Shown here: positions 1-64,000 of the stretch, one piece after another
Layout of the letters: the number at the start of each line of letters is the position of its first letter
Numbering within the stretch: position 1 is the first letter of the stretch
From: Kitasatospora sp. NBC_01287
GTDB taxonomy: Bacteria; Actinomycetota; Actinomycetes; Streptomycetales; Streptomycetaceae
NCBI RefSeq assembly: GCF_026340565.1
Contig: NZ_JAPEPB010000001.1
Span: forward strand, 6,050,001 to 6,114,000
Direction of reading: 5' to 3'
Length of the DNA stretch: 64,000 nucleotides
Notes under the pieces: model-generated
Seen by the model: the letters and a program-made list of their open reading frames with translations, nothing else
Told to the model about the DNA's origin: nothing
The model's database searches: none
Made by a program: the position numbers and the translations under genes

Positions 1-1980
<1,980 letters not shown>

Positions 1981-2063
1981 CAGTTGCTCGCGTCCACTGT
2001 GTTGTTCTGAAACAACGACCCCGTTCCATGGCCATGGGACGGTGCGGCCGATAGTTTCATAGT

Positions 2064-2182
2064 GTTTCGGTGGTCATAGCGTGAGGGAAACGCCCGGTTA
2101 CATTCCGAACCCGGAAGCTAAGCCTTACAGCGCCGATGGTACTGCAGGGGGGACCCTGTGGGAGAGTAGGACGCCGCCGAAC
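2064..2182 (+). rRNA. rrf: 5S ribosomal RNA
   Basis: A ~119-base 5S rRNA begins GTTTCGGTGG and ends CGCCGCCGAAC; the two ends pair to form helix I. The internal block CCCGGTTACATTCCGAACCC is typical of actinomycete 5S rRNA. It lies ~80 bases after the 23S gene and just before a strong hairpin, so it is the last gene of the rrn operon. The ends could be off by 1-3 bases. Confidence 0.95.
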
Positions 2183-2194
2183 AATCATTCAGGA

Positions 2195-2224
2195 GAAGCC
2201 CCCAGCCTTTCGGCTGGGGGCTTC
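2195..2224 (+). terminator. rrn operon terminator
   Basis: A perfect 13-bp stem (arms 2195-2207 and 2212-2224) with a TTTC tetraloop and a T/C-rich tail follows the 5S rRNA by ~12 bases. Position and shape fit an intrinsic terminator for the rRNA operon. Confidence 0.9.
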
Positions 2225-2360
2225 TTCGCGTTCACCACACGGTCCGTCCGGGGGCCGGCCCGGGGCAGTTCGTCATGGACAGCACCTTCACCCGTTGCTG
2301 GGTTGGTATTACCGTACTGATCACTGGCCGTCAGGAACTTGGCATCGGGGGGACTCCACC

Positions 2361-3134
2361 GTGAGTGATCAGCAGCACGACGCAGGCCGCAGCACCAGCT
2401 CCGCCACCACCAGCTCCGCCACCAGCGCCGCGGGCACGGCCGGCAGCGCGGTCGCCACCCTCGCGCCGATGGTCGAGGTCACCGACGTCTGGCGCAGCTT
2501 CGGGAGCGGGGCGACCGCCGTCCACGCGCTGCGCGGAGTGTCGTTCGCGGCCGGGCGCGGCGAGCTGACCGCACTGCGCGGCCGCTCCGGCTCCGGCAAG
2601 ACCACATTGCTCAACCTGGTCGGTGGCCTGGACGCGCCCAGCTCGGGGCAGATCACGCTGGACGGCGCGAACCTGGCGGACCTGGACGAGGCCGGGCGGC
2701 TGGCGCTGCGACGCGAGCGGATCGGTTTCGTCTTCCAGTCCTTCGGGCTGATCCCGATCCTGACCGCGGCCGAGAACGTCGGGGTGCCGATGCGCCTGCG
2801 CAAGGTGCCCGCCGCACAGCGCGAGGAGCGGGTGGCGACGCTGCTGGCCCTGGTGGGCCTGGCGGACCACGCCGAGCAGCGGCCGACCGAACTCTCCGGC
2901 GGCCAGCAGCAGCGGGTCGCGATCGCTCGGGCGCTGGCGAACGAGCCGGCCCTGATCATCGCGGACGAGCCGACGGGGCAGCTCGATTCGGAGACCGGGC
3001 GCTCGGTGATGGAGCTGCTGCGCGCGGTGGTGCGCAGCGAAGGCGTCACCGTCCTGGTGGCCACCCATGACCCGCAGCTGATGGAGCTCGCCGACCGGGT
3101 GGTGGAGCTGCGGGACGGCCACATCGTGGAGTAG
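2361..3134 (+). CDS. ABC transporter ATP-binding protein (MacB/LolD type), no permease beside it
   Basis: 257-residue ABC ATPase of the class that powers lipoprotein or peptide export with FtsX-like permeases (MacB/LolD/FtsE group). Visible motifs: Walker A GRSGSGKTTL near residue 75, Q-loop in FVFQSFGLIP, signature LSGGQQQRVAIARAL, Walker B LIIADEPTGQLD and H-loop VATHD. The GTG start at 2361 is the first plausible start after the rrn terminator. Residues ~10-30 are a Ser/Thr/Ala-rich tract encoded by a ~15-bp DNA repeat at 2391-2430, so the true start could be later. No permease gene is adjacent: the next gene is kdpD. The partner, and therefore the substrate, is unknown. Confidence 0.85.
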   Translation: MSDQQHDAGRSTSSATTSSATSAAGTAGSAVATLAPMVEVTDVWRSFGSGATAVHALRGVSFAAGRGELTALRGRSGSGKTTLLNLVGGLDAPSSGQITLDGANLADLDEAGRLALRRERIGFVFQSFGLIPILTAAENVGVPMRLRKVPAAQREERVATLLALVGLADHAEQRPTELSGGQQQRVAIARALANEPALIIADEPTGQLDSETGRSVMELLRAVVRSEGVTVLVATHDPQLMELADRVVELRDGHIVE

Positions 3135-3343
3135 CCGCCCCCTTGGCGCATCCCCGTGCATCCCCGCGCGGCGGTGGCCGGGCACGGTCGGCAGACCTCG
3201 CCGAACGGCCGCCGGGAGCCGTCAAGATGTCGCTAAAGCTGCCTTTCGACCAGCTTGATCGAAGGTGGTGGCCCGCCTACCCCGTAGTCTCGATTGCGCG
3301 AACAGGTGTCCGGGGGTGGTCCCCGGAGCGGGCTCGATCAAGA

Positions 3344-5983
3344 ATGGGACGCATGGCACGCGGAAGGCTGCGGATCTACCTCGGGGCGGCCCCCGGGGTG
3401 GGGAAGACGTACGCGATGCTCTGTGAGGCGCACCGCCGGCTGGTCCGCGGCACGGATGTGGTGATCGGCTTCGTCGAGCACCACAACCGATCGAACACCG
3501 CCGACCTGCTGCATGGCTTGGAGGCGGTGCCGCGCCGGGTGATGGAGCACCGGGGCGCCGAGTTCACCGAGCTGGACCTGGACGCGCTGCTCGCCCGCCG
3601 CCCGCAGGTCGCGCTGGTGGACGAGTTGGCCCACACCAACGTCCCCGGCTGCCGCAACGCCAAGCGCTGGCAGGACGTCGAAGAGCTGCTGGCCGCCGGC
3701 ATCGACGTCATCTCCACGGTCAACATCCAGCACCTGGAGTCGCTTGGCGACGTGGTGGAGGGCATCACCGGTGTCCGTCAGCGCGAGACGGTGCCGGACG
3801 ATGTGGTCCGCCGGGCCGACCAGCTGGAGCTGGTCGACATGTCGCCGCAGGCCCTGCGTCGCCGGCTCGCGCACGGCAACGTGTACGCGCCGGAGAAGAT
3901 CGACGCCGCCCTCTCCAACTACTTCCGCCCCGGCAACCTGACCGCGCTGCGGGAGCTGGCGCTGCTCTGGACCGCGGACCGGGTGGACGAGTACCTGCAG
4001 ACCTACCGGGCCGAGCAGGGCATAGACAGCACCTGGCAGGCCCGCGAGCGGATCGTGGTCGGCCTGACCGGGGGCCCCGAAGGCGCCACGCTGATCCGCC
4101 GAGCGGCCCGGATCGCCGCCAAGGGTTCGGGCAGCGAGCTGCTCGCGGTGCACATCTCCCGCTCCGACGGCCTGGCGAACGGCGGCTCCCCGCAGGCGCT
4201 GATCGAGCAGCGGGCACTGGTGGAGAGCCTGGGCGGCAGCTTCCACACGGTGCTCGGCGACGACCCGTCGCACGCCCTGCTGGACTTCGCGCGCGGCGTC
4301 AACGCGACCCAGGTGGTGCTCGGCTCCAGCCGCCGCAAGGCCTGGCAGTACATCTACGGCCCGGGCGTCGGCTCCACGGTGGCCCGCGACTCGGGCGACA
4401 TCGACGTTCACATCGTCACCCATGAGCACGTCGCCAACGGACGGCAGGGGCGGCTGCCGCTGCGCAAGGTCACCGACCTCGGCCGCCCCCGGGCGATCGG
4501 CGGCTGGCTGCTCGGCGTGGCCGGGCCGCCGCTGCTCGCGCTGCTGCTGACCCATGTCCGCGACACCGGGCTGCCCACCGACATGCTGCTCTTCTTCTCG
4601 GTGACGATCAGCGCGGCACTGGTCGGCGGTCTCTTCCCGGCGATCGCCTCGGCTCTGGTCAGCTCGACCGCGCTGAACTACTACTTCACCCCGCCGACCC
4701 ACACGCTGACCATCTCCGACCCGGAGAACATCCTGGCGGTGGGGATCTTCGCCGCGGTGGGCATCGCGGTGGCCACGGTGGTGGACGTTGCCGCCCGGCG
4801 CACCCATGAGGCGGCCCGCAGCCAGACCGAGGCGCAGACGCTGAGCGCGCTGGCCGGCACCGTGCTGCGCGCGCCCACGGGCGAGGGGCTGACCGCGCTG
4901 CTCGAACAGGTCAGGGAGACCTTCGGGCAGAACGCGGTGGCCCTGCTGGAGCGCGCCGACGAGCGCGCGCCGTGGACCTGCACCGCGTTCGCCGGCACCG
5001 CCCCGCCCACCCGCCCGGACGACGGCGACGTGGACGTCCCGGTGGGCGAGCACCTGGCGCTGGTGCTCTCCGGCCGGGTGTTGCCGGCCGCCGACCGCCG
5101 GCTGCTGGGTGCCTTCGCCGCCCAGGCCTCGGTGCTGCTGGAGCGGCGCCGGCTGGCCAAGGAGGCCGCCGCGGCGCGCCGCCAGGCCGAGGGCAACCGG
5201 ATCCGCACCGCACTGCTGGCCGCGGTCTCGCACGACCTGCGCACCCCGCTGGCCGGGATCAAGGCGAACGTCTCCTCGCTGCGCGCGGAGGACGTGGAGT
5301 GGGACGAGGCCGACGAGCAGGAGCTGCTCGCGGGCATCGAGGCGGGCGCGGACCGGCTGGACCACCTGATCAACAACCTGCTGGACATGAGCCGCCTGCA
5401 GACCGGGACGGTGACCCCGCTGATCCAGGAGGTCGACCTGGACGAGGTGGTCCCCATCGCGCTCGGCGGGGTCCCGCTGGAGTCGGTGCGGCTGGACATC
5501 CCGGAGTACCTGCCGATGGTCCCGGCCGACGCCGGGCTGCTGGAGCGGGCGCTGGCCAACCTGATCGAGAACGCCGTCAAGTACAGCCCGCCGGAGCTCA
5601 AGGTGCTGGTCAAGGCGGACGCGCTGGAACCGGCGGCGGGACGCGGGCGGGTCGAGCTGCGGGTGGTGGACCGCGGGCCCGGCGTGCCGGAGGAGGTCAA
5701 GGAGAGGATCTTCGCCCCGTTCCAGCGCTACGGCGACGCCCCGCGCGGTGCCGGCGTCGGGCTGGGGCTCGCGGTGGCGCGCGGCTTCGTCGAGGCCATG
5801 GGTGGCACCCTCACGGCCGAGGACACCCCGGGTGGCGGCCTGACGATGGTGGTCTCGCTGCCCGCCGTCGACCGTCCGCCCGAACCGGACCCGGACGCGG
5901 ACCTGGCCGGCGAGCCGCCGCCCACCGCCGAATCCCCCCTGACCACCGCTTCCCAGGCCCCCCGAAAGGCGGAGCTCGCATGA
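3344..5983 (+). CDS. kdpD: KdpD-type sensor histidine kinase (potassium/turgor sensing)
   Basis: ~879-residue membrane sensor kinase that would phosphorylate the KdpE regulator encoded next to it. Domain order: N-terminal KdpD domain with Walker A GAAPGVGKT (about residues 14-22) and Walker B-like VDELAHTNVPG; a universal-stress-protein-like domain; a cluster of four membrane helices at about residues 385-490; a GAF-like region; HisKA with phospho-acceptor VSHDLRTPL (H630); and the ATPase domain with NLIENAVKYSP and GLGLAVARG. ATG 3344 was chosen, with ATG 3353 nine bases on as alternative; neither has a clear ribosome binding site. Its stop overlaps the kdpE start (ATGA). No kdpFABC pump genes are in the window. 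Confidence 0.93.
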   Translation: MGRMARGRLRIYLGAAPGVGKTYAMLCEAHRRLVRGTDVVIGFVEHHNRSNTADLLHGLEAVPRRVMEHRGAEFTELDLDALLARRPQVALVDELAHTNVPGCRNAKRWQDVEELLAAGIDVISTVNIQHLESLGDVVEGITGVRQRETVPDDVVRRADQLELVDMSPQALRRRLAHGNVYAPEKIDAALSNYFRPGNLTALRELALLWTADRVDEYLQTYRAEQGIDSTWQARERIVVGLTGGPEGATLIRRAARIAAKGSGSELLAVHISRSDGLANGGSPQALIEQRALVESLGGSFHTVLGDDPSHALLDFARGVNATQVVLGSSRRKAWQYIYGPGVGSTVARDSGDIDVHIVTHEHVANGRQGRLPLRKVTDLGRPRAIGGWLLGVAGPPLLALLLTHVRDTGLPTDMLLFFSVTISAALVGGLFPAIASALVSSTALNYYFTPPTHTLTISDPENILAVGIFAAVGIAVATVVDVAARRTHEAARSQTEAQTLSALAGTVLRAPTGEGLTALLEQVRETFGQNAVALLERADERAPWTCTAFAGTAPPTRPDDGDVDVPVGEHLALVLSGRVLPAADRRLLGAFAAQASVLLERRRLAKEAAAARRQAEGNRIRTALLAAVSHDLRTPLAGIKANVSSLRAEDVEWDEADEQELLAGIEAGADRLDHLINNLLDMSRLQTGTVTPLIQEVDLDEVVPIALGGVPLESVRLDIPEYLPMVPADAGLLERALANLIENAVKYSPPELKVLVKADALEPAAGRGRVELRVVDRGPGVPEEVKERIFAPFQRYGDAPRGAGVGLGLAVARGFVEAMGGTLTAEDTPGGGLTMVVSLPAVDRPPEPDPDADLAGEPPPTAESPLTTASQAPRKAELA

Positions 5984-6660
5984 CCCGGGTCCTCGTCGTG
6001 GACGACGAACCGCAGATCGTCCGCGCCCTGGTGATCAACCTCAAGGCCCGCAAGTACGAGGTCGACGCCGCCCACGACGGCGCCGGCGCGCTGGAACTGG
6101 CCGCCGCCCGCCACCCGGACGTGGTGGTGCTCGACCTCGGCCTGCCGGACATGGACGGGGTCGAGGTGATCAAGGGCCTGCGCGGCTGGACCCGGGTCCC
6201 GATCATCGTGCTCTCGGCCCGGCACGCCTCGGACGAGAAGGTCGAGGCGCTGGACGCCGGCGCCGACGACTACGTGACCAAGCCTTTCGGCATGGACGAG
6301 CTGCTGGCCCGGATGCGCGCCGCGATCCGCCGGGCGGAGCCGGTGGCCGGCGAGGACGACTCGCTGGTGACCACTGAGGCCTTCACCGTCGACCTGGCGG
6401 CGAAGAAGGTCAACCGGGGCGGCACCGACGTCCGCCTCACGCCCACCGAGTGGCACCTGCTGGAGGTGCTGGTGCGCAACGCGGGCCGCCTGGTCAGCCA
6501 GACCCAGCTGCTGCAGGAGGTGTGGGGCCCGGCCTACCGCACCGAGACCAACTACCTGCGGGTCTACCTGGCCCAGCTGCGCCGCAAGCTGGAGGCGGAC
6601 CCCTCGCACCCGCGCCACTTCATCACCGAGGCGGGCATGGGCTACCGCTTCGAACCGTAA
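5980..6660 (+). CDS. kdpE: KdpE-type response regulator
   Basis: 226-residue OmpR/PhoB-class regulator. The receiver domain has the acidic pair DDEP near the N-terminus, phospho-acceptor D52 in VVVLDLGLPDMDG, the conserved threonine/serine in LSARHAS and lysine in DYVTKPFG. The C-terminal winged helix contains LTPTEWHLLEVL and ends with NYLRVYLAQLRRKLE...GMGYRFEP, characteristic of KdpE. Its ATG shares bases with the kdpD stop (ATGA), so the two are translationally coupled and form a two-component pair that normally controls kdp potassium pump expression. The targets must lie elsewhere in the genome. Confidence 0.94.
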   Translation: MTRVLVVDDEPQIVRALVINLKARKYEVDAAHDGAGALELAAARHPDVVVLDLGLPDMDGVEVIKGLRGWTRVPIIVLSARHASDEKVEALDAGADDYVTKPFGMDELLARMRAAIRRAEPVAGEDDSLVTTEAFTVDLAAKKVNRGGTDVRLTPTEWHLLEVLVRNAGRLVSQTQLLQEVWGPAYRTETNYLRVYLAQLRRKLEADPSHPRHFITEAGMGYRFEP

Positions 6661-6701
6661 GGCGGCGGTGCTCGGCACCCCGCCGGTGGGGTTGTAGCCG
6701 G

Positions 6702-6713
6702 TAGCCTTTCCGC
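6702..6713 (+). promoter_or_regulatory. Leaderless promoter of OB-fold gene
   Basis: TAGCCT (6702-6707) lies exactly 6 bases before the ATG at 6714, the spacing expected when transcription begins at the start codon. No Shine-Dalgarno sequence is present. This suggests the OB-fold/DUF3159 pair has its own promoter after kdpE. Confidence 0.6.
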
Positions 6714-7121
6714 ATGAGTGGTAACAGCAGCGACCAGCCGCAGGGCCGCCTGCGCCGGATGTTCAGCCGGCTCACCTCCAGTCCGGAGGAGCTCCAGGCC
6801 GAGGAGCTGCGCCAGGACGCCGTGGTCTCGGGTTGCACGCCGATCGCGGAGGCGGGTGACCGCGACGTGGTCACCGTCTCGGGCACCCTGCGGACCGTGA
6901 CGCTCCGCCCCCGGGCCGGTGTGCCGGCGCTGGAGGCCGAGCTCTTCGACGGCTCGGACGCGCTGGACGTGGTCTGGCTCGGCCGCCGCTCGATCGCGGG
7001 CATAGAGCCCGGCCGCCGGCTGACCGCCAGCGGCCGGATCAGCCACGCACGCGGACGGCGCGTGCTCTTCAACCCTCGCTACGAGCTGCGTCCAGTGGGA
7101 CAGGGGAGCGATCACCAGTGA
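6714..7121 (+). CDS. OB-fold nucleic acid-binding domain protein
   Basis: 135-residue protein. The region from about residue 45 onwards (DVVTVSGTLRTVTLRPRAGVPALEAELFDGSDALDVVWLGRR, then GRRLTASGRI) reads as an OB-fold of the tRNA-anticodon/nucleic-acid-binding kind, a small family next to DUF3159 genes in actinomycetes. The specific role is unknown. The ATG follows a leaderless promoter box by 6 bases. The stop overlaps the next gene's GTG (GTGA), implying coupled translation with the DUF3159 membrane protein. Confidence 0.8.
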   Translation: MSGNSSDQPQGRLRRMFSRLTSSPEELQAEELRQDAVVSGCTPIAEAGDRDVVTVSGTLRTVTLRPRAGVPALEAELFDGSDALDVVWLGRRSIAGIEPGRRLTASGRISHARGRRVLFNPRYELRPVGQGSDHQ

Positions 7122-7894
7122 CCAATCCGCCCGGCGGCGACCACGCCGCCCCGCACGTACTGATCACTGAGAGCCGGCAGTCCGATCCGGCAGCCGTGCC
7201 CGCGGAGCTGCCGCAGGAGACACCCGAGCAGGCGCAGGCCCGTGCGGCGGCCGCACAGGAGGCCGCGGCCAAGGAGGCGGCCGACTCGATCATCCAGGCC
7301 TTCGGCGGCGTCCGGGGCATGATCGACATGACCCTGCCGGGCCTGGTCTTCATCGTCACCTTCAACCTGACCCACCAGGTGTCGACGGCCGCCTGGGGCG
7401 CCCTCGCGCTGAGCGCGCTCTTCGTGGTGGTGCGGCTGCTGCGCCGGGAGACCATCCAGCACGCGTTCAGCGGGGTCTTCGGGGTGGCGATCGGCGCCTG
7501 GATCTCGATGCACACCGGCAAGGCGCAGGACTTCTACCTGCCGGGGCTGCTCTGGAACGTCGGCTACTGCCTGGGCCTGGCCGTCTCCGCGCTGGTGCGC
7601 TGGCCGCTGATCGGCCTCACCCTCGGTCCGGTCACCGGTGAGATGTTCACCTGGCGCACCCAGAACCCGGGCCGGCTGGCCGCCTACACCAAGGCCACCT
7701 GGGCCTGGGTGGTGATCATGGGCATCAAGCCGCTGATCCTCTTCCCGCTCTACTTCACCGGCAACGTCAACCTGCTGGGCTGGCTGAAGGTCGCGCTCGG
7801 CATCCCGCCGATGCTGCTGGCGATGTACGTGACCTGGCGGATCCTGCTCACCGCGCCGGCGCCGATCAAGGCGGAGCAGCCCGAGGAGGAGTAG
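7118..7894 (+). CDS. DUF3159 family integral membrane protein
   Basis: 258-residue membrane protein. The first ~55 residues are Ala/Glu-rich and soluble; the remainder has about six hydrophobic segments (for example PGLVFIVTFNL, LALSALFVVVRLL, FGVAIGAWISM and PPMLLAMYVTWRILL). This matches the actinobacterial DUF3159 family, whose function is unknown. It starts at GTG 7118, overlapping the OB-fold stop. A bidirectional hairpin follows ~37 bases after the stop. Sitting between kdpDE and trkA genes, it may take part in cation homeostasis, but that is inference from neighbourhood only. Confidence 0.85.
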   Translation: MTNPPGGDHAAPHVLITESRQSDPAAVPAELPQETPEQAQARAAAAQEAAAKEAADSIIQAFGGVRGMIDMTLPGLVFIVTFNLTHQVSTAAWGALALSALFVVVRLLRRETIQHAFSGVFGVAIGAWISMHTGKAQDFYLPGLLWNVGYCLGLAVSALVRWPLIGLTLGPVTGEMFTWRTQNPGRLAAYTKATWAWVVIMGIKPLILFPLYFTGNVNLLGWLKVALGIPPMLLAMYVTWRILLTAPAPIKAEQPEEE

Positions 7895-7930
7895 CCCGAG
7901 GAGGCGTAGCCGCCCGGGCCGGTACGACGC

Positions 7931-7972
7931 GGAGGGCCCGGCTCCCGATCTCGATCGGGAGCCGGGCCCTCC
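7931..7972. terminator. Bidirectional terminator between DUF3159 and trkA genes
   Basis: Perfect 20-bp inverted repeat (7931-7950 and 7953-7972, two-base centre) between converging genes. Its GC-rich stem and position after both stop codons fit a shared terminator. Confidence 0.88.
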
Positions 7973-8020
7973 GTAGTGTCAGAGCCGCTGGTGGCCGGCC
8001 GGCCGGTGGGCGCGGTGCGG

Positions 8021-8674
8021 CTACGAGAGCAGCTGCTCCAGCTCCTCCTCGCGCTCCTGCGCGGCGACGAAGAGCAGCTCGTCGCCGCCCTCCAGGGTGT
8101 CGTCCCGGCTCGGCACCAGTACCCGGCCCTCGCGGATGATCGTCACCAGCGCCGTGTCGGTGGGCCAGCTGACATCGCCGACCCGGGTGCCGACCAGTGC
8201 GGTGTCCTCGGCCAGGGTCAGCTCGACCAGGTTGGCGTTGCCCTGGCTGAAGCGCATCAGCCGGACCAGGTCGCCGACGCTCACCGCCTCCTCGACCAGC
8301 GCCGACATCAGGCGCGGGGTGGAGACGGCGACGTCCACGCCCCAGGACTCGTTGAAGAGCCACTCGTTCTTCGGGTTGTTCACCCGGGCGACCACCCGTG
8401 GCACGCCGTACTCGGTCTTCGCGAGCAGCGAGACCACCAGGTTGACCTTGTCGTCACCGGTCGCCGCGATCACCACGTGGCAGCGCTGCAGCGCCGCCTC
8501 GTCCAGCGAGGTGATCTCGCAGGCGTCGGCCAGCAGCCACTCGGCCATCGGGACCCGCTCCACCGAGATGGAGTTCGGGTTCTTGTCCACGAGCAGCACC
8601 TCGTGGCCGTTCTCCAGGAGCTCGGCGGCGATGGACCGCCCGACCGCACCCGCTCCCGCAATCGCTACCCGCAT
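8021..8674 (-). CDS. trkA: TrkA-type potassium uptake regulator, second of pair
   Basis: 217-residue cytosolic regulator of Trk/Ktr potassium channels. The N-terminal RCK_N Rossmann domain begins MRVAIAGAGAVGRSIAAELLENGHEVLLVDKN (glycine-rich GxGxxG, acidic residue at the strand-2 end). A C-terminal RCK_C domain of about 75 residues begins near NANLVELTLAEDTALVGTRV. Its ATG overlaps the stop of the upstream trkA paralogue by one base (TGATG), so both subunits are probably made together. This corresponds to the ceoB/ceoC arrangement of other actinobacteria. No transmembrane channel subunit is encoded next to it. Confidence 0.92.
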   Translation of the reverse strand: MRVAIAGAGAVGRSIAAELLENGHEVLLVDKNPNSISVERVPMAEWLLADACEITSLDEAALQRCHVVIAATGDDKVNLVVSLLAKTEYGVPRVVARVNNPKNEWLFNESWGVDVAVSTPRLMSALVEEAVSVGDLVRLMRFSQGNANLVELTLAEDTALVGTRVGDVSWPTDTALVTIIREGRVLVPSRDDTLEGGDELLFVAAQEREEELEQLLS

Positions 8675-9339
8675 CAGTGACCCTCCTCCGGGCCCTTGGC
8701 GAACGCGGCCTCGACCGCCGCCTGATCCGCCCGGCGCAGCATCACCTGCACCAGATCGCCTTCCTGCACCACCATGTGCGGGGTGGGCAGCACGCCTTCG
8801 CCGAGCCGGGTGATGAACGCCACCCGAGCGCCGACCGCCTCCTCCAGTTCGCTGACCCGGTGGCCGACCCAGGACGGGGCGAAGGCCACCTCGGCGAGCT
8901 GGACGGTGCCGCTCGGGTCCTGCCAGAGCGGCTCGGCGCCGCTGGGCAGCAGCCGGCGCAGCATCTGGTCGGCGGTCCAGCGGACGGTGGCGACGGTCGG
9001 GATGCCCAGGCGCTGGTAGACCTCGGCGCGGCGGGGGTCGTAGATCCGGGCCGCGACGTGCTCGACGCCGAAGTTCTCCCGGGCCACCCGGGCCGCGATG
9101 ATGTTCGAGTTGTCGCCGCTGCTGACGGCCGCGAAGGCGCCCGCCTCCTCGATGCCGGCCTCGCGCAGGGTGTCCTGGTCGAAACCGACCCCGGTCACCC
9201 GACGGCCGTTGAAGCCGGCGCCGAGCCGGCGGAAGGCGGTGGGGTCCTGGTCGACCACGGCCACCGAGTGGCCGTGCTTCTCCAGGGCTCTGGCCAGCGC
9301 GGAGCCGACACGTCCGCAGCCCATGATGACGATGTGCAC
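8674..9339 (-). CDS. trkA: TrkA-type potassium uptake regulator, first of pair
   Basis: 221-residue RCK protein with NAD-binding motif HIVIMGCGRVGSALARALEKHG at the N-terminus and aspartate of strand 2 in VAVVDQDP. It carries the FAAVSSGDNSNIIAARVARE stretch usual in TrkA and a C-terminal RCK_C domain. It starts at GTG 9339 with a GAGG about 10 bases upstream. It is the promoter-proximal gene of the pair and overlaps the next one by one base. The two proteins differ enough to suggest hetero-assembly of the ring, as proposed for CeoB/CeoC; this is inference. Confidence 0.92.
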   Translation of the reverse strand: MHIVIMGCGRVGSALARALEKHGHSVAVVDQDPTAFRRLGAGFNGRRVTGVGFDQDTLREAGIEEAGAFAAVSSGDNSNIIAARVARENFGVEHVAARIYDPRRAEVYQRLGIPTVATVRWTADQMLRRLLPSGAEPLWQDPSGTVQLAEVAFAPSWVGHRVSELEEAVGARVAFITRLGEGVLPTPHMVVQEGDLVQVMLRRADQAAVEAAFAKGPEEGH

Positions 9340-9764
9340 GGTGTTCTTACCTCACCCGGTCCGTTGGGGTCTTGACCTGCGCAAACACCGCTCATCATCC
9401 TTCCGTGCCCAGTGGCCCGGGCGTGTGGCTGCCGTGCCCGCGAGTCGGGCGCCGGCCTGGCAACCGAGTGTTGCCCGTATCTTCATCATCCGACACGCTA
9501 TCCGGTTCATCAGACCGGGACGCGATGGGCGCCGGGTCGACGGCGGGGCGGCGCCGGGTCGACGGCACTGTGGCCCAGGGACCCGCCACGGGCCGCGGGG
9601 GCGCCGGGAGACCGGTCCGCGCGCCCCGGTATCAGCCTGCGGCGCGGCGAATTGGGGTGGCGCACGGTACCGTCGGGTTCCGTCGAGAACCCTGTCCGGT
9701 CGAGGTCCTCGACCCCGTGCCGAATCCCGCCGAATCCCGCCGAGCCCAGCAAGGACACCACTTC
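9340..9764. other. Intergenic region between divergent trkA and RNA methyltransferase genes
   Basis: 425 bases without a convincing gene. Reading frames run through it, but they lack an RBS and family features. It must contain the promoters of both divergent transcripts. A TTGACC hexamer occurs near 9372 on the plus strand and a direct CGAATCCCGC repeat at 9721-9740. No clear operator was found. Confidence 0.6.
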
Positions 9765-11585
9765 GTGAGTCGCAACACCCCTCCCCGCTCCTCGGGCAAG
9801 TCAGGATCGCCCCGCTCGGGGTCGCAGTCCGGGAAGGCAGGCAAGTCCGGGAAGGCCGGGCAGTCGGGCAAGCCCGGCCAGGTGGCCAGGCCGCGCTGGG
9901 GGGCCAAGCAGGTCCGCCCGGCCGCCACCGACCGGGACGGCTACACGGCGCAGACGGCGCCGCTGGCCCCGGCCGAGCAGCGGGTCGAGCAGTCGGGGCC
10001 GGCACCGGTCGGCGGTGTGCGTCCGGGTGCCGCGAAGTCGGCCAGGGCCGACCAGGCCGCCAAGGCCGGTGGCGTGAGCAAGGCTGGTGGCGCGGGCAAG
10101 GCTGGTGGCGCGGGCAAGGGCGCCGGTGCCGCCAAGGCCGAGCGGGCCGAGAAGGCGGACAAGGGCACCAAGGCCCCCCAGCCCGGTCAGGCCAAGCAGC
10201 CCGGCGCGAAGGGCAGGCCCGCGCGCCCGGCCCGCGCGCCCCGCCCCGCGGCGCCGCAGGCGCCCAAGGGCCCGGGCGGCGATCCGCTGGTCGGCGAGCG
10301 CTACGAGGTCGAGGTCGGCCAGGTGGCGCACGGCGGCGGCCACTGCGTGGCCCGGCACGAGGGCCGGGTGATCTTCGTGCGGCACGCGCTGCCCGGCGAG
10401 CGGGTGGTCGTCCAGGTCACCGAGGGCACCACCAAGTCGCGCTTCCTGCGGGCCGACGCCGTGGAGATCCTGACCCCGGCCAAGGACCGGATCGAGGCGC
10501 CCTGCCCGTTCTCCGGCCCGGGTCGCTGCGGCGGCTGCGACTGGCAGCACGTCAGCCCCGGCGGCCAGCGCAAGCTCAAGGTGCAGGTGCTGACCGATCA
10601 GCTGGCCCAGCTGGCCGGCCTCACCCCGGCCGAGGCGGGCTGGGACGGCAGCGTCGAACCGGTCGGCGGCAAGCTGCCCGCCGGTGAGGTGCCCGCCTGG
10701 CGCACCCGCGTCCAGTACACGGTGGACCAGGAGAGCGGCCAGGTCGGGCTGCGCAAGCACCGCTCGCACGAGGTCCAGCTGATCGACCGCTGCCTGATCG
10801 CCGCCGAGGGCGTGACCGAGCTGAACATCGAGGCCGAGGACTGGACCGGCCTCGCCTCGGTCGAGGCGATCGCCGCGAGCGGTTCCTCGGACCGTCAGCT
10901 GATCATGCGTCCGATGCCGGGCGAGCAGCTGCCGCTGGTCGAACTGGCCAAGCCGGTCTCGCTCTCCCGGATCGACGAGCAGGAGCTCTTCCACCGGGTG
11001 CACGGGCGCACCTTCGTGCGCGAGCGGGCGGCCGGGCGGACCTGGCGGGTCAGCAACGGCGGCTTCTGGCAGATCCACCCCGAGGCCCCGGACACCCTGG
11101 TGCGCGCGGTGCTCGACGGGCTCGACCCGCAGTGGGGCGAGAACGCGCTGGACCTGTACTGCGGGGTCGGCCTGTTCGCCGGCGCGCTGGCCGACCGGGT
11201 CGGCGAGGACGGCGCGGTGCTGGGCATCGAGTCGGCCAAGCAGTCGGTGCTCGACGCCCGGCACAACCTGGCCGAGCTGGAGAACGTGCGGATCGAGTGC
11301 GACAAGGTGGAGACCCTGCTGCCGCGCACCGGGATCACCGCCACCGACCTCATCGTGCTCGACCCGCCGCGCGCGGGGGCCGGCCGGGAGACCGTCCGCC
11401 ACCTGGCGGGGCTGGCAGCCCGCCGGATCGCGTACGTGGCCTGTGACCCGGCCGCCCTCGCCCGGGACCTGGCCTTCTTCCGTGAGGGCGGCTACCGCCC
11501 GGTCTCGCTGCGGGCCTTCGACCTGTTCCCGATGACCCACCACTTCGAGTGCGTGGCGATCCTGGAGCCGATCGGCGAGGAGTAG
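9765..11585 (+). CDS. TRAM-domain class I SAM-dependent RNA (uracil-5-) methyltransferase with long basic N-terminal extension
   Basis: 606-residue enzyme of the TrmA/RlmD family, expected to methylate uracil-5 in rRNA or tRNA. After ~170 disordered residues comes a TRAM RNA-binding domain (about 175-235), then cysteines C247, C255 and C258 in CPFSGPGRCGGC for an iron-sulphur cluster. The methyltransferase domain has DLYCGVGLFAG (SAM binding), LDPPRAGAGRE and catalytic cysteine in YVACDPAAL. GTG 9765 was chosen because it opens the basic Ser/Gly/Lys-rich segment; there is no strong RBS (AAGGA lies ~9 bases before). The extension is rich in Gly-Lys repeats. A 15-bp hairpin terminates ~140 bases downstream. 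Confidence 0.9.
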   Translation: MSRNTPPRSSGKSGSPRSGSQSGKAGKSGKAGQSGKPGQVARPRWGAKQVRPAATDRDGYTAQTAPLAPAEQRVEQSGPAPVGGVRPGAAKSARADQAAKAGGVSKAGGAGKAGGAGKGAGAAKAERAEKADKGTKAPQPGQAKQPGAKGRPARPARAPRPAAPQAPKGPGGDPLVGERYEVEVGQVAHGGGHCVARHEGRVIFVRHALPGERVVVQVTEGTTKSRFLRADAVEILTPAKDRIEAPCPFSGPGRCGGCDWQHVSPGGQRKLKVQVLTDQLAQLAGLTPAEAGWDGSVEPVGGKLPAGEVPAWRTRVQYTVDQESGQVGLRKHRSHEVQLIDRCLIAAEGVTELNIEAEDWTGLASVEAIAASGSSDRQLIMRPMPGEQLPLVELAKPVSLSRIDEQELFHRVHGRTFVRERAAGRTWRVSNGGFWQIHPEAPDTLVRAVLDGLDPQWGENALDLYCGVGLFAGALADRVGEDGAVLGIESAKQSVLDARHNLAELENVRIECDKVETLLPRTGITATDLIVLDPPRAGAGRETVRHLAGLAARRIAYVACDPAALARDLAFFREGGYRPVSLRAFDLFPMTHHFECVAILEPIGEE

Positions 11586-11723
11586 CCGGCCGCCGCCCGG
11601 CCGTGGCGCGCCGGCACCAGGTCGGCCACCGCGGGGTGGGTGCCGAGCGGTGCGGAGGCGACAGCACCGCCGCTGAGCCCGGCCCGGCGGGCGAGGAGGC
11701 CGGGAGCCGGGAGCCCGGCAGAC

Positions 11724-11755
11724 GGCCGGCCACCGCCACCTGGCGGTGGCCGGCC
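11724..11755. terminator. Bidirectional terminator
   Basis: 15-bp perfect stem (11724-11738 and 11741-11755) in the 250-base gap between converging genes (RNA methyltransferase and HdeD-like). It probably serves both. The rest of the gap (11586-11836) holds only short GC-rich repeats. Confidence 0.75.
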
Positions 11756-11836
11756 GGGGGCCTGAGCGGGGCCGACTGCCGGAGGCCGCCGGGGGTCAGG
11801 CCTCAGCGGCCAGGCCTCAGCGGTCGGCCGCAGCGG

Positions 11837-12454
11837 TCAGGCCTGCCGGGGGTCGAGGCGGCCGTGGCGGTCCGGCCCGTCCAGCTGCTTCGCCGCGTGC
11901 CGCAGCCGCAGCGCCGCCGCCACCTCGACCAGGCCGACCACCAGCAGCCAGCAGCCGGCGACCACGGTGAGCACCGTGACCGACTTGATCGGCCAGCTGA
12001 TCAGCACGATCCCGGCCGCCGCGTTGACCAGTCCGAGGAAGATCAGCCAGCCGCGCGCCGGGGTGCCGGGATCGGAGGCGGCGGCGACCACCTGGGTGAT
12101 GCCGCGGAAGAGCCAGCCGATGCCGATCCACAGGCCCAGCAGCACCAGCGACTCCAGCGTGCCGCGGAAGCAGAAGAGCCCGAGCAGGATCGACAGCGCC
12201 CCGCTGATGAACGCCATCACCCGCAGCGCGGTGCTGACATGCGTACCGAACGCCGCGACCAGCTGGACCAGCCCGCTGAGCAGTAGGAACAGCCCGAAGA
12301 GCACCCCGATGACGGTCAGCGTGGCATGCGGCCAGACGAGGACCAGCACCCCGAGCAGCGCGGCCGCCAGCCCCGCGAGCAGCAGGGCCTGCCAGGCGGA
12401 GCGGGCCAGCTGCCGGAACGGGCCTGGCAGGGATTCAGTGGAAGGAAAGGTCAT
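11837..12454 (-). CDS. HdeD/DUF308 family membrane protein
   Basis: 205-residue protein with six evenly spaced hydrophobic helices (for example AWQALLLAGLAAALLGVLVLVWP, LTVIGVLFGLFLLLSGLVQL and TVLTVVAGCWLLVVGLVEV), matching the HdeD/DUF308 family of small acid-resistance-associated membrane proteins. The biochemical role is unknown. ATG 12454 is preceded by GGAGG, though with only one base between, so the ribosome binding site spacing is unusually short. Upstream is a 15-bp tandem repeat tract at about 12484-12533. Confidence 0.8.
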   Translation of the reverse strand: MTFPSTESLPGPFRQLARSAWQALLLAGLAAALLGVLVLVWPHATLTVIGVLFGLFLLLSGLVQLVAAFGTHVSTALRVMAFISGALSILLGLFCFRGTLESLVLLGLWIGIGWLFRGITQVVAAASDPGTPARGWLIFLGLVNAAAGIVLISWPIKSVTVLTVVAGCWLLVVGLVEVAAALRLRHAAKQLDGPDRHGRLDPRQA

Positions 12455-12483
12455 GCCTCCAGCCTCGGAGCCGCAGGGGCGGC

Positions 12484-12533
12484 CCGCGACCCGGGCGGCG
12501 CGTGACCCGGGCGGTGCGTGACCCGGGCGGCGC
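12484..12533. repeat. 15-16 bp tandem repeat GCGTGACCCGGGCGG
   Basis: About three near-identical copies of GCGTGACCCGGGCGG in tandem between the divergent HdeD-like and RHH genes. It sits where regulatory DNA for the HdeD-like gene would be expected. No function is evident. Confidence 0.7.
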
Positions 12534-12606
12534 GCGGTGTCGGACGGCGCGCGGGGGCGCGCGGATCGCGGCCGCACGCGCCCTTGTGGTGCTAGCAGGT
12601 GAGCGC

Positions 12607-12619
12607 TAGCTTCGATTGC
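12607..12619 (+). promoter_or_regulatory. Leaderless promoter of RHH/Fic-like pair
   Basis: TAGCTT at 12607-12612 lies 7 bases before ATG 12620, with no Shine-Dalgarno sequence, so the transcript is probably leaderless. An imperfect palindrome GCTAGC...GCTAGC (12592-12597 and 12606-12611) overlaps it and could be an operator for the ribbon-helix-helix protein itself; that is inference. Confidence 0.55.
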
Positions 12620-12865
12620 ATGGGTAAGAAGCAGCTCAACGTGCGGGTGGACGCCACCACCGCCGAGATGGCCCGCGAGCGGGCGGAGCAGCAGGGGATC
12701 AGCATGAACCAGTACATCGAGCGGCTCGTCCAGCAGGACATGGGCGAGGCCGGGCTGCGCTTCGTCGACGCGGCGGCGCAGTTCATGAAGGAGTACGAGA
12801 GCGAGTTCCTCGCCGAGTTCGGTGAGTCCGAGTCCACCGCCGAGCGCCAGGGCGTACGCCGTTGA
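12620..12865 (+). CDS. Ribbon-helix-helix antitoxin-like protein
   Basis: 81-residue protein. The N-terminal KKQLNVRVDATTAEMARERAEQQGISMNQYIERLV reads as a ribbon-helix-helix DNA-binding fold (beta strand QLNVRVD, then two helices) like HicB/Arc-type antitoxins. The C-terminal part (AAAQFMKEYESEFLAEFGES) is acidic and helical, suitable for binding a partner. Its stop overlaps the TTG start of the next gene (TTGA). RHH plus Fic-like pairs of this form are widely annotated as toxin-antitoxin modules in Streptomyces. ATG 12620 was chosen over upstream starts because of the leaderless promoter spacing. Confidence 0.8.
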   Translation: MGKKQLNVRVDATTAEMARERAEQQGISMNQYIERLVQQDMGEAGLRFVDAAAQFMKEYESEFLAEFGESESTAERQGVRR

Positions 12866-13287
12866 AGCTTGAGGTCGACCTCTCCTGGCTGCTCATGATC
12901 GCCGAGCAGTACACCCCCGGTGACCCGCAGGTGACCGACTACGGCTCGCTGCTCGCGGCCGTCACGCGCCACCAAGCCCAGATCTTCGACATCGCCGTCT
13001 ACCCCGAGCCGCAGGACCGGGCCGCCGCCCTGATGCACCAGCTGATCCGGGTGCCGGCCCTGGAGCGCACCAACGAGCTCTTCGCCACCGCCGCCGCCTA
13101 CGCCTATCTGGTGGCCAGCGGCTGCCACGTCGCCACCACCGCCCGCGAGGTCCGCAGCGTGGCCCGCGCGATCCGCGAGGGCCGGCTCGGGGTGGACGGT
13201 GTGGCCGAGCGGCTCAACGGCTGGGTGGTGGACGAGGCCGAGGGCGAAGGGGTCGCGGGCGAGGACGGGGAGGACGACTCGGACTAG
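12862..13287 (+). CDS. Fic/Doc-like toxin component with degenerate active site
   Basis: 141-residue protein translated from a TTG that overlaps the antitoxin stop (TTGA). The central helix region resembles Doc toxins: the segment LERTNELFATAAAYAYLVASG aligns by eye with the Fic motif and following helix (HxFxDxNKRTA...FL...NG). In that alignment the catalytic histidine is replaced by P65, and lysine and arginine of the motif by E72 and L73, while N71 is kept. Fic enzymes transfer AMP or phosphate to target proteins using that histidine, so classical activity seems unlikely. The last ~20 residues are a strongly acidic tail. It could be a regulatory partner instead of a toxin. Confidence 0.7.
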   Translation: MKLEVDLSWLLMIAEQYTPGDPQVTDYGSLLAAVTRHQAQIFDIAVYPEPQDRAAALMHQLIRVPALERTNELFATAAAYAYLVASGCHVATTAREVRSVARAIREGRLGVDGVAERLNGWVVDEAEGEGVAGEDGEDDSD

Positions 13288-13345
13288 GACGGACCAGCGG
13301 ACCAGTCGGCCGGCAGACCGGCCGGGCGCGGCGCGGGACGCGGTT

Positions 13346-13357
13346 TAGGGTGGGTCG
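13346..13357 (+). promoter_or_regulatory. Leaderless promoter of RlmA-like gene
   Basis: TAGGGT at 13346-13351 lies 6 bases before the GTG start at 13358; no ribosome binding site is present. Confidence 0.65.
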
Positions 13358-14221
13358 GTGCTCCGGGACATCGAGCGGTACCTGACCTGCCCCCACTGCG
13401 CGCTCGGCCTCGCGCTCGACGCGACCGGGCGCGCCCTGCGCTGCCCCGAGGGCCACACCTTCGACCTGGCCAAGCAGGGCTACGTCAGCCTGCTGCCCGG
13501 CGACGCGCACACCGGTACCGGTGACACGCCCGAGATGGTGGCGGCCAGGGCCGACTTCCTCACCGCCGGGCACTACCGGCCGATCGCCGCGGCGCTGGCC
13601 GAGGCAGCCGGTTCGGTGTGGCCGGCGGGCACCGCGGACGGGCTGGTCGTGGACCTCGGCGCCGGTACCGGCCACTACCTCGCGCACGTCCTGGACGCGC
13701 TGCCCGGTGCGGTGGGCGCGGCCCTGGACATCTCCAAGTTCGCGCTGCGCCGCGCCGCCAAGGCGCACCCCAGGGCCGGTGCGGTGGTCTGCGACGCCTG
13801 GCGGCCGCTGCCGCTGGCCGACGGCTGCGCCGATCTGCTGCTCAACGTCTTCGCACCGCGCGGCGGCGCCGAGATCCACCGGGTGCTGCGTCCCGGCGGC
13901 AGCCTGCTGCTGGTCTCGCCCACCGCCCGCCACCTGCGCGAGCTGGTCGGTGTGCTCGGCCTGCTCTCGGTCGACGAGGAGAAGGACCGGCGGATCGACG
14001 AGAAGCTCAGCCCCTGGCTCACCCCCGTCGCGGCGCGCGAGGTGGAGTTCGAGCTGCGGCTCTCGCACCGGGACGCGGCGGCGGTGGTGGGGATGGGACC
14101 GAGCGCCTGGCACACCGACCCGGCGCGGATCGCCGCCGCGCTCGGCTCGCTGTCCGAGCCGGTGGCGGTCACCGGCTCGGTGCGGGTCGCGGTGTACCGG
14201 CGGCTGGCGGACGGCGGCTGA
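13358..14221 (+). CDS. RlmA-type 23S rRNA (guanine-N1) methyltransferase homologue
   Basis: 287-residue SAM-dependent methyltransferase. The N-terminal zinc ribbon has the C-x2-C...C-x3-H pattern (YLTCPHC and LRCPEGHTFDLAKQGYVSLL), a hallmark of the RlmA/TlrB family that methylates N1 of G745 or G748 in 23S rRNA. The SAM site is LVVDLGAGTGHYL, followed by VLRPGGSLLLVSP. In the family some members give macrolide (tylosin, mycinamicin) resistance; whether this one is housekeeping or protective cannot be read from the sequence. It starts at GTG 13358, leaderless, and ends shortly before a two-copy 21-bp repeat. Confidence 0.85.
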   Translation: MLRDIERYLTCPHCALGLALDATGRALRCPEGHTFDLAKQGYVSLLPGDAHTGTGDTPEMVAARADFLTAGHYRPIAAALAEAAGSVWPAGTADGLVVDLGAGTGHYLAHVLDALPGAVGAALDISKFALRRAAKAHPRAGAVVCDAWRPLPLADGCADLLLNVFAPRGGAEIHRVLRPGGSLLLVSPTARHLRELVGVLGLLSVDEEKDRRIDEKLSPWLTPVAAREVEFELRLSHRDAAAVVGMGPSAWHTDPARIAAALGSLSEPVAVTGSVRVAVYRRLADGG

Positions 14222-14232
14222 GGGCAGCGGCC

Positions 14233-14272
14233 GGCGGACCATGCCTGGCGGCAGGCGGACCATGCCTGGCGG
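14233..14272. repeat. Two-copy 21-bp direct repeat after RlmA-like gene
   Basis: GGCGGACCATGCCTGGCGG occurs at 14233-14251 and again at 14254-14272. It has no hairpin of its own and no evident role; it may be replication slippage. Confidence 0.7.
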
Positions 14273-14382
14273 GCGTCAGGATTTGGGATGCGGCCGACTT
14301 CCGGTGGCCCGCTGGTTCCCCGTTGGGATGAATCGCCGGGCGCAGGCACGTTTCTGCCGTCCCCGGGCCGAGCGGCCGTCAC

Positions 14383-14395
14383 TAGGGTCGGCGCG
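14383..14395 (+). promoter_or_regulatory. Leaderless promoter of ATPase-MazG pair
   Basis: TAGGGT at 14383-14388 precedes the GTG at 14396 by 7 bases, with no Shine-Dalgarno sequence. Confidence 0.6.
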
Positions 14396-15874
14396 GTGAC
14401 CAGCCCCGTATCCAGTCCGGTGACCACCGGCTCCATGCCCGGCGCGGCCGTCCGGCGCCCTACCGCCACGCGCTCGGCCCAGGCCGGCGCGGAGCCGCGC
14501 CCCGCCCTGCGGCCGACCGTCGAGGAGCTGCGGCTCACCTCCTTCAAGTCCTACCGTCGCGCCAGCCTCCCGCTCTCCCCGCTCACCGTGCTGCACGGCC
14601 CCTCCGGCGTCGGCAAGTCGAACGCGCTGGACGCGCTGGCCGTGCTCTCCCGGCTCGCCCAGGGCGAGGAGATCGGGCCCTCGCTGGACGGCCTGGGCGG
14701 TGCCACGGGCCCGCTCGCCGCGCCGGTGCGCGGCGGGCTGCTCGGTTGCGTGCCGCACGGGCGCAACGCGATCATCCTGGGCTGCACGGTCCGCTCCTGC
14801 GACGGGCCGATCCGGCTCGAACTGGTGATCCGCACCGATGGGCGGGTCCGGGTGGCCCGCGAGTGGCTCGCCTGCGACGGCCGGACGCTGGTGGAGACCG
14901 GCGAGCAGGACGTCGCCGGCGGCCGGGTCAACGTCAGCTGGCACAACGACACCCGGCAGGGCGACATCCGGGCGCCGTTCCCCAGCGGCAGCCTGATCAC
15001 CACGCAGATCCCGCTGCGGGTGGCCGGCTCCTCCCCGGGCGAGCGCAAGGTACTGGCCGCCGCCGAGCAACTGCTCACCGCGCTGCGCGAGGTCTTCCCG
15101 GTGCACCCCGTCCCGGCGCTGATGCGCGGCTGGGTCCGGCCCGACCCGCAGGCCCGGCTGCTGCCCACCGCCGCCAACCTGTCCGCGGTGCTGGCCCGGC
15201 TGCAGGGCGAGTGCGTGCGCCGCTACGGCCGGCTGCTGAAGGCCGTGCAGTCCGCCGCGCCGCACCCGCTGCTCGGCCTGGAGGTGGCCCGGCGCGGCAC
15301 CCAGGCGCAGGAGCGGCTGCTCGCGGTCTTCGACGAGGGGGTGCTCGGACGCACCGGCGCCGACCAGGCCTCGGACGGGATGCTGCGGTTGCTCGCCTTC
15401 GCCGCCGTGCTGCTGACCGGAGCCGGAGTGCTGGACGTGGACCCCGCCGCCGAGGTGCCCTGGGCCCGCCGCCAGCTGACCGTGCTGGCCGAGGACCTCG
15501 GTGCGGGCCTGGGTGCCGAGCAGACCGCCTCGCTGCTCCGGCTGGCCCGGGAGATGTGCGACAAGGAGCACCTGCGGCTGCTGGCCGCGATGCAGGATCC
15601 TGCGGCCGCTCAGCTGGTCGAGGGGGTCGAGCTGGTGGAGTGCCGGCGGGATCCGATGAGCGGGCACAGCGTGCTGCGGCCCGTCGGGCGGGTGCCCGCC
15701 CAGTCCGCGGCCGGGGCCGAGGGTGAGTCCGCCGGTGAGTCCGCCGGTGAGTCCGCCGCCGGGTCCGAGGGTGCGGGGGCGGTCGGTGCGGCGGCCAGGG
15801 CTGCGGGCAGCCCGGCGGGCGGTTGCCCGGGCGGTGCGGGCGGTGCAGGCGATGCGGTAGACCTGGGGCAGTGA
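14396..15874 (+). CDS. RecF/SMC/OLD-like AAA ATPase of unknown role
   Basis: 492-residue ABC-class ATPase. ELRLTSFKSYRRASLPLSPLTVLHGPSGVGKSN contains the SMC/RecF-type FKSY start and Walker A GPSGVGKS (about residues 65-72). SDGMLRLLAFAAVLL (about 325) resembles the signature region, and VLAEDLGAGL occupies the place of Walker B (usually EEPENGLHP) but lacks the hydrophobic-DE form. It has only a short spacer, not a long coiled coil. The last ~55 residues are a Gly/Ala/Glu/Ser tail with GESA repeats. Start GTG 14396 has a leaderless promoter. Its stop overlaps the MazG start (GTGA). Possible roles include DNA repair, an OLD-like nuclease partner or phage defence; none is shown. Confidence 0.75.
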   Translation: MTSPVSSPVTTGSMPGAAVRRPTATRSAQAGAEPRPALRPTVEELRLTSFKSYRRASLPLSPLTVLHGPSGVGKSNALDALAVLSRLAQGEEIGPSLDGLGGATGPLAAPVRGGLLGCVPHGRNAIILGCTVRSCDGPIRLELVIRTDGRVRVAREWLACDGRTLVETGEQDVAGGRVNVSWHNDTRQGDIRAPFPSGSLITTQIPLRVAGSSPGERKVLAAAEQLLTALREVFPVHPVPALMRGWVRPDPQARLLPTAANLSAVLARLQGECVRRYGRLLKAVQSAAPHPLLGLEVARRGTQAQERLLAVFDEGVLGRTGADQASDGMLRLLAFAAVLLTGAGVLDVDPAAEVPWARRQLTVLAEDLGAGLGAEQTASLLRLAREMCDKEHLRLLAAMQDPAAAQLVEGVELVECRRDPMSGHSVLRPVGRVPAQSAAGAEGESAGESAGESAAGSEGAGAVGAAARAAGSPAGGCPGGAGGAGDAVDLGQ

Positions 15875-16338
15875 CCGAGAACGCAGCACCGCACGCAGCA
15901 CCGCACCCCGCAGCACCGCACCCCGCAGCACCGCACACGACATCGCACCCCGCGGCACCGCACCCCGCAGGACAGCCCGGCTGGCCCGACCGGCCGGGCC
16001 GCCCCGAAATGTCGTCCACGATCACCGAACTCGCCCTGCGGCTGCGGGACTTCGCAGCTGCCCGGCAGTGGCAGCCGTTCCACACTCCGAAGAACCTGGC
16101 GGCGGCGCTCAGCGTCGAGGCCGGTGAGCTGCTGGAGATCTTCCAGTGGCTCACCCCCGAGCAGGCCGCCGCGGTGATGGACGACCCGAAGAGCGCGCAC
16201 CGGGTGCGGGACGAGGTGGCGGACGTGCTCGCGTACCTGGTGCAGTTCTGCGCCGTGCTCGGGGTCGATCCGCTGGTGGCACTGGCCGAGAAGATCGACC
16301 GGAACGAGTTGCGTTTCCCAGCGGCGCCCGCCGGCTGA
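15871..16338 (+). CDS. MazG-type nucleotide pyrophosphohydrolase with Ala/Pro/His repeat N-terminus
   Basis: 155 residues from GTG 15871, which overlaps the ATPase stop. The C-terminal ~110 residues are a MazG-like all-alpha domain: EAGELLEIFQWL and RDEVADVLAYLVQFC give the E-x2-E...E-x2-D metal-binding pattern that cleaves (d)NTPs to monophosphates. Residues 1-45 are repeats of Ala-Pro-His-Pro encoded by a 15-bp DNA repeat at 15890-15965. An alternative start is ATG 16009 (MSSTITELALRL), which would drop the repeat and give a 109-residue protein of normal family length. The GTGA overlap favours the longer form but does not prove it. Confidence 0.85.
   Translation: MTENAAPHAAPHPAAPHPAAPHTTSHPAAPHPAGQPGWPDRPGRPEMSSTITELALRLRDFAAARQWQPFHTPKNLAAALSVEAGELLEIFQWLTPEQAAAVMDDPKSAHRVRDEVADVLAYLVQFCAVLGVDPLVALAEKIDRNELRFPAAPAG
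15890..15968. repeat. 15-bp tandem repeat GCACCGCACCCCGCA
   Basis: About five imperfect copies in tandem at the 5' end of the MazG-like gene, each encoding about one Ala-Pro-His-Pro-Ala unit. The period is a multiple of three, so copy-number changes keep the frame. Confidence 0.8.
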
Positions 16339-16497
16339 GCCGTTCGGGGGAGTACCGCGCTCCACAGGTCCGGAGTTGTCCACAGATTCGAACCTGCTCG
16401 CCCCATGGATCCGGGATCCGTCGCACCCTCTCTCCTGACGGGCCGTTCGACCCGAGCGGCCCGAGGCCCCGTCAGCAGCGAGGGACAGGACGCCGCC

Positions 16498-17616
16498 ATG
16501 GACGCACTGCGTTTGATCAAGACCACCCGCCACGCGCTCGCCGAGGCCAGGACGGTCCCGGACGTGCTCTCCGAGGCCTGGCAGACCGCCTCGCTCACGG
16601 CGGCGCTGGCCGAACGCCTGACCGGCCACCCGGCCGCAGAGGTGGCCTCCGTCGCCCAGGCGCTGGCCCGGGTCGGCGGTCACGCCGCCGGGCTGCTGGA
16701 GGCGGTGGCCGATCCGCCGGAGGGCGGCGACTGGGCCGCGGCCGGCCGGGCCGAGCGGCTCAGCCGGATCGGTGAGCTCGGGCCGGTGCTCTCGCAGTTG
16801 CGGCTGCTCCTCGCCGAGGTCGCCGAGGCGCTGGTCGCTGTTGCCGGGTCGACCGATTCGGTGGCGCAGGGCGCCTACTGGCTGGCCATCGACGGGCTCG
16901 ACGCCAGCGCCGAATGCCGCTCGTTGGTCATCGAACTGCTCCGGTTGCTGCGCCGCGGCGTCGTCGGGGGGCCGCTGGCCGAGCCGGGCGCCGATCCGGC
17001 GCAGGTCCCGCCCGCAGGTCCGCCGGGGCGTGCGGCGCCGCACTCGGCGCCGGCCTCGGTGCGCTGGTCGGAGGGCGGGCGGCCCGGCGGACCGCCGAGC
17101 CGCGTCCCGGGCCCGGCGAACGCCGACCCGGCCGAGGGCGCCCCGACGTGCTCGGATCCGGCGGTGACGGAGCCGGGGGCCGAGTCCGGGCCGGCCGCGG
17201 GGGCGGAGCCCGCCGAGGCGGTGTCGGCGCAGCCGGAGGAGGGGCCGGTAGAGGAGGGGCCTGTGGAGGAGGAGCCGGTCGACGATCAGGTGCGACTGGT
17301 GATCACCCTCACCCCGCCACCTGCCGGGGCCTACCGGGCGGCGGGGCCGCCGGCCTCGGCGGCGCCGGAGCGCTCTGTCGCCCGAGCACCGGAGGCCTCC
17401 AGGTCGGCGCGGAACTCCTCGGCGAGACCGCCCGGTTCCGAGACCCGGGCCGGTCCGAGATCGGCACCCAGGTCGGCCAGGTCGGCGTTGAGCGAGGCGA
17501 GCAGCTCCTGCATCTGGTCCAGCAGGCTCTTGGTCGCGTCCTGCTGCGGTGCGACGGGCGCCTCGTATCTGGGCTCGGACATGAGGGGGACCCTCCAGTT
17601 CGGGGGTGCGGCGTGA
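16498..17616 (+). CDS. DUF6099-like protein with long low-complexity tail
   Basis: 372 residues from ATG 16498 (MDALRLIKTTRHALAEARTVPDVLSEAWQ). The first ~150 residues are helical and Ala/Leu-rich, resembling the streptomycete DUF6099 family of unknown function; the family name is from memory and not checked. Residues ~155-275 are Pro/Ala/Gly/Glu-rich, with an acidic repeat EEGPVEEGPVEEEPV. From about residue 275 the frame is read antisense through an apparently real gene on the minus strand (17331-17582), so the last ~95 residues may be meaningless or the stop may have been lost. A longer frame opens at 16405, but the core begins at 16498. Confidence 0.6.
   Translation: MDALRLIKTTRHALAEARTVPDVLSEAWQTASLTAALAERLTGHPAAEVASVAQALARVGGHAAGLLEAVADPPEGGDWAAAGRAERLSRIGELGPVLSQLRLLLAEVAEALVAVAGSTDSVAQGAYWLAIDGLDASAECRSLVIELLRLLRRGVVGGPLAEPGADPAQVPPAGPPGRAAPHSAPASVRWSEGGRPGGPPSRVPGPANADPAEGAPTCSDPAVTEPGAESGPAAGAEPAEAVSAQPEEGPVEEGPVEEEPVDDQVRLVITLTPPPAGAYRAAGPPASAAPERSVARAPEASRSARNSSARPPGSETRAGPRSAPRSARSALSEASSSCIWSSRLLVASCCGATGASYLGSDMRGTLQFGGAA
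17331..17582 (-). CDS. Small acidic helical protein of unknown function
   Basis: 83-residue protein starting MSEPRYEAPVAPQQDATKSLLDQMQELLASLNADLADLGADLG. The segment 17-45 is an amphipathic helix with heptad-like leucines; the remainder is Ala/Glu-rich. A good ribosome binding site (CTGGAGGG, 8 bases before the ATG) supports it being real. It lies wholly inside, and antisense to, the 3' end of the DUF6099-like gene. No family was recognised. Confidence 0.6.
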   Translation of the reverse strand: MSEPRYEAPVAPQQDATKSLLDQMQELLASLNADLADLGADLGPARVSEPGGLAEEFRADLEASGARATERSGAAEAGGPAAR

Positions 17617-17876
17617 TGCGGTGGTGGGGGCGTGTGACCCCGTCGCTCCAACGACCCCCGGTAGCGGCGGGTCACCTCGGACCACCCGATGCGGTCCACC
17701 TGGTCCGATGCCTCAGCCCCTCGGGTGACCCGGGCTTGCCCAGCCCCCTGCAGTTGCACTATGTCCCGTCCGTAGCCCTCAGCCTCAGCCTCCTCCTTCC
17801 CCGTCCCCGCGCCCCTTGCCGGTGCTCGGTGCTCGGTGCTCGGTGCTCGGCAGCCTGTGGGGCCGGGCCTGACACG
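17583..17876. other. Intergenic DNA with 7-bp tandem repeat
   Basis: Apart from the last 34 bases of the DUF6099-like frame, no gene was found. Four tandem copies of GGTGCTC (17821-17848) are the only striking element; the segment should also contain the promoter of the small minus-strand gene. Confidence 0.6.
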
Positions 17877-17922
17877 CCGGTGGGCCCAGGCCGTGCCGTG
17901 CGGCACAACCCGGGCCCACCGG
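17877..17922 (-). terminator. Probable dapD terminator
   Basis: 11-bp perfect arms (17877-17887 and 17912-17922) enclose a smaller GTGCCGTGCGGCAC hairpin, about 45 bases after the dapD stop in its transcription direction. Confidence 0.65.
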
Positions 17923-17966
17923 TGGAGTAGGGCGGGGCGTTGGAGCACCCCAGTTCGGATCGGAGG

Positions 17967-18959
17967 TCAGTTGTGCGCGTGCAGCTCGGTGTTCAGACCG
18001 CCCCAAGAACCGGAGCGGGCGATCACCTCGACCGCGCCGGACTGCGAGTTCCGACGGAACAGCAGGTTGTCCTGACCGGACAGCTCCACCGCCTTGCCGA
18101 CGGTGCCGTCCGGCAGGGTGACCCGGGTTCCGGCGGTCACGTACAGGCCCGCCTCGACCACGCAGTCGCTGCCCAGCGAGATGCCGATGCCCGCGTTGGC
18201 GCCCAGCAGACAGCGCTCGCCCACCGAGACGATCTGCTTGCCGCCGCCCGACAGGGTTCCCATGATCGAGGAGCCACCGCCGATGTCGCTGTGGTCGCCG
18301 ACCACCACACCGGCGCTGATCCGGCCCTCCACCATCGAGGTGCCCAGCGTGCCCGCGTTGAAGTTCACGAAGCCCTCGTGCATCACCGTGGTGCCGGCGG
18401 CCAGGTGGGCGCCGAGGCGGACCCGGTCGGCGTGCGCGATCCGCACACCGCTCGGCGCGACGTAGTCGGTCATCCGTGGGAACTTGTCGATCCCGTAGAC
18501 GGCCAGCTGGCCGCCCTCGGCGCGCACCGCGAGGCGGGCCCGCTCGACCAGCTCCACCGGGACGGGGCCGATGCTCGTCCAGGCCACGTTCGCCAGCAGG
18601 CCGAACATGCCGTCCAGGTTCTGGCCGTGCGGCTGGACCAGCCGGTGGCTCAGCAGGTGCAGGCGCAGGTAGATGTCGTGCGCGTCCAGCGGCTTCTCGT
18701 CGAGCGAGCCGATCGTGGTGCGCACGGCCACGACCTCGACCCCGCGCCGGGCATCGCCGCGCAGTGCGGCACCGGCGCCGGCACCGAGCTCGGCCTCGGC
18801 CTGCTCGGCGGTCAGGCGGACGGTGCCGGAGGGGCCGGGCTGGTCGGTCAGCTCGGGGGCGGGGAACCAGGTGTCGAGAACGGTGCCGTCGGCGGCGATG
18901 GTCGCCAGGCCGGCGGCGACGGCACCACGGGAGGGAGCGGAAGTCGTTTCAGCAGTCAC
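17967..18959 (-). CDS. dapD: 2,3,4,5-tetrahydropyridine-2,6-dicarboxylate N-succinyltransferase
   Basis: 330-residue acyltransferase of the succinylase branch of lysine/diaminopimelate synthesis; it transfers succinyl from succinyl-CoA to tetrahydrodipicolinate. The C-terminal half is a left-handed beta helix of hexapeptide repeats ([27 protein letters not shown], then [17 protein letters not shown] and [14 protein letters not shown]). The long N-terminal domain is of the actinobacterial DapD type. GTG 18959 is chosen because TACCGT (18967-18972) ends 7 bases before it, a leaderless promoter; GTG 18968 is a less likely alternative. It is divergent from hen1. Confidence 0.93.
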
Positions 18960-18972
18960 ATCGTGCACGGTA
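18960..18972 (-). promoter_or_regulatory. Leaderless dapD promoter
   Basis: On the minus strand TACCGT (18967-18972) is followed by 7 bases and then the GTG start; no Shine-Dalgarno sequence is seen. Confidence 0.6.
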
Positions 18973-19093
18973 GCCAATTCCGGCCGAGCCTGCCGAAACC
19001 GCCCGGGCAGCGGACAGCTGTGGCGGTCCGCCGAGCCTGCGCGGTCACTTCCGGTCGCGGCAAAACCACGTGCCCCGGCCCTCCGGTGACCGG

Positions 19094-19106
19094 AATACTG
19101 CACCAG
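19094..19106 (+). promoter_or_regulatory. Probable leaderless promoter of hen1-pnkp
   Basis: AATACT (19094-19099) lies 7 bases before GTG 19107. It differs from TAnnnT at the first base, so it is weaker support than at other genes here. No ribosome binding site is visible. Confidence 0.45.
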
Positions 19107-20855
19107 GTGTTCATTTCGATCTCCACCACAGGCACCGCCGCGCACCCGGCCACCGACCTGGGTTACCTGCTGCACAAGCATCCCGGGAAGGCACAGCGCT
19201 TCAGCACGTCCCACGGCGAGGCGCACGTCTTCTACCCCGAGGCGGGCGAGCAGCGGTGTACGGCCGCACTCCTGCTGGATGTCGACCCGGTCGCGCTGGT
19301 CCGGCGCAGCCGGGGCCACGCCAAGGGTGCCTCCTCGGCTGCGGCCGGCGCGGCTGCCCTCTCCCAGTACGTCAACGACCGCCCGTACGCGGCGTCCTCG
19401 CTGCTGGCGGTCGCGCTGCGCTCGGTGTTCCGCACGGCGATGAAGGGGGCCTGCGAGCAGCGCCCCGGGCTCGCCGAGCAGCCGCGCGAACTGACCGTGG
19501 TGCTGCCCGCCGTGGCGGCGGGCGGTGGCGAAGAGCGCACGCCCGGCGAGCGGTCACTGGTCGAGCGGCTCTTCGAACCGCTCGGCTGGCAGGTCACGGC
19601 TTCGGCGATCCCGTTGGACGAGACCTTTCCCGCCTGGGGCGACTCGCGCTACAAGCGGCTGGAGCTGACCGGGACCCTGCTGCTGGCGGACGCGCTCCAG
19701 CAGCTCTACGTGTTGCTGCCGGTGCTGGACGGCGCCAAGCACTACTGGGTCGCCCCGGACGAGGTGGACAAGCTGCTCGCAGCGGGGGAGGGCTGGCTCG
19801 CGGACCATCCGGACCACGCCCTGATCACCCGCCGCTACCTCCACCGCCGCTGGTCGCTGGCGAACGAGGCGCTGCGCCGCCTGGAGCTGGCCCGGCTCGC
19901 CGAGGCCGACGACAGCGAGGCCGAGGAGCTGGACAACGCGGTCGCCCTGGACCCGGAGAGCGGTGAGCCCACGGTGACCAGCAGCCTGGTCGGCACCATG
20001 GCGGAGCCCGTTGCCGTCGTCCCCGCCAGGGTGAGCGCCGATGCCGGTACAGGCGATACCGGTGCGGGCGCTGCCGAGGCGCCGGCCGCTGCCGAGGCCG
20101 ATGGGGCGGGCAAGCTCGTCCCACTGGCCCGCCGGCGCCGGGCGGCCATCGTCGCGCTGCTGGCCGAGGTGGGCGCCGCCCGGGTGCTCGATCTCGGCTG
20201 CGGTCAGGGAGAGCTGGTCGGCGAGCTGCTCAAGGAGAAGCGGATCACCGAGGTCCTCGGGGTCGACGTCTCCACGAGCGCGCTGGCCGCTGCCGCTCGC
20301 AAGCTGCGACTGGAGCGGCTGCCGGAGCGTCAGGCGGCACGGGTGCGCCTGGTGCAGGGCGCGCTGACCTACACCGACGCCCGGCTCAAGGGGTACGACG
20401 CGGCGGTGCTCTGCGAGGTGATCGAGCATCTGGACCTGCCCAGGCTCCCGGCGCTGGAGTACGCGGTGTTCGGCGCCGCGCGCCCGGCCACGGTGATCGT
20501 CACCACGCCCAACGCCGAGTACAACGTCCGCTGGGAGAGCCTCCCGGCGGGCCACCACCGCCACGCCGACCACCGCTTCGAGTGGGATCGCGCCGAGTTC
20601 CGCGCCTGGGCCGAGCAGGTGGCGGCCAACTACGGGTACACCGTGGCCTTCCATCCGGTCGGCCCGGAGGACCCGCAGGTCGGCCCGCCGACCCAGCTCG
20701 CCATGTTCCGCCACGGCATCGAGCCCGCCACGGCCTCCGCCGGGGCCCCCGAGCCCGCTACCGACTCCGCTACCGCCTCCGAGCCCGAGCCCGCTACCGC
20801 CCCCGAGCCCGCTACCGCCACCGCCACCGCCCCTGAGAGGAGCGCACCCCGATGA
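19107..20855 (+). CDS. hen1: Bacterial Hen1: 3'-terminal RNA ribose 2'-O-methyltransferase
   Basis: 582-residue RNA repair enzyme. The N-terminal ~240 residues ([27 protein letters not shown]...) are the bacterial Hen1 domain that activates the Pnkp ligase module. The C-terminal methyltransferase has [15 protein letters not shown] (about residue 360) and the metal-binding signature E437-x2-E440-H441 (CEVIEHLD), with histidines in GHHRHADH (483-489). Bacterial Hen1 methylates the 2'-OH of the 3'-terminal nucleotide of cleaved tRNA before Pnkp seals it, so the repaired site resists the same ribotoxin again. The two domains are joined by an Ala/Glu/Gly linker, and the last ~40 residues are Pro-Ala-Thr repeats. 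The stop overlaps pnkp (ATGA). Confidence 0.95.
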
Positions 20856-23494
20856 CCGACCGGACGCAGCACACCGCCGATTCCGTGCCCGAACCCCGGC
20901 GCCTGCCCGTCACCGATCTCTCCCTCGTGGTCCTGGTCGGCACCAGCGGCTCGGGCAAGTCCAGCTTCGCCCGTCAGCACTTCGCGACCACCCAGGTGAT
21001 CTCCTCCGACTACTGCCGCGGCCTGGTCTCGGACGACGAGAACGACCAGTCCGCCTCGGCCGATGCCTTCGAGCTGCTGCACTACATCGTCGGCAAGCGG
21101 CTGGCGGCCGGCCGGCTCACCGTGGTCGACGCGACCAACGTGCAGCCCGCCGCGCGCAAGCAGCTGGTCGCGCTCGCCCGCGCGCACGACGTGCTGCCGA
21201 TCGCGATCGTGCTGGACGTGCCGCCGGGCGTCTGCGCCGAGCGCAACCTCACCCGCCCCGACCGCGACTTCGGCCCGCACGTGATCCAGCGCCAGCACCG
21301 CGAGCTCCGCCGCTCGCTGAACGGCCTGGAGCGCGAGGGCTTCCGCAAGGTCCACCACCTGCGTGGGGTGGCCGAGGTGGCAGCCGCCGAGATCGTCCTG
21401 GAGAAGCGCTGGAACGACCTGCGCGAGCGCACCGGCCCGTTCGACCTGGTCGGTGACATCCACGGCTGCCGGGCCGAGTTGGAGACCCTGCTCGGCCGCC
21501 TCGGCTACCGCCTCACCCGCGACGAGCAGGGCCGCGCGGTGGACGCGGCGCACCCCGAGGGCCGCACCGCGGTCTTCGTCGGCGACCTGGTCGACCGGGG
21601 CCCGGACACCCCGGGCGTGCTGCGCCTGGTGATGGGCATGGTGGCCGCCGGCCACGCGCTCTGCGTGCCCGGCAACCACGAGAACAAGCTCGGGCGGGCG
21701 ATGAGCGGTCGTCAGGTCACCGTCGCGCACGGCCTGCGCGAGTCGCTGGACCAACTGGCCGCCGAGCCGGAGGAGTTCCGCGTCGAGGTGCGGGCCTTCA
21801 TGCGGGACCTGGTCAGCCACTACCTGCTGGACGGCGGTCGGCTGGTGGTCTGCCACGCGGGCCTGCCGGAGAAGTACCACGGCCGCAACTCGGGCCGGGT
21901 CCGCTCGCACGCGCTCTACGGCGACACCACCGGCGAGACCGACGAGTTCGGCCTGCCGGTGCGCTACCCGTGGGCGGAGGAGTACCGGGGCTCGGCGCTG
22001 GTGGTCTACGGGCACACCCCGGTGCCGGCGGCGAGCTTCCTCAACAACACCATCTGCCTGGACACCGGCTGCGTCTTCGGCGGCAGCCTCACCGCGCTGC
22101 GCTACCCGGAGCGCGAGCTGGTCAGCGTCCCGGCCGAGCAGGAGTGGTACGCGCCGGTCCGTCCGCTGATCAGCGACGCCCCGGGCGCCCGGGAGGGACG
22201 TCCGCTGGACCTGGCCGACGTCGCGGGCCGCCGCGTGGTGGAGACCTCGCTGCACGGCCGGGTCTCGGTGCGCGAGGAGAACGCGGCCGCCGCGCTGGAG
22301 GTGATGAGTCGCTTCGCGCTCGACCCCAGGCTGCTGGCCTACTTGCCGCCGACCATGGCGCCGAGCGCCACCTCCCGGCGCGCGGGCTACCTGGAGCACC
22401 CCGAGGAGGCCTTCTTCGCCTACCGCGCGGACGGGGTGCGGGAGGTCGTCTGCGAGGAGAAGCACATGGGTTCGCGAGCCGTGCTGCTGGTGGCCCGCGA
22501 CCCGCAGGCGCTGGAGCGGCGCTTCGGCCTGTCCGGGCCCGGCGCGGTCTGGACCAGGACGGGGCGCGCCTTTCTCGGCGACCAGCAGCTGACCGAGGCA
22601 CTGCTGGCGCGGGTGCGTGCGGCCGCCGAACGCGCCGGGCTCTTCACCGAGCTGGCCACCGACTGGCTGCTGCTGGACGCCGAGCTGCTGCCCTGGTCGC
22701 TCAAGGCGGTGGAACTGCTGCGCCGTCAGTACGCGGCGGTCGGGGCGGCGGCCGGGGCCGCGCTGCCCGAGGTGCTCGCGGCGCTGGAGCAGGCCCGCGC
22801 CCGGGGGATCGAGGGGCTGGCCGAGCTGACCGAGCGGCACCGCCGCCGAGCGATCGACGCCGAGGCGTTCAGTGCGGCATACCGCCGCTACTGCTGGCCC
22901 ACCGAAGGGCTGACCGGTGTGCGGCTGGCGCCGTTCCAAGTGCTGGCCGCCGAGGGCGCCAACCTGGCGGTGCGCCCGCACGACGAGCACCTCGGTTGGC
23001 TCGACCGCCTGGTCGCGGCGGACGAGCAGTGGGTCAAGGAGTCCGCCGAGGCGGGGGCCGAGCAGCTCGAACCGCTGCTGCGGGCGACCGGGCGCCTGGT
23101 GGTCGACACCGAGGACGAGGCCTCGATCGCGGCCGGAATCACCTGGTGGGAGGAGCTGACCGCGGTCGGCGGCGAGGGCATGGTGGTCAAGCCGCTGGCC
23201 TCGCTGGTCCGCGGTGTCGCGGGGGAGGGGCGGCCCGGTGGCCTGGTGCAGCCGGGGCTGAAGGTCCGCGGCCGGGAGTACCTGCGGCTGATCTACGGTC
23301 CGGACTACACCGAGCACCTCGACGCGCTGCGCCAGCGGGCCCTCGGGCACAAGCGCTCGCTCGCGCTGCGTGAGTATGCGCTGGGCCTGGAGGCGCTGGA
23401 CCGGCTGGCCGGTGGCGAGCCGCTCTGGCGGGTGCACGAGCCGGTCTTCGCCGTGCTGGCCCTGGAGTCCGAGCCAGTGGACCCGCGCCTCTAG
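20852..23494 (+). CDS. pnkp: Pnkp: polynucleotide kinase-phosphatase-ligase
   Basis: 880-residue three-domain RNA end-healing and sealing enzyme, coupled to hen1 by ATGA. The 5'-kinase domain has Walker A GTSGSGKS (30-37). The calcineurin-like 2',3'-phosphatase has GDIHGCR (201-207), GDLVDRGPDTPG and GNHENK (274-279). The C-terminal adenylyltransferase (ligase) has motif I EEKHMGSRAV with the nucleotidyl lysine K537 and a motif V-like GEGMVVKP near residue 775. In characterised systems Pnkp is a weak ligase alone and needs the Hen1 N-domain for sealing. All three active sites look intact. A 12-bp hairpin 107 bases downstream ends the two-gene operon. Confidence 0.95.
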   Translation: MTDRTQHTADSVPEPRRLPVTDLSLVVLVGTSGSGKSSFARQHFATTQVISSDYCRGLVSDDENDQSASADAFELLHYIVGKRLAAGRLTVVDATNVQPAARKQLVALARAHDVLPIAIVLDVPPGVCAERNLTRPDRDFGPHVIQRQHRELRRSLNGLEREGFRKVHHLRGVAEVAAAEIVLEKRWNDLRERTGPFDLVGDIHGCRAELETLLGRLGYRLTRDEQGRAVDAAHPEGRTAVFVGDLVDRGPDTPGVLRLVMGMVAAGHALCVPGNHENKLGRAMSGRQVTVAHGLRESLDQLAAEPEEFRVEVRAFMRDLVSHYLLDGGRLVVCHAGLPEKYHGRNSGRVRSHALYGDTTGETDEFGLPVRYPWAEEYRGSALVVYGHTPVPAASFLNNTICLDTGCVFGGSLTALRYPERELVSVPAEQEWYAPVRPLISDAPGAREGRPLDLADVAGRRVVETSLHGRVSVREENAAAALEVMSRFALDPRLLAYLPPTMAPSATSRRAGYLEHPEEAFFAYRADGVREVVCEEKHMGSRAVLLVARDPQALERRFGLSGPGAVWTRTGRAFLGDQQLTEALLARVRAAAERAGLFTELATDWLLLDAELLPWSLKAVELLRRQYAAVGAAAGAALPEVLAALEQARARGIEGLAELTERHRRRAIDAEAFSAAYRRYCWPTEGLTGVRLAPFQVLAAEGANLAVRPHDEHLGWLDRLVAADEQWVKESAEAGAEQLEPLLRATGRLVVDTEDEASIAAGITWWEELTAVGGEGMVVKPLASLVRGVAGEGRPGGLVQPGLKVRGREYLRLIYGPDYTEHLDALRQRALGHKRSLALREYALGLEALDRLAGGEPLWRVHEPVFAVLALESEPVDPRL

Positions 23495-23600
23495 GGCAGC
23501 CGGTCCAGCACCAGCCGGTCCAGCACCAGCTGGCCCGGCACCGGCCAGCCCGGCCGGCCCGGCCGACCCGTGCGCAGGTCGGGCCTTCGCTGCGGTTCGA

Positions 23601-23629
23601 CGGCCACCCTGGCACCACCAGGGTGGCCG
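23601..23629 (+). terminator. Terminator of hen1-pnkp operon
   Basis: 12-bp perfect arms (23601-23612 and 23618-23629) with a five-base loop, ~107 bases after the pnkp stop and before the argF promoter. Confidence 0.75.
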
Positions 23630-23642
23630 TCGGCTTCGGCCT

Positions 23643-23680
23643 CCTGCATACAAATTCGATCTCTCGTATACTATTGCCAG
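23643..23680 (+). promoter_or_regulatory. argF promoter with probable ARG box
   Basis: TGCATACAAATTCGA (23645-23659) is AT-rich in a GC-rich genome and resembles the ArgR half-site (TGCATA/AATTCA). A -10 hexamer TATACT sits at 23667-23672, and the ARG-like sequence overlaps the -35 and spacer. ArgR repression by arginine is therefore likely. A ~60-base C/T-rich leader follows. Identification rests on resemblance to known ARG boxes. Confidence 0.6.
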
Positions 23681-23740
23681 GTCTCCCTCGCTCTTCCCCG
23701 TCCTCTCCTCCCTGTCCTTCGTCCCCCAGGAGCCCCGGCC

Positions 23741-24742
23741 ATGGCCTTGAACCTCAGGAATCGGCACTTCCTCAAGGAGCTCGACTTCACGGCTCAGGAG
23801 TTCCACTTCCTGGTCGACCTCGCTGCCCAGCTCAAGGCCGCCAAGTACGCGGGCACCGAGCAGCCGCGGCTGCGCGGCAAGAACATCGCGCTGATCTTCG
23901 AGAAGACCTCGACCCGGACCCGCTGCGCCTTCGAGGTGGCCGCCGCCGACCAGGGGGCCTCCACCACCTACCTGGACCCGGCCGGTTCGCAGATCGGCCA
24001 CAAGGAGTCGGCCAAGGACACCGCCCGGGTGCTCGGCCGGATGTTCGACGGCATCCAGTACCGCGGGCACGGTCAGGCGGTGGTCGAGGAGCTGGCCGCG
24101 TACGCCGGGGTGCCGGTCTGGAACGGCCTCACCGACGAGTGGCACCCCACCCAGATGCTGGCCGATCTGCTCACCGTCCGGGAGCACTGCGCCAAGCCGC
24201 TCGGCGAGGTCGCGCTCGCCTATCTCGGCGATGCCCGCAACAACATGGGCAACTCGCTGCTGATCACCGGCGCCCTGCTCGGCATGGACATCCGGATCGT
24301 CGCCCCGGAGCGGCTGTGGCCGGGAGAGGAGGTCCGCAGGGCTGCCGAGGGGCTCGCGGAGGTGAGCGGCGCCCGAATCACCCTCACCGAGGAGGTGGCC
24401 GCCGGAGTGGCCGGTGCGGACTTCCTCTACACCGACGTCTGGGTCTCGATGGGGGAGCCCAAGGAGGTCTGGGTCGAGCGGATCGAGCAGCTGAAGCCGT
24501 ACCAGGTCTCCATGGACACGGTGCGGGCCACCGGCAACCCGCAGGTCAAGTTCCTGCACTGCCTGCCGGCCTTCCACGACCTGGGTACCGAACTCGGCCG
24601 GCAGCTGTTCGAGGCCACCGGCCTGGCCGAGCTGGAGTGCACGGACGAGCTCTTCGAGTCCCCGCACTCCATCGTCTTCGACCAGGCCGAGAACCGGCTG
24701 CACTCGATCAAGGCCGTCCTGGTCGCCACCCTGGGTGCCTGA
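23741..24742 (+). CDS. argF: Ornithine carbamoyltransferase
   Basis: 333-residue enzyme that makes citrulline from ornithine and carbamoyl phosphate. Carbamoyl-phosphate binding motif STRTR starts at S57 ([13 protein letters not shown]), and the family signatures [11 protein letters not shown] and the catalytic-cysteine motif HCLPAFHD are present. [26 protein letters not shown] matches the longer bacterial OTC type, also called ArcB. Start ATG 23741 has CCAGGAG upstream. It stands alone as a single gene, not in an arginine biosynthesis operon or an arcABC cluster; the probable ARG box suggests a biosynthetic role. It is followed by a tandem repeat tract. Confidence 0.95.
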
Positions 24743-24850
24743 CCTCTGGCCTCTGACCTCTGACCTCTCACCTCTCGCGTCTGACCTCTGACCTCTGACC
24801 TCTGACGCCTGCGCGGGAGGCCTGTGCGGGAGGCCTGTGCGGGAGGCCGC
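24742..24850. repeat. Composite tandem repeats: CTGACCT 7-mer and GCGGGAGGCCTGT 13-mer
   Basis: Immediately after the argF stop there are about nine degenerate copies of a CTGACCT unit (24742-24809), then about three copies of GCGGGAGGCCTGT (24815-24850). The tract fills the gap to the converging PIN-domain gene. There is no unique spacer DNA, so it is not a CRISPR array. It may act as a fold-back terminator (GGCCTGTGCGGGAGGCC). Confidence 0.75.
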
Positions 24851-24858
24851 GCCGAGGC

Positions 24859-25278
24859 TCAGCCGCCGGACGCGGGCCGCTCGCCCGTGATCCCGCGGAT
24901 CTCGCAGCGCGGTCCGCTGGCCCGGCTGAGCCGCAGGTCGGCGGTGACCAGGGGTGCGCCGAGCAGCTCGGCGACCGCCACGTAGGCGGCGTCGTCGGGG
25001 GTCAGATTGTCCTTCAGCTCCCAGACCCGGCCGAGCAGCGGAGCCAGCTCCACCTTGCGGAACGCGATCCCGGGCAGCGCGGCGGCCACCGCCGCCACCT
25101 GCTCGGCGGTGTTCTCCTTGGCCAGGTAGCGTCCGCGCAGGGACTGCATCACCTCGATCAGCAGGTGCTCCGGCGCGGCCCACTCAGGGTCGGCCGCGAG
25201 CGCGGCCCGGGCGGCCACCCCACGCTCACCCTGCTCCGCCAGCGCCAGTACCAGAGCAGAGGCATCCACAACGATCAT
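24859..25278 (-). CDS. PIN-domain toxin-like ribonuclease (VapC family), no antitoxin gene beside it
   Basis: 139-residue PIN domain. The four acidic residues typical of VapC nucleases are present: D5 in MIVVDASALV, E42 in LLIEVMQSLRG, the D pair in LTPDDAAYVAVAELL (about 94-95) and D113 in LVTADLRLSR. VapC toxins cleave tRNA or rRNA and are held by a VapB antitoxin encoded just upstream. Here the 400 bases upstream encode no recognisable VapB, and ATG 25278 has its own leaderless promoter box (TAGCGT 6 bases before). It may be an orphan toxin, be controlled from a distance, or have become a housekeeping nuclease. Confidence 0.85.
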   Translation of the reverse strand: MIVVDASALVLALAEQGERGVAARAALAADPEWAAPEHLLIEVMQSLRGRYLAKENTAEQVAAVAAALPGIAFRKVELAPLLGRVWELKDNLTPDDAAYVAVAELLGAPLVTADLRLSRASGPRCEIRGITGERPASGG

Positions 25279-25290
25279 GGCCTCACGCTA
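25279..25290 (-). promoter_or_regulatory. Leaderless promoter of PIN-domain gene
   Basis: On the minus strand TAGCGT (25285-25290) precedes the ATG by 6 bases, so the gene seems to be transcribed on its own rather than behind an antitoxin gene. Confidence 0.6.
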
Positions 25291-25530
25291 GCGCTCCGGC
25301 CCGAGCCAGCCCGAGCCGGCCCGGACCGGGGCAGGGCCGCGGCAAGGCCGGGGCAAGGCCGGGGCAAGGCCGGGGCAGAGCCTGGTCCGATCCCGCGCGG
25401 TCCCTCCAACCCGTGTGCCTGACGGACGCCGGAGTGGGGCGCCCGCGTCACGCCCCGTGGTCGCCGGTCACCGTGCAGCCTCAGGCGCGCCACAGGGGTG
25501 CCTGAGGTCACTCTCCGTCCGCCCATGCAC
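25291..25530. other. Intergenic DNA with 12-bp tandem repeat, no antitoxin gene found
   Basis: Lies between the PIN-domain gene and the acnA control region. About three copies of CAAGGCCGGGGC occur at roughly 25338-25377. Minus-strand frames here are low-complexity Arg/Gly/Pro and show no VapB, Phd or RHH features. Confidence 0.6.
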
Positions 25531-25536
25531 TATGGT

Positions 25537-25590
25537 TTATCTCGACATCGAGATAACTCCGCGCTAGGATTTATCTCGACATCAAGATAC
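25537..25590 (+). promoter_or_regulatory. acnA promoter with paired MarR-type palindromes
   Basis: A perfect palindrome TTATCTCGACATCGAGATAA lies at 25537-25556 and a near-perfect second copy at 25571-25590 (TTATCTCGACATCAAGATAC), 34 bases centre to centre. A probable -10 box TAGGAT (25565-25570) lies between them, so a bound protein would block it. The size and symmetry suit a MarR-family dimer; TamR, known to control aconitase in S. coelicolor, is a candidate. The assignment to TamR is inference. Confidence 0.7.
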
Positions 25591-25631
25591 TTGCCGAGAG
25601 GCGTACCGCCTTCATCATCGGCGCGGTGAGC

Positions 25632-25650
25632 TTAGCTAAGGCTTACCTTA
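25632..25650 (+). promoter_or_regulatory. Iron box (DmdR/DtxR-type operator) upstream of acnA
   Basis: TTAGCTAAGGCTTACCTTA closely matches the 19-bp iron box consensus TTAGGTTAGGCTAACCTAA used by DmdR1 and other DtxR-family regulators. It lies 31 bases before the acnA start, between the promoter and the ribosome binding site. Confidence 0.75.
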
Positions 25651-25680
25651 CCTTAATGGTGGACCGAGAAGGAGTTAGTC

Positions 25681-28338
<2,658 letters not shown>

Positions 28339-28360
28339 CCCAGCCCCCTCGTGGCACCCG

Positions 28361-28391
28361 GGCCGCGCCCCTCCTGTGGAGGGGCGCGGCC
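28361..28391 (+). terminator. acnA terminator
   Basis: 14-bp perfect arms (28361-28374 and 28378-28391) with a TGT loop, 22 bases after the acnA stop. Confidence 0.85.
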
Positions 28392-28587
28392 TGCTTCGTG
28401 TCGCAGACCCGGCGACGCGATCCGCCCTCCCGCACCGTCCGCGATCCGTCTCCCGCACCGCCCGGGTGGACCGACCATCGGGGTGCCCTTCCGCGAGTCC
28501 CGCACGCCGCCTCGCACCACCCTCCCTACGATCGAGCGATCAAGCGAAAGCGCGAGGGTGAGCGCGAGAGCGAGGGCGAGGGCGAGG

Positions 28588-29991
28588 GTGAGGCCGCACA
28601 CCGGCTCCGTCGACGAGTACCACCGCCGTGACCTGCTCAGGCGCGCCGCCGCCGCGGCCGCGCTGGCAGCCGCCGGCGGCCCGCTCACCGCGGCCTGCGC
28701 GGCCGGCTTCGGCAGCGGCGGCGGCAGCACCACCGTGCCCACCACCGGCTCCGCCACCAACCCGTTCGGCGTCGAGGCGCGCGCCCCGCTCGACGTGGTG
28801 ATCTTCAAGGGCGGCTACGGCGACGGCTACGCCAGGGCGATCGAGGGCATCTACCGGCAGTCCTACCCCGGGGCCACGGTCACCCACCTGGCCACCCAGG
28901 AGATCAGCGGCAAGCTGCAGCCGCGGTTCAACGCGGGCAGCCCGCCGGACGTGATCGACGACTCGGGCGCCCAGCAGCTGAAACTCGACGTGCTGCGCCG
29001 CGCGAGCCAGCTCACCGACCTCAGCGCGCTGCTCGACGCGCCCTGCCGCGACGACCCGGCCAGGAAGGTGAGCGAGACACTGCTGCCGGGCACCGTCGAG
29101 CAGGGCAGCATCGACGGCCGGATGTACGCGCTCAACTACGTCTACACCGTCCACGGCCTCTGGTACTCCCGCCGGCTCTTCTCCGAGCGGGGCTGGAGCC
29201 CGCCCGGCAGCTGGGATGAGTTCCTCTCGCTCGGCGCCACCATCAAGCGCTCCGGCATCGCGCCCTTCTGCCACCAGGGCAAGTACCCGTCCTACGTGAG
29301 CGGCCTGCTCCTGGACCTGATCGCCAAGCAGGGCGGCGGCGAGCTGGTGGCCCGGATCGACGCCCTGGACCCGGCGGCTTGGGACGATCCGGCGGTGCTC
29401 GCCGGGGCGGTCGCCTTCGGCGAGATCATGCGCGAGGACTACCTGCTGCCCGGCACCAACGGCATGACCCACACCGAGGCGCAGACCGCCTGGTGCCAGG
29501 GCCGGGCTGCTTTCATCCCGTGCGGCTCCTGGCTGGAGAACGAGATGGCCGCGATCACCCCGGCCGGCTTCGACATGGCCTTCCTGCCGGTGCCCGCGCT
29601 GCCCGGCGACCGGCTGCCGCGGCACGCGGTGCGAGCCGGCGCGGGCGAGCCGTTCGTCGTCCCGGCCAGGGCCAGGAACCGGGCCGGCGGCCTGGAGTTC
29701 CTGCGGATCATGCTGACCAAGGAGGCGGCCGGCCGGTTCGCGGTGGCCGCCAACGCGCTCACCGTGCTCAAGGACGGCATCGGCCCCGAGGTGGTGCTGG
29801 AGCCGGGCACCAGGTCGGCCGCGGCGGCGCTCGCCGCCGCCGGTCGCGACACCTTCGACTACACCTATCCCGACCTGCAGACCGCCTTCGACCTGGCGCT
29901 GCAGAATGCCACCAACGAGCTGGTCAACAGCCGGATCACCCCGCGGCAGTGGGTGGCGGCGGCCAAGGCCGCCACCGCCAGGAAGGTCTGA
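28588..29991 (+). CDS. ngcE: NgcE-type N-acetylglucosamine/chitobiose-binding lipoprotein
   Basis: 467-residue solute-binding lipoprotein of a carbohydrate ABC importer. The N-terminus has RRDLLRRAAAAAALAAAGG followed by lipobox LTAAC (C37), with a twin-arginine-like start. NPFGVEARAPLDVVIFKGGYGDGYA is characteristic of NgcE, which binds GlcNAc and chitobiose in Streptomyces. Two permease genes follow, giving the ngcEFG order. Start GTG 28588 was chosen; GTG 28558 in the same frame would add 10 Ala/Arg residues encoded by a GCGAGNGC-type repeat, and neither has a clear RBS. No DasR (dre) site was spotted by eye between acnA and this gene. Confidence 0.88.
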   Translation: MRPHTGSVDEYHRRDLLRRAAAAAALAAAGGPLTAACAAGFGSGGGSTTVPTTGSATNPFGVEARAPLDVVIFKGGYGDGYARAIEGIYRQSYPGATVTHLATQEISGKLQPRFNAGSPPDVIDDSGAQQLKLDVLRRASQLTDLSALLDAPCRDDPARKVSETLLPGTVEQGSIDGRMYALNYVYTVHGLWYSRRLFSERGWSPPGSWDEFLSLGATIKRSGIAPFCHQGKYPSYVSGLLLDLIAKQGGGELVARIDALDPAAWDDPAVLAGAVAFGEIMREDYLLPGTNGMTHTEAQTAWCQGRAAFIPCGSWLENEMAAITPAGFDMAFLPVPALPGDRLPRHAVRAGAGEPFVVPARARNRAGGLEFLRIMLTKEAAGRFAVAANALTVLKDGIGPEVVLEPGTRSAAAALAAAGRDTFDYTYPDLQTAFDLALQNATNELVNSRITPRQWVAAAKAATARKV

Positions 29992-30026
29992 CGGAACCCG
30001 AGGCCGCGGCGGACAGGAGCAGGCGC

Positions 30027-31019
30027 ATGCGTCACCGCACGTACCCCTTCATCGCGGGGTTCCTCGTCGCCCCGGTGCTGCTCTACGCGCTGCTGGTGGT
30101 CTGGCCGTACCTGCAGACCTTCGGGTACTCGCTGACCGACTGGTCCGGGGACTCGCCGACGATGCGCTTCATCGGACTGCGGAACTACACCCGGCTGCTC
30201 GGTGACGGCGTCTTCCGGCTCGCGCTGCTGCACAACCTGCTGCTGCTGGCCGTGCTGCCCCTGGCCACCATCCTGCTGGCGCTCTTCTTCGCCTTCCTGC
30301 TCAGCGTCGGCGGCACCGGCACCGGCACCGGCACCGGCACCGGCACCGGCGGGCGCGGGCGCGGTGGCGGTGGCGGTGGCGGGCGCGGCGGGGTGCGGGG
30401 GGTGCGCGGCGCGGGCCTGTACCAACTGGTCTTCTTCCTCCCGCAGGTGCTCTCGGTGGCCATCCTGTCGGTGCTCTTCCAGGCGGTCTTCCGCACCGAC
30501 CAGGGCGGGCTGCTCAACGGCGCGCTGATCAAGCTGGGCGTGCTGAGCGCGAGCCGCCCCTGGCAGTGGCTGGCCGATCCGGACCTCGGCCTCTGGTGCG
30601 TGGCGGGCGTGCTGGTCTGGTCCGGCACCGGCTTCTACCTGGTGCTCTTCTCGACCGCGATGCGCTCCGTGCCCAAGGACGTCTACGAGGCCGCGCTGCT
30701 GGACGGGGCCACCCGCACCCAGATCTTCTTCCGGATCACCCTCCCGCTGCTCCAGGACAGCGTGCGGACCGCCTGGGTGTACCTGGCCATCGCCGCGATG
30801 GACGCCTTCGCGTTGGTCTCCACCATGACCCCGGGCGCCTACTACGGCGGCGGCCCCGACAACCGCTCCGAGGTGCTGGCCACCTACCTGATGCGCAACT
30901 TCATGACCTTCGGCGCGGCGGGCTACGCCTGTGCCATGGGCGTGGTGATCTTCTTCGTCACGCTGCTCCTGTCCGTCGTCGCGCTGCGGTTCACCAGGCG
31001 CGAGCGGATCGAGTTCTGA
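30027..31019 (+). CDS. ngcF: NgcF-type sugar ABC transporter permease with Gly-Thr repeat loop
   Basis: 330-residue inner-membrane permease, about six helices, with the EAA-type coupling loop EAALLDGATRTQIFFRITLPLL that contacts the ATPase. It follows ngcE after 35 bases with a GGAG ribosome binding site before ATG 30027. An unusual insert (about residues 94-127) after the second predicted helix is made of Gly-Thr repeats then Gly/Arg repeats, encoded by six tandem GGCACC units (30312-30347). Related permeases have a short loop there. No ATPase gene is present; in streptomycetes MsiK usually serves such importers, which is expected here by analogy. Confidence 0.87.
   Translation: MRHRTYPFIAGFLVAPVLLYALLVVWPYLQTFGYSLTDWSGDSPTMRFIGLRNYTRLLGDGVFRLALLHNLLLLAVLPLATILLALFFAFLLSVGGTGTGTGTGTGTGGRGRGGGGGGGRGGVRGVRGAGLYQLVFFLPQVLSVAILSVLFQAVFRTDQGGLLNGALIKLGVLSASRPWQWLADPDLGLWCVAGVLVWSGTGFYLVLFSTAMRSVPKDVYEAALLDGATRTQIFFRITLPLLQDSVRTAWVYLAIAAMDAFALVSTMTPGAYYGGGPDNRSEVLATYLMRNFMTFGAAGYACAMGVVIFFVTLLLSVVALRFTRRERIEF
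30312..30347. repeat. GGCACC hexamer x6 inside ngcF
   Basis: Six exact tandem copies of GGCACC encode alternating Gly and Thr; a G-rich GGGCGC/GGTGGC stretch follows. The period is a multiple of three, so slippage would not shift the frame. Confidence 0.9.
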
Positions 31020-31031
31020 ACGGGGCCCGCG

Positions 31032-32012
31032 ATGACCACTGAAGCCGATCCGACCACCGAGCCCCGCGCGCCGCGCGCCGGTCGCACCGGTCGCACCGGT
31101 CGCACCGGTCGCGCCGCCGCACCCGGCGGGCCGGCCAGGGAGCAGCGGTTCGCCGACGGGGGCGGGGTGCTCAACGTCTTCTCGCACGGCTTCCTGGTGC
31201 TCTGGGCGCTGATGGTCCTCGTCCCGCTGGTCTGGATCGTGCTCGGCTCCTTCAAGACCGACGCGCAGATCGGCGCCAGTGCCTGGAGCCGGCCCGCGCA
31301 CTGGAGCCTGAGCGCCTTCGGGCGCGCCTGGCACCAGGGGATCGCCGACTACTTCGCCAACACGCTGATCGTGCTGGCGGGGTCGGTCACCCTGACGATG
31401 CTGCTCGGCTCGATGGCGGCCTACGTGCTGGCCCGGTACCCGTTCCCCGGCAACCGGCTCGTCTACTTCTTCTTCGTGGCCGGCGCGATGTTCCCGGTCT
31501 ACCTGGCCCTGGTCCCGCTCTTCTTCATGGTGCGCGACCTGGGGACCCTCTCCCCGCTGCTCGGCCTGAACAGCTACCTGGGCCTGATCCTGGTGTACGT
31601 CGCGTACTCGCTGCCGTTCACCGTCTTCTTCCTGCACTCCTTCTTCCGCTCGCTGCCCACCGCCGTGCACGAGGCGGCGATGATCGACGGCTGCTCGCAC
31701 ACCCGGGCGTTCTTCCAGGTGATGGTCCCGATGGCGCGGGCCGGGCTGGTCAGCGTCGGCATCTTCAACGTGCTCGGCCAGTGGAACCAGTACCTGCTGC
31801 CGGTCACCTTGATGCAGCAGCAGCACGGCGGGGACCCGGACCACTCGATGCTGACCCAGGGTCTGCTGAACCTGGCTCAGCAGACCGGCTACGCGAGCGA
31901 CTTCCCGGCGCTCTTCGCCGGTATGACGATCGCGATGCTGCCGGTGCTGGTGGTCTACCTCTCCTTCCAGCGCCAGGTGCAGGCCGGTCTGACCTCCGCC
32001 ACCCTCAAGTAG
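31032..32012 (+). CDS. ngcG: NgcG-type sugar ABC transporter permease
   Basis: 326-residue second permease of the ngc importer, with about six helices and coupling motif EAAMIDGCSHTRAFFQVMVPMA. It starts 12 bases after ngcF. The cytoplasmic N-terminus carries Arg-Thr-Gly repeats (RTGRTGRTGR) encoded by a 9-bp GGTCGCACC repeat at 31079-31113. Together ngcE, ngcF and ngcG form one operon for chitin-derived GlcNAc/chitobiose uptake. No sugar kinase, chitinase or ROK regulator lies next to it in the window; the next gene is the converging pepN. Confidence 0.88.
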   Translation: MTTEADPTTEPRAPRAGRTGRTGRTGRAAAPGGPAREQRFADGGGVLNVFSHGFLVLWALMVLVPLVWIVLGSFKTDAQIGASAWSRPAHWSLSAFGRAWHQGIADYFANTLIVLAGSVTLTMLLGSMAAYVLARYPFPGNRLVYFFFVAGAMFPVYLALVPLFFMVRDLGTLSPLLGLNSYLGLILVYVAYSLPFTVFFLHSFFRSLPTAVHEAAMIDGCSHTRAFFQVMVPMARAGLVSVGIFNVLGQWNQYLLPVTLMQQQHGGDPDHSMLTQGLLNLAQQTGYASDFPALFAGMTIAMLPVLVVYLSFQRQVQAGLTSATLK

Positions 32013-32075
32013 CCAGGCCCCGGCCGCGACCCGGCTGCGCGAGGCCCCGGCTGCGCGAGGCCCCGGACATGCGAG

Positions 32076-32093
32076 GGCCCGCCCCGGCGGGCC
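32076..32093. terminator. Short hairpin between converging ngcG and pepN
   Basis: 8-bp GC-only arms (32076-32083 and 32086-32093) in the 108-base gap. The gap also contains two copies of GCGAGGCCCCGGCTGC-like sequence. Confidence 0.5.
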
Positions 32094-32120
32094 AGGGCGG
32101 GCCGTTCGGTCGCCGGGTGG

Positions 32121-34751
32121 TCAGCCCCGGTCGGCCGCCTGCGCCCGCAGCGCGCGGGCCAGTTCGTCGCGGCACTCCAGGACCAGCCGGCGCAGCGCCG
32201 GCGCGGCCTGCGGGTGGTCCGAGAGCCAGCCGTCGGTGGCGGCCAGCGTCGCCTCGTCGGTCTGCAGGCGCGGGAAGAAGCCGCCGACGAAGCGGATCGC
32301 GATCTCGATGCTCCGCTCGGCCCAGATCCGCTCCAGCAGCTCGAAGTACCGCGCGGTGTACGGGGCGGTCAGCTCGCGCTGCCCGGCCTGGGCGAAGCCG
32401 GCGGTCTGCGCGCCGACCATGGCGTTGGGCAGCGAGTCGTCGTCCACCACGGCCGACCAGGCGGCGGCCTTGGCCTCGGCGGTGGGTCGGGCGGCCAGCG
32501 CCTGGGTGGCCTTCTGGCTGCCGCTGGCGGTGTTGTCCCGCTTCAGCTCGGCGTCCAACTGCTCGACGGTCACCCGCCCGGCGGCGGCCAGCGCGATCCG
32601 GAGCGACCAGCGCAGGTCCTGGTCCACCTCCAGGCCGTCCACCCTCGCGGTGCCGGCCAGCAGCTCCTCCAGCAGGCGCAGCTCGTTCTCCTGGTGCGCC
32701 GTCAGGGCGAGGAACCGGGCCCAGGCCAGCTGGTGGTCGCTGCCGGGCGCGGCCGTGCGCAGCTCGCGCAGCGCGCGGTCGGCGAGCAGTGCGGCCCCCT
32801 CGGCGCGGTAGCCGGGATCGACGAAGAGCTCCAGGGCGCCCTTGGCCTGGGTGTGCAGGGTCTGCAGCACGCCGATGTCCGACTCCTGGCCGGCGAAGCG
32901 CAGCACCAGGTCCAGGTAGTCGCGGGCCGGCATCAGCCCGTCCCTGGTCAGGTTCCAGCAGGCCGACCAGACCAGTGCCCGGGCCAGGGTGTCCTCGATC
33001 GAGCCGAGCGAGGTGCGCAGGGTGTCCAGCGACTCCTGGTCGAAGCGGATCTTGCAGTACGTCAGGTCGTCGTCGTTGACCAGCACCAGGGCCGGGCGCG
33101 GCCGGCCGGCCAGCTCCTCGGCCACGGTGCGGGCGCCGGTGACGTCCAGCTCCACCCGCGCGGTGCGCAGCAGCGAGCCGTTGGGCTCGCGGTCGTAGAG
33201 GCCGATCGCGATCCGGTGCGGGCGCAGCGTGGCGCCGTCCTGCAGCACGGCGAGTTCGGTGATCCGGCCCTCGGCGTCCACGGTCAGCTGCGGGGTGAGC
33301 GCGTTGACGCCCGCGGTCTGCAGCCAGGACCTGGACCAGTCGGCCATCGCCTGCTCGCCGCGCCCCGACGTGGCGGCCAGCACCTCCAGCAGGTCGCCGA
33401 GCACGGTGTTGCCGAAGGCGTGCGCCTTGAAGTAGCCCCGGGCCCCCTCGAAGAAGGCGTCCCGACCGGCGTAGGCGACCAGTTGCTTGAGCACCGAGGC
33501 GCCCTTGGCGTAGGTGATCCCGTCGAAGTTGAGCTTGGCGTCCTCGACGTCGCGGATGTCCGCGGTGATCGGGTGGGTCGTGGGGTACTGGTCCTGCCGG
33601 TAGGCCCAGGCCTTGCGCTGGTTGGCGAAGGTCACCCAGGCGGCCTGGTACTTGGTCGCCTCGCGCTGCGCGACGGAGCCCATGAAGTCGGCGAAGGACT
33701 CCTTGAGCCAGAGGTCGTCCCACCACTTCATGGTGACCAGGTCGCCGAACCACATGTGCGCCATCTCGTGCAGGATGACGTTGGCCCGGGCCTCGTAGGC
33801 GGCCTCGGTGACCTTCGAGCGGAAGACGTACTCCTCGCGGAAGGTGACGCAGCCCGGGTTCTCCATCGCGCCGATGTTGTACTCCGGCACGAAGCACTGG
33901 TCGTACTTGCCGAACGGGTACGGGTAGTCGAACTCGTCGTGGAAGAAGTCCAGGCCCTGCTTGGTGATCTCGAAGATCTCCTCGGCGTCGAAGTGCCGGG
34001 CCAGCGACTTGCGGCAGGTGGCCGCGAGCGGGATCTCCAGCGTGCTGCCGTCCGGCAGCCGGCGGCTCCAGTGGTCGCGCGCCACGTGGTACGGGCCGGC
34101 CACCACCGCCGTCAGGTAGGTGGAGATCGGCCGGGTGGGCAGGAAGCGCCAGGTCCGCGCGGCGCCGTCGGCGGTGCTGGTCCGCGTGCCGTTCTCTGCG
34201 CCGTTCTCCGTGCCGGGCTCCGTGCCGTTCTCCGCGCCGGGCTCCTCGGCGGCGTTGGCGTAGACGTCCCAGGCGGCGGGGGCGGTCACGGTGAAGCGGT
34301 AGGGCGCCTTGAGGTCGGGCTGCTCGAAGTTGGCGAACACCCGGCGGGCCTCGGCGGGCTCGAAGTGGGTGTAGAGGTAGGTCTCGCCGTCCACCGGGTC
34401 GGTGAACCGGTGGAGGCCCTCGCCGGTGCGGCTGTAGGCGCAGTTGGCGTCCACCACCAGGACGTTCTCGGCGGCCAGCTCGGACAGCTCGACCCTGGCC
34501 CCGTCGAAGACCGCGCCAGGGTCGAGCCGGCGGCCGTTCAGCGTGACGGCCCGCACGCTCGGCGCGAGCAGGTCGGCGAAGCTCGTGGCGCCCGGCTCGG
34601 CGCAGCGGAAGCGGATGGTGGTGACGGAGCGGAACGTGGCGTTCGAGGCGTCCGGGGCGCCGGTGACATCGAGGTGGACCTCGTAGCCGTCGACGCTGAG
34701 GATCCCGGCGCGCGCCTGCGCTTCGTCCCTGCTGAGGTTCTTGCCCGGCAC
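32121..34751 (-). CDS. pepN: Aminopeptidase N (M1 zinc metallopeptidase)
   Basis: 876-residue cytosolic aminopeptidase. It has the substrate-binding motif GAMEN (NIGAMENPGCVTF) and zinc motif HEMAHMWFGDLVTMKWWDDLWLKES (H328, H332 and the glutamate 19 residues later), followed by the long ERAP1-like C-terminal domain. GTG 34751 is preceded by AGGAG with 7-base spacing on the minus strand. Near residues 168-190 is a low-complexity insert of Glu/Asn/Gly/Thr repeats (GTEPGTENGAENGT) encoded by a ~24-bp repeat at 34188-34252, not expected in the beta-rich N-terminal domain. It is monocistronic. Confidence 0.96.
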   Translation of the reverse strand: MPGKNLSRDEAQARAGILSVDGYEVHLDVTGAPDASNATFRSVTTIRFRCAEPGATSFADLLAPSVRAVTLNGRRLDPGAVFDGARVELSELAAENVLVVDANCAYSRTGEGLHRFTDPVDGETYLYTHFEPAEARRVFANFEQPDLKAPYRFTVTAPAAWDVYANAAEEPGAENGTEPGTENGAENGTRTSTADGAARTWRFLPTRPISTYLTAVVAGPYHVARDHWSRRLPDGSTLEIPLAATCRKSLARHFDAEEIFEITKQGLDFFHDEFDYPYPFGKYDQCFVPEYNIGAMENPGCVTFREEYVFRSKVTEAAYEARANVILHEMAHMWFGDLVTMKWWDDLWLKESFADFMGSVAQREATKYQAAWVTFANQRKAWAYRQDQYPTTHPITADIRDVEDAKLNFDGITYAKGASVLKQLVAYAGRDAFFEGARGYFKAHAFGNTVLGDLLEVLAATSGRGEQAMADWSRSWLQTAGVNALTPQLTVDAEGRITELAVLQDGATLRPHRIAIGLYDREPNGSLLRTARVELDVTGARTVAEELAGRPRPALVLVNDDDLTYCKIRFDQESLDTLRTSLGSIEDTLARALVWSACWNLTRDGLMPARDYLDLVLRFAGQESDIGVLQTLHTQAKGALELFVDPGYRAEGAALLADRALRELRTAAPGSDHQLAWARFLALTAHQENELRLLEELLAGTARVDGLEVDQDLRWSLRIALAAAGRVTVEQLDAELKRDNTASGSQKATQALAARPTAEAKAAAWSAVVDDDSLPNAMVGAQTAGFAQAGQRELTAPYTARYFELLERIWAERSIEIAIRFVGGFFPRLQTDEATLAATDGWLSDHPQAAPALRRLVLECRDELARALRAQAADRG

Positions 34752-34792
34752 TGCGGTACTCCTTTGTCCGGCTCGCACGGTGCTGTGCAGAT

Positions 34793-34813
34793 GCGGGGCA
34801 GGTCCTGCCCCGC
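34793..34813. terminator. Palindromic hairpin between permease and pepN
   Basis: 10-bp arms GCGGGGCAGG and CCTGCCCCGC around a single base, between the permease stop and the pepN start. It could end the permease transcript or lie in the pepN leader. Confidence 0.45.
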
Positions 34814-34897
34814 GGGCATCCTTTCACGGGCGGACCGGAATGTACCGGGCTACCCGCATGCGCGCCGCTTACCGTGCGCTGCCGTGCCGCGGCCGGG

Positions 34898-36301
34898 TCA
34901 GCCCCGTGCCGCGAGCCGTCGCTGGCGCCAGTAGCCCGCGGCGCTGAGCGCGGCGACCAGCACGCCGGCCGCGTAGAGCTGGGCGCGGTCGCCGGGTGTG
35001 GTGGTCATCAGGGCGAGTACGCCGACCACGCCCGCCAGCGCGGTCCAGGTCAGGTACGGGAAGGCCCACATCCGCACGGTCAGCAGCTCGGGCGCCTCGC
35101 GCTCCAGGCGGCGGCGCATCCGCAGCTGGGCCACCGCGATGAAGAGCCAGACCACCAGGATCGCCACGCCGGTGGTGTTCATCAGCCAGCTGAAGACGGT
35201 GTCCGGCCACCAGTAGCCGGCCAGCACGGCCGCGAAGCCGAAACCGCAGGAGGCCAGCACCGCCGCCCGCGGCACCCCGCCGCTCGCCCTCGCCAGCGCG
35301 CGCGGGCCCTGGCCGCGGGCGACCAGCGAGAAGGCCATCCGGGAGGCGCCGTAGATGTTCGCGTTCATCGCGCTGAGCAGCGCGATCAGCACCACGCCCC
35401 GCATCACCTCGGCGGCGCCGGGCACGTGCAGGAACTGGAGCACCGTCACGTAGGGGCCCAGCTTGACCACGTCCGGGTCGTTCCACGGCACCAGGGTGAC
35501 CACCAGGGCCATCGAACCGATGTAGAAGAGGGCGATCCGCCAGAGGGCCGTGCGCACCGCGTTGGCCACGTTGCGGCGCGGGTCGTCGGACTCGGCGGCC
35601 GCGATGGTCACCGTCTCCAGGCCGCCGTAGGCGAAGACCGAGGCGAGCAGGCCGGTGATCAGGCCGCTGCCGCCGTTCGGCAGGAAGCCGCCGTGCCCGG
35701 TCAGGTTCGCGGTGCCGGGGGCGGAGCCCAGCACGCCGGTGACGCCGAGCCCGCCCAGTGCCAGGAAGGCCACGATCGCGGTGATCTTGATCGCGGCGAA
35801 CCAGAACTCGAACTCGCCGAAGTTCTTCACCGCGGTCAGGTTGCTGGCGCAGAAGAAGGCCATGAAGACGGCGACCCAGGCCCAGCCGGGCACCGAGGGC
35901 AGCCAGGAGTTCATGATCGAGCCGGCCGCGGTGGCCTCGGCCGCCACGCCGCAGCAGAGCATCACCCAGTACATCCAGCCCGCCGTGAGACCCGCCCACG
36001 GGCCGATCTCCCGCTCGGCGTGCACCGAGAAGGAGCCGGAGGCGGGGTGCGCCGCGGACATCTCGCCGAGCATCCGCATGATCAGCATGACCAGCAGGCC
36101 GGAGAGCGTGAAGGCGAGGATCACCCCAGGACCCGCGGCCGCGATGCCCGCGCCGGAGCCGACGAAGAGGCCGGCCCCGATCACGCCGCCGAGGGCGATC
36201 ATCGAGAGGTGGCGCTGCTTCAGGCCGTGGGTCAGCTGCGGGCCGGCGGTGGCCGTCGCCTCGGTGGCGGCGCTGGGCGCCGGCGGGGCGGTGGTGGTCA
36301 T
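34898..36301 (-). CDS. APC-superfamily amino acid permease (GabP/AnsP-like)
   Basis: 467-residue membrane transporter with about 12 helices. The amino acid permease signature HLSMIALGGVIGAGLFVGSGAGIAAAGPG follows a ~28-residue Ala/Thr-rich N-terminus; MNANIYGASRMAFSLVARGQGP is also typical of the amino acid transporter (AAT) family. Substrate is not determined by sequence; GABA, asparagine, aromatic and basic amino acid permeases all look similar. ATG 36301 (MTTTAPPAP) is the likely start although longer frames exist upstream. It is divergent from rpiB. Confidence 0.88.
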   Translation of the reverse strand: MTTTAPPAPSAATEATATAGPQLTHGLKQRHLSMIALGGVIGAGLFVGSGAGIAAAGPGVILAFTLSGLLVMLIMRMLGEMSAAHPASGSFSVHAEREIGPWAGLTAGWMYWVMLCCGVAAEATAAGSIMNSWLPSVPGWAWVAVFMAFFCASNLTAVKNFGEFEFWFAAIKITAIVAFLALGGLGVTGVLGSAPGTANLTGHGGFLPNGGSGLITGLLASVFAYGGLETVTIAAAESDDPRRNVANAVRTALWRIALFYIGSMALVVTLVPWNDPDVVKLGPYVTVLQFLHVPGAAEVMRGVVLIALLSAMNANIYGASRMAFSLVARGQGPRALARASGGVPRAAVLASCGFGFAAVLAGYWWPDTVFSWLMNTTGVAILVVWLFIAVAQLRMRRRLEREAPELLTVRMWAFPYLTWTALAGVVGVLALMTTTPGDRAQLYAAGVLVAALSAAGYWRQRRLAARG

Positions 36302-36553
36302 CGGGGTGATCCAGACGTTCGATGAGCGGACTGTCCGGTTCACTATCCGGTGGGCGGCCCGGGGCGCCAAGGAGCGGCCCGCTGGACTCACCATCCGGGA
36401 CGGATCGTGACCGACGGTGACGGAGTGCGTTCGTCCGCGTAGAGATTGCGCCGAATTGTCCGAAGGGCTGGACGGCGGGGGCCGGTTGATCCGACCTGAC
36501 GTCGTACCTGCCCTTCGCCGACGGCCGGGCGCGCGCGTGCCACACTTCTCCCC

Positions 36554-37042
36554 ATGCGCGTGTATCTGGGTTCCGACCATGCCGGATTCGAACTGAAGAA
36601 CCACCTCGTCGAGTGGCTCAAGGCGGCCGGCCACGAGCCGGTCGACTGCGGCCCGCACGTCTTCGACGCCGTGGACGACTACCCGCCGTTCTGCCTGCGG
36701 GCCGCCGAGCGCACCGCGGCCGACCCCGAGGCGCTGGGCGTGGTGATCGGCGGCTCGGGCAACGGCGAGCAGATCGCCGCGAACAAGGTCAAGGGCGTGC
36801 GCGCCGTGCTGGCCTGGAGCGAGCAGACCGCCGCCCTGGGCCGCGAGCACAACAACGCCAACGTGATCAGCGTCGGCGGGCGGATGCACACCCGGGAGGA
36901 GGCGACCAAGTTCATCGAGGTCTTCCTCAACACCCCGTACAGCAACGAGGAGCGGCACACCCGCCGGATCGAGATGCTGACGGCCTACGAGGCCACCGGT
37001 GAGCTGCCGCCGATCCCCGCGCACCACCCGCAGCAGGGCTGA
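36554..37042 (+). CDS. rpiB: Ribose-5-phosphate isomerase B
   Basis: 162-residue sugar-phosphate isomerase (RpiB/LacAB family) interconverting ribose 5-phosphate and ribulose 5-phosphate. Motifs: SDHAGFELKNHL at the N-terminus and IGGSGNGEQIAANKVKGVRA. The position taken by catalytic cysteine in E. coli RpiB is Ser in GGSGNG, as in the mycobacterial type that uses a glutamate. HNNANVISVGGR is also family-typical. ATG 36554 has no obvious RBS; CACACT 7 bases upstream may be a weak leaderless -10 box. Length is normal. Confidence 0.94.
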   Translation: MRVYLGSDHAGFELKNHLVEWLKAAGHEPVDCGPHVFDAVDDYPPFCLRAAERTAADPEALGVVIGGSGNGEQIAANKVKGVRAVLAWSEQTAALGREHNNANVISVGGRMHTREEATKFIEVFLNTPYSNEERHTRRIEMLTAYEATGELPPIPAHHPQQG

Positions 37043-37067
37043 TTCCCGCACGCCGCCGCACGGGTCG

Positions 37068-38414
37068 TCAGAACCCGTGCGGCAGCCAGGGCGCGGTGTC
37101 CCAGCCGAAGGCGGCCGAGGCTTCGGCCAGCGCGCCCGGCCGCAGTTCGCGCACCAGCCCGGCGGCGGCCAGCGCGGTCAGCGACACCCCGCCCAGGTAG
37201 GCCGAGCCCAGCGCCCGCACCGGGAGCTCCAGGGCGGCCGGCGCCTCGGTGGGCTCACAGGCGGCGCCCGTGGCCGGCCCCGCGCTGTGCAGGTGCCAGC
37301 GCCCGGTGTTCCAGGGGCAGAACGCGTCCGCCACCTCCAGCACCAGGTCGACCGGCGCCGCGTACCGCCGCGAGCGCAGCGCGTCGCCCACCTCCACCAA
37401 CCGCACGAAGAGCCCGTCGGAGAGCCGGGGCCGCAGCCGGCGCGGGTCCAGGACCAGGTGCAGCAGCGGATCGTCCACCGGCAGGTTCTCCGCCACCACC
37501 GTGTCGGTCAGGTCGAGGTCCAGCAGGTACGCCCAGAGCGCCGCCCGGGCAGCAGGGCCGGCCGCCGTCACCTCGCGCACCCGCACCTCGCCCGCCGCCC
37601 CGCCGTGCCGCCACCGCACGCTGGTCGAGTAGCGGGCGTAGCCGAGCAGTTCGCCGTCCTGGCGGTCCTGGGCCAGCACGCAGCGCAGTGCCGAGTGCCC
37701 GGCCCGCTCGCCGGGCGGGTCGAGCAGCGGCAGGCGCTCCCAGCCCGGGCGGCGGGCCAGCATGCCGGGGCGCAGCGGCACCTGGCGCGCGTACAGCCGC
37801 TCGCAGGCCGCCGAGGCCCGCGCCGGGTCGGCCAGTCGCAGCCCGATCCGCTCCTGCGCCGTGCCCTCGCCCTGCGCCCCCTCACCCCCGCCCGCCGCCC
37901 CGGCGAGCGCCACCCGCACCCGGGCCCGCTCCGCCCGCACACCGAGCTTCCAGCTGCCCAGCCCGTAGCCGTAGCGGCCGTAGATGGCCGGCTCGGAGGC
38001 CTCCAGTACCGCCAGCGACTCGCCGCGCTCGTGGATCTCGTCCAGCTGCTGGCGCATCAGCGCGGTGAGCACCCCGCGCCGCCGGTGGGTGGGGGCCACG
38101 CCCACCATGGTCACCCCGGCGGTGGGCAGCAGCTCGCCGCCCGGCACCGCCATCCGGAACGAGAAGGCGCTCGCCGAGCCCACCGGCACCGCGCCGTCCC
38201 AGACCCCCAGGGAGCGGTCCACCTCGGTCAGACCCCGCCACAGCGCCCGGCGCTCGGGCGACTCCAGCTCGCCGAAGGCGGTCTCCAGCGCGTCGTACCA
38301 GGCGTCCCAGTCGGCCGCCGCGAGCGGCCGCAGGCCCAGCGTCTCCTGGGGCGCCGACGGCACCGCCCAGGCGGACGAGCCGGTCGGATGCTGGGCGTGG
38401 GCAGGCTGTGTCAT
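37068..38414 (-). CDS. Eis-like GNAT family N-acetyltransferase
   Basis: 448-residue protein of the Eis family: an N-terminal GNAT domain with acetyl-CoA loop VGVAPTHRRRGVLTALM, a second GNAT-like domain, and a C-terminal sterol-carrier-like region (SP...LPVRALGSAYLGGVSLTALAAAGLV). YGRYGYG (IYGRYGYGLGS) is also a feature of Eis homologues. Mycobacterial Eis acetylates aminoglycosides at several amines; many streptomycete homologues have no known substrate, so no resistance function is claimed. It converges on rpiB with 25 bases between. Confidence 0.88.
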   Translation of the reverse strand: MTQPAHAQHPTGSSAWAVPSAPQETLGLRPLAAADWDAWYDALETAFGELESPERRALWRGLTEVDRSLGVWDGAVPVGSASAFSFRMAVPGGELLPTAGVTMVGVAPTHRRRGVLTALMRQQLDEIHERGESLAVLEASEPAIYGRYGYGLGSWKLGVRAERARVRVALAGAAGGGEGAQGEGTAQERIGLRLADPARASAACERLYARQVPLRPGMLARRPGWERLPLLDPPGERAGHSALRCVLAQDRQDGELLGYARYSTSVRWRHGGAAGEVRVREVTAAGPAARAALWAYLLDLDLTDTVVAENLPVDDPLLHLVLDPRRLRPRLSDGLFVRLVEVGDALRSRRYAAPVDLVLEVADAFCPWNTGRWHLHSAGPATGAACEPTEAPAALELPVRALGSAYLGGVSLTALAAAGLVRELRPGALAEASAAFGWDTAPWLPHGF

Positions 38415-38644
38415 ATGCCACAGCTACCACCCGGGCCCGGCCCCGGCGAGCCGATCACGCCGTGACGCGCCCGGCGGTCGGTCCGGCACCCCGGCGCACG
38501 CTGCGGCGATGCGCCCCGCGACGCTTCTCACGGCCGTTCGGTGAGCCCCCCGTCGCCCCTCGCCGCCCCCCGCCGCCCGGCCGAAACCGAGCGCTTGCGC
38601 GGAGTGCTGGTGAACGCCCGTCGACGCGGGCCGCCCCCGCTGGA

Positions 38645-38658
38645 TAAGGTCGGGCCCC
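38645..38658 (+). promoter_or_regulatory. Promoter box before SpoIIE-type phosphatase gene
   Basis: TAAGGT (38645-38650) lies 8 bases before ATG 38659, giving a leader of at most one or two bases. Confidence 0.5.
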
Positions 38659-39885
38659 ATGGCTGGCAGCACGCCGGGCTCACCGCCCCAGACGAGCGCG
38701 ACGGGGACCGCCGCCACAGCGGCCGCGGATCCCCTGAGGTCCCGGTTGCGCAAGCGCTTCTACCGGGCCCGCCGGACCCTGCGCCGAACCGGGGTCGACT
38801 ACTTCCGCGGCGACGCCGCCGACTGGCTCGCCTTCGCGGTGCTGCTCCTGCTGGTCCCGCTGCTGGTCGCGTTCAACGTGTGGATCCCCGCCTGGGTCCC
38901 GCCGACCGCGCTGGTGCTGCCGATCCTGGTCGGCTCGCTGCTGCTGCGCCCGGTCTCCCTGGTGCTGCTCTACGCGACGGCCGCCCTCGGCCTCTCCACC
39001 GAGTCGCTGATCCACACCGGCGAGCGGGCGGCCAGCGAGCACCCCGGCGAGTACGTCTTCGGCGTCACCCCCGGCGCGGCGCTGGTGGTCGGCGCGGTCG
39101 GGGTGGCCGGCCTGCTGCTGGCCCAGTTCCGCAGCCGGGTGGGGGTGCCCTGGCGCGGCGGCGGCTCGATGCTCTTCGACCTGCGCGAGCGGCTCAAGGT
39201 GCAGAGCCGGCTGCCGAAGCTGCCCGAGGGCTGGCACGCGGACATGGCGCTGCGCCCGGCGGGCGGCCAGTCCTTCTCCGGCGACTTCGTGGTCGCGGCC
39301 CGCACCGGCCCCGGGCGACGGATGCTGGAGGTCGTGCTCGCCGACGTCTCGGGCAAGGGCATGGACGCCGGCTCGCGGGCGCTGCTGCTCTCCGGCGCCT
39401 TCGGCGGACTGCTCGGCTCGCTGCCGCCGCACGACTTCCTGCCCGCCGCCAACGGCTACCTGCTGCGCCAGGACTGGGAGGAGGGCTTCGCCAGCGCGGT
39501 GCACCTCGCGCTCGACCTGGACACCGGAGAGTACGAACTGCTCTCGGCCGGCCACCTGCCCGGGATGCAGCGGCTGGCCGGAGCGGGGCGCTGGGAGGTC
39601 AAGGAGGCCACCGAGGGCCCACTGCTCGGCCTCTACGACGGCGCCAAGTTCGAGGGGATGCGCGGGCGGCTGGGCCCCGGGGACGTGCTGCTGCTCTGCA
39701 CCGACGGCATGGTCGAGGCCCCGGGCCGCGACCTCTCCGAGGGCATGGACCGGCTGATGGGCGAGGCCGACCGGCTGGTGGCCGGCGCCCAGCTCGGCAG
39801 CGCGGGCGCGGCGGTGCGGCTGATCGAGACGGTGGCCAAGGACATCAACGACGACCGGGCCGTGCTGCTGCTCTGGCGGGCCTAA
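38659..39885 (+). CDS. Membrane-anchored PP2C/SpoIIE-type serine phosphatase
   Basis: 408-residue protein. A basic N-terminus (RSRLRKRFYRARRTLRR) is followed by about four membrane helices (residues 55-155), then a cytoplasmic SpoIIE domain: GQSFSGDFVVAA, VVLADVSGKGMDAGSRALLLSG, and LLLCTDGMVEAPG supply the metal-binding aspartates. Such phosphatases dephosphorylate anti-sigma-factor antagonists. There is no sensor (PAS/GAF) domain and no neighbouring anti-sigma or antagonist gene, so the target is unknown. It appears to be transcribed alone. Confidence 0.9.
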   Translation: MAGSTPGSPPQTSATGTAATAAADPLRSRLRKRFYRARRTLRRTGVDYFRGDAADWLAFAVLLLLVPLLVAFNVWIPAWVPPTALVLPILVGSLLLRPVSLVLLYATAALGLSTESLIHTGERAASEHPGEYVFGVTPGAALVVGAVGVAGLLLAQFRSRVGVPWRGGGSMLFDLRERLKVQSRLPKLPEGWHADMALRPAGGQSFSGDFVVAARTGPGRRMLEVVLADVSGKGMDAGSRALLLSGAFGGLLGSLPPHDFLPAANGYLLRQDWEEGFASAVHLALDLDTGEYELLSAGHLPGMQRLAGAGRWEVKEATEGPLLGLYDGAKFEGMRGRLGPGDVLLLCTDGMVEAPGRDLSEGMDRLMGEADRLVAGAQLGSAGAAVRLIETVAKDINDDRAVLLLWRA

Positions 39886-40271
39886 CGAATCCCGCGGGCC
39901 CGGGGCCCCTCGCGATGAAGATCGGGCCGAGCCCGGCGGCGGCCGTCCTGTCAATGATCACCGGTTGTCTTCGGCCATTTCCGCCGACCGGGCCCCGGAG
40001 GTGTTCGGTGGACGAACGGCCCAGCTGAGCGCCCCCGCCGACGCTCCGTCAACTCCCGTGAGCTATCGTCTCGTCCGGCGGAAACTCGTCTCACATCGCA
40101 GGATGTTCGGCACCGGTCAGCAGCAAGTCCTTTACGCAGTCGGCACGGTCGACCACACTGAGTCGGGGCGGGACTGGCCGGATCTCGGGGGAACGGGGTG
40201 GCGGGTTACGCCTCGGGACCGTCGGACAGGCCGTGGTCCGTTTCGCCACGACATGAGGGAAGTGAGTCCGG
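39886..40271. other. Intergenic region upstream of small membrane protein gene
   Basis: 386 bases with no supported gene; frames through it lack start signals and family features. A GGGAAG near 40257 serves the following gene. No clear hairpin terminator for the phosphatase gene was found. Confidence 0.6.
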
Positions 40272-40466
40272 GTGGCACTCTCCGTCTCCGCGCTGGTCCT
40301 GTTCGGCATCATTCTCATCATCTTCATCCGCAACAAGCAGATCAAGATCCCGCACGCCATCCTGGCCGCGCTCTTCGGCTTCATGCTGAACCAGTCCACG
40401 GCGGCCAAGCCGATCCAGGACTTCCTGGCCCAGGTGGCCAAGACGCTCTCCAACATCGGGACCTGA
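40272..40466 (+). CDS. Small membrane protein, 64 residues, unknown function
   Basis: Starts at GTG 40272 with GGGAAG upstream. Residues 3-20 (LSVSALVLFGIILIIFIR) form one clear membrane helix; then NKQIKIPHAILAALFGFMLNQS forms a second, weaker one, and the end is amphipathic (IQDFLAQVAKTLSNI). Lower GC and clean translation signals support a real gene. Similar short proteins are common in streptomycetes, but no function is known to me. Confidence 0.7.
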   Translation: MALSVSALVLFGIILIIFIRNKQIKIPHAILAALFGFMLNQSTAAKPIQDFLAQVAKTLSNIGT

Positions 40467-40478
40467 CGCCCCGGCGGC

Positions 40479-41291
40479 TCACTGGTCCGCGCGTCTGGTC
40501 CGCCACCAACGGCCGATCGCTCCGCGCCGCCGTGCCACCGGGCCGGCGGCAGCGGCGTCGGCTGCCCGCGGGTATGCCGGTGGCAAGGGCGGCGCGGCCT
40601 CGGCCGCCCGCACCGCCGCCAGGTCGTGCCCGTCCTCGGCCGCCAGCAGCACGAACAGTCGCGCCCAGCAGAACCGCTCGCCGCGCGGCCAGTCCATGCC
40701 GCCCAGCGCGGCCGAGGCGGCGTGCGCCACCGTGCCGTTCACCCGGACCTCGGCGACCTCGTCGCCGGCCCGTCCGCCGAGGAAGAGCTTCACGCCGTTG
40801 AGCCGGGGGTCCGTCAGCTCCCCGGCCAGCACCGGTGCCAGCTCGGCCAGCAGCTCGCGCCCGCCCAGCCAACCGGACAGCTCGGCGCTGCCGAAGCCGA
40901 AGACGGTGGCCGGCCCCTGCACCGCGTGCCAGCCCGGCAGCGCCGGCAGCCGCAGGTGGTCGCCGTGCCGGCCCTCGCGCTCCAGGAACTCCACCACCGC
41001 GGCGGCCGTGGTGCCGGCCCACATCCGCACCGCGCTGTCGAGCTTCTCCTCCTCGGTGGTGCCCAGGCCCGCCGTGCAGTCCCAGAGCACCGGCGCCTCG
41101 GCGCTGCCCAGGGTCAGGACGAAGCCGAGGTCGACGTGGCCGCCGTCCGGCCCCGGGTGCTCGCGCACCGCCACGGCGGTGCTGCCCGGGCCGCGGACCA
41201 CGGCGCCCTCGACGGAGAACTCCCGCCCGAAACGCGCCATTTCCCGCACCACGCCGCGCCGTATGACCGCCAGCCGCTGCTCGGGGTCCAC
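40479..41291 (-). CDS. DUF6348-like protein of unknown function
   Basis: 270-residue soluble protein. Features are an alternating alpha/beta pattern, the segment VDLGFVLTLGSAEAPVLWDCTAGLG, GPATVFGFGSAELSGWL and a C-terminal KLFLGGRAGDEVAEVRVNG; it resembles the DUF6348 family (name recalled, unverified). The start GTG 41291 was chosen because AGGAGG lies 8 bases before it; an ATG at 41321 lies upstream of that ribosome binding site and is unlikely. The last ~40 residues are Ala/Pro/Arg-rich. It converges with the small membrane protein gene. Confidence 0.75.
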   Translation of the reverse strand: MDPEQRLAVIRRGVVREMARFGREFSVEGAVVRGPGSTAVAVREHPGPDGGHVDLGFVLTLGSAEAPVLWDCTAGLGTTEEEKLDSAVRMWAGTTAAAVVEFLEREGRHGDHLRLPALPGWHAVQGPATVFGFGSAELSGWLGGRELLAELAPVLAGELTDPRLNGVKLFLGGRAGDEVAEVRVNGTVAHAASAALGGMDWPRGERFCWARLFVLLAAEDGHDLAAVRAAEAAPPLPPAYPRAADAAAAGPVARRRGAIGRWWRTRRADQ

Positions 41292-41365
41292 CCGCACTCC
41301 TCCTGTGTCGTGCCCGGGCATGCCAAAGGCCCCGGCTCGCGAAAGCCGGGGCCTGTGACAGCGGA

Positions 41366-41435
41366 GCGGGCGACGAGAATCGAACTCGCGTGACTAGTTT
41401 GGAAGACTAGGGCTCTACCATTGAGCTACGCCCGC
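41366..41435 (-). tRNA. tRNA-Gly (anticodon TCC)
   Basis: Minus-strand cloverleaf of 70 bases beginning GCGGGCGTAGCTCAATGGTA with matching 7-bp acceptor stem, anticodon stem CTAGT/ACTAG around CTTCCAA, and T-loop TTCGATT. The CCA end is not encoded. Confidence 0.95.
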
Positions 41436-41591
41436 AAGACGCCCCCACACAACCGGTTCGGCCGGTGCGGACGGGGATCAGCGTACCTGGTCGGGTGACC
41501 GGCGCGCACGCGCCTTCACCGTCCTCGGATGGGCGTCCGCGATATTGGCGACCCGTCCGGGCCCGGCGTGTACGCTTCCTCTCGCGAAGTG

Positions 41592-41668
41592 CGGGGTGTG
41601 GCGCAGTTTGGTAGCGCGTCCGCTTTGGGAGCGGAAGGCCGTCGGTTCGAATCCGGTCACCCCGACCA
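41592..41668 (+). tRNA. tRNA-Pro (anticodon TGG)
   Basis: 77-base cloverleaf from CGGGGTGTGGCGCAG to an encoded CCA end. The anticodon loop is CTTTGGGAG and the T-loop TTCGAAT. It lies ~215 bases before tig, as usual in streptomycetes. Confidence 0.95.
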
Positions 41669-41883
41669 TCACCATCACGGCTTTCGTGGTACCGGTAGGA
41701 TGGGCCGCTGGCGGAAGAGCCACCGCCCCTCCCCGGCAGCCGGGGAACGGGCCGCTCGCCGTCCACCCCATACGGGAGATGCCGCACCAGGTGGCTCATC
41801 ACCCGTCTGCCCGGCCCGCGACCCGCCAGGGACACGGATCGGACGCAGACCAGCCGACCGCAAGCCCCATAGGAGACCCAACC

Positions 41884-43299
41884 GTGAAGAGCGCCGTCGA
41901 GACTCTGAACCCGACCCGGGTTCGACTCACCGTCGAGGTGCCCTTCGAGGAGCTCAAGCCCAGCCTCGACGCGGCGTACAAGAAGATCAACCAGCAGGTC
42001 ACGGTTCCCGGCTTCCGCAAGGGCAAGATCCCGGCCCGGGTCATCGACCAGCGCTTCGGCCGTGCCTCGGTCCTCGAAGAGGCCGTGAACGACGCCCTGC
42101 CGCGCTTCTACACGCAGGCGGTCGACGAGGGCAAGATCGAGGTCCTCGGCCAGCCCGACATCACCGACATCAAGGGCGTGGAGGACCTGGCCAAGAACGG
42201 CCTGACCTTCACCGCCGAGGTGGACATCCGCCCCGAGATCACCCTGCCGGACTTCGCCGAGATCTCCGTCGAGGTCGACCCGATCGAGGTCACCGACGAG
42301 GACATCGAGAAGTCGCTGGAGCAGCTCCGCGAGCGCTTCTCCTCGGTCAAGGACGTCGAGCGCGCCGCCGCCGAGGGCGACATCGTGGTCGTCGACCTGG
42401 AGGCCAAGGTCGACGGCGAGGTCCCCGAGGACGGCACCGCCGCCGGCGTGAGCTACGAGATCGGCTCCGGCCGCCTGCTGGACGGGATCGACGAGGCCGT
42501 CGTCGGCCTCTCGGCCGGTGAGTCGAAGACCTTCGACACCGAGCTCAAGGGCGGCACCCAGGCGGGCAAGACCTCCGAGGTCACCGTCACCGTCACCGCC
42601 GTGCAGGAGAAGGAGCTGCCCGCGCTGGACGACGAGTTCGCCCAGCTGGCCAGCGAGTTCGACACCCTGGAGGCACTGCGCGAGGACTCGCGCGGCCGCC
42701 TGGGCCGGATGAAGGAGTTCGACCAGGCCACCCAGGCCCAGGAGCGCGTCCTGGACGCGCTGCTGGAGAAGGTCGAGATCGAGTTCCCGGAGAAGCTGCT
42801 CAAGGACGAGATCGAGACCCGCACGCACAACCTCGAGCACCACCAGCTGGAGCCGATCGGTCAGACCCTGGAGAGCTACCTCGCCACCCAGGGCAAGACC
42901 CGCGAGGAGTTCGACGCGGAGACCGAGGAGCAGGCCAAGAAGGGCATCAAGACCCAGTTCGTGCTGGACGAGATCGTGGCCAAGGAGGAGGTGGGCGTCA
43001 ACCAGGAGGAGCTCACCGAGCACCTGATCCGCCGCGCCGCCGGTTCGGGCCTGACCCCGGACCAGTTCGCCCAGCAGGTCGTCCAGGGCAACCAGGTCCC
43101 GCTGCTGGTCGGCGAGGTCGCCCGCGGCAAGGCGCTGGCCCTGGTCGTCGAGGCCGCCACGGTCAAGGACACCAACGGCGAGGAGATCAACTTCGACGAG
43201 GAGGACGAGGCGGCCGAGGCTGTCGAGACCCCCGCCGCCGAGGAGACCCCCGCCGTCGAGGCCGAGGCTGCCACCGAGGCCGAGAGCACCGAGGCCTGA
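41884..43299 (+). CDS. tig: Trigger factor (peptidyl-prolyl isomerase, ribosome-bound chaperone)
   Basis: 471-residue chaperone. The N-terminal ribosome-binding domain has the signature GFRKGKIP ([15 protein letters not shown], residues ~40-54). The FKBP-like PPIase domain (about 155-245) follows with [11 protein letters not shown] and FDTELKGG, then the helical substrate-binding C-domain. The last ~35 residues are an acidic Glu/Ala tail. GTG 41884 has AGGAG upstream. Its placement just before the clp operon is conserved in actinomycetes and fits a protein-quality-control locus. A 15-bp hairpin follows the stop. Confidence 0.96.
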
Positions 43300-43321
43300 G
43301 CCCCGCTGCATCGCTGCTCGA

Positions 43322-43355
43322 CCGGGCCCGGACGCGTACTCGCGTCCGGGCCCGG
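43322..43355 (+). terminator. tig terminator
   Basis: 15-bp perfect arms (43322-43336 and 43341-43355) with a TACT loop, 22 bases after the stop codon. Confidence 0.85.
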
Positions 43356-43420
43356 CCCGTTCCCGCCCGGCCTGTTCCCGCTGGGCACGGAGCGCCTGGT
43401 CCAGCACCCTTCCGCCACCC

Positions 43421-43480
43421 TGCGCTCACAGCGAACAGTTCAGCGTGGGGGATGGTCGGGCCCGGCCTGCGCGTTAGGGT
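43421..43480 (+). promoter_or_regulatory. clpP1 promoter with ClgR-type operator
   Basis: TGCGCTCACAGCGAAC (43421-43436) matches the ClgR core CGCYNANRGCGWW. A -10 box TAGGGT lies downstream at 43475-43480, giving a leader of ~130 bases to the GTG. ClgR activates clpP1clpP2 in Streptomyces, so activation from this site is expected. Confidence 0.65.
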
Positions 43481-43620
43481 CGACGGAAGCAAGCTTTCAA
43501 CAGCGTGGGCGGGGTGGCCCGACGCGGGCGCGCGCCTGGGATTCCCGCCCCGGTCCTCGTATGTGACGTAGCGACGGTCGAACCAGAGGGACCGTCCGAA
43601 TCGACTGAGCAGGTGGCAAA

Positions 43621-44259
43621 GTGACGTTCCCGCAGATGCAGATGCCTGGCTTGATGACGCCGCGCGCCGCCGGTGGTGACGTGCTCGGCGGCCTTGGCGA
43701 CCAGGTCTACAACCGGCTGCTCAACGAGCGCATCATTTTCCTCGGCCAGCAGGTCGACGACGACATCGCCAACAAGATCACCGCCCAGCTCCTCCTCCTC
43801 GCCGCCGAGCCGGAGAAGGACATCTACCTGTACATCAACTCCCCGGGCGGCTCGATCACGGCCGGCATGGCGATCTACGACACCATGCAGTACATCAAGA
43901 ACGACGTGGTCACCATCGCGATGGGCATGGCCGCCTCGATGGGGCAGTTCCTGCTCACCGCCGGGACCCCGGGCAAGCGCTTCTCGCTGCCGAACGCCAA
44001 CATCCTGATGCACCAGCCCTCCGCGGGCCTCGGCGGCTCGGCCACCGACATCCGGATCCAGGCCGAGCAGCTGCTGCGCACCAAGAAGCGGATGTCCGAG
44101 CTGATCGCCGGCCACAGCGGTCAGACCTTCGAGCAGATCACCAAGGACTCCGACCGCGACCGCTGGTTCACCGCGGAGCAGGCCAAGGAGTACGGGCTGA
44201 TCGACGAGATCATGCACAGCGCCGCGGACGTCCCCGGCGGCGGCGGCACCGGCGCCTGA
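43621..44259 (+). CDS. clpP1: ATP-dependent Clp protease proteolytic subunit 1
   Basis: 212-residue serine protease subunit. Catalytic serine S106 in MGMAASMGQ and H131 in ILMHQPSAG are intact, and [20 protein letters not shown] is the ClpP signature. A short N-terminal extension precedes the processed core. GTG 43621 has a GGTGGCAAA context and is the first start after the promoter. ClpP1 and ClpP2 form the mixed tetradecamer that works with ClpX or ClpC. It is followed by clpP2 after 56 bases. Confidence 0.96.
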
Positions 44260-44315
44260 GCGCCCGAGCCCCGCACCCCAGACACGTCGGAACGTATCCG
44301 GAGGACAGACCAGCG

Positions 44316-44975
44316 ATGAACTTCAACCCCCTTTCCGCCCGCGGTGAGTACCAGGGCGCACGCGCTGAGGGCCGCTACATCGTGCCGCGCTTCGTGGAGC
44401 GCACCTCGCAGGGCATCCGCGAGTACGACCCGTACGCCAAGCTCTTCGAGGAGCGCATCATCTTCCTGGGCTCCCAGGTGGACGATGTCTCGGCGAACGA
44501 CATCATGGCCCAGCTGCTCTGCCTGGAGTCGATGGACCCGGACCGCGAGATCCAGATGTACATCAACTCGCCCGGCGGCTCCTTCACGGCGCTCACCGCC
44601 ATCTACGACACCATGCAGTACGTCAAGCCGGACATCCAGACCGTCTGCATGGGCCAGGCCGCCTCGGCCGCCGCCGTGCTGCTGGCGGCCGGCACCCCCG
44701 GCAAGCGGATGGCGCTGCCGAACGCCCGCATCCTGATCCACCAGCCGTACACCGAGACCGGCCGCGGCCAGGTCTCCGACCTGGAGATCCAGGCCAAGGA
44801 GATCTTCCGGATGCGCGAGCAGCTGGAGGAGATGCTCTCCAAGCACTCCAAGAAGCCGGTCGAGCAGGTCCGCGAGGACATCGAGCGCGACAAGATCCTC
44901 ACCGCCGAGGAAGCCCTCGAGTACGGCTTGATCGACCAGATCATCTCGACGCGCAAGGCCTCGCTCAACGACTGA
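44316..44975 (+). CDS. clpP2: ATP-dependent Clp protease proteolytic subunit 2
   Basis: 219-residue second ClpP subunit, with catalytic S117 in [15 protein letters not shown] and H142 in [13 protein letters not shown]. The N-terminus ([34 protein letters not shown]) fits the ClpP2 type of actinobacteria. ATG 44316 has CCGGAGGA upstream. It is co-transcribed with clpP1; clpX follows after a 261-base gap that may hold its own promoter. Confidence 0.96.
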
Positions 44976-45236
44976 GGCGCGCATCATGGACGGGCGGGGT
45001 GTACACCGAGTACGTCCCGCCCGCCGGGCCCCGGCCCACCCAGGCCTTGCCCGCCCGACGGCGTCTGTTCGGTATCAATTCGCCCAGGGCGTAGGGCAGA
45101 GCTGTCGAAGGCGGCGGATTCTGCGAGTTGGCAGAGTACCGTCGGATACCGAGACCTGACCGCCGCGGTGGCGGCCGCGGTCCACAGCACCAGGCCCCGG
45201 ACCCCCGCGGGGCCCCTGGCGAAGGGGAAGCACCTC

Positions 45237-46520
<1,284 letters not shown>

Positions 46521-46525
46521 CCGCC

Positions 46526-46590
46526 CCGCCCGCACGGCGAAGGGGCCCACGACCGGAATCCGGTCGTGGGCCCCTTCGCCGTGCGGGCGG
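46526..46590. terminator. 31-bp perfect bidirectional terminator
   Basis: Perfect 31-bp arms (46526-46556 and 46560-46590) with a three-base loop separate the converging clpX and minus-strand membrane protein genes. Confidence 0.92.
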
Positions 46591-46605
46591 CAGCGCGGCA
46601 CGGCC

Positions 46606-47433
46606 CTACTTGGGTATCTCGGCCACGGCCCGCAGGTCGCGCGCGTCCTGGGCGGCCTTGTCCAGGGTGGGCGCCTTGCCGCTCGCGGTGCTCTGCATCA
46701 TCACCACCAGCGCGCTGTTGTCCACCCACATGCAGACGGCGTCGGTCTCGGTCGCGCTGGTCGCGTCCTCGCAGCTCAGCAGCCCGCCCTTGGCACCGGG
46801 GGAGGGGTGCTGGCGGGGGCTGAACGTGACGTCGTTGGTCGTCGCGCTGCTCTCGAAGCTGCTCCAGAAGGCGGACTCCTCGGCGCTCGGCGAGCCGATC
46901 TTGCCGGTGCCGCCGTAGACCACCACGGCCCGGTCCGAGGAGGTGCTCTTGTAGACCGTGCTGACCGTGGAGGTCAGTTCCTTGGCGGTCTCCGGATCGC
47001 CGGTCATGCTCTTCTGCAGCGACTGGGCCAGGCTGTTGGTCGGGTCGCTGGTCAGGCCCTGGAAGCTCTTCGGCAGTACCACCTGCTGGGTGCCCAGTTG
47101 GGAGACCTTGTCCGCGACGGTGGACACCAGCACGGCGCCGGCCACCACGATCGCGCCGCCGACCACACCGAGCGTGACCCACAGGCCGCGCCGGGAGCGC
47201 TTGGCCGGCGTCACCGGGTAGTAGGCCCCCGGCCAGGACTGACCGGGCTGTCCGGGCTGTCCGGGCTGCCCCGGCGGCACGGGCCCGTACCCCGGCGACT
47301 GCGGCGGCACCGGTCCGTAGCCCGGGGGCGGCGGGGGCGGTGCCTGGCCGTAGCCCGATGGCTGGCCGTAGCCCGGAGGCTGGCCGTAGCCCTGGGGCGG
47401 CGTCGGCTGACCGTACGGGTACTGCTCGGACAT
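46606..47433 (-). CDS. Membrane protein with Tyr/Gly/Gln/Pro-rich N-terminus (second of pair)
   Basis: 275-residue protein. Residues 1-75 are YGQP/PGYG repeats, then a basic stop (KRSRRG) and one membrane helix ([21 protein letters not shown]). The remaining ~165 residues are extracytoplasmic, with two cysteines ([22 protein letters not shown]) likely disulphide-bonded. The topology would be low-complexity tail inside and folded domain outside. Family unknown. It lies 21 bases after a gene of the same design, so the two probably form an operon. ATG 47433 follows GGAAAGG. Confidence 0.82.
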
Positions 47434-47454
47434 CGGTGTTCCTTTCCGGAACGG

Positions 47455-48393
47455 TTAGTTCGAGACCACCATGACGTCGTGGATCTTCTCCGCCTTCACG
47501 GCCGCGGCGGCGGGCGTGATGGCGAGGGACTGGGCACCGGCCGTCATGAAGGTGACGCTCACGAAGGTCGACTTGCTGGACCAGACGCAGACGGTCTGCC
47601 CGCCGGCGTCCGGGACACCGGCGATCTTGATGTCCATCACCCCGCACTTGAGCGTCGCGTCGTCCTTGTTGCTGCCGCCGGAGTAGGCGGTCAGCGGTGT
47701 GGTCCAGGTGGCGCCGCCGGCCGTGACCTCGGAGGAGTAGTCGGACATCGCCTTGGCGGGGTCGGTGAGCTTGCCGTAGTGGCCGGAGATCGAGAGGGTG
47801 TCGTTGCGGTTGGCGTCGTTGGCGTAGCCGGCCATCAGCGCGGTCATGTCGGTGCCGTAGCCGTTGGTCTTGGTCGGGTCGACCGGCTGGGTCTTGGAGG
47901 TCGTCTGCGTGTAGCCGTTGCCGGTGCCCAGCTGCATCAGCTGCGGGGTGGTGAGCTTGTAGCTGCCCGCCGCACTCGACCCGCCGCCCATCGCCTTGGA
48001 GAGGGCGAAGCCGCCGCCGCCCAGCACCGCGAGGGCGACCAGCACGCCGATCACCACACCGGCCTTGCCCTTCTTCGGCGGCGGTGCCTGCTGGCCCCAG
48101 GCCTGCTGCGGCGGCACCGGTAGCTGGCCCCAACCGGCCTGCGGCTGCGGCGGGTAGGGCTGCTGCGGGGGATAGGGCTGCTGGGGCGGGTACGGCTGCT
48201 GCGGCACGCCGTAACCCTGCTGCGGCGGATAGGTCGGCTGCCCGTACTGCGGCGCCGGCGGTTGCTGCGGGTAGCCGTACTGCGGGGGCTGCGGCTGCTG
48301 CTGTGGATACTGCGGCGGCTGGCCGTACGGCTGCTGCCCGTAAGGCTGCTGTCCGTAAGGCGGTTGGTCCTGCGGCTGCCCCTGGCCGTACAT
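47455..48393 (-). CDS. Membrane protein with Tyr/Gln/Pro-rich N-terminus (first of pair)
   Basis: 312 residues. Residues 1-110 are low-complexity repeats such as PYGQQPYGQ and [12 protein letters not shown], then KKGKAG and a helix ([20 protein letters not shown]). The outer domain has two cysteines ([13 protein letters not shown] and [12 protein letters not shown]), like its neighbour. The pairing of Cys-x-W/V with similar spacing suggests the two outer domains are homologous. The function is unknown. ATG 48393 follows a GGGAG-like sequence; it is divergent from valS. Confidence 0.82.
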
Positions 48394-48534
48394 CCCGCCC
48401 ACGCTCCCCCGCCGCGATATCGCGCGGCACCGACCGAACCCCACCGGCCTCGCCGGGCCCGGTCGATCACCCGTCCGAGCATCGGGCACGCTACCGTACG
48501 CCATTAATGGGCAAGGGCACGACCTCTGGTTCCG

Positions 48535-48547
48535 TAAACTGTGTGTC
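48535..48547 (+). promoter_or_regulatory. Leaderless valS promoter
   Basis: TAAACT (48535-48540) lies 7 bases before GTG 48548. With no leader, T-box control of valS is excluded. Confidence 0.7.
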
Positions 48548-51187
48548 GTGACCGACATGACGAACCAGCGCCCCGCCGACCAGACGTCCGGGGACCACGC
48601 AGCAGCCCTCCCGACCACCTACGCCCCCGGCGAGGTAGAGGGCGAGCTGTACGAGCGCTGGGTGTCGCGCGGTTACTTCACCGCGGACGCCAAGAGCGAC
48701 AAGCCCGCGTACACCATCGTGATCCCCCCGCCGAACGTGACCGGTGCCCTGCACCTGGGGCACGCCTTCCAGCACACGCTGATGGACGCCCTGACCCGCC
48801 GCAAGCGGATGCAGGGCTACGAGGCGCTCTGGCTGCCCGGCATGGACCACGCCGGCATCGCCACCCAGAACCGGGTCGAGCAGCAGCTCGCCGCCTCCGG
48901 CCAGTCCCGCCACGACCTGGGCCGGGAGGCCTTCGTCGAGAAGGTCTGGGAGTGGAAGGAGAACTACGGCGGCCAGATCCTGGGTCAGATGCGCCGCCTG
49001 GGCGATGGCGTGGACTGGTCGCGCGAGCGGTTCACCATGGACGAGGGCCTGTCCCACGCCGTCCAGACCATCTTCAAGCGCCTCTTCGACGACGGCCTGA
49101 TCTACCGCGCCGAGCGCATCATCAACTGGTGCCCGCGCTGCCTGACCGCGCTCTCCGACATCGAGGTGGAGCACGAGGACAGCCCCGGCGAGCTGGTCTC
49201 GATCCGCTACGGCGACGGGGACGACTCGATCGTGGTCGCCACCACCCGGGCCGAGACCATGCTCGGCGACACCGCCGTCGCGGTGCACCCGGACGACGAG
49301 CGCTACCAGCACCTGATCGGCCGCACCATCGCGCTGCCGCTGACCGACCGCCGGATCCCGGTGGTCGCCGACACCCACGTGGACCCGGAGTTCGGCACCG
49401 GCGCCGTCAAGGTGACCCCGTCGCACGACCCCAACGACTTCGCCATCGGCCAGCGGCACGGCCTGCCCAACCTGACCGTGATGGACGAGCACGGCGCGAT
49501 CACCGTGCACGGCCCCTTCCTCGGCCTGGACCGCCTGGAGGCCCGCTCGGCCGTGGTCGGCGCGCTGCGCGAGCAGGGGCGGATCGTCGAGGAGAAGCGC
49601 CCCTACATGCACGCGGTGGGCCACTGCTCGCGCTGCCACACCATCGTCGAGCCGCGCCTGTCGCTGCAGTGGTGGGTCAAGGTCGAGCCGCTGGCCAAGG
49701 CGGCCGGCGACGCGGTGCGCGACGGCCGAACCCGGATCCACCCCAAGGAGATGGAGGGCCGCTACTTCGCCTGGGTCGACAACATGCACGACTGGTGCAT
49801 CTCGCGGCAGCTCTGGTGGGGCCACCGGATCCCGGTCTGGTACGGCCCCGACGGCGAGGTGGTCTGCGTCGGACCGGACGAGCAGCCGCCGACCGGCGAG
49901 GGTTGGAGTCAGGACCACGACGTGCTGGACACCTGGTTCTCCAGCGGTCTGTGGCCCTTCTCAACCCTGGGCTGGCCCGAGCAGACCCCGGACCTGGCGA
50001 AGTTCTACTCCACCGACGTCCTGCTCACCGGCCACGACATCATCTTCTTCTGGGTCGCCCGGATGATGATGTTCAGCCTCTACGCGATGGACGGCCAGGC
50101 GCCGTTCCACACCGTGGCGCTCACCGGCCTGGTCCGTGACCAGTTCGGCAAGAAGATGTCCAAGTCCAACCCGAACGCGGTCGACCCGATCGACTGGATG
50201 GACGAGTTCGGCGCCGACGCGGTCCGTTTCACCCTGGCCAGCGGCGCCAACCCCGGTGCGGACGTGCCGATCGGCGAGGAGTGGGTCAAGGCCTCGGGCA
50301 AGTTCTGCAACAAGATCTGGAACGCCACCCGGTTCGCCCTGATGAACGGCGCCACCGTCGAGGGCCCGCTGCCGGCGCCCGAGGTGATGACCGCGGTCGA
50401 CCGCTGGATCCTGTCCCGGCTGAACGCCACCGTCGCCGAGGTCGACGCGCTCTACGACGACTACCAGTTCGCCAAGACCGCCGACGCGCTCTACCACTTC
50501 GCCTGGGACGAGGTCTTCGACTGGTACGTCGAGCTCTCCAAGACCACCCTGGCCAAGGGCGGCCCGCAGGCCGACGCCGCCCGCCGGGTGCTCGGCGAGG
50601 TGCTGGACGTGACGTTGCGGCTGCTGCACCCGATCGTCCCGTTCGTCACCGACACCCTGTGGACCACGCTGACCGGCGCCGAGTCGCTGGTGATCGCCGA
50701 CTGGCCGGCGGACAGCGGCTACCGCGACGCGGCGGCCGAGGCGGAGATCGCCACCCTGCAGCAGGTGGTCACCGAGGTCCGCCGGTTCCGCTCGGACCAG
50801 GACCTCAAGCCGACCCAGAAGGTCCCGGCCGCCCTGGAGCTGGCCGGTACCGCGCTGGTGGCGCACGAGGACGCGATCCGCTCGCTGCTGCGCCTCACGC
50901 GGCCCGAGGCCGGCTTCGCGCCCACCGCCTCGCTCCCGGTGGCCGGCGCCACCGTGGCGCTCGACCTCTCCGGCACGATCGACGTGGCCGCCGAGCGCAA
51001 GCGCCTGGCGAAGGACCTCGCGGCCGCCGAGAAGGAGAAGGCGCAGACCGCGGGCAAGCTCGGCAACGAGGCCTTCCTGGCCAAGGCCCCGGAGGACGTG
51101 GTGGTGAAGATCCGGGGCCGCCAGCAGGCGGCCGAGGCCGACATCGCCCGGATCACCGCGCAGCTGGCGGCCCTGCCGCAGAGCTGA
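48548..51187 (+). CDS. valS: Valyl-tRNA synthetase
   Basis: 879-residue class I aminoacyl-tRNA synthetase. It has the HIGH-type motif GALHLGHAF (about residues 70-78), the KMSKS motif [10 protein letters not shown], the editing domain with [19 protein letters not shown], and the C-terminal coiled-coil tail of ValRS ([22 protein letters not shown]...). The zinc-binding pair INWCPRC and GHCSRCHT are present. The leaderless GTG 48548 has TAAACT 7 bases before. It charges tRNA-Val. A 22-bp terminator with T-run follows, so it is monocistronic. Confidence 0.97.
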
Positions 51188-51205
51188 CGCACCGTCACGT
51201 GACTG

Positions 51206-51256
51206 ACGCCGATCGGCCGCACCCCTGCCTCAGGGGTGCGGCCGATCGGCGTTTTG
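51206..51256 (+). terminator. valS intrinsic terminator
   Basis: 22-bp perfect stem (51206-51227 and 51231-51252) with a three-base loop and the T-rich tail GTTTTGGTTT, a classical intrinsic terminator. Confidence 0.95.
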
Positions 51257-51416
51257 GTTTGGAAACACCCGGGGAATTTCCGATTTCTTGAATCCGTGAC
51301 CGGCTTTTTCCGTTCTTTCGCCAGTTCCTGCGGCCAGGTCCGGTGACCTGCGAAGGTGCGCCGTATACCGTGTGCTGCAGTTCCGAGTACGGGCACTCGT
51401 GAAAGGAAGGCAGGGC

Positions 51417-51923
51417 ATGGTGGCAGCGCACAAGTTGGCCGGCGAACTTCCTGCACAGCGGGTCGAGGAGGCAAAAGGGCGGGCCGCGACCCTGCTGCTC
51501 GCGTTCCGGCACGGCAATCAGGTCGCCTTCGACGCGGCCCTGGACCGCCTGCTGGCCGAGGCGGCCGAACGCGAAGTGGTCTCCCTGCTGGCCTGGATCG
51601 CGGCGGAGGCGGTGCGCAAGGCCTACGCGCCCGCGGTCGGCGACAAGGTGCTGCGCGCGCTGGCCCGGCGGGCTCCGAAGGGCGACATCGGGGTGCTGGT
51701 CGACGAGGAGTCGGCGGACGCGGCCCGGCTGATCGAGGCGGTCCGCGGCGGTCAGGTGGCCGCCGTGCGCCAACTGGTGGCGGCCACCCCGGACACCACC
51801 TTCCTGCTCGGCGGCCTGCTCCAGGCAGTGGCGATGATGCTGCCGCTGCTCGCCGAGGACGAGATCGACGAGGTGGTGGCCGAGCTGCGGCTGCGGCAGA
51901 GCCCGGTGCCGGCCACGGCGTAG
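51417..51923 (+). CDS. Conserved helical protein of unknown function
   Basis: 168-residue, all-helical Ala/Leu/Glu-rich protein (VEEAKGRAATLLLAFRHGNQVAFDAALDRLLAEAAEREVVSLL). No signal peptide or membrane helix; no catalytic motif recognised. ATG 51417 has AGGAAGG about 6 bases upstream. It lies between valS and folC in the position of a conserved small streptomycete gene. Function is not assigned. Confidence 0.72.
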   Translation: MVAAHKLAGELPAQRVEEAKGRAATLLLAFRHGNQVAFDAALDRLLAEAAEREVVSLLAWIAAEAVRKAYAPAVGDKVLRALARRAPKGDIGVLVDEESADAARLIEAVRGGQVAAVRQLVAATPDTTFLLGGLLQAVAMMLPLLAEDEIDEVVAELRLRQSPVPATA

Positions 51924-51980
51924 CGCGCGGCGCGCGGCGGGCCGTGCCGCCCCCGGGCGGGAAGCGGGCGGGCACGCTCG

Positions 51981-51992
51981 TAGACTGGCCGG
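51981..51992 (+). promoter_or_regulatory. Leaderless folC promoter
   Basis: TAGACT (51981-51986) ends 6 bases before GTG 51993; no ribosome binding site is present. Confidence 0.68.
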
Positions 51993-53393
51993 GTGAGCAG
52001 CAGCGCCGGGCCGAACCCGTACACCATCCGTCCCGCCAGTGCGGACGAAACCGACCAACCGGCCGGCCTTCGCGAGATCGAGGCCGAGCTGGCCAAGCGC
52101 TGGCCGGAGAACAAGATCGAGCCCTCGCTCGATCGGATCAACGCGCTGATGGACATCCTCGGGGAGCCGCAGCGCGCCTATCCCTCGATCCACATCACCG
52201 GCACCAACGGCAAGACGTCCACGGCTCGGATGGTCGAGCAGCTGCTGAACACCTTCGAGCTGCGCACCGGCCGGTACACCAGCCCGCACGTGGAGTCGGT
52301 GACCGAGCGGATCAGCCTGGACGGGCAGCCGATCAGCGCCGAGAAGTTCGTCGAGACCTACCAGGACATCGAGCCGTACGTCCTGATGGTCGACGAGGCC
52401 CAGCCCGTTCCGCTCTCCTTCTTCGAGGTGCTCACCGGCATGGCCTACGCGGCCTTCGCCGACGCCCCGGTGGACGTCGCCGTGGTCGAGGTCGGCATGG
52501 GCGGCAGCTGGGACGCCACCAACGTGATCGACGCGGCGGTCTCCGTGATCACCCCGGTCTCGCTGGACCACACCGACCGCCTCGGCAGCACCACCGGCGA
52601 GATCGCCACCGAGAAGGCCGGCATCATCAAGCAGGGCGCGCTCGCGGTGGTCTCCCAGCAGCCGCTGGACGCGGCCCAGGCGATCCTGGAGCGCGCGGTA
52701 CAGGTCGAGGCGACGGTGGCGCGCGAGGGCCTGGAGTTCGGAGTGCTCAGCCGGGAGATCGCGGTCGGCGGGCAGCTGCTGACGCTGCGCGGGCTGGGCG
52801 GCGGCGAGTACACCGACGTCTTCATCCCGCTGCACGGCGAGCACCAGGCGCACAACGCCTCGATGGCGCTGGCCGCGGTGGAGGCCTTCTTCGGCATCGG
52901 CGCGGCCCGGGAGGGCCGGCTGGACCTGGACAAGGTGCGCCAGGCGTTCTCCGGGGTCAGCTCGCCCGGGCGCCTGGAGGTGGTCCGGCGCAGCCCCACC
53001 ATCCTGCTGGACGCCGCGCACAACCCGGCCGGCGCCCGGGTCACGGCCGCCGCGGTGGGTGAGGCCTTCGACTTCAACAAGCTGGTCGGGGTGATCGCCA
53101 CCAGCGGCGACAAGGACGTCATCGGCCTGCTGGAGGCCTTCGAGCCGATCCTGGCCGAGGTGGTGATCACCCAGAACTCCACCCATCGGGCGATGCCGGT
53201 CGACGCGCTCGCCGCCCAGGCGGTGGAGGTCTTCGGCGAGGACCGGGTGCAGATCGAGCCGCGGTTGGACGACGCGATCGAGGCCGCCGTCACCCTCGCC
53301 GAGGAGGAGGGTGACCTCACCGGTACCGGAGTCCTGATCACCGGTTCGGTGATCACCGTGGGCGAGGCCCGCCTGCTGCTCGGGAGGAAGTGA
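51993..53393 (+). CDS. folC: Folylpolyglutamate synthase/dihydrofolate synthase
   Basis: 466-residue Mur-ligase-family enzyme adding glutamate to (dihydro)folates. ATP site IHITGTNGKTSTARMVEQLL (about residues 68-87), VEVGMGGSWDATNVI, and the C-terminal LLDAAHNPAGA with the glutamate-binding region. The N-terminal ~25 residues precede the family core. The start is GTG 51993 by leaderless promoter spacing. The gene is followed one base later by the DUF4233 gene, so they are co-transcribed. Confidence 0.96.
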   Translation: MSSSAGPNPYTIRPASADETDQPAGLREIEAELAKRWPENKIEPSLDRINALMDILGEPQRAYPSIHITGTNGKTSTARMVEQLLNTFELRTGRYTSPHVESVTERISLDGQPISAEKFVETYQDIEPYVLMVDEAQPVPLSFFEVLTGMAYAAFADAPVDVAVVEVGMGGSWDATNVIDAAVSVITPVSLDHTDRLGSTTGEIATEKAGIIKQGALAVVSQQPLDAAQAILERAVQVEATVAREGLEFGVLSREIAVGGQLLTLRGLGGGEYTDVFIPLHGEHQAHNASMALAAVEAFFGIGAAREGRLDLDKVRQAFSGVSSPGRLEVVRRSPTILLDAAHNPAGARVTAAAVGEAFDFNKLVGVIATSGDKDVIGLLEAFEPILAEVVITQNSTHRAMPVDALAAQAVEVFGEDRVQIEPRLDDAIEAAVTLAEEEGDLTGTGVLITGSVITVGEARLLLGRK

Positions 53394-53394
53394 C

Positions 53395-53736
53395 GTGCGT
53401 ACCCTCTGCTCCTCCACGCTGATCGGCGAGGTCTTCGTGGTGCTCTTCGCGGCCTGTGTCGCGATGCGGATGACCGATGTCTCCAGCACCGTCATCTGGT
53501 CGGTGAGCGGGGTGGCGATGCTGCTCTGCGTACTGCTCTGCGGGGTGATCACCCGGCCGGGCGCGGTGGCCGTCGGCTGGGCGCTCCAGCTGGCGCTGAT
53601 CGCCGCCGGACTGCTGCTGCCGACGATGTACGGGCTCGGCCTGATCTTCGCCGGCCTCTGGTGGTGCTCGGTGCACTACGGCCGCAAGATCGACGTCATC
53701 AAGGCGGAGCGGGAGGCCCGGGCAGCGGCTGCCTGA
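53395..53736 (+). CDS. DUF4233 membrane protein
   Basis: 113-residue protein with about four hydrophobic helices (LIGEVFVVLFAACVAMRMTD, VIWSVSGVAMLLCVLLCG, AVGWALQLALIAAGLLLP and GLIFAGLWWCSVHYGRKID). It matches DUF4233, a family always found after folC in actinobacteria; function unknown. GTG 53395 is one base after the folC stop and has GGGAGGAAG upstream. The following gene is ndk. Confidence 0.88.
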   Translation: MRTLCSSTLIGEVFVVLFAACVAMRMTDVSSTVIWSVSGVAMLLCVLLCGVITRPGAVAVGWALQLALIAAGLLLPTMYGLGLIFAGLWWCSVHYGRKIDVIKAEREARAAAA

Positions 53737-53827
53737 GCCGTTGCTCACGCAAGGTAATCTCTCCAGTGGCGTACACCATTTTTGCCGATTTCCGCGCCGC
53801 CCCCTCCCATACCACTGGAGCCGCACC

Positions 53828-54241
53828 GTGACCCAGCGCACTCTCGTCCTGCTCAAGCCCGACGCCGTCCGCCGCGGCCTGGCCGGCGAGATCATCAGCC
53901 GGATCGAGCGCAAGGCCGGCTGGCAGCTGGCCGCCGTCGAGCTGCGCACCTTCGACCGCCCGACGCTGGAGCAGCACTACGCGGAGCACGTCGGCCGGCC
54001 GTTCTACGAGCCGCTGCTGGAGTTCATGACCTCCGGTCCCTCGATCGCGCTGATCGTCACGGGCGAGAACGTGGTCCCCGGCATCCGCGCGCTGGCCGGC
54101 GCCACCGACCCGCTGCAGGCGGGGGCCGGGACGATCCGCGGCGACTACGCGACGATCACCCGCGAGAACCTGATCCACGCCTCGGACTCGGAGACCTCGG
54201 CCGAGCGCGAGATCAAGATCTTCTTTCCCGACCACGCCTGA
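53828..54241 (+). CDS. ndk: Nucleoside diphosphate kinase
   Basis: 137-residue enzyme transferring phosphate from NTPs to NDPs. Phospho-histidine H117 is in NLIHASDS, with RTLVLLKPDAVRRGLAGEIISRIERKAG at the N-terminus and REIKIFFPDHA at the C-terminus. GTG 53828 is preceded by ACTGGAG. Length is normal. It is separated from the DUF4233 gene by 91 bases that may contain its own promoter, and followed by a hairpin. Confidence 0.96.
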   Translation: MTQRTLVLLKPDAVRRGLAGEIISRIERKAGWQLAAVELRTFDRPTLEQHYAEHVGRPFYEPLLEFMTSGPSIALIVTGENVVPGIRALAGATDPLQAGAGTIRGDYATITRENLIHASDSETSAEREIKIFFPDHA

Positions 54242-54287
54242 CACCCGGTCGCGTCCGCGTCCGGGCCTGACGTCCGGTCAGGATTCG

Positions 54288-54331
54288 CCACGGTTGGCCG
54301 AGCGGTAGCGGGCGGGCTCAGCCAACCGTGG
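54288..54331 (+). terminator. ndk terminator
   Basis: 11-bp perfect arms (54288-54298 and 54321-54331) with a 22-base loop, 46 bases after the ndk stop. Confidence 0.6.
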
Positions 54332-54576
54332 GAATCTGATCGTCAAATATGGAACTGGCATCTCCGACACGGCGTCCCAATGCCGGGAGAACCGATCCTT
54401 CGACGCAGAATGGACGCCATGCCCACCCCGCCGACCAGCTCGCCGGGCGTGGATACGATGGTGGCATCTTGCGGACCCGAGTGGTCCGCCGCGCTCTCAG
54501 CGCGCCGCAGCGCGGCCTCATGTGAGGCCCGAATCCCTGCCCATGACGTCCAGTTCGGGAAGGCGTTCCACACCCC
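54332..54576. other. Upstream region of the mre cluster
   Basis: 245 bases between the ndk terminator and mreB, presumably holding the mre promoter. It is locally less GC-rich around 54335-54365. No operator or gene was recognised. Confidence 0.6.
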
Positions 54577-55614
54577 ATGGCCAAAAACCTGTCGTTCATC
54601 GGCCGTGACCTGGCGATCGACCTCGGCACTGCCAACACGCTGGTGTACGTCAGGGGCAAGGGCATCGTCCTGAACGAGCCGTCGGTCGTGGCGGTCAACA
54701 CCAACACCGGGACCATCCTGGCGGTCGGCTCCGAGGCGAAGAAGATGATCGGGCGCACGCCCGGCAACATCATCGCCATCCGCCCGCTCAAGGACGGGGT
54801 GATCGCCGACTTCGAGATCACCCAGCGGATGCTGCGCTACTTCATCCAGAAGATCCACCGCCGCCGCTACCTGGTCCGCCCGCGGGTCGTGGTCTGCGTG
54901 CCGAGCGGGATCACCGGGGTCGAGCGGCGGGCCGTGGTCGAGGCCAGCCACCTGGCCGGCGCCCGACAGGTGCACATCATCGAGGAGCCGATGGCCGCCG
55001 CGATCGGCGCCGGGCTCCCCGTGCACGAGCCCACCGGCAACATGGTGGTCGACATCGGCGGCGGCACCACCGAGGTCGCGGTCATCTCGCTGGGCGGCAT
55101 CGTCACCGCGCAGTCCATCCGGGTGGCCGGCGACGAGCTGGACAACGCGATCGTCCAGCACATCAAGAAGGAGTACTCGCTGCTGCTCGGCGAGCGCAGT
55201 GCCGAGCAGATCAAGATGAGCATCGGCTCGGCCCACGGCTCGGAGAACGAGAAGGACGAGCACGCCGAGATCCGCGGCCGGGACCTGGTCAGCGGCCTGC
55301 CCAAGACCGTGGTGATCTCCGCCGCCGAGGTCCGCGAGGCGATCGACGAGCCGGTCAACTCGATCATCGACGCCGTCAAGACCACCCTGGACCAGTGCCC
55401 GCCGGAGCTGGCGGGCGACGTGATGGACCGCGGCGTGGTGCTCACCGGCGGCGGCGCGCTGCTGCGCGGACTGGACGAGCGGCTGCGCCGCGAGACCGGC
55501 ATGCCGATCCACATCGCGGAGAACCCGCTGGACTCGGTCGCCCTCGGTTCCGGACGCTGCGTCGAGGAGTTCGAGGACCTGCAGCAGGTACTGGACGCGC
55601 AGCCGCGTCGTTAG
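54577..55614 (+). CDS. mreB: Rod-shape determining protein MreB
   Basis: 345-residue actin-like ATPase. [28 protein letters not shown] (phosphate 1), [18 protein letters not shown] (phosphate 2), and [18 protein letters not shown] (adenosine loop) are the actin-fold motifs. In Streptomyces MreB organises wall synthesis in spores and aerial hyphae instead of rod elongation. ATG 54577 starts the family N-terminus ([12 protein letters not shown]). It is the first gene of mreBCD-PBP2-rodA, with mreC close behind. Confidence 0.97.
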
Positions 55615-55673
55615 AGCCTGTGTCCGACCCTGCGCCAAGACCCGACACCTCCAGAAGGGGCAGCCCCGCCGCC

Positions 55674-56696
55674 GTGAGGGACACACGAGAGAGCCGACTG
55701 CTGCTCATCCTGCTGGTGGCCGTCGCGTTCGCCCTGATCACCGTGGATATCAAGGGGGGCGCGAGCTCCCCGCTGAACGGTGCCCGCCGGACCGCGGCCG
55801 ATGTGTTCGGCCCGGTCGAGCGCGGGGCCGCGGGCGCCGTCGACCCGATAGCCCGCACGGTTCGGGCGATCCGCGACTCCGGCACCGAGCAGCAGCGGCT
55901 GGACCAGATCGGTGCGGAGAACACCGCGCTGCGCCAGAAGCTGGCCTCCTCCGACGCCGCCACCGGACGCACCAAGCAACTGGACGACCTGCTGCGCACC
56001 GCCGGGACCGGCGGCTACACGATCAAGGCCGCGCAGGTGATCGCCATCGGCGCGGCCCAGGGCTTCTCCTGGACCATCACCATCGACGCCGGCAGCGACG
56101 ACGGCCTGCAGCGGGACATGACCGTGATCAACGGCGCCGGTCTGGTCGGCCGGGTCACCACCGTCGCCCCGACCACCGCCACCGTCCTGCTCGCCACCGA
56201 CCCGGGCTTCACCGCCGGCACCCGGATGGAGGGCAGCGGCGAGATCGGCTTCGCCGCCGGGCAGGGCCAGGGGCCGCTGAAGGTGCAGCTGCTCAACGGC
56301 AAGGCGCAGGTCAAGCCGGGGGACCGGCTGGTGACCTTCGGCTCGCAGAGCGGGCGCCCGTTCGTCCCCGGCGTGCCGGTCGGCTCGGTCACCGAGGTGG
56401 AGGCCACGCCCGGCGAGCTGACCAAGACGGTGCTGGTCCAGCCGTTCGTCTCGTTCACCAGCCTCGATCTGGTCGGGGTGGTCGTGGTGCCGCCGCGCAC
56501 CGACCCCAGGGATTCGGTGCTGCCGCCGGTGCCGAGCCCGAGCCCCACGCCGGCGCCCGCCCAGGCCGCCGCCGCGCAGGCCGTGCAGCCCTCGGGCGCG
56601 CCGGGCACGCAGCCCGCCGCCCAGCCCACCGGTGCCCAGCCCGCCGGTGTGCCGGGGCAGCCCGCCCAGCCCGCCGACTCGCCCACAGGGAACTGA
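55674..56696 (+). CDS. mreC: Cell shape protein MreC
   Basis: 340-residue bitopic membrane protein. One N-terminal helix (SRLLLILLVAVAFALITVD), a coiled coil (EQQRLDQIGAENTALRQKL), then the beta-rich extracytoplasmic MreC domain (VIAIGAAQGFSWTITIDAGSDDGLQRDMTVINGAGLVGRV). The last ~60 residues are Pro/Ala/Gln repeats. GTG 55674 opens the family start (VRDTRESRL); GTG 55620 in the same frame, 6 bases after mreB, is an alternative. The stop is 4 bases before mreD. Confidence 0.94.
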   Translation: MRDTRESRLLLILLVAVAFALITVDIKGGASSPLNGARRTAADVFGPVERGAAGAVDPIARTVRAIRDSGTEQQRLDQIGAENTALRQKLASSDAATGRTKQLDDLLRTAGTGGYTIKAAQVIAIGAAQGFSWTITIDAGSDDGLQRDMTVINGAGLVGRVTTVAPTTATVLLATDPGFTAGTRMEGSGEIGFAAGQGQGPLKVQLLNGKAQVKPGDRLVTFGSQSGRPFVPGVPVGSVTEVEATPGELTKTVLVQPFVSFTSLDLVGVVVVPPRTDPRDSVLPPVPSPSPTPAPAQAAAAQAVQPSGAPGTQPAAQPTGAQPAGVPGQPAQPADSPTGN

Positions 56697-56700
56697 TCCG

Positions 56701-57309
56701 ATGGCCGTCAAGCGCGTACTGCTCTCCGCCCTGCTGATCCTGCTCGCCCTCGTGGTCCAGGTCAGCGTGCTGGGCCGGCTCCAGCTGCCCGGGGCCACCC
56801 CGGACCTGCTGCTGCTGGTGGTGGTCGCGCTGGGCCTGGTCTTCGGCCCCGCCGGCGGCTGCCTGACCGGCTTCGCCGCCGGGCTGCTGGCCGACCTCGC
56901 CCCGCCCTCCGACCACGCGATCGGCCGCTACGCGCTGGTGCTCTGCCTGATGGGCTACGCCGCGGGCCTGCTGCGCGCCGAGCCGGGCCGCCAGCGCTCG
57001 GTGCTCGCCCCGCTGCTGGTGGTGGCGGGCGCGGCGGTGCTCTCCACCGTGCTGTACGCGGGGGTCGGCGCGCTGGTCGGCGACACCGCGGCCCGGCATG
57101 TCGGGCTGCCCTCGCTGGCCGGCACCGCGCTCCTCTACGACCTGCTGCTGGCCCCGTTCGTGGTCCCCGCGGTGATGGCGCTGGCCCGCCGGGTCGACCC
57201 GTCCGCGAACGGTGAGGTGACCGGCTCCGGCCTGGGCACCATCGCGCGCTACCGCACCACCCGGGAGCCGTCCGCCACGCCGCCCGGCCGCAAGTTCCGC
57301 GGCGTGTAG
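56701..57309 (+). CDS. mreD: Cell shape protein MreD
   Basis: 202-residue polytopic membrane protein with about five helices (RVLLSALLILLALVVQVSVLG, LLLLVVVALGLVFGPAGG...). Weakly conserved, as MreD usually is, but the position between mreC and PBP2 and the pattern PGATPDLLLLVVVALG are diagnostic. ATG 56701 follows mreC by 4 bases (ACTGATCCG). The C-terminal ~35 residues are polar. A 15-bp repeat lies in the 116-base gap to the PBP2 gene. Confidence 0.92.
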   Translation: MAVKRVLLSALLILLALVVQVSVLGRLQLPGATPDLLLLVVVALGLVFGPAGGCLTGFAAGLLADLAPPSDHAIGRYALVLCLMGYAAGLLRAEPGRQRSVLAPLLVVAGAAVLSTVLYAGVGALVGDTAARHVGLPSLAGTALLYDLLLAPFVVPAVMALARRVDPSANGEVTGSGLGTIARYRTTREPSATPPGRKFRGV

Positions 57310-57347
57310 CCGTGACGCCGTTCCGACGCCGTGCCGCACCTGGCGTC

Positions 57348-57390
57348 GTGAAGTCCGACCCTGTGAAGTCCGACGCTGTGAAGTCCTGAC
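57348..57390. repeat. 15-bp tandem repeat GTGAAGTCCGACNCT
   Basis: Two full copies (57348-57362 and 57363-57377) and a partial third in the gap between mreD and the PBP2 gene. No hairpin or start signal is associated with it. Confidence 0.75.
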
Positions 57391-57425
57391 TGTTCTGATC
57401 GCCTTGCCGGAGGGGAGTTCTTGAG

Positions 57426-59639
57426 GTGAGCAACATCCCGGAGACCGGGCGCACCCGCCGGGTGACGATCCGCCTGGTCGTCCTGCAGATCCTGGTGCTG
57501 TCGCTGCTCGGCACGCTCGGCGGCCGCCTGTGGTACCTGCAGATCCGCAACGGCAGCCAGTACACCGCCCAGGCGTCCAACAACCACATCCGCGAGGTGG
57601 TCTCCCCGGCCATCCGCGGCGAGATCCTGGACGCCAACGGGCAGGTGCTGGCGGGCAACCAGACCAAGCTGGTGGTCTCGGTCAGCCGCACCTCGCTGCT
57701 GGAGCAGAAGGACCACGGCAAGGCCGCGCTCACCCGGCTCGCCCAGGTGCTCGGGATGAGCCCCAAGGACGTCCAGGACAAGGTCCGGCTCTGCGACGCC
57801 AAGACGCCGCAGCCCTGCTGGAACGGCTCGCCCTACCAGCCGATCCCGGTGACCGACCAGGCCACCACCCAGCAGGCGATGCAGATAATGGAACGCCGCG
57901 AGGACTTCCCCGGCATCACCGCCCAGCCCACCGCGCTGCGCCAGTACCCGGCCCCGGACGGCGCCAACATGGCCCAGGTGCTCGGCTACCTCTCGCCGGT
58001 CACCGACGACGAGGTCACCAAGAGCGCCAACCAGAGCGGCAAGAACAAGTACCTGCCCAGTGACCAGATCGGGCGGGCCGGCCTGGAGTCGGTCTACGAC
58101 AACGACCTGCGCGGCACCACCGGCGTCGACCGGCTGGAGGTGGACAACCTCGGCCGGGTGATCGGCAGCGCCGGCACCACCCCGGCCCAGCCCGGCGACA
58201 ACGTGGTGACCAGCATCGACGCCCGGGTGCAGAAGGTCGTCGAGGACAACCTCAACCAGGCGATGACCGACGCCCGGAACACCTTCGACACGGTGACCAA
58301 CCAGAACTTCGTCGCCGACTCCGGCGCGGCCATAGTGATGGACGTGCACACCGGCCGGATCATCGCGATGGCCAGTGCCCCCACCTACGACCCCAACCTC
58401 TGGGTCGGCGGCATCTCCGCCAAGGACTACGCCAACCTCACCAACCAGGTCTCGAACTACCCGCTGCTCAACCGGGCGATCCAGGGCCAGTCGGCCCCCG
58501 GCTCGACCTTCAAGGTGGTCTCCACCTCCGCCGCGGTGCAGGCCGGCTACTCGCTGGACGGCCACTACCCGTGCCCGTCGAGCCTGACCATCGGCGGCCG
58601 CGAGTTCAAGAACTTCGAGGGCGAGTCGGCCGGTGACATCTCACTGGAGAAGGCGCTGGAGATCTCCTGCGACACCGTCTTCTACGGCCTCTCCTACGAC
58701 CAGTGGATGAAGGACGGCGGGATCAAGCCCAAGGCCAACCCCGCCGACTGGTTCTACAAGACGGCCCACCAGTTCGGCCTCGGTGCCAAGACCGGCATCG
58801 ACCTGCCGGCCGAGGTGCCGGGCCGGGTCCCCGACCGGCAGTGGAAGACCGACTTCTTCAACGCCAACAAGGACGCCTGGTGCAAGCAGGCGGCCGGCGG
58901 CGGCACCGACTACGCCACCGAGATCGCCCGCGAGAACTGCGTGGACGGCGCCGTGATGCGCGCCGGTGACTCGGTCAACTACGCCATCGGCCAGGGCGAC
59001 ACGCTGGTCACCCCGATCCAGATGGCCACCATCTACTCGGCGCTGGCCAACGGCGGCACGCTCTACAAGCCCAGCGTCGCCAAGGCGGTGGTCACCCCTG
59101 GCGGCCAGCTGGTGCACGACATCGCCCCGCAGGTCAGCGGCAAGTTGCCGGACGACCAGAAGACCCTGCAGTACATCGACCAGGCCACCGCGGGCGTGAT
59201 CACCGAGGGCACCGCGGCCTGGAAGTTCACCGGCGCGGGCTGGCCGCAGGACAAGATCCAGCTGCACGCCAAGACCGGTACCGCCGAGGTCTACGGCAAG
59301 CAGACCACCTCCTGGCTGACCACCTACAGCAAGGACTACGCGGTCATCATGACGATCAGCCAGGCCGGTACCGGCTCCGGCGGTTCGGGTGACGCGGTGC
59401 GCCGGATCTACCAGGCGCTCTACGGCGTGGACGACAAGGGCAACATCGACCCCAACAAGGCGCTGCTGCCCACCCCGCAGACCCAGCTGCCCAAGTTCAA
59501 CCCGGACGGCACCGCGATCCTGAAGACCGCCTCGTACACCCTCGACCTCCCCTCGGCGCCGACCCGGCCGGCGGCGACCACCGACCTGGTCGCGCTGGAG
59601 CCGATGGGGCGGACCACGATCGGAAGGGGCCGGGCATGA
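57426..59639 (+). CDS. mrdA: Penicillin-binding protein 2 (class B transpeptidase)
   Basis: 737-residue wall transpeptidase. One N-terminal membrane anchor (IRLVVLQILVLSLLGTLGGRL), the dimerisation domain, then the transpeptidase domain with active serine motif S360-T-F-K363 (APGSTFK), SCD in place of SxN (EISCDTVFYGL), and KTG at K616 (HAKTGTAEV). It works with RodA to make elongation-type peptidoglycan. GTG 57426 follows GGAGGGGAG. The stop overlaps rodA (ATGA). Confidence 0.95.
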   Translation: MSNIPETGRTRRVTIRLVVLQILVLSLLGTLGGRLWYLQIRNGSQYTAQASNNHIREVVSPAIRGEILDANGQVLAGNQTKLVVSVSRTSLLEQKDHGKAALTRLAQVLGMSPKDVQDKVRLCDAKTPQPCWNGSPYQPIPVTDQATTQQAMQIMERREDFPGITAQPTALRQYPAPDGANMAQVLGYLSPVTDDEVTKSANQSGKNKYLPSDQIGRAGLESVYDNDLRGTTGVDRLEVDNLGRVIGSAGTTPAQPGDNVVTSIDARVQKVVEDNLNQAMTDARNTFDTVTNQNFVADSGAAIVMDVHTGRIIAMASAPTYDPNLWVGGISAKDYANLTNQVSNYPLLNRAIQGQSAPGSTFKVVSTSAAVQAGYSLDGHYPCPSSLTIGGREFKNFEGESAGDISLEKALEISCDTVFYGLSYDQWMKDGGIKPKANPADWFYKTAHQFGLGAKTGIDLPAEVPGRVPDRQWKTDFFNANKDAWCKQAAGGGTDYATEIARENCVDGAVMRAGDSVNYAIGQGDTLVTPIQMATIYSALANGGTLYKPSVAKAVVTPGGQLVHDIAPQVSGKLPDDQKTLQYIDQATAGVITEGTAAWKFTGAGWPQDKIQLHAKTGTAEVYGKQTTSWLTTYSKDYAVIMTISQAGTGSGGSGDAVRRIYQALYGVDDKGNIDPNKALLPTPQTQLPKFNPDGTAILKTASYTLDLPSAPTRPAATTDLVALEPMGRTTIGRGRA

Positions 59640-60841
59640 CCTCCTCCTCGTACGGCTCCTACCGCCAGCTGCGGTTCTCCCCGCAGCGCGGCCCGCTGGC
59701 CAGGGCGCTGGCCAAGGACGCCCCGCTGCGGCGGCTCGACTGGGTGATAATCCTGGCCGCGCTGGCCCTGTCGCTGGGCAGCTCGATGCTGGTCTGGTCG
59801 GCCACCCGGGGCCGCGACTCGCTGACCCACGGCGACCCGCAGTACTTCCTCTACCGGCACCTGACCAACATGGCGATCGGCGTGGTGCTCTGCGGCGGCG
59901 CGATCGCGATAGGGCACCACCGGATCAAGGCCGCGGTGCCGGTGCTCTACGTGCTGGCCCTGCTGATGCTCTTCGCCACCCTCAGCCCGCTGGGCTCGAC
60001 CATCAACGGCGCGCACTCCTGGATCCAGTTCGGCGGCGGTTTCTCGATCCAGCCGGCCGAGTTCGCCAAGTTGGCGATCGTGCTGGGGATGGCGCTGGTG
60101 CTCTCCTCCCGGGTGGACACCGGCGAGCGCACGATGCCCACCGGCCGCACGGTGCTGCTGGCCCTGCTGCTGGGCGGCTTCCCGATCGGGGTCGTGCTGC
60201 TGATGCCCGACCTCGGTTCGGTGATGGTGATGGCGGTGACCATCCTGGGGATCCTGCTGGCCTCCGGGGTCGCCAACCGCTGGCTCTTCGGCCTGCTGGC
60301 CGGCGGCGGCCTCGGCGCGACGGCGGTCTGGAAGCTCGGCGTGCTCAGCAAGTACCAGATCGACCGCTTCGCCGCCTTCGCCAACCCGGCGCTCGACCCC
60401 TCCGGCGTCGGCTACAACACCGCCCAGGCCCGGATCGCGATCGGCTCCGGCGGCCTGACCGGCAAGGGGCTCTTCCACGGCACCCAGACCATAGGGCAGT
60501 TCGTCCCCGAGCAGCAGACCGACTTCGTCTTCACGGTCGCGGGGGAGGAGCTGGGCTTCATCGGCGGCCTGACCATCATCGTGCTGGTCGGCATCATCCT
60601 CTGGCGCGCCTGCCGGATCGCCCGGCAGGCCACCGACCTGTTCGGCACCGTGGTCGCGGGCGGCGTGATCGCCTGGTTCGCCTTCCAGTCCTTCGAGAAC
60701 ATCGGCATGACGCTGGGCATCATGCCGGTGGCCGGCATCCCGCTGCCGTTCGTCAGCTACGGCGGCTCCTCGATGTTCGCCGGGTGGATCGCGATCGGCC
60801 TGCTCCAGGCGGTCAGGACCCAGCGGCCGATAGCGGGCTGA
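59636..60841 (+). CDS. rodA: RodA/SfrA SEDS peptidoglycan polymerase
   Basis: 401-residue SEDS-family glycosyltransferase with about ten helices. SIQPAEFAKLAIV, the conserved MPDLGSVMV segment with the catalytic aspartate region, the GGLTGKGLFHGTQTIGQFVPEQQTDFVFTVAGEE loop and the C-terminal PLPFVSYGGSSM are hallmarks. ATG 59636 overlaps the PBP2 stop. It polymerises lipid II with the class B PBP encoded just upstream and ends the mre cluster. Confidence 0.96.
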   Translation: MTSSSYGSYRQLRFSPQRGPLARALAKDAPLRRLDWVIILAALALSLGSSMLVWSATRGRDSLTHGDPQYFLYRHLTNMAIGVVLCGGAIAIGHHRIKAAVPVLYVLALLMLFATLSPLGSTINGAHSWIQFGGGFSIQPAEFAKLAIVLGMALVLSSRVDTGERTMPTGRTVLLALLLGGFPIGVVLLMPDLGSVMVMAVTILGILLASGVANRWLFGLLAGGGLGATAVWKLGVLSKYQIDRFAAFANPALDPSGVGYNTAQARIAIGSGGLTGKGLFHGTQTIGQFVPEQQTDFVFTVAGEELGFIGGLTIIVLVGIILWRACRIARQATDLFGTVVAGGVIAWFAFQSFENIGMTLGIMPVAGIPLPFVSYGGSSMFAGWIAIGLLQAVRTQRPIAG

Positions 60842-60860
60842 GCGGTCGCTCACCCAACGC

Positions 60861-60893
60861 AGGCCCGGGCGGTGCTCAGCACCGCCCGGGCCT
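60861..60893. terminator. Terminator after rodA
   Basis: Perfect 16-bp inverted repeat (60861-60876 and 60878-60893) 20 bases after the rodA stop, between the converging rodA and M14 peptidase genes. Confidence 0.8.
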
Positions 60894-60992
60894 GCCGTTC
60901 CCCGTGCTGCTCCACCTGCCTTTCCACCTGCCGCCAACGGTGCGACTCCCCGCGTGCGGGAAGGCCCTGGCGCCGCATCGCGCCGCGACGCA

Positions 60993-62093
60993 CTACGCGT
61001 CGCCGAGTACGGCCCGGGCGCCCGCGGCCACGGCTCTGGCCTGCAACCGTGCCTGCTGTGTGACCGGGACCCAGCGCGGGGCGAACCGCTCGCGCAGGTC
61101 CGCGCAGTGGCCGGCGATCCGGGGGATCGAGCCCAGGGCCGCGGCGACCCGCAGCGGGATGCGCTCGGCGGCGAGCTCCAGCGAGGTGACCTGCGCCACG
61201 GTGCGGGCCCAGGTGCCGCGTTCCCACTCGTCGGCCAGACCCGGTGCGAGGGCCAGGGTCTCCTCGGCGGCGGGGTGGCCGTACGCCCGCACCCCTCGCA
61301 GCCGGTCGCGCAGGCGCCGGGCCGCGGCCTGGAGGGCGGCGGCGGGGTCCGGGTGCGGTGAGTCGTCGCCCACCCCCGTGACCGCCCACATCGGCACCTC
61401 CACCACGGCGGTGGTCACCCCCAGATGGGTCCAGGTCGACGCGGCCGCGTCCTCCGGCAGCACCTCGAACCGCTCCCGGGCCCCGGCACCGGGCATCAGG
61501 TAGAGGCCCGGTTCGGGGCTCGGCCAGTAGGCGGCATCGGCTGAGCCGAGCTCCAGCGGCACCTGGTCGGCCGAACCGAAGGGCCGGCTGAACCCGGCGA
61601 TCGGCCTGGTCAGTTGGACGAAGGCGCCGCCGAAGTCCACGCCGTGCAGCGAGCATTGGAGGGCCGGACGGAGTTCCTCGATCACGCCCAGCAGAGCCCG
61701 GGTCTCGGGCAGCCGTTCGGCCCCGAGCCACTCGGGCTGGCCGGCCGCCGGGGGCCGGTAGAAGTGCTGGAAGTGGCGTTCCATGGTCAGCGGCCCACGT
61801 AGCCACTCCTCGTTGCGTGCCGCACCGTCGGGGTCCAGGCAGAGCACGAAGTGCCAGGAAAACCCGCCCGGTTGGGCCGCCGCCTGGCGGGCGAGAAGCC
61901 AACTGGTGGTCATCCCCACCGGCTCGTTGGCGTGCGCCCCCGCCACGACCAGGACATGGCGCTCCCCGGCGCCCAGCGACAGCAGCCAGAGCGGACGTCC
62001 TTGGGCGGACTCGCCGATCCGGCGCAGCGTCCCACCCGATCGCCGCGCCAAGGTGGCTGCCCGATCGATGAGTTGATCGACCGTCAGATACAT
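60993..62093 (-). CDS. M14 family zinc carboxypeptidase-like protein
   Basis: 366-residue protein from ATG 62093 (MYLTVDQLIDRAATLARR). VVAGAHANEPVG supplies the HxxE zinc pair of M14 peptidases; the third ligand would be the histidine in CSLHGVDFGGAF. A conserved glutamate is likely in VVEVPMW. The zinc site therefore looks intact, but the substrate class (carboxypeptidase, amidase or succinylglutamate-type) cannot be told. A longer frame begins at ATG 62180 and would add 29 low-complexity residues across a hairpin (62096-62117). It converges with rodA. Confidence 0.82.
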   Translation of the reverse strand: MYLTVDQLIDRAATLARRSGGTLRRIGESAQGRPLWLLSLGAGERHVLVVAGAHANEPVGMTTSWLLARQAAAQPGGFSWHFVLCLDPDGAARNEEWLRGPLTMERHFQHFYRPPAAGQPEWLGAERLPETRALLGVIEELRPALQCSLHGVDFGGAFVQLTRPIAGFSRPFGSADQVPLELGSADAAYWPSPEPGLYLMPGAGARERFEVLPEDAAASTWTHLGVTTAVVEVPMWAVTGVGDDSPHPDPAAALQAAARRLRDRLRGVRAYGHPAAEETLALAPGLADEWERGTWARTVAQVTSLELAAERIPLRVAAALGSIPRIAGHCADLRERFAPRWVPVTQQARLQARAVAAGARAVLGDA

Positions 62094-62095
62094 GG

Positions 62096-62736
62096 CGCGC
62101 CGACTTGAGGTCGGCGCACCCGGCAGGGCAGGGGGTGGTTGCGCTGCGGCTGCCGTGTCGTCTCGTTCAGGTCCGCGCATTCGTCCACTGCCCGAGGGAT
62201 GGTGCGGGTGCGATCGCCGTGTCAGTAGCGCACGAATGGCTGCGGGATGTCAACGATGCAACTCCTGTCATTCCGACAGGCATTGATGCCCGGCGATCAC
62301 ATTCCGTCGACCGCGGGTCAAACCCGGGCACGCCCCTGGCGGACTGTTGACGACCACGTGCGGATCGGCGGGGAGCCCGGAGCGGGCGCCTGCGGGGTCC
62401 ACCCGCACGACGCGGGCCGCACCGGGGCGGGCCTTCGCCTGCCGGCGGACGCCACCCCCGGGACGGGTTCGCCGCGGCTGTCCTGGAACCCCGTCTCCGC
62501 CGTCTCCGCCGTCACCGCCGTCACCGCCGTCGCCGCGGGCCTGTCCGGACAACTGGGCGAGCAGCACCGGCCGTGCTGGTGCTGCTCGCGCTGCTGCCGC
62601 TGCCCGTCCAGCGCCTGGTCCTCACCTGGACCGACCTCTGGTTCGTCATGCCGCCGCCTGCGGCGTTCCGGGACGCCCCACACGTCGCGCTACCCTTGAG
62701 GGTCACCCCTCCCGCTCACACAAAGGGTTTCGCCGT
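62096..62736. other. Upstream region between M14 peptidase and radical SAM genes
   Basis: About 640 bases with no supported gene. It holds an 8-bp-stem hairpin just before the peptidase start (GCGCCGAC and GTCGGCGC, 62096-62117), about five copies of a GCCGTCNCC repeat at 62490-62535, and the sequence TACCCTTGAGGGTCA near 62691-62705 that may belong to the radical SAM promoter. Frames through it are Arg/Gly/Pro-rich and lack start signals. Confidence 0.6.

Positions 62737-64000
<1,264 letters not shown>

Follow-up and report, generated by a model that had tools for sequence, protein, structure and literature searches.

An active Doc protein, besides being a toxin, serves its partner Phd as a corepressor or stoichiometric sensor. 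In phage P1 (PDB 3dd7, 3k33, and 3kh2), Doc carries the motif HxFxDANKR and is paired with the antitoxin Phd; the protein described here shares the Doc fold over its whole globular part and likewise follows a small antitoxin-like gene, but the asparagine is all that remains of the motif and the partner is an RHH protein. Doc of Escherichia coli phosphorylates EF-Tu, and Doc of Enterococcus faecalis (PDB 9vzc), the best PDB sequence match of our profile, differs from our protein in being a kinase with an intact motif and a Phd-type antitoxin (PMC13034048). Two phd/doc-type loci have been proposed in Streptomyces coelicolor (PMC3303803).

Departures from the canonical motif are already in print. 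Doc clade D2, with Qx(F/Y)x(D/E)(G/V)NKR, consists of natural Docs that lack the catalytic histidine, as ours does, but the D/E, N, K, and R of the motif are retained in D2, whereas in our clade N alone persists and a different motif is conserved (PMC4454073). Fic2 of Campylobacter fetus resembles our protein as a Fic protein with a degenerated motif in a toxin-antitoxin (TA)-like network, but its histidine is kept and is needed for toxicity (PMC5651007). AvrB (PDB 1nh1) also has the Fido fold (Z 8.6) and is described as a protein without the conserved motif (PMC4454073). It differs in being a type III effector. We know of no RHH partner of AvrB. The XRE-DUF397 pairs of Streptomyces (e.g., Scr1/Scr2) offer a parallel of another kind; they look like TA systems and are multicopy but do not behave as toxins. 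By name, they belong to other protein families. Fourteen such pairs, earlier classed by prediction as TA systems, are reported with no clear toxicity and are studied as regulators (PMC10364602). Our search of the open-licence literature found no description of the degenerate Doc clade reported here.

The locus lies in a 64,000-nucleotide stretch of the Kitasatospora sp. NBC_01287 genome, G000:C1:6050001-6114000, which we call the window. A Doc-like open reading frame with a TTG start (positions 12862 to 13287, plus strand; 141 aa) is preceded by a gene for an RHH (HicB-type) DNA-binding partner (12620 to 12865, plus strand; 81 aa, ATG at 12620, stop at 12863 to 12865). The upstream protein matched PF05534 (Pfam HicB, RHH) over residues 3 to 36 with 26.6 bits (cut-off, 21), and the Phd family was absent among the ten Pfam matches at E ≤ 1. 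Stop and start overlap in the sequence TTGA (12862 to 12865, plus strand), and the same 4-nt overlap was found in 95/114 pairs of degenerate loci. Gene order and TTGA overlap thus give the window locus the antitoxin-first overlapping operon layout, and the coordinates and the PF05534 match bear out the first-pass annotation, which had placed an RHH-type gene before the Doc-like frame. The Doc-like protein ends in an acidic tail (residues 124 to 141; 13231 to 13284, plus strand) that is probably disordered (pLDDT below 50 at residues 126 to 141) and is missing in Streptomyces noursei-type homologues (L044 to L048).

We compared the flanks of 65 Kitasatospora-type loci, which were not de-duplicated and were covered for 1.5 to 3 kb as far as contig ends permitted. 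We found a RumA-like gene in 35 and one resembling RlmA in 32, whereas the DUF308 neighbor seen in the window recurred in 1, which points to a genomic place common to many of these loci, with variable flanks. In the window, positions 13358 to 14221 encode an RlmA/MyrA-like 23S rRNA guanine-748 methyltransferase, a relative of macrolide self-resistance methyltransferases; its score against the MyrA model was 301.5 bits, below the cut-off of 625.

The window's Doc-like protein had no Pfam Fic match at E ≤ 1 and nothing over any Pfam cut-off; PF02661 was also unmatched at E ≤ 1 by five degenerate relatives, and NCBIfam returned zero matches for the window protein at E ≤ 1. The case for its kinship to Doc is therefore built on profiles, a bridging sequence, and the fold. 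A bridge is provided by a paralogue in the same genome, L008 (RNRVLVDGNKRTA), which the window protein finds with an E value of 3.3e-12 and 31% identity and which itself matches PF02661 (Fic) at 1.5e-13. When ten degenerate sequences were aligned with ten canonical Docs by hhalign, the probability was 99.4 over 123 columns. When PDB chains were searched with an HMM that had only degenerate sequences as input, it found Doc of E. faecalis (9vzc, E 1.3e-5) and of phage P1 (3k33, E 1.3e-4), with P1 Doc H66 aligned on P65 and N72 on N71.

Structure prediction pointed the same way. An AlphaFold2 model made from degenerate sequences only reached a pLDDT of 61.8 (the four other models, 41 to 45), and a Foldseek search with it gave zero PDB matches at E ≤ 0.001, while the five best PDB rows were all Doc (probability 1.00, E 0.012 to 0.097). 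When Docs from viral contigs were added to the alignment, the pLDDT rose to 90.1; this model was built with canonical Docs in the alignment and so does not count as independent evidence of homology. Foldseek again placed Doc closest (probability 1.00, E 2.7e-4), and phage P1 Doc was the closest solved fold (Z 17.1, rmsd 2.1 over 119 residues), with the next Fic row after Doc at Z 8.9. The Fic/Doc fold that the first-pass annotation had proposed, with structure prediction as its check, was recovered. A Doc fold for the window protein and its clade is well supported.

The former active-site loop comprises residues 63 to 74, RVPALERTNELF (13048 to 13083, plus strand); its canonical counterpart in L101, from outside the family, is RNHALVDGNKRT. 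Three methods (hhalign, the degenerate-only HMM against the PDB, and a MAFFT alignment of 134 sequences) agreed on the register, which pairs P65 (codon 13054 to 13056, plus strand) with the catalytic histidine, R69 with the aspartate, N71 (codon 13072 to 13074, plus strand) with the asparagine, E72 with the lysine, and L73 with the arginine. The by-eye placement of P65, N71, E72, and L73 in the earlier annotation, including its central claim of a proline at the catalytic histidine position of Doc, was reproduced by all three, and the helix that it described as kept after the motif is helical in the predicted model (residues 71 to 85). An intact Fic motif at another place in the protein was rejected as a candidate; inspection of the translation showed no HxFx(D/E)xN(K/R) elsewhere, and the profile alignments share one register. 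N71 is thus the sole residue of the catalytic motif HxFx(D/E)(A/G)N(G/K)R retained in the window protein, and the alignments make the loss of the Fic catalytic residues well supported.

To describe the clade, we counted residues in 116 degenerate sequences, all distinct, and in 18 canonical ones on the MAFFT alignment, excluding sequences of ≤100 aa; the two sets were drawn after the motifs had been seen, so the motif counts describe the clades. (L117 gave no match, L050 ends at a contig end, and L245 was trimmed by hand.) The histidine position held proline in 107 and arginine in 9 of the degenerate sequences, and histidine in none of the 116, compared with histidine in 17 and arginine in 1 of the canonical ones. 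The nine arginine-bearing sequences form a subtype with RPLPVRNNLY that has a member, L007, in the same genome. At the aspartate position, the degenerate sequences had R (65), K (22), V (10), H (6), F (4), S (3), N (3), A (2), or E (1, in L251), whereas D was found in 18/18 canonical sequences. The lysine position was occupied by E (57), A (34), N (9), L (8), V (4), R (3), or Q (1), and the arginine position by L (91), M (16), H (5), or R (4); the canonical sequences had K and R, respectively, in 18/18. The asparagine (N71) was conserved in 116/116 degenerate and 18/18 canonical sequences and was also the sole invariant column of a 65-sequence alignment.

In the 134-sequence alignment, D26, R36, A54, and A55 were invariant in degenerate and canonical groups alike. 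The degenerate clade is marked by W121, present in 116/116 degenerate versus 6/18 canonical sequences, and by E68, present in 105/116 degenerate sequences; L67 occurred in 115 of the 116. P65, N71, E72, and L73 recurred in 37/37 Kitasatospora-type genes with synonymous variation (P65 codons CCG 22, CCC 14, CCT 1), and we conclude that these residues are not there by chance. Single substitutions of the histidine were observed as well. The paralogue L008 (G000:C1:6562349-6562720) has a single H-to-R change with the rest of the motif intact, and its upstream RHH protein ends in LLERLA; L279 (G196) and the viral locus L143 also encode Docs with H changed to R and an otherwise intact motif, and the Doc of viral locus L141 has Q at the histidine position.

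The first-pass annotation had treated the protein as a single oddity; it belongs instead to a clade that is widespread in Streptomycetaceae. An orthologue was found in 37/37 same-genus genomes, its own included, at E 3.2e-70 or better. Among 150 sampled Streptomycetaceae genomes, 149 matched the degenerate profile at E ≤ 1e-8, with up to 11 matches per genome at that threshold. The best E value was 1e-28 or better in 144/150, which is presence by score; this value lies beyond that of the best canonical Doc read with the degenerate profile (L270, 1.6e-22). From this sample, 30 loci (L186 to L215) and 40 further places were read and the rest were assigned by score; the sequence read for L186 ends short of the end of the motif, and that for L193 is not informative.

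In a sample of the class, 26/148 genomes matched at E ≤ 1e-15, 11 within the family and 15 outside it. Ten of the 15 outside matches were read (L101, L270, and L272 to L279), of which eight had H, one had H changed to P (L272), and one had H changed to R (L279). L272 (G241:C2:25252-25611) is a Doc of another family with that single change (RNPALVDGNKR); parts of its upstream antitoxin lie in two different frames, and the module has probably decayed. Another family of the order carries the degenerate form (L086 to L088).

Plasmids carry the family too; 141 plasmid records matched at E ≤ 1e-5, all of them from Streptomycetaceae (136 Streptomyces, 3 Embleya, 1 Kitasatospora, and 1 Streptomycetaceae). 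Among the matches listed, the product name at 15/40 plasmid places was "fic family toxin-antitoxin system, toxin component." Proteins given this PGAP name (e.g., WP_223772845.1, 57% identical, on plasmid NZ_CP139046.1) are members of the same family; the name implies a Fic toxin, but the catalytic motif is absent in the proteins so named here. A phage origin was rejected, with zero matches among 50,697 phage records and a relative on one IMG/VR contig. That contig (L128; IMGVR_UViG_3300047321_000445), 97 kb in length, encodes a degenerate Doc (RCPALEYGNELF) near its end.

In a phylogenetic tree, 40 degenerate and 41 canonical rows fell on opposite sides of one branch (SH-aLRT 99), and the split persisted when the columns of residues 63 to 76 were removed; these trees are quick searches with few columns, long branches, and an uncertain root. 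Because the groups were drawn after seeing the motifs, the tree that omits the motif columns supports the split more independently. Across the 37 Kitasatospora-type loci, the Doc-like gene had a median dN/dS of 0.121 (663 pairs) and the RHH gene one of 0.097 (662 pairs). Both genes evolve under purifying selection.

The partner gene has been kept along with the Doc-like gene, but its C terminus differs from that of canonical partners. An RHH-profile partner was found at 114/117 degenerate loci (the rule used found none at L081, L090, and L093) and, by the same profile, at 12/18 canonical loci. R/K-L within 4 residues of the RHH C terminus, a pattern chosen after inspecting the sequences, was present in 12/12 canonical partners versus 0/114 degenerate partners, whereas an FxxEFG-like tail was present in 101/114 degenerate partners versus 0/12 canonical ones. 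At the six canonical loci with no RHH match, the upstream ORFs also end in R-L, as read by eye. In the window, the RHH C-terminal segment is DAAAQFMKEYESEFLAEFG (12767 to 12823, plus strand), and canonical Doc partners have a different tail ending in R/K-L. From these sequences, the altered tail suggests that the pair may still bind but that the tail is no longer selected for enzyme inhibition. One of the loci with no partner by our rule, L093 (G033:C1:493900-497200), has CTATCAGGTGATAG just upstream of the start of its degenerate Doc gene.

Upstream of the RHH gene we identified a putative promoter-operator (12584 to 12612, plus strand). Its promoter elements, read by eye, are a -35-like TTGTGG (12584 to 12589), a 17-bp spacer, and a -10-like TAGCTT (12607 to 12612), all on the plus strand; a strict sigma-70 scan and a terminator scan of 12450 to 13400 found nothing. 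The -10-like element ends 7 nt before the RHH ATG at 12620, so the transcript is possibly leaderless. Inside this promoter-like region lie two half-sites, GCTAGC at 12591 to 12596 and at 12605 to 12610 (plus strand; GCTAGC-N8-GCTAGC).

GCTAGC-N7-9-GCTAGC was found upstream in 97/113 loci of the PALE subtype (not de-duplicated) and in 0/42 loci outside it, which comprise other degenerate subtypes and canonical Docs; the autoregulation reading is therefore confined to the PALE subtype. Twelve of the 16 PALE loci with no exact site were inspected (the others are L018, L087, L088, and L185). Nine had a one-base variant, L245 had the tandem site outside the stretch first searched, L240 had none, and the stretch for L223 was empty. 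In the genome, the full operator-like pattern occurs once, at the window site, even with up to 3 mismatches allowed; a looser search for two GCTAGC copies within 30 bp adds C1:2971417 and C1:4186506. The former is a short tandem run of GCTAGCG (G000:C1:2971417-2971443). With so few other tandem sites, a large regulon controlled through them is improbable, and we rejected it on a search that counted pairs and not single half-sites.

We postulate that the window protein is a non-catalytic, Doc-fold partner of an autorepressor in a module derived from a TA pair, and we think this somewhat likelier to be right than wrong. The RHH protein, encoded by the first gene, would bind the two GCTAGC half-sites spanning its own promoter. 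The Doc-fold protein, encoded by the second, would have lost Fic-type transfer of phosphate or AMP, since it has neither the histidine nor the aspartate that binds metal, nor the lysine and arginine that bind phosphate. Without these four residues, the Fic reaction is not expected to proceed. Instead, the protein would act by binding, gripping the altered RHH tail as a corepressor or stoichiometric sensor, and the output under selection would be regulation or binding.

The remaining fold, the partner, the operator-like site, and the selection on both genes fit a binding partner in an autoregulated complex of the two proteins. The first-pass annotation had left open whether the chemistry differs or the module has been turned into a regulator; its premises, the Doc fold and the loss of residues, held, and three features favor the regulator side, namely conservation of the operator-like site, retention of the RHH partner, and the change in the RHH tail. 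There is also precedent for the contact. Hot spots of Salmonella Phd are mainly hydrophobic, leucines 67 and 70 among them, and the catalytic site is not directly bound (PMC9207808); in the E. faecalis Phd-Doc complex, the Doc motif stays exposed (PMC13034048). By analogy, antitoxin binding could outlive catalysis. A counterpoint to the regulator reading is that there is one evident site, at the module's own promoter, and no obvious output.

An alternative hypothesis, unlikely in our judgment but to be taken seriously, is that the protein is still a toxin and the RHH protein a true antitoxin. Toxicity would then come from holding a target, for example EF-Tu, without covalent modification, or from another reaction in the same pocket. 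The TA-like operon speaks for this, as do the 141 plasmid records (E ≤ 1e-5) and up to 11 matches per genome (E ≤ 1e-8); addiction modules, too, typically occur on plasmids, in several copies per genome, and as overlapping operons. The conservation of a replacement motif (E68 in 105, L67 in 115, and N71 and W121 in 116 of 116) is a further point in its favor, but H, D, and K are all gone from the window protein, the partner has no canonical R/K-L tail, and presence in 37/37 same-genus genomes is unlike a sporadic toxin. The example of C. fetus Fic2 cuts both ways, being toxic despite a degenerated motif but retaining and requiring the histidine (PMC5651007).

We regard as doubtful a second possibility, that the Fic pocket has been rebuilt around the motif (R/H)xPxLExxNxLF and the invariant D26, R36, N71, and W121, that it binds or converts another ligand, and that the aromatic-acidic tail of the RHH protein reads the outcome. 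If true, this would mean that a toxin fold became a ligand-sensing or newly catalytic subunit across almost an entire bacterial family.

A third possibility, more doubtful still, is an immunity factor. A dead Doc would in this case protect against active Docs arriving on plasmids and phages, either by titrating their antitoxins or by occupying their targets. Canonical Docs are present in the same genus (L107 to L109, L111, L112, L114, and L118), and Fic-Fic neutralization has been described in C. fetus (PMC5651007), but the canonical partners found end in R/K-L, an ending missing from the RHH protein of the window, and this difference suggests that the two kinds of pair differ in binding specificity. 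That the pair is a decaying relic of a TA module is very improbable, because although catalytic residues are lost and a probably decayed case exists (L272 of another family), decay of the clade is disfavored by the dN/dS values, which indicate purifying selection on both genes, and by conservation of the RHH partner (114/117 loci), of the operator-like site, and of the gene itself (144/150 genomes by score).

Under the reading we favor, a non-catalytic partner of an autorepressor, proteins labeled as toxins in databases may be regulators or binders. If the clade is catalytically dead, toxin counts for Streptomyces would be inflated, and the family would be a natural experiment in the conversion of a TA pair, one that would show which parts of Doc are needed for antitoxin binding and autoregulation without catalysis.
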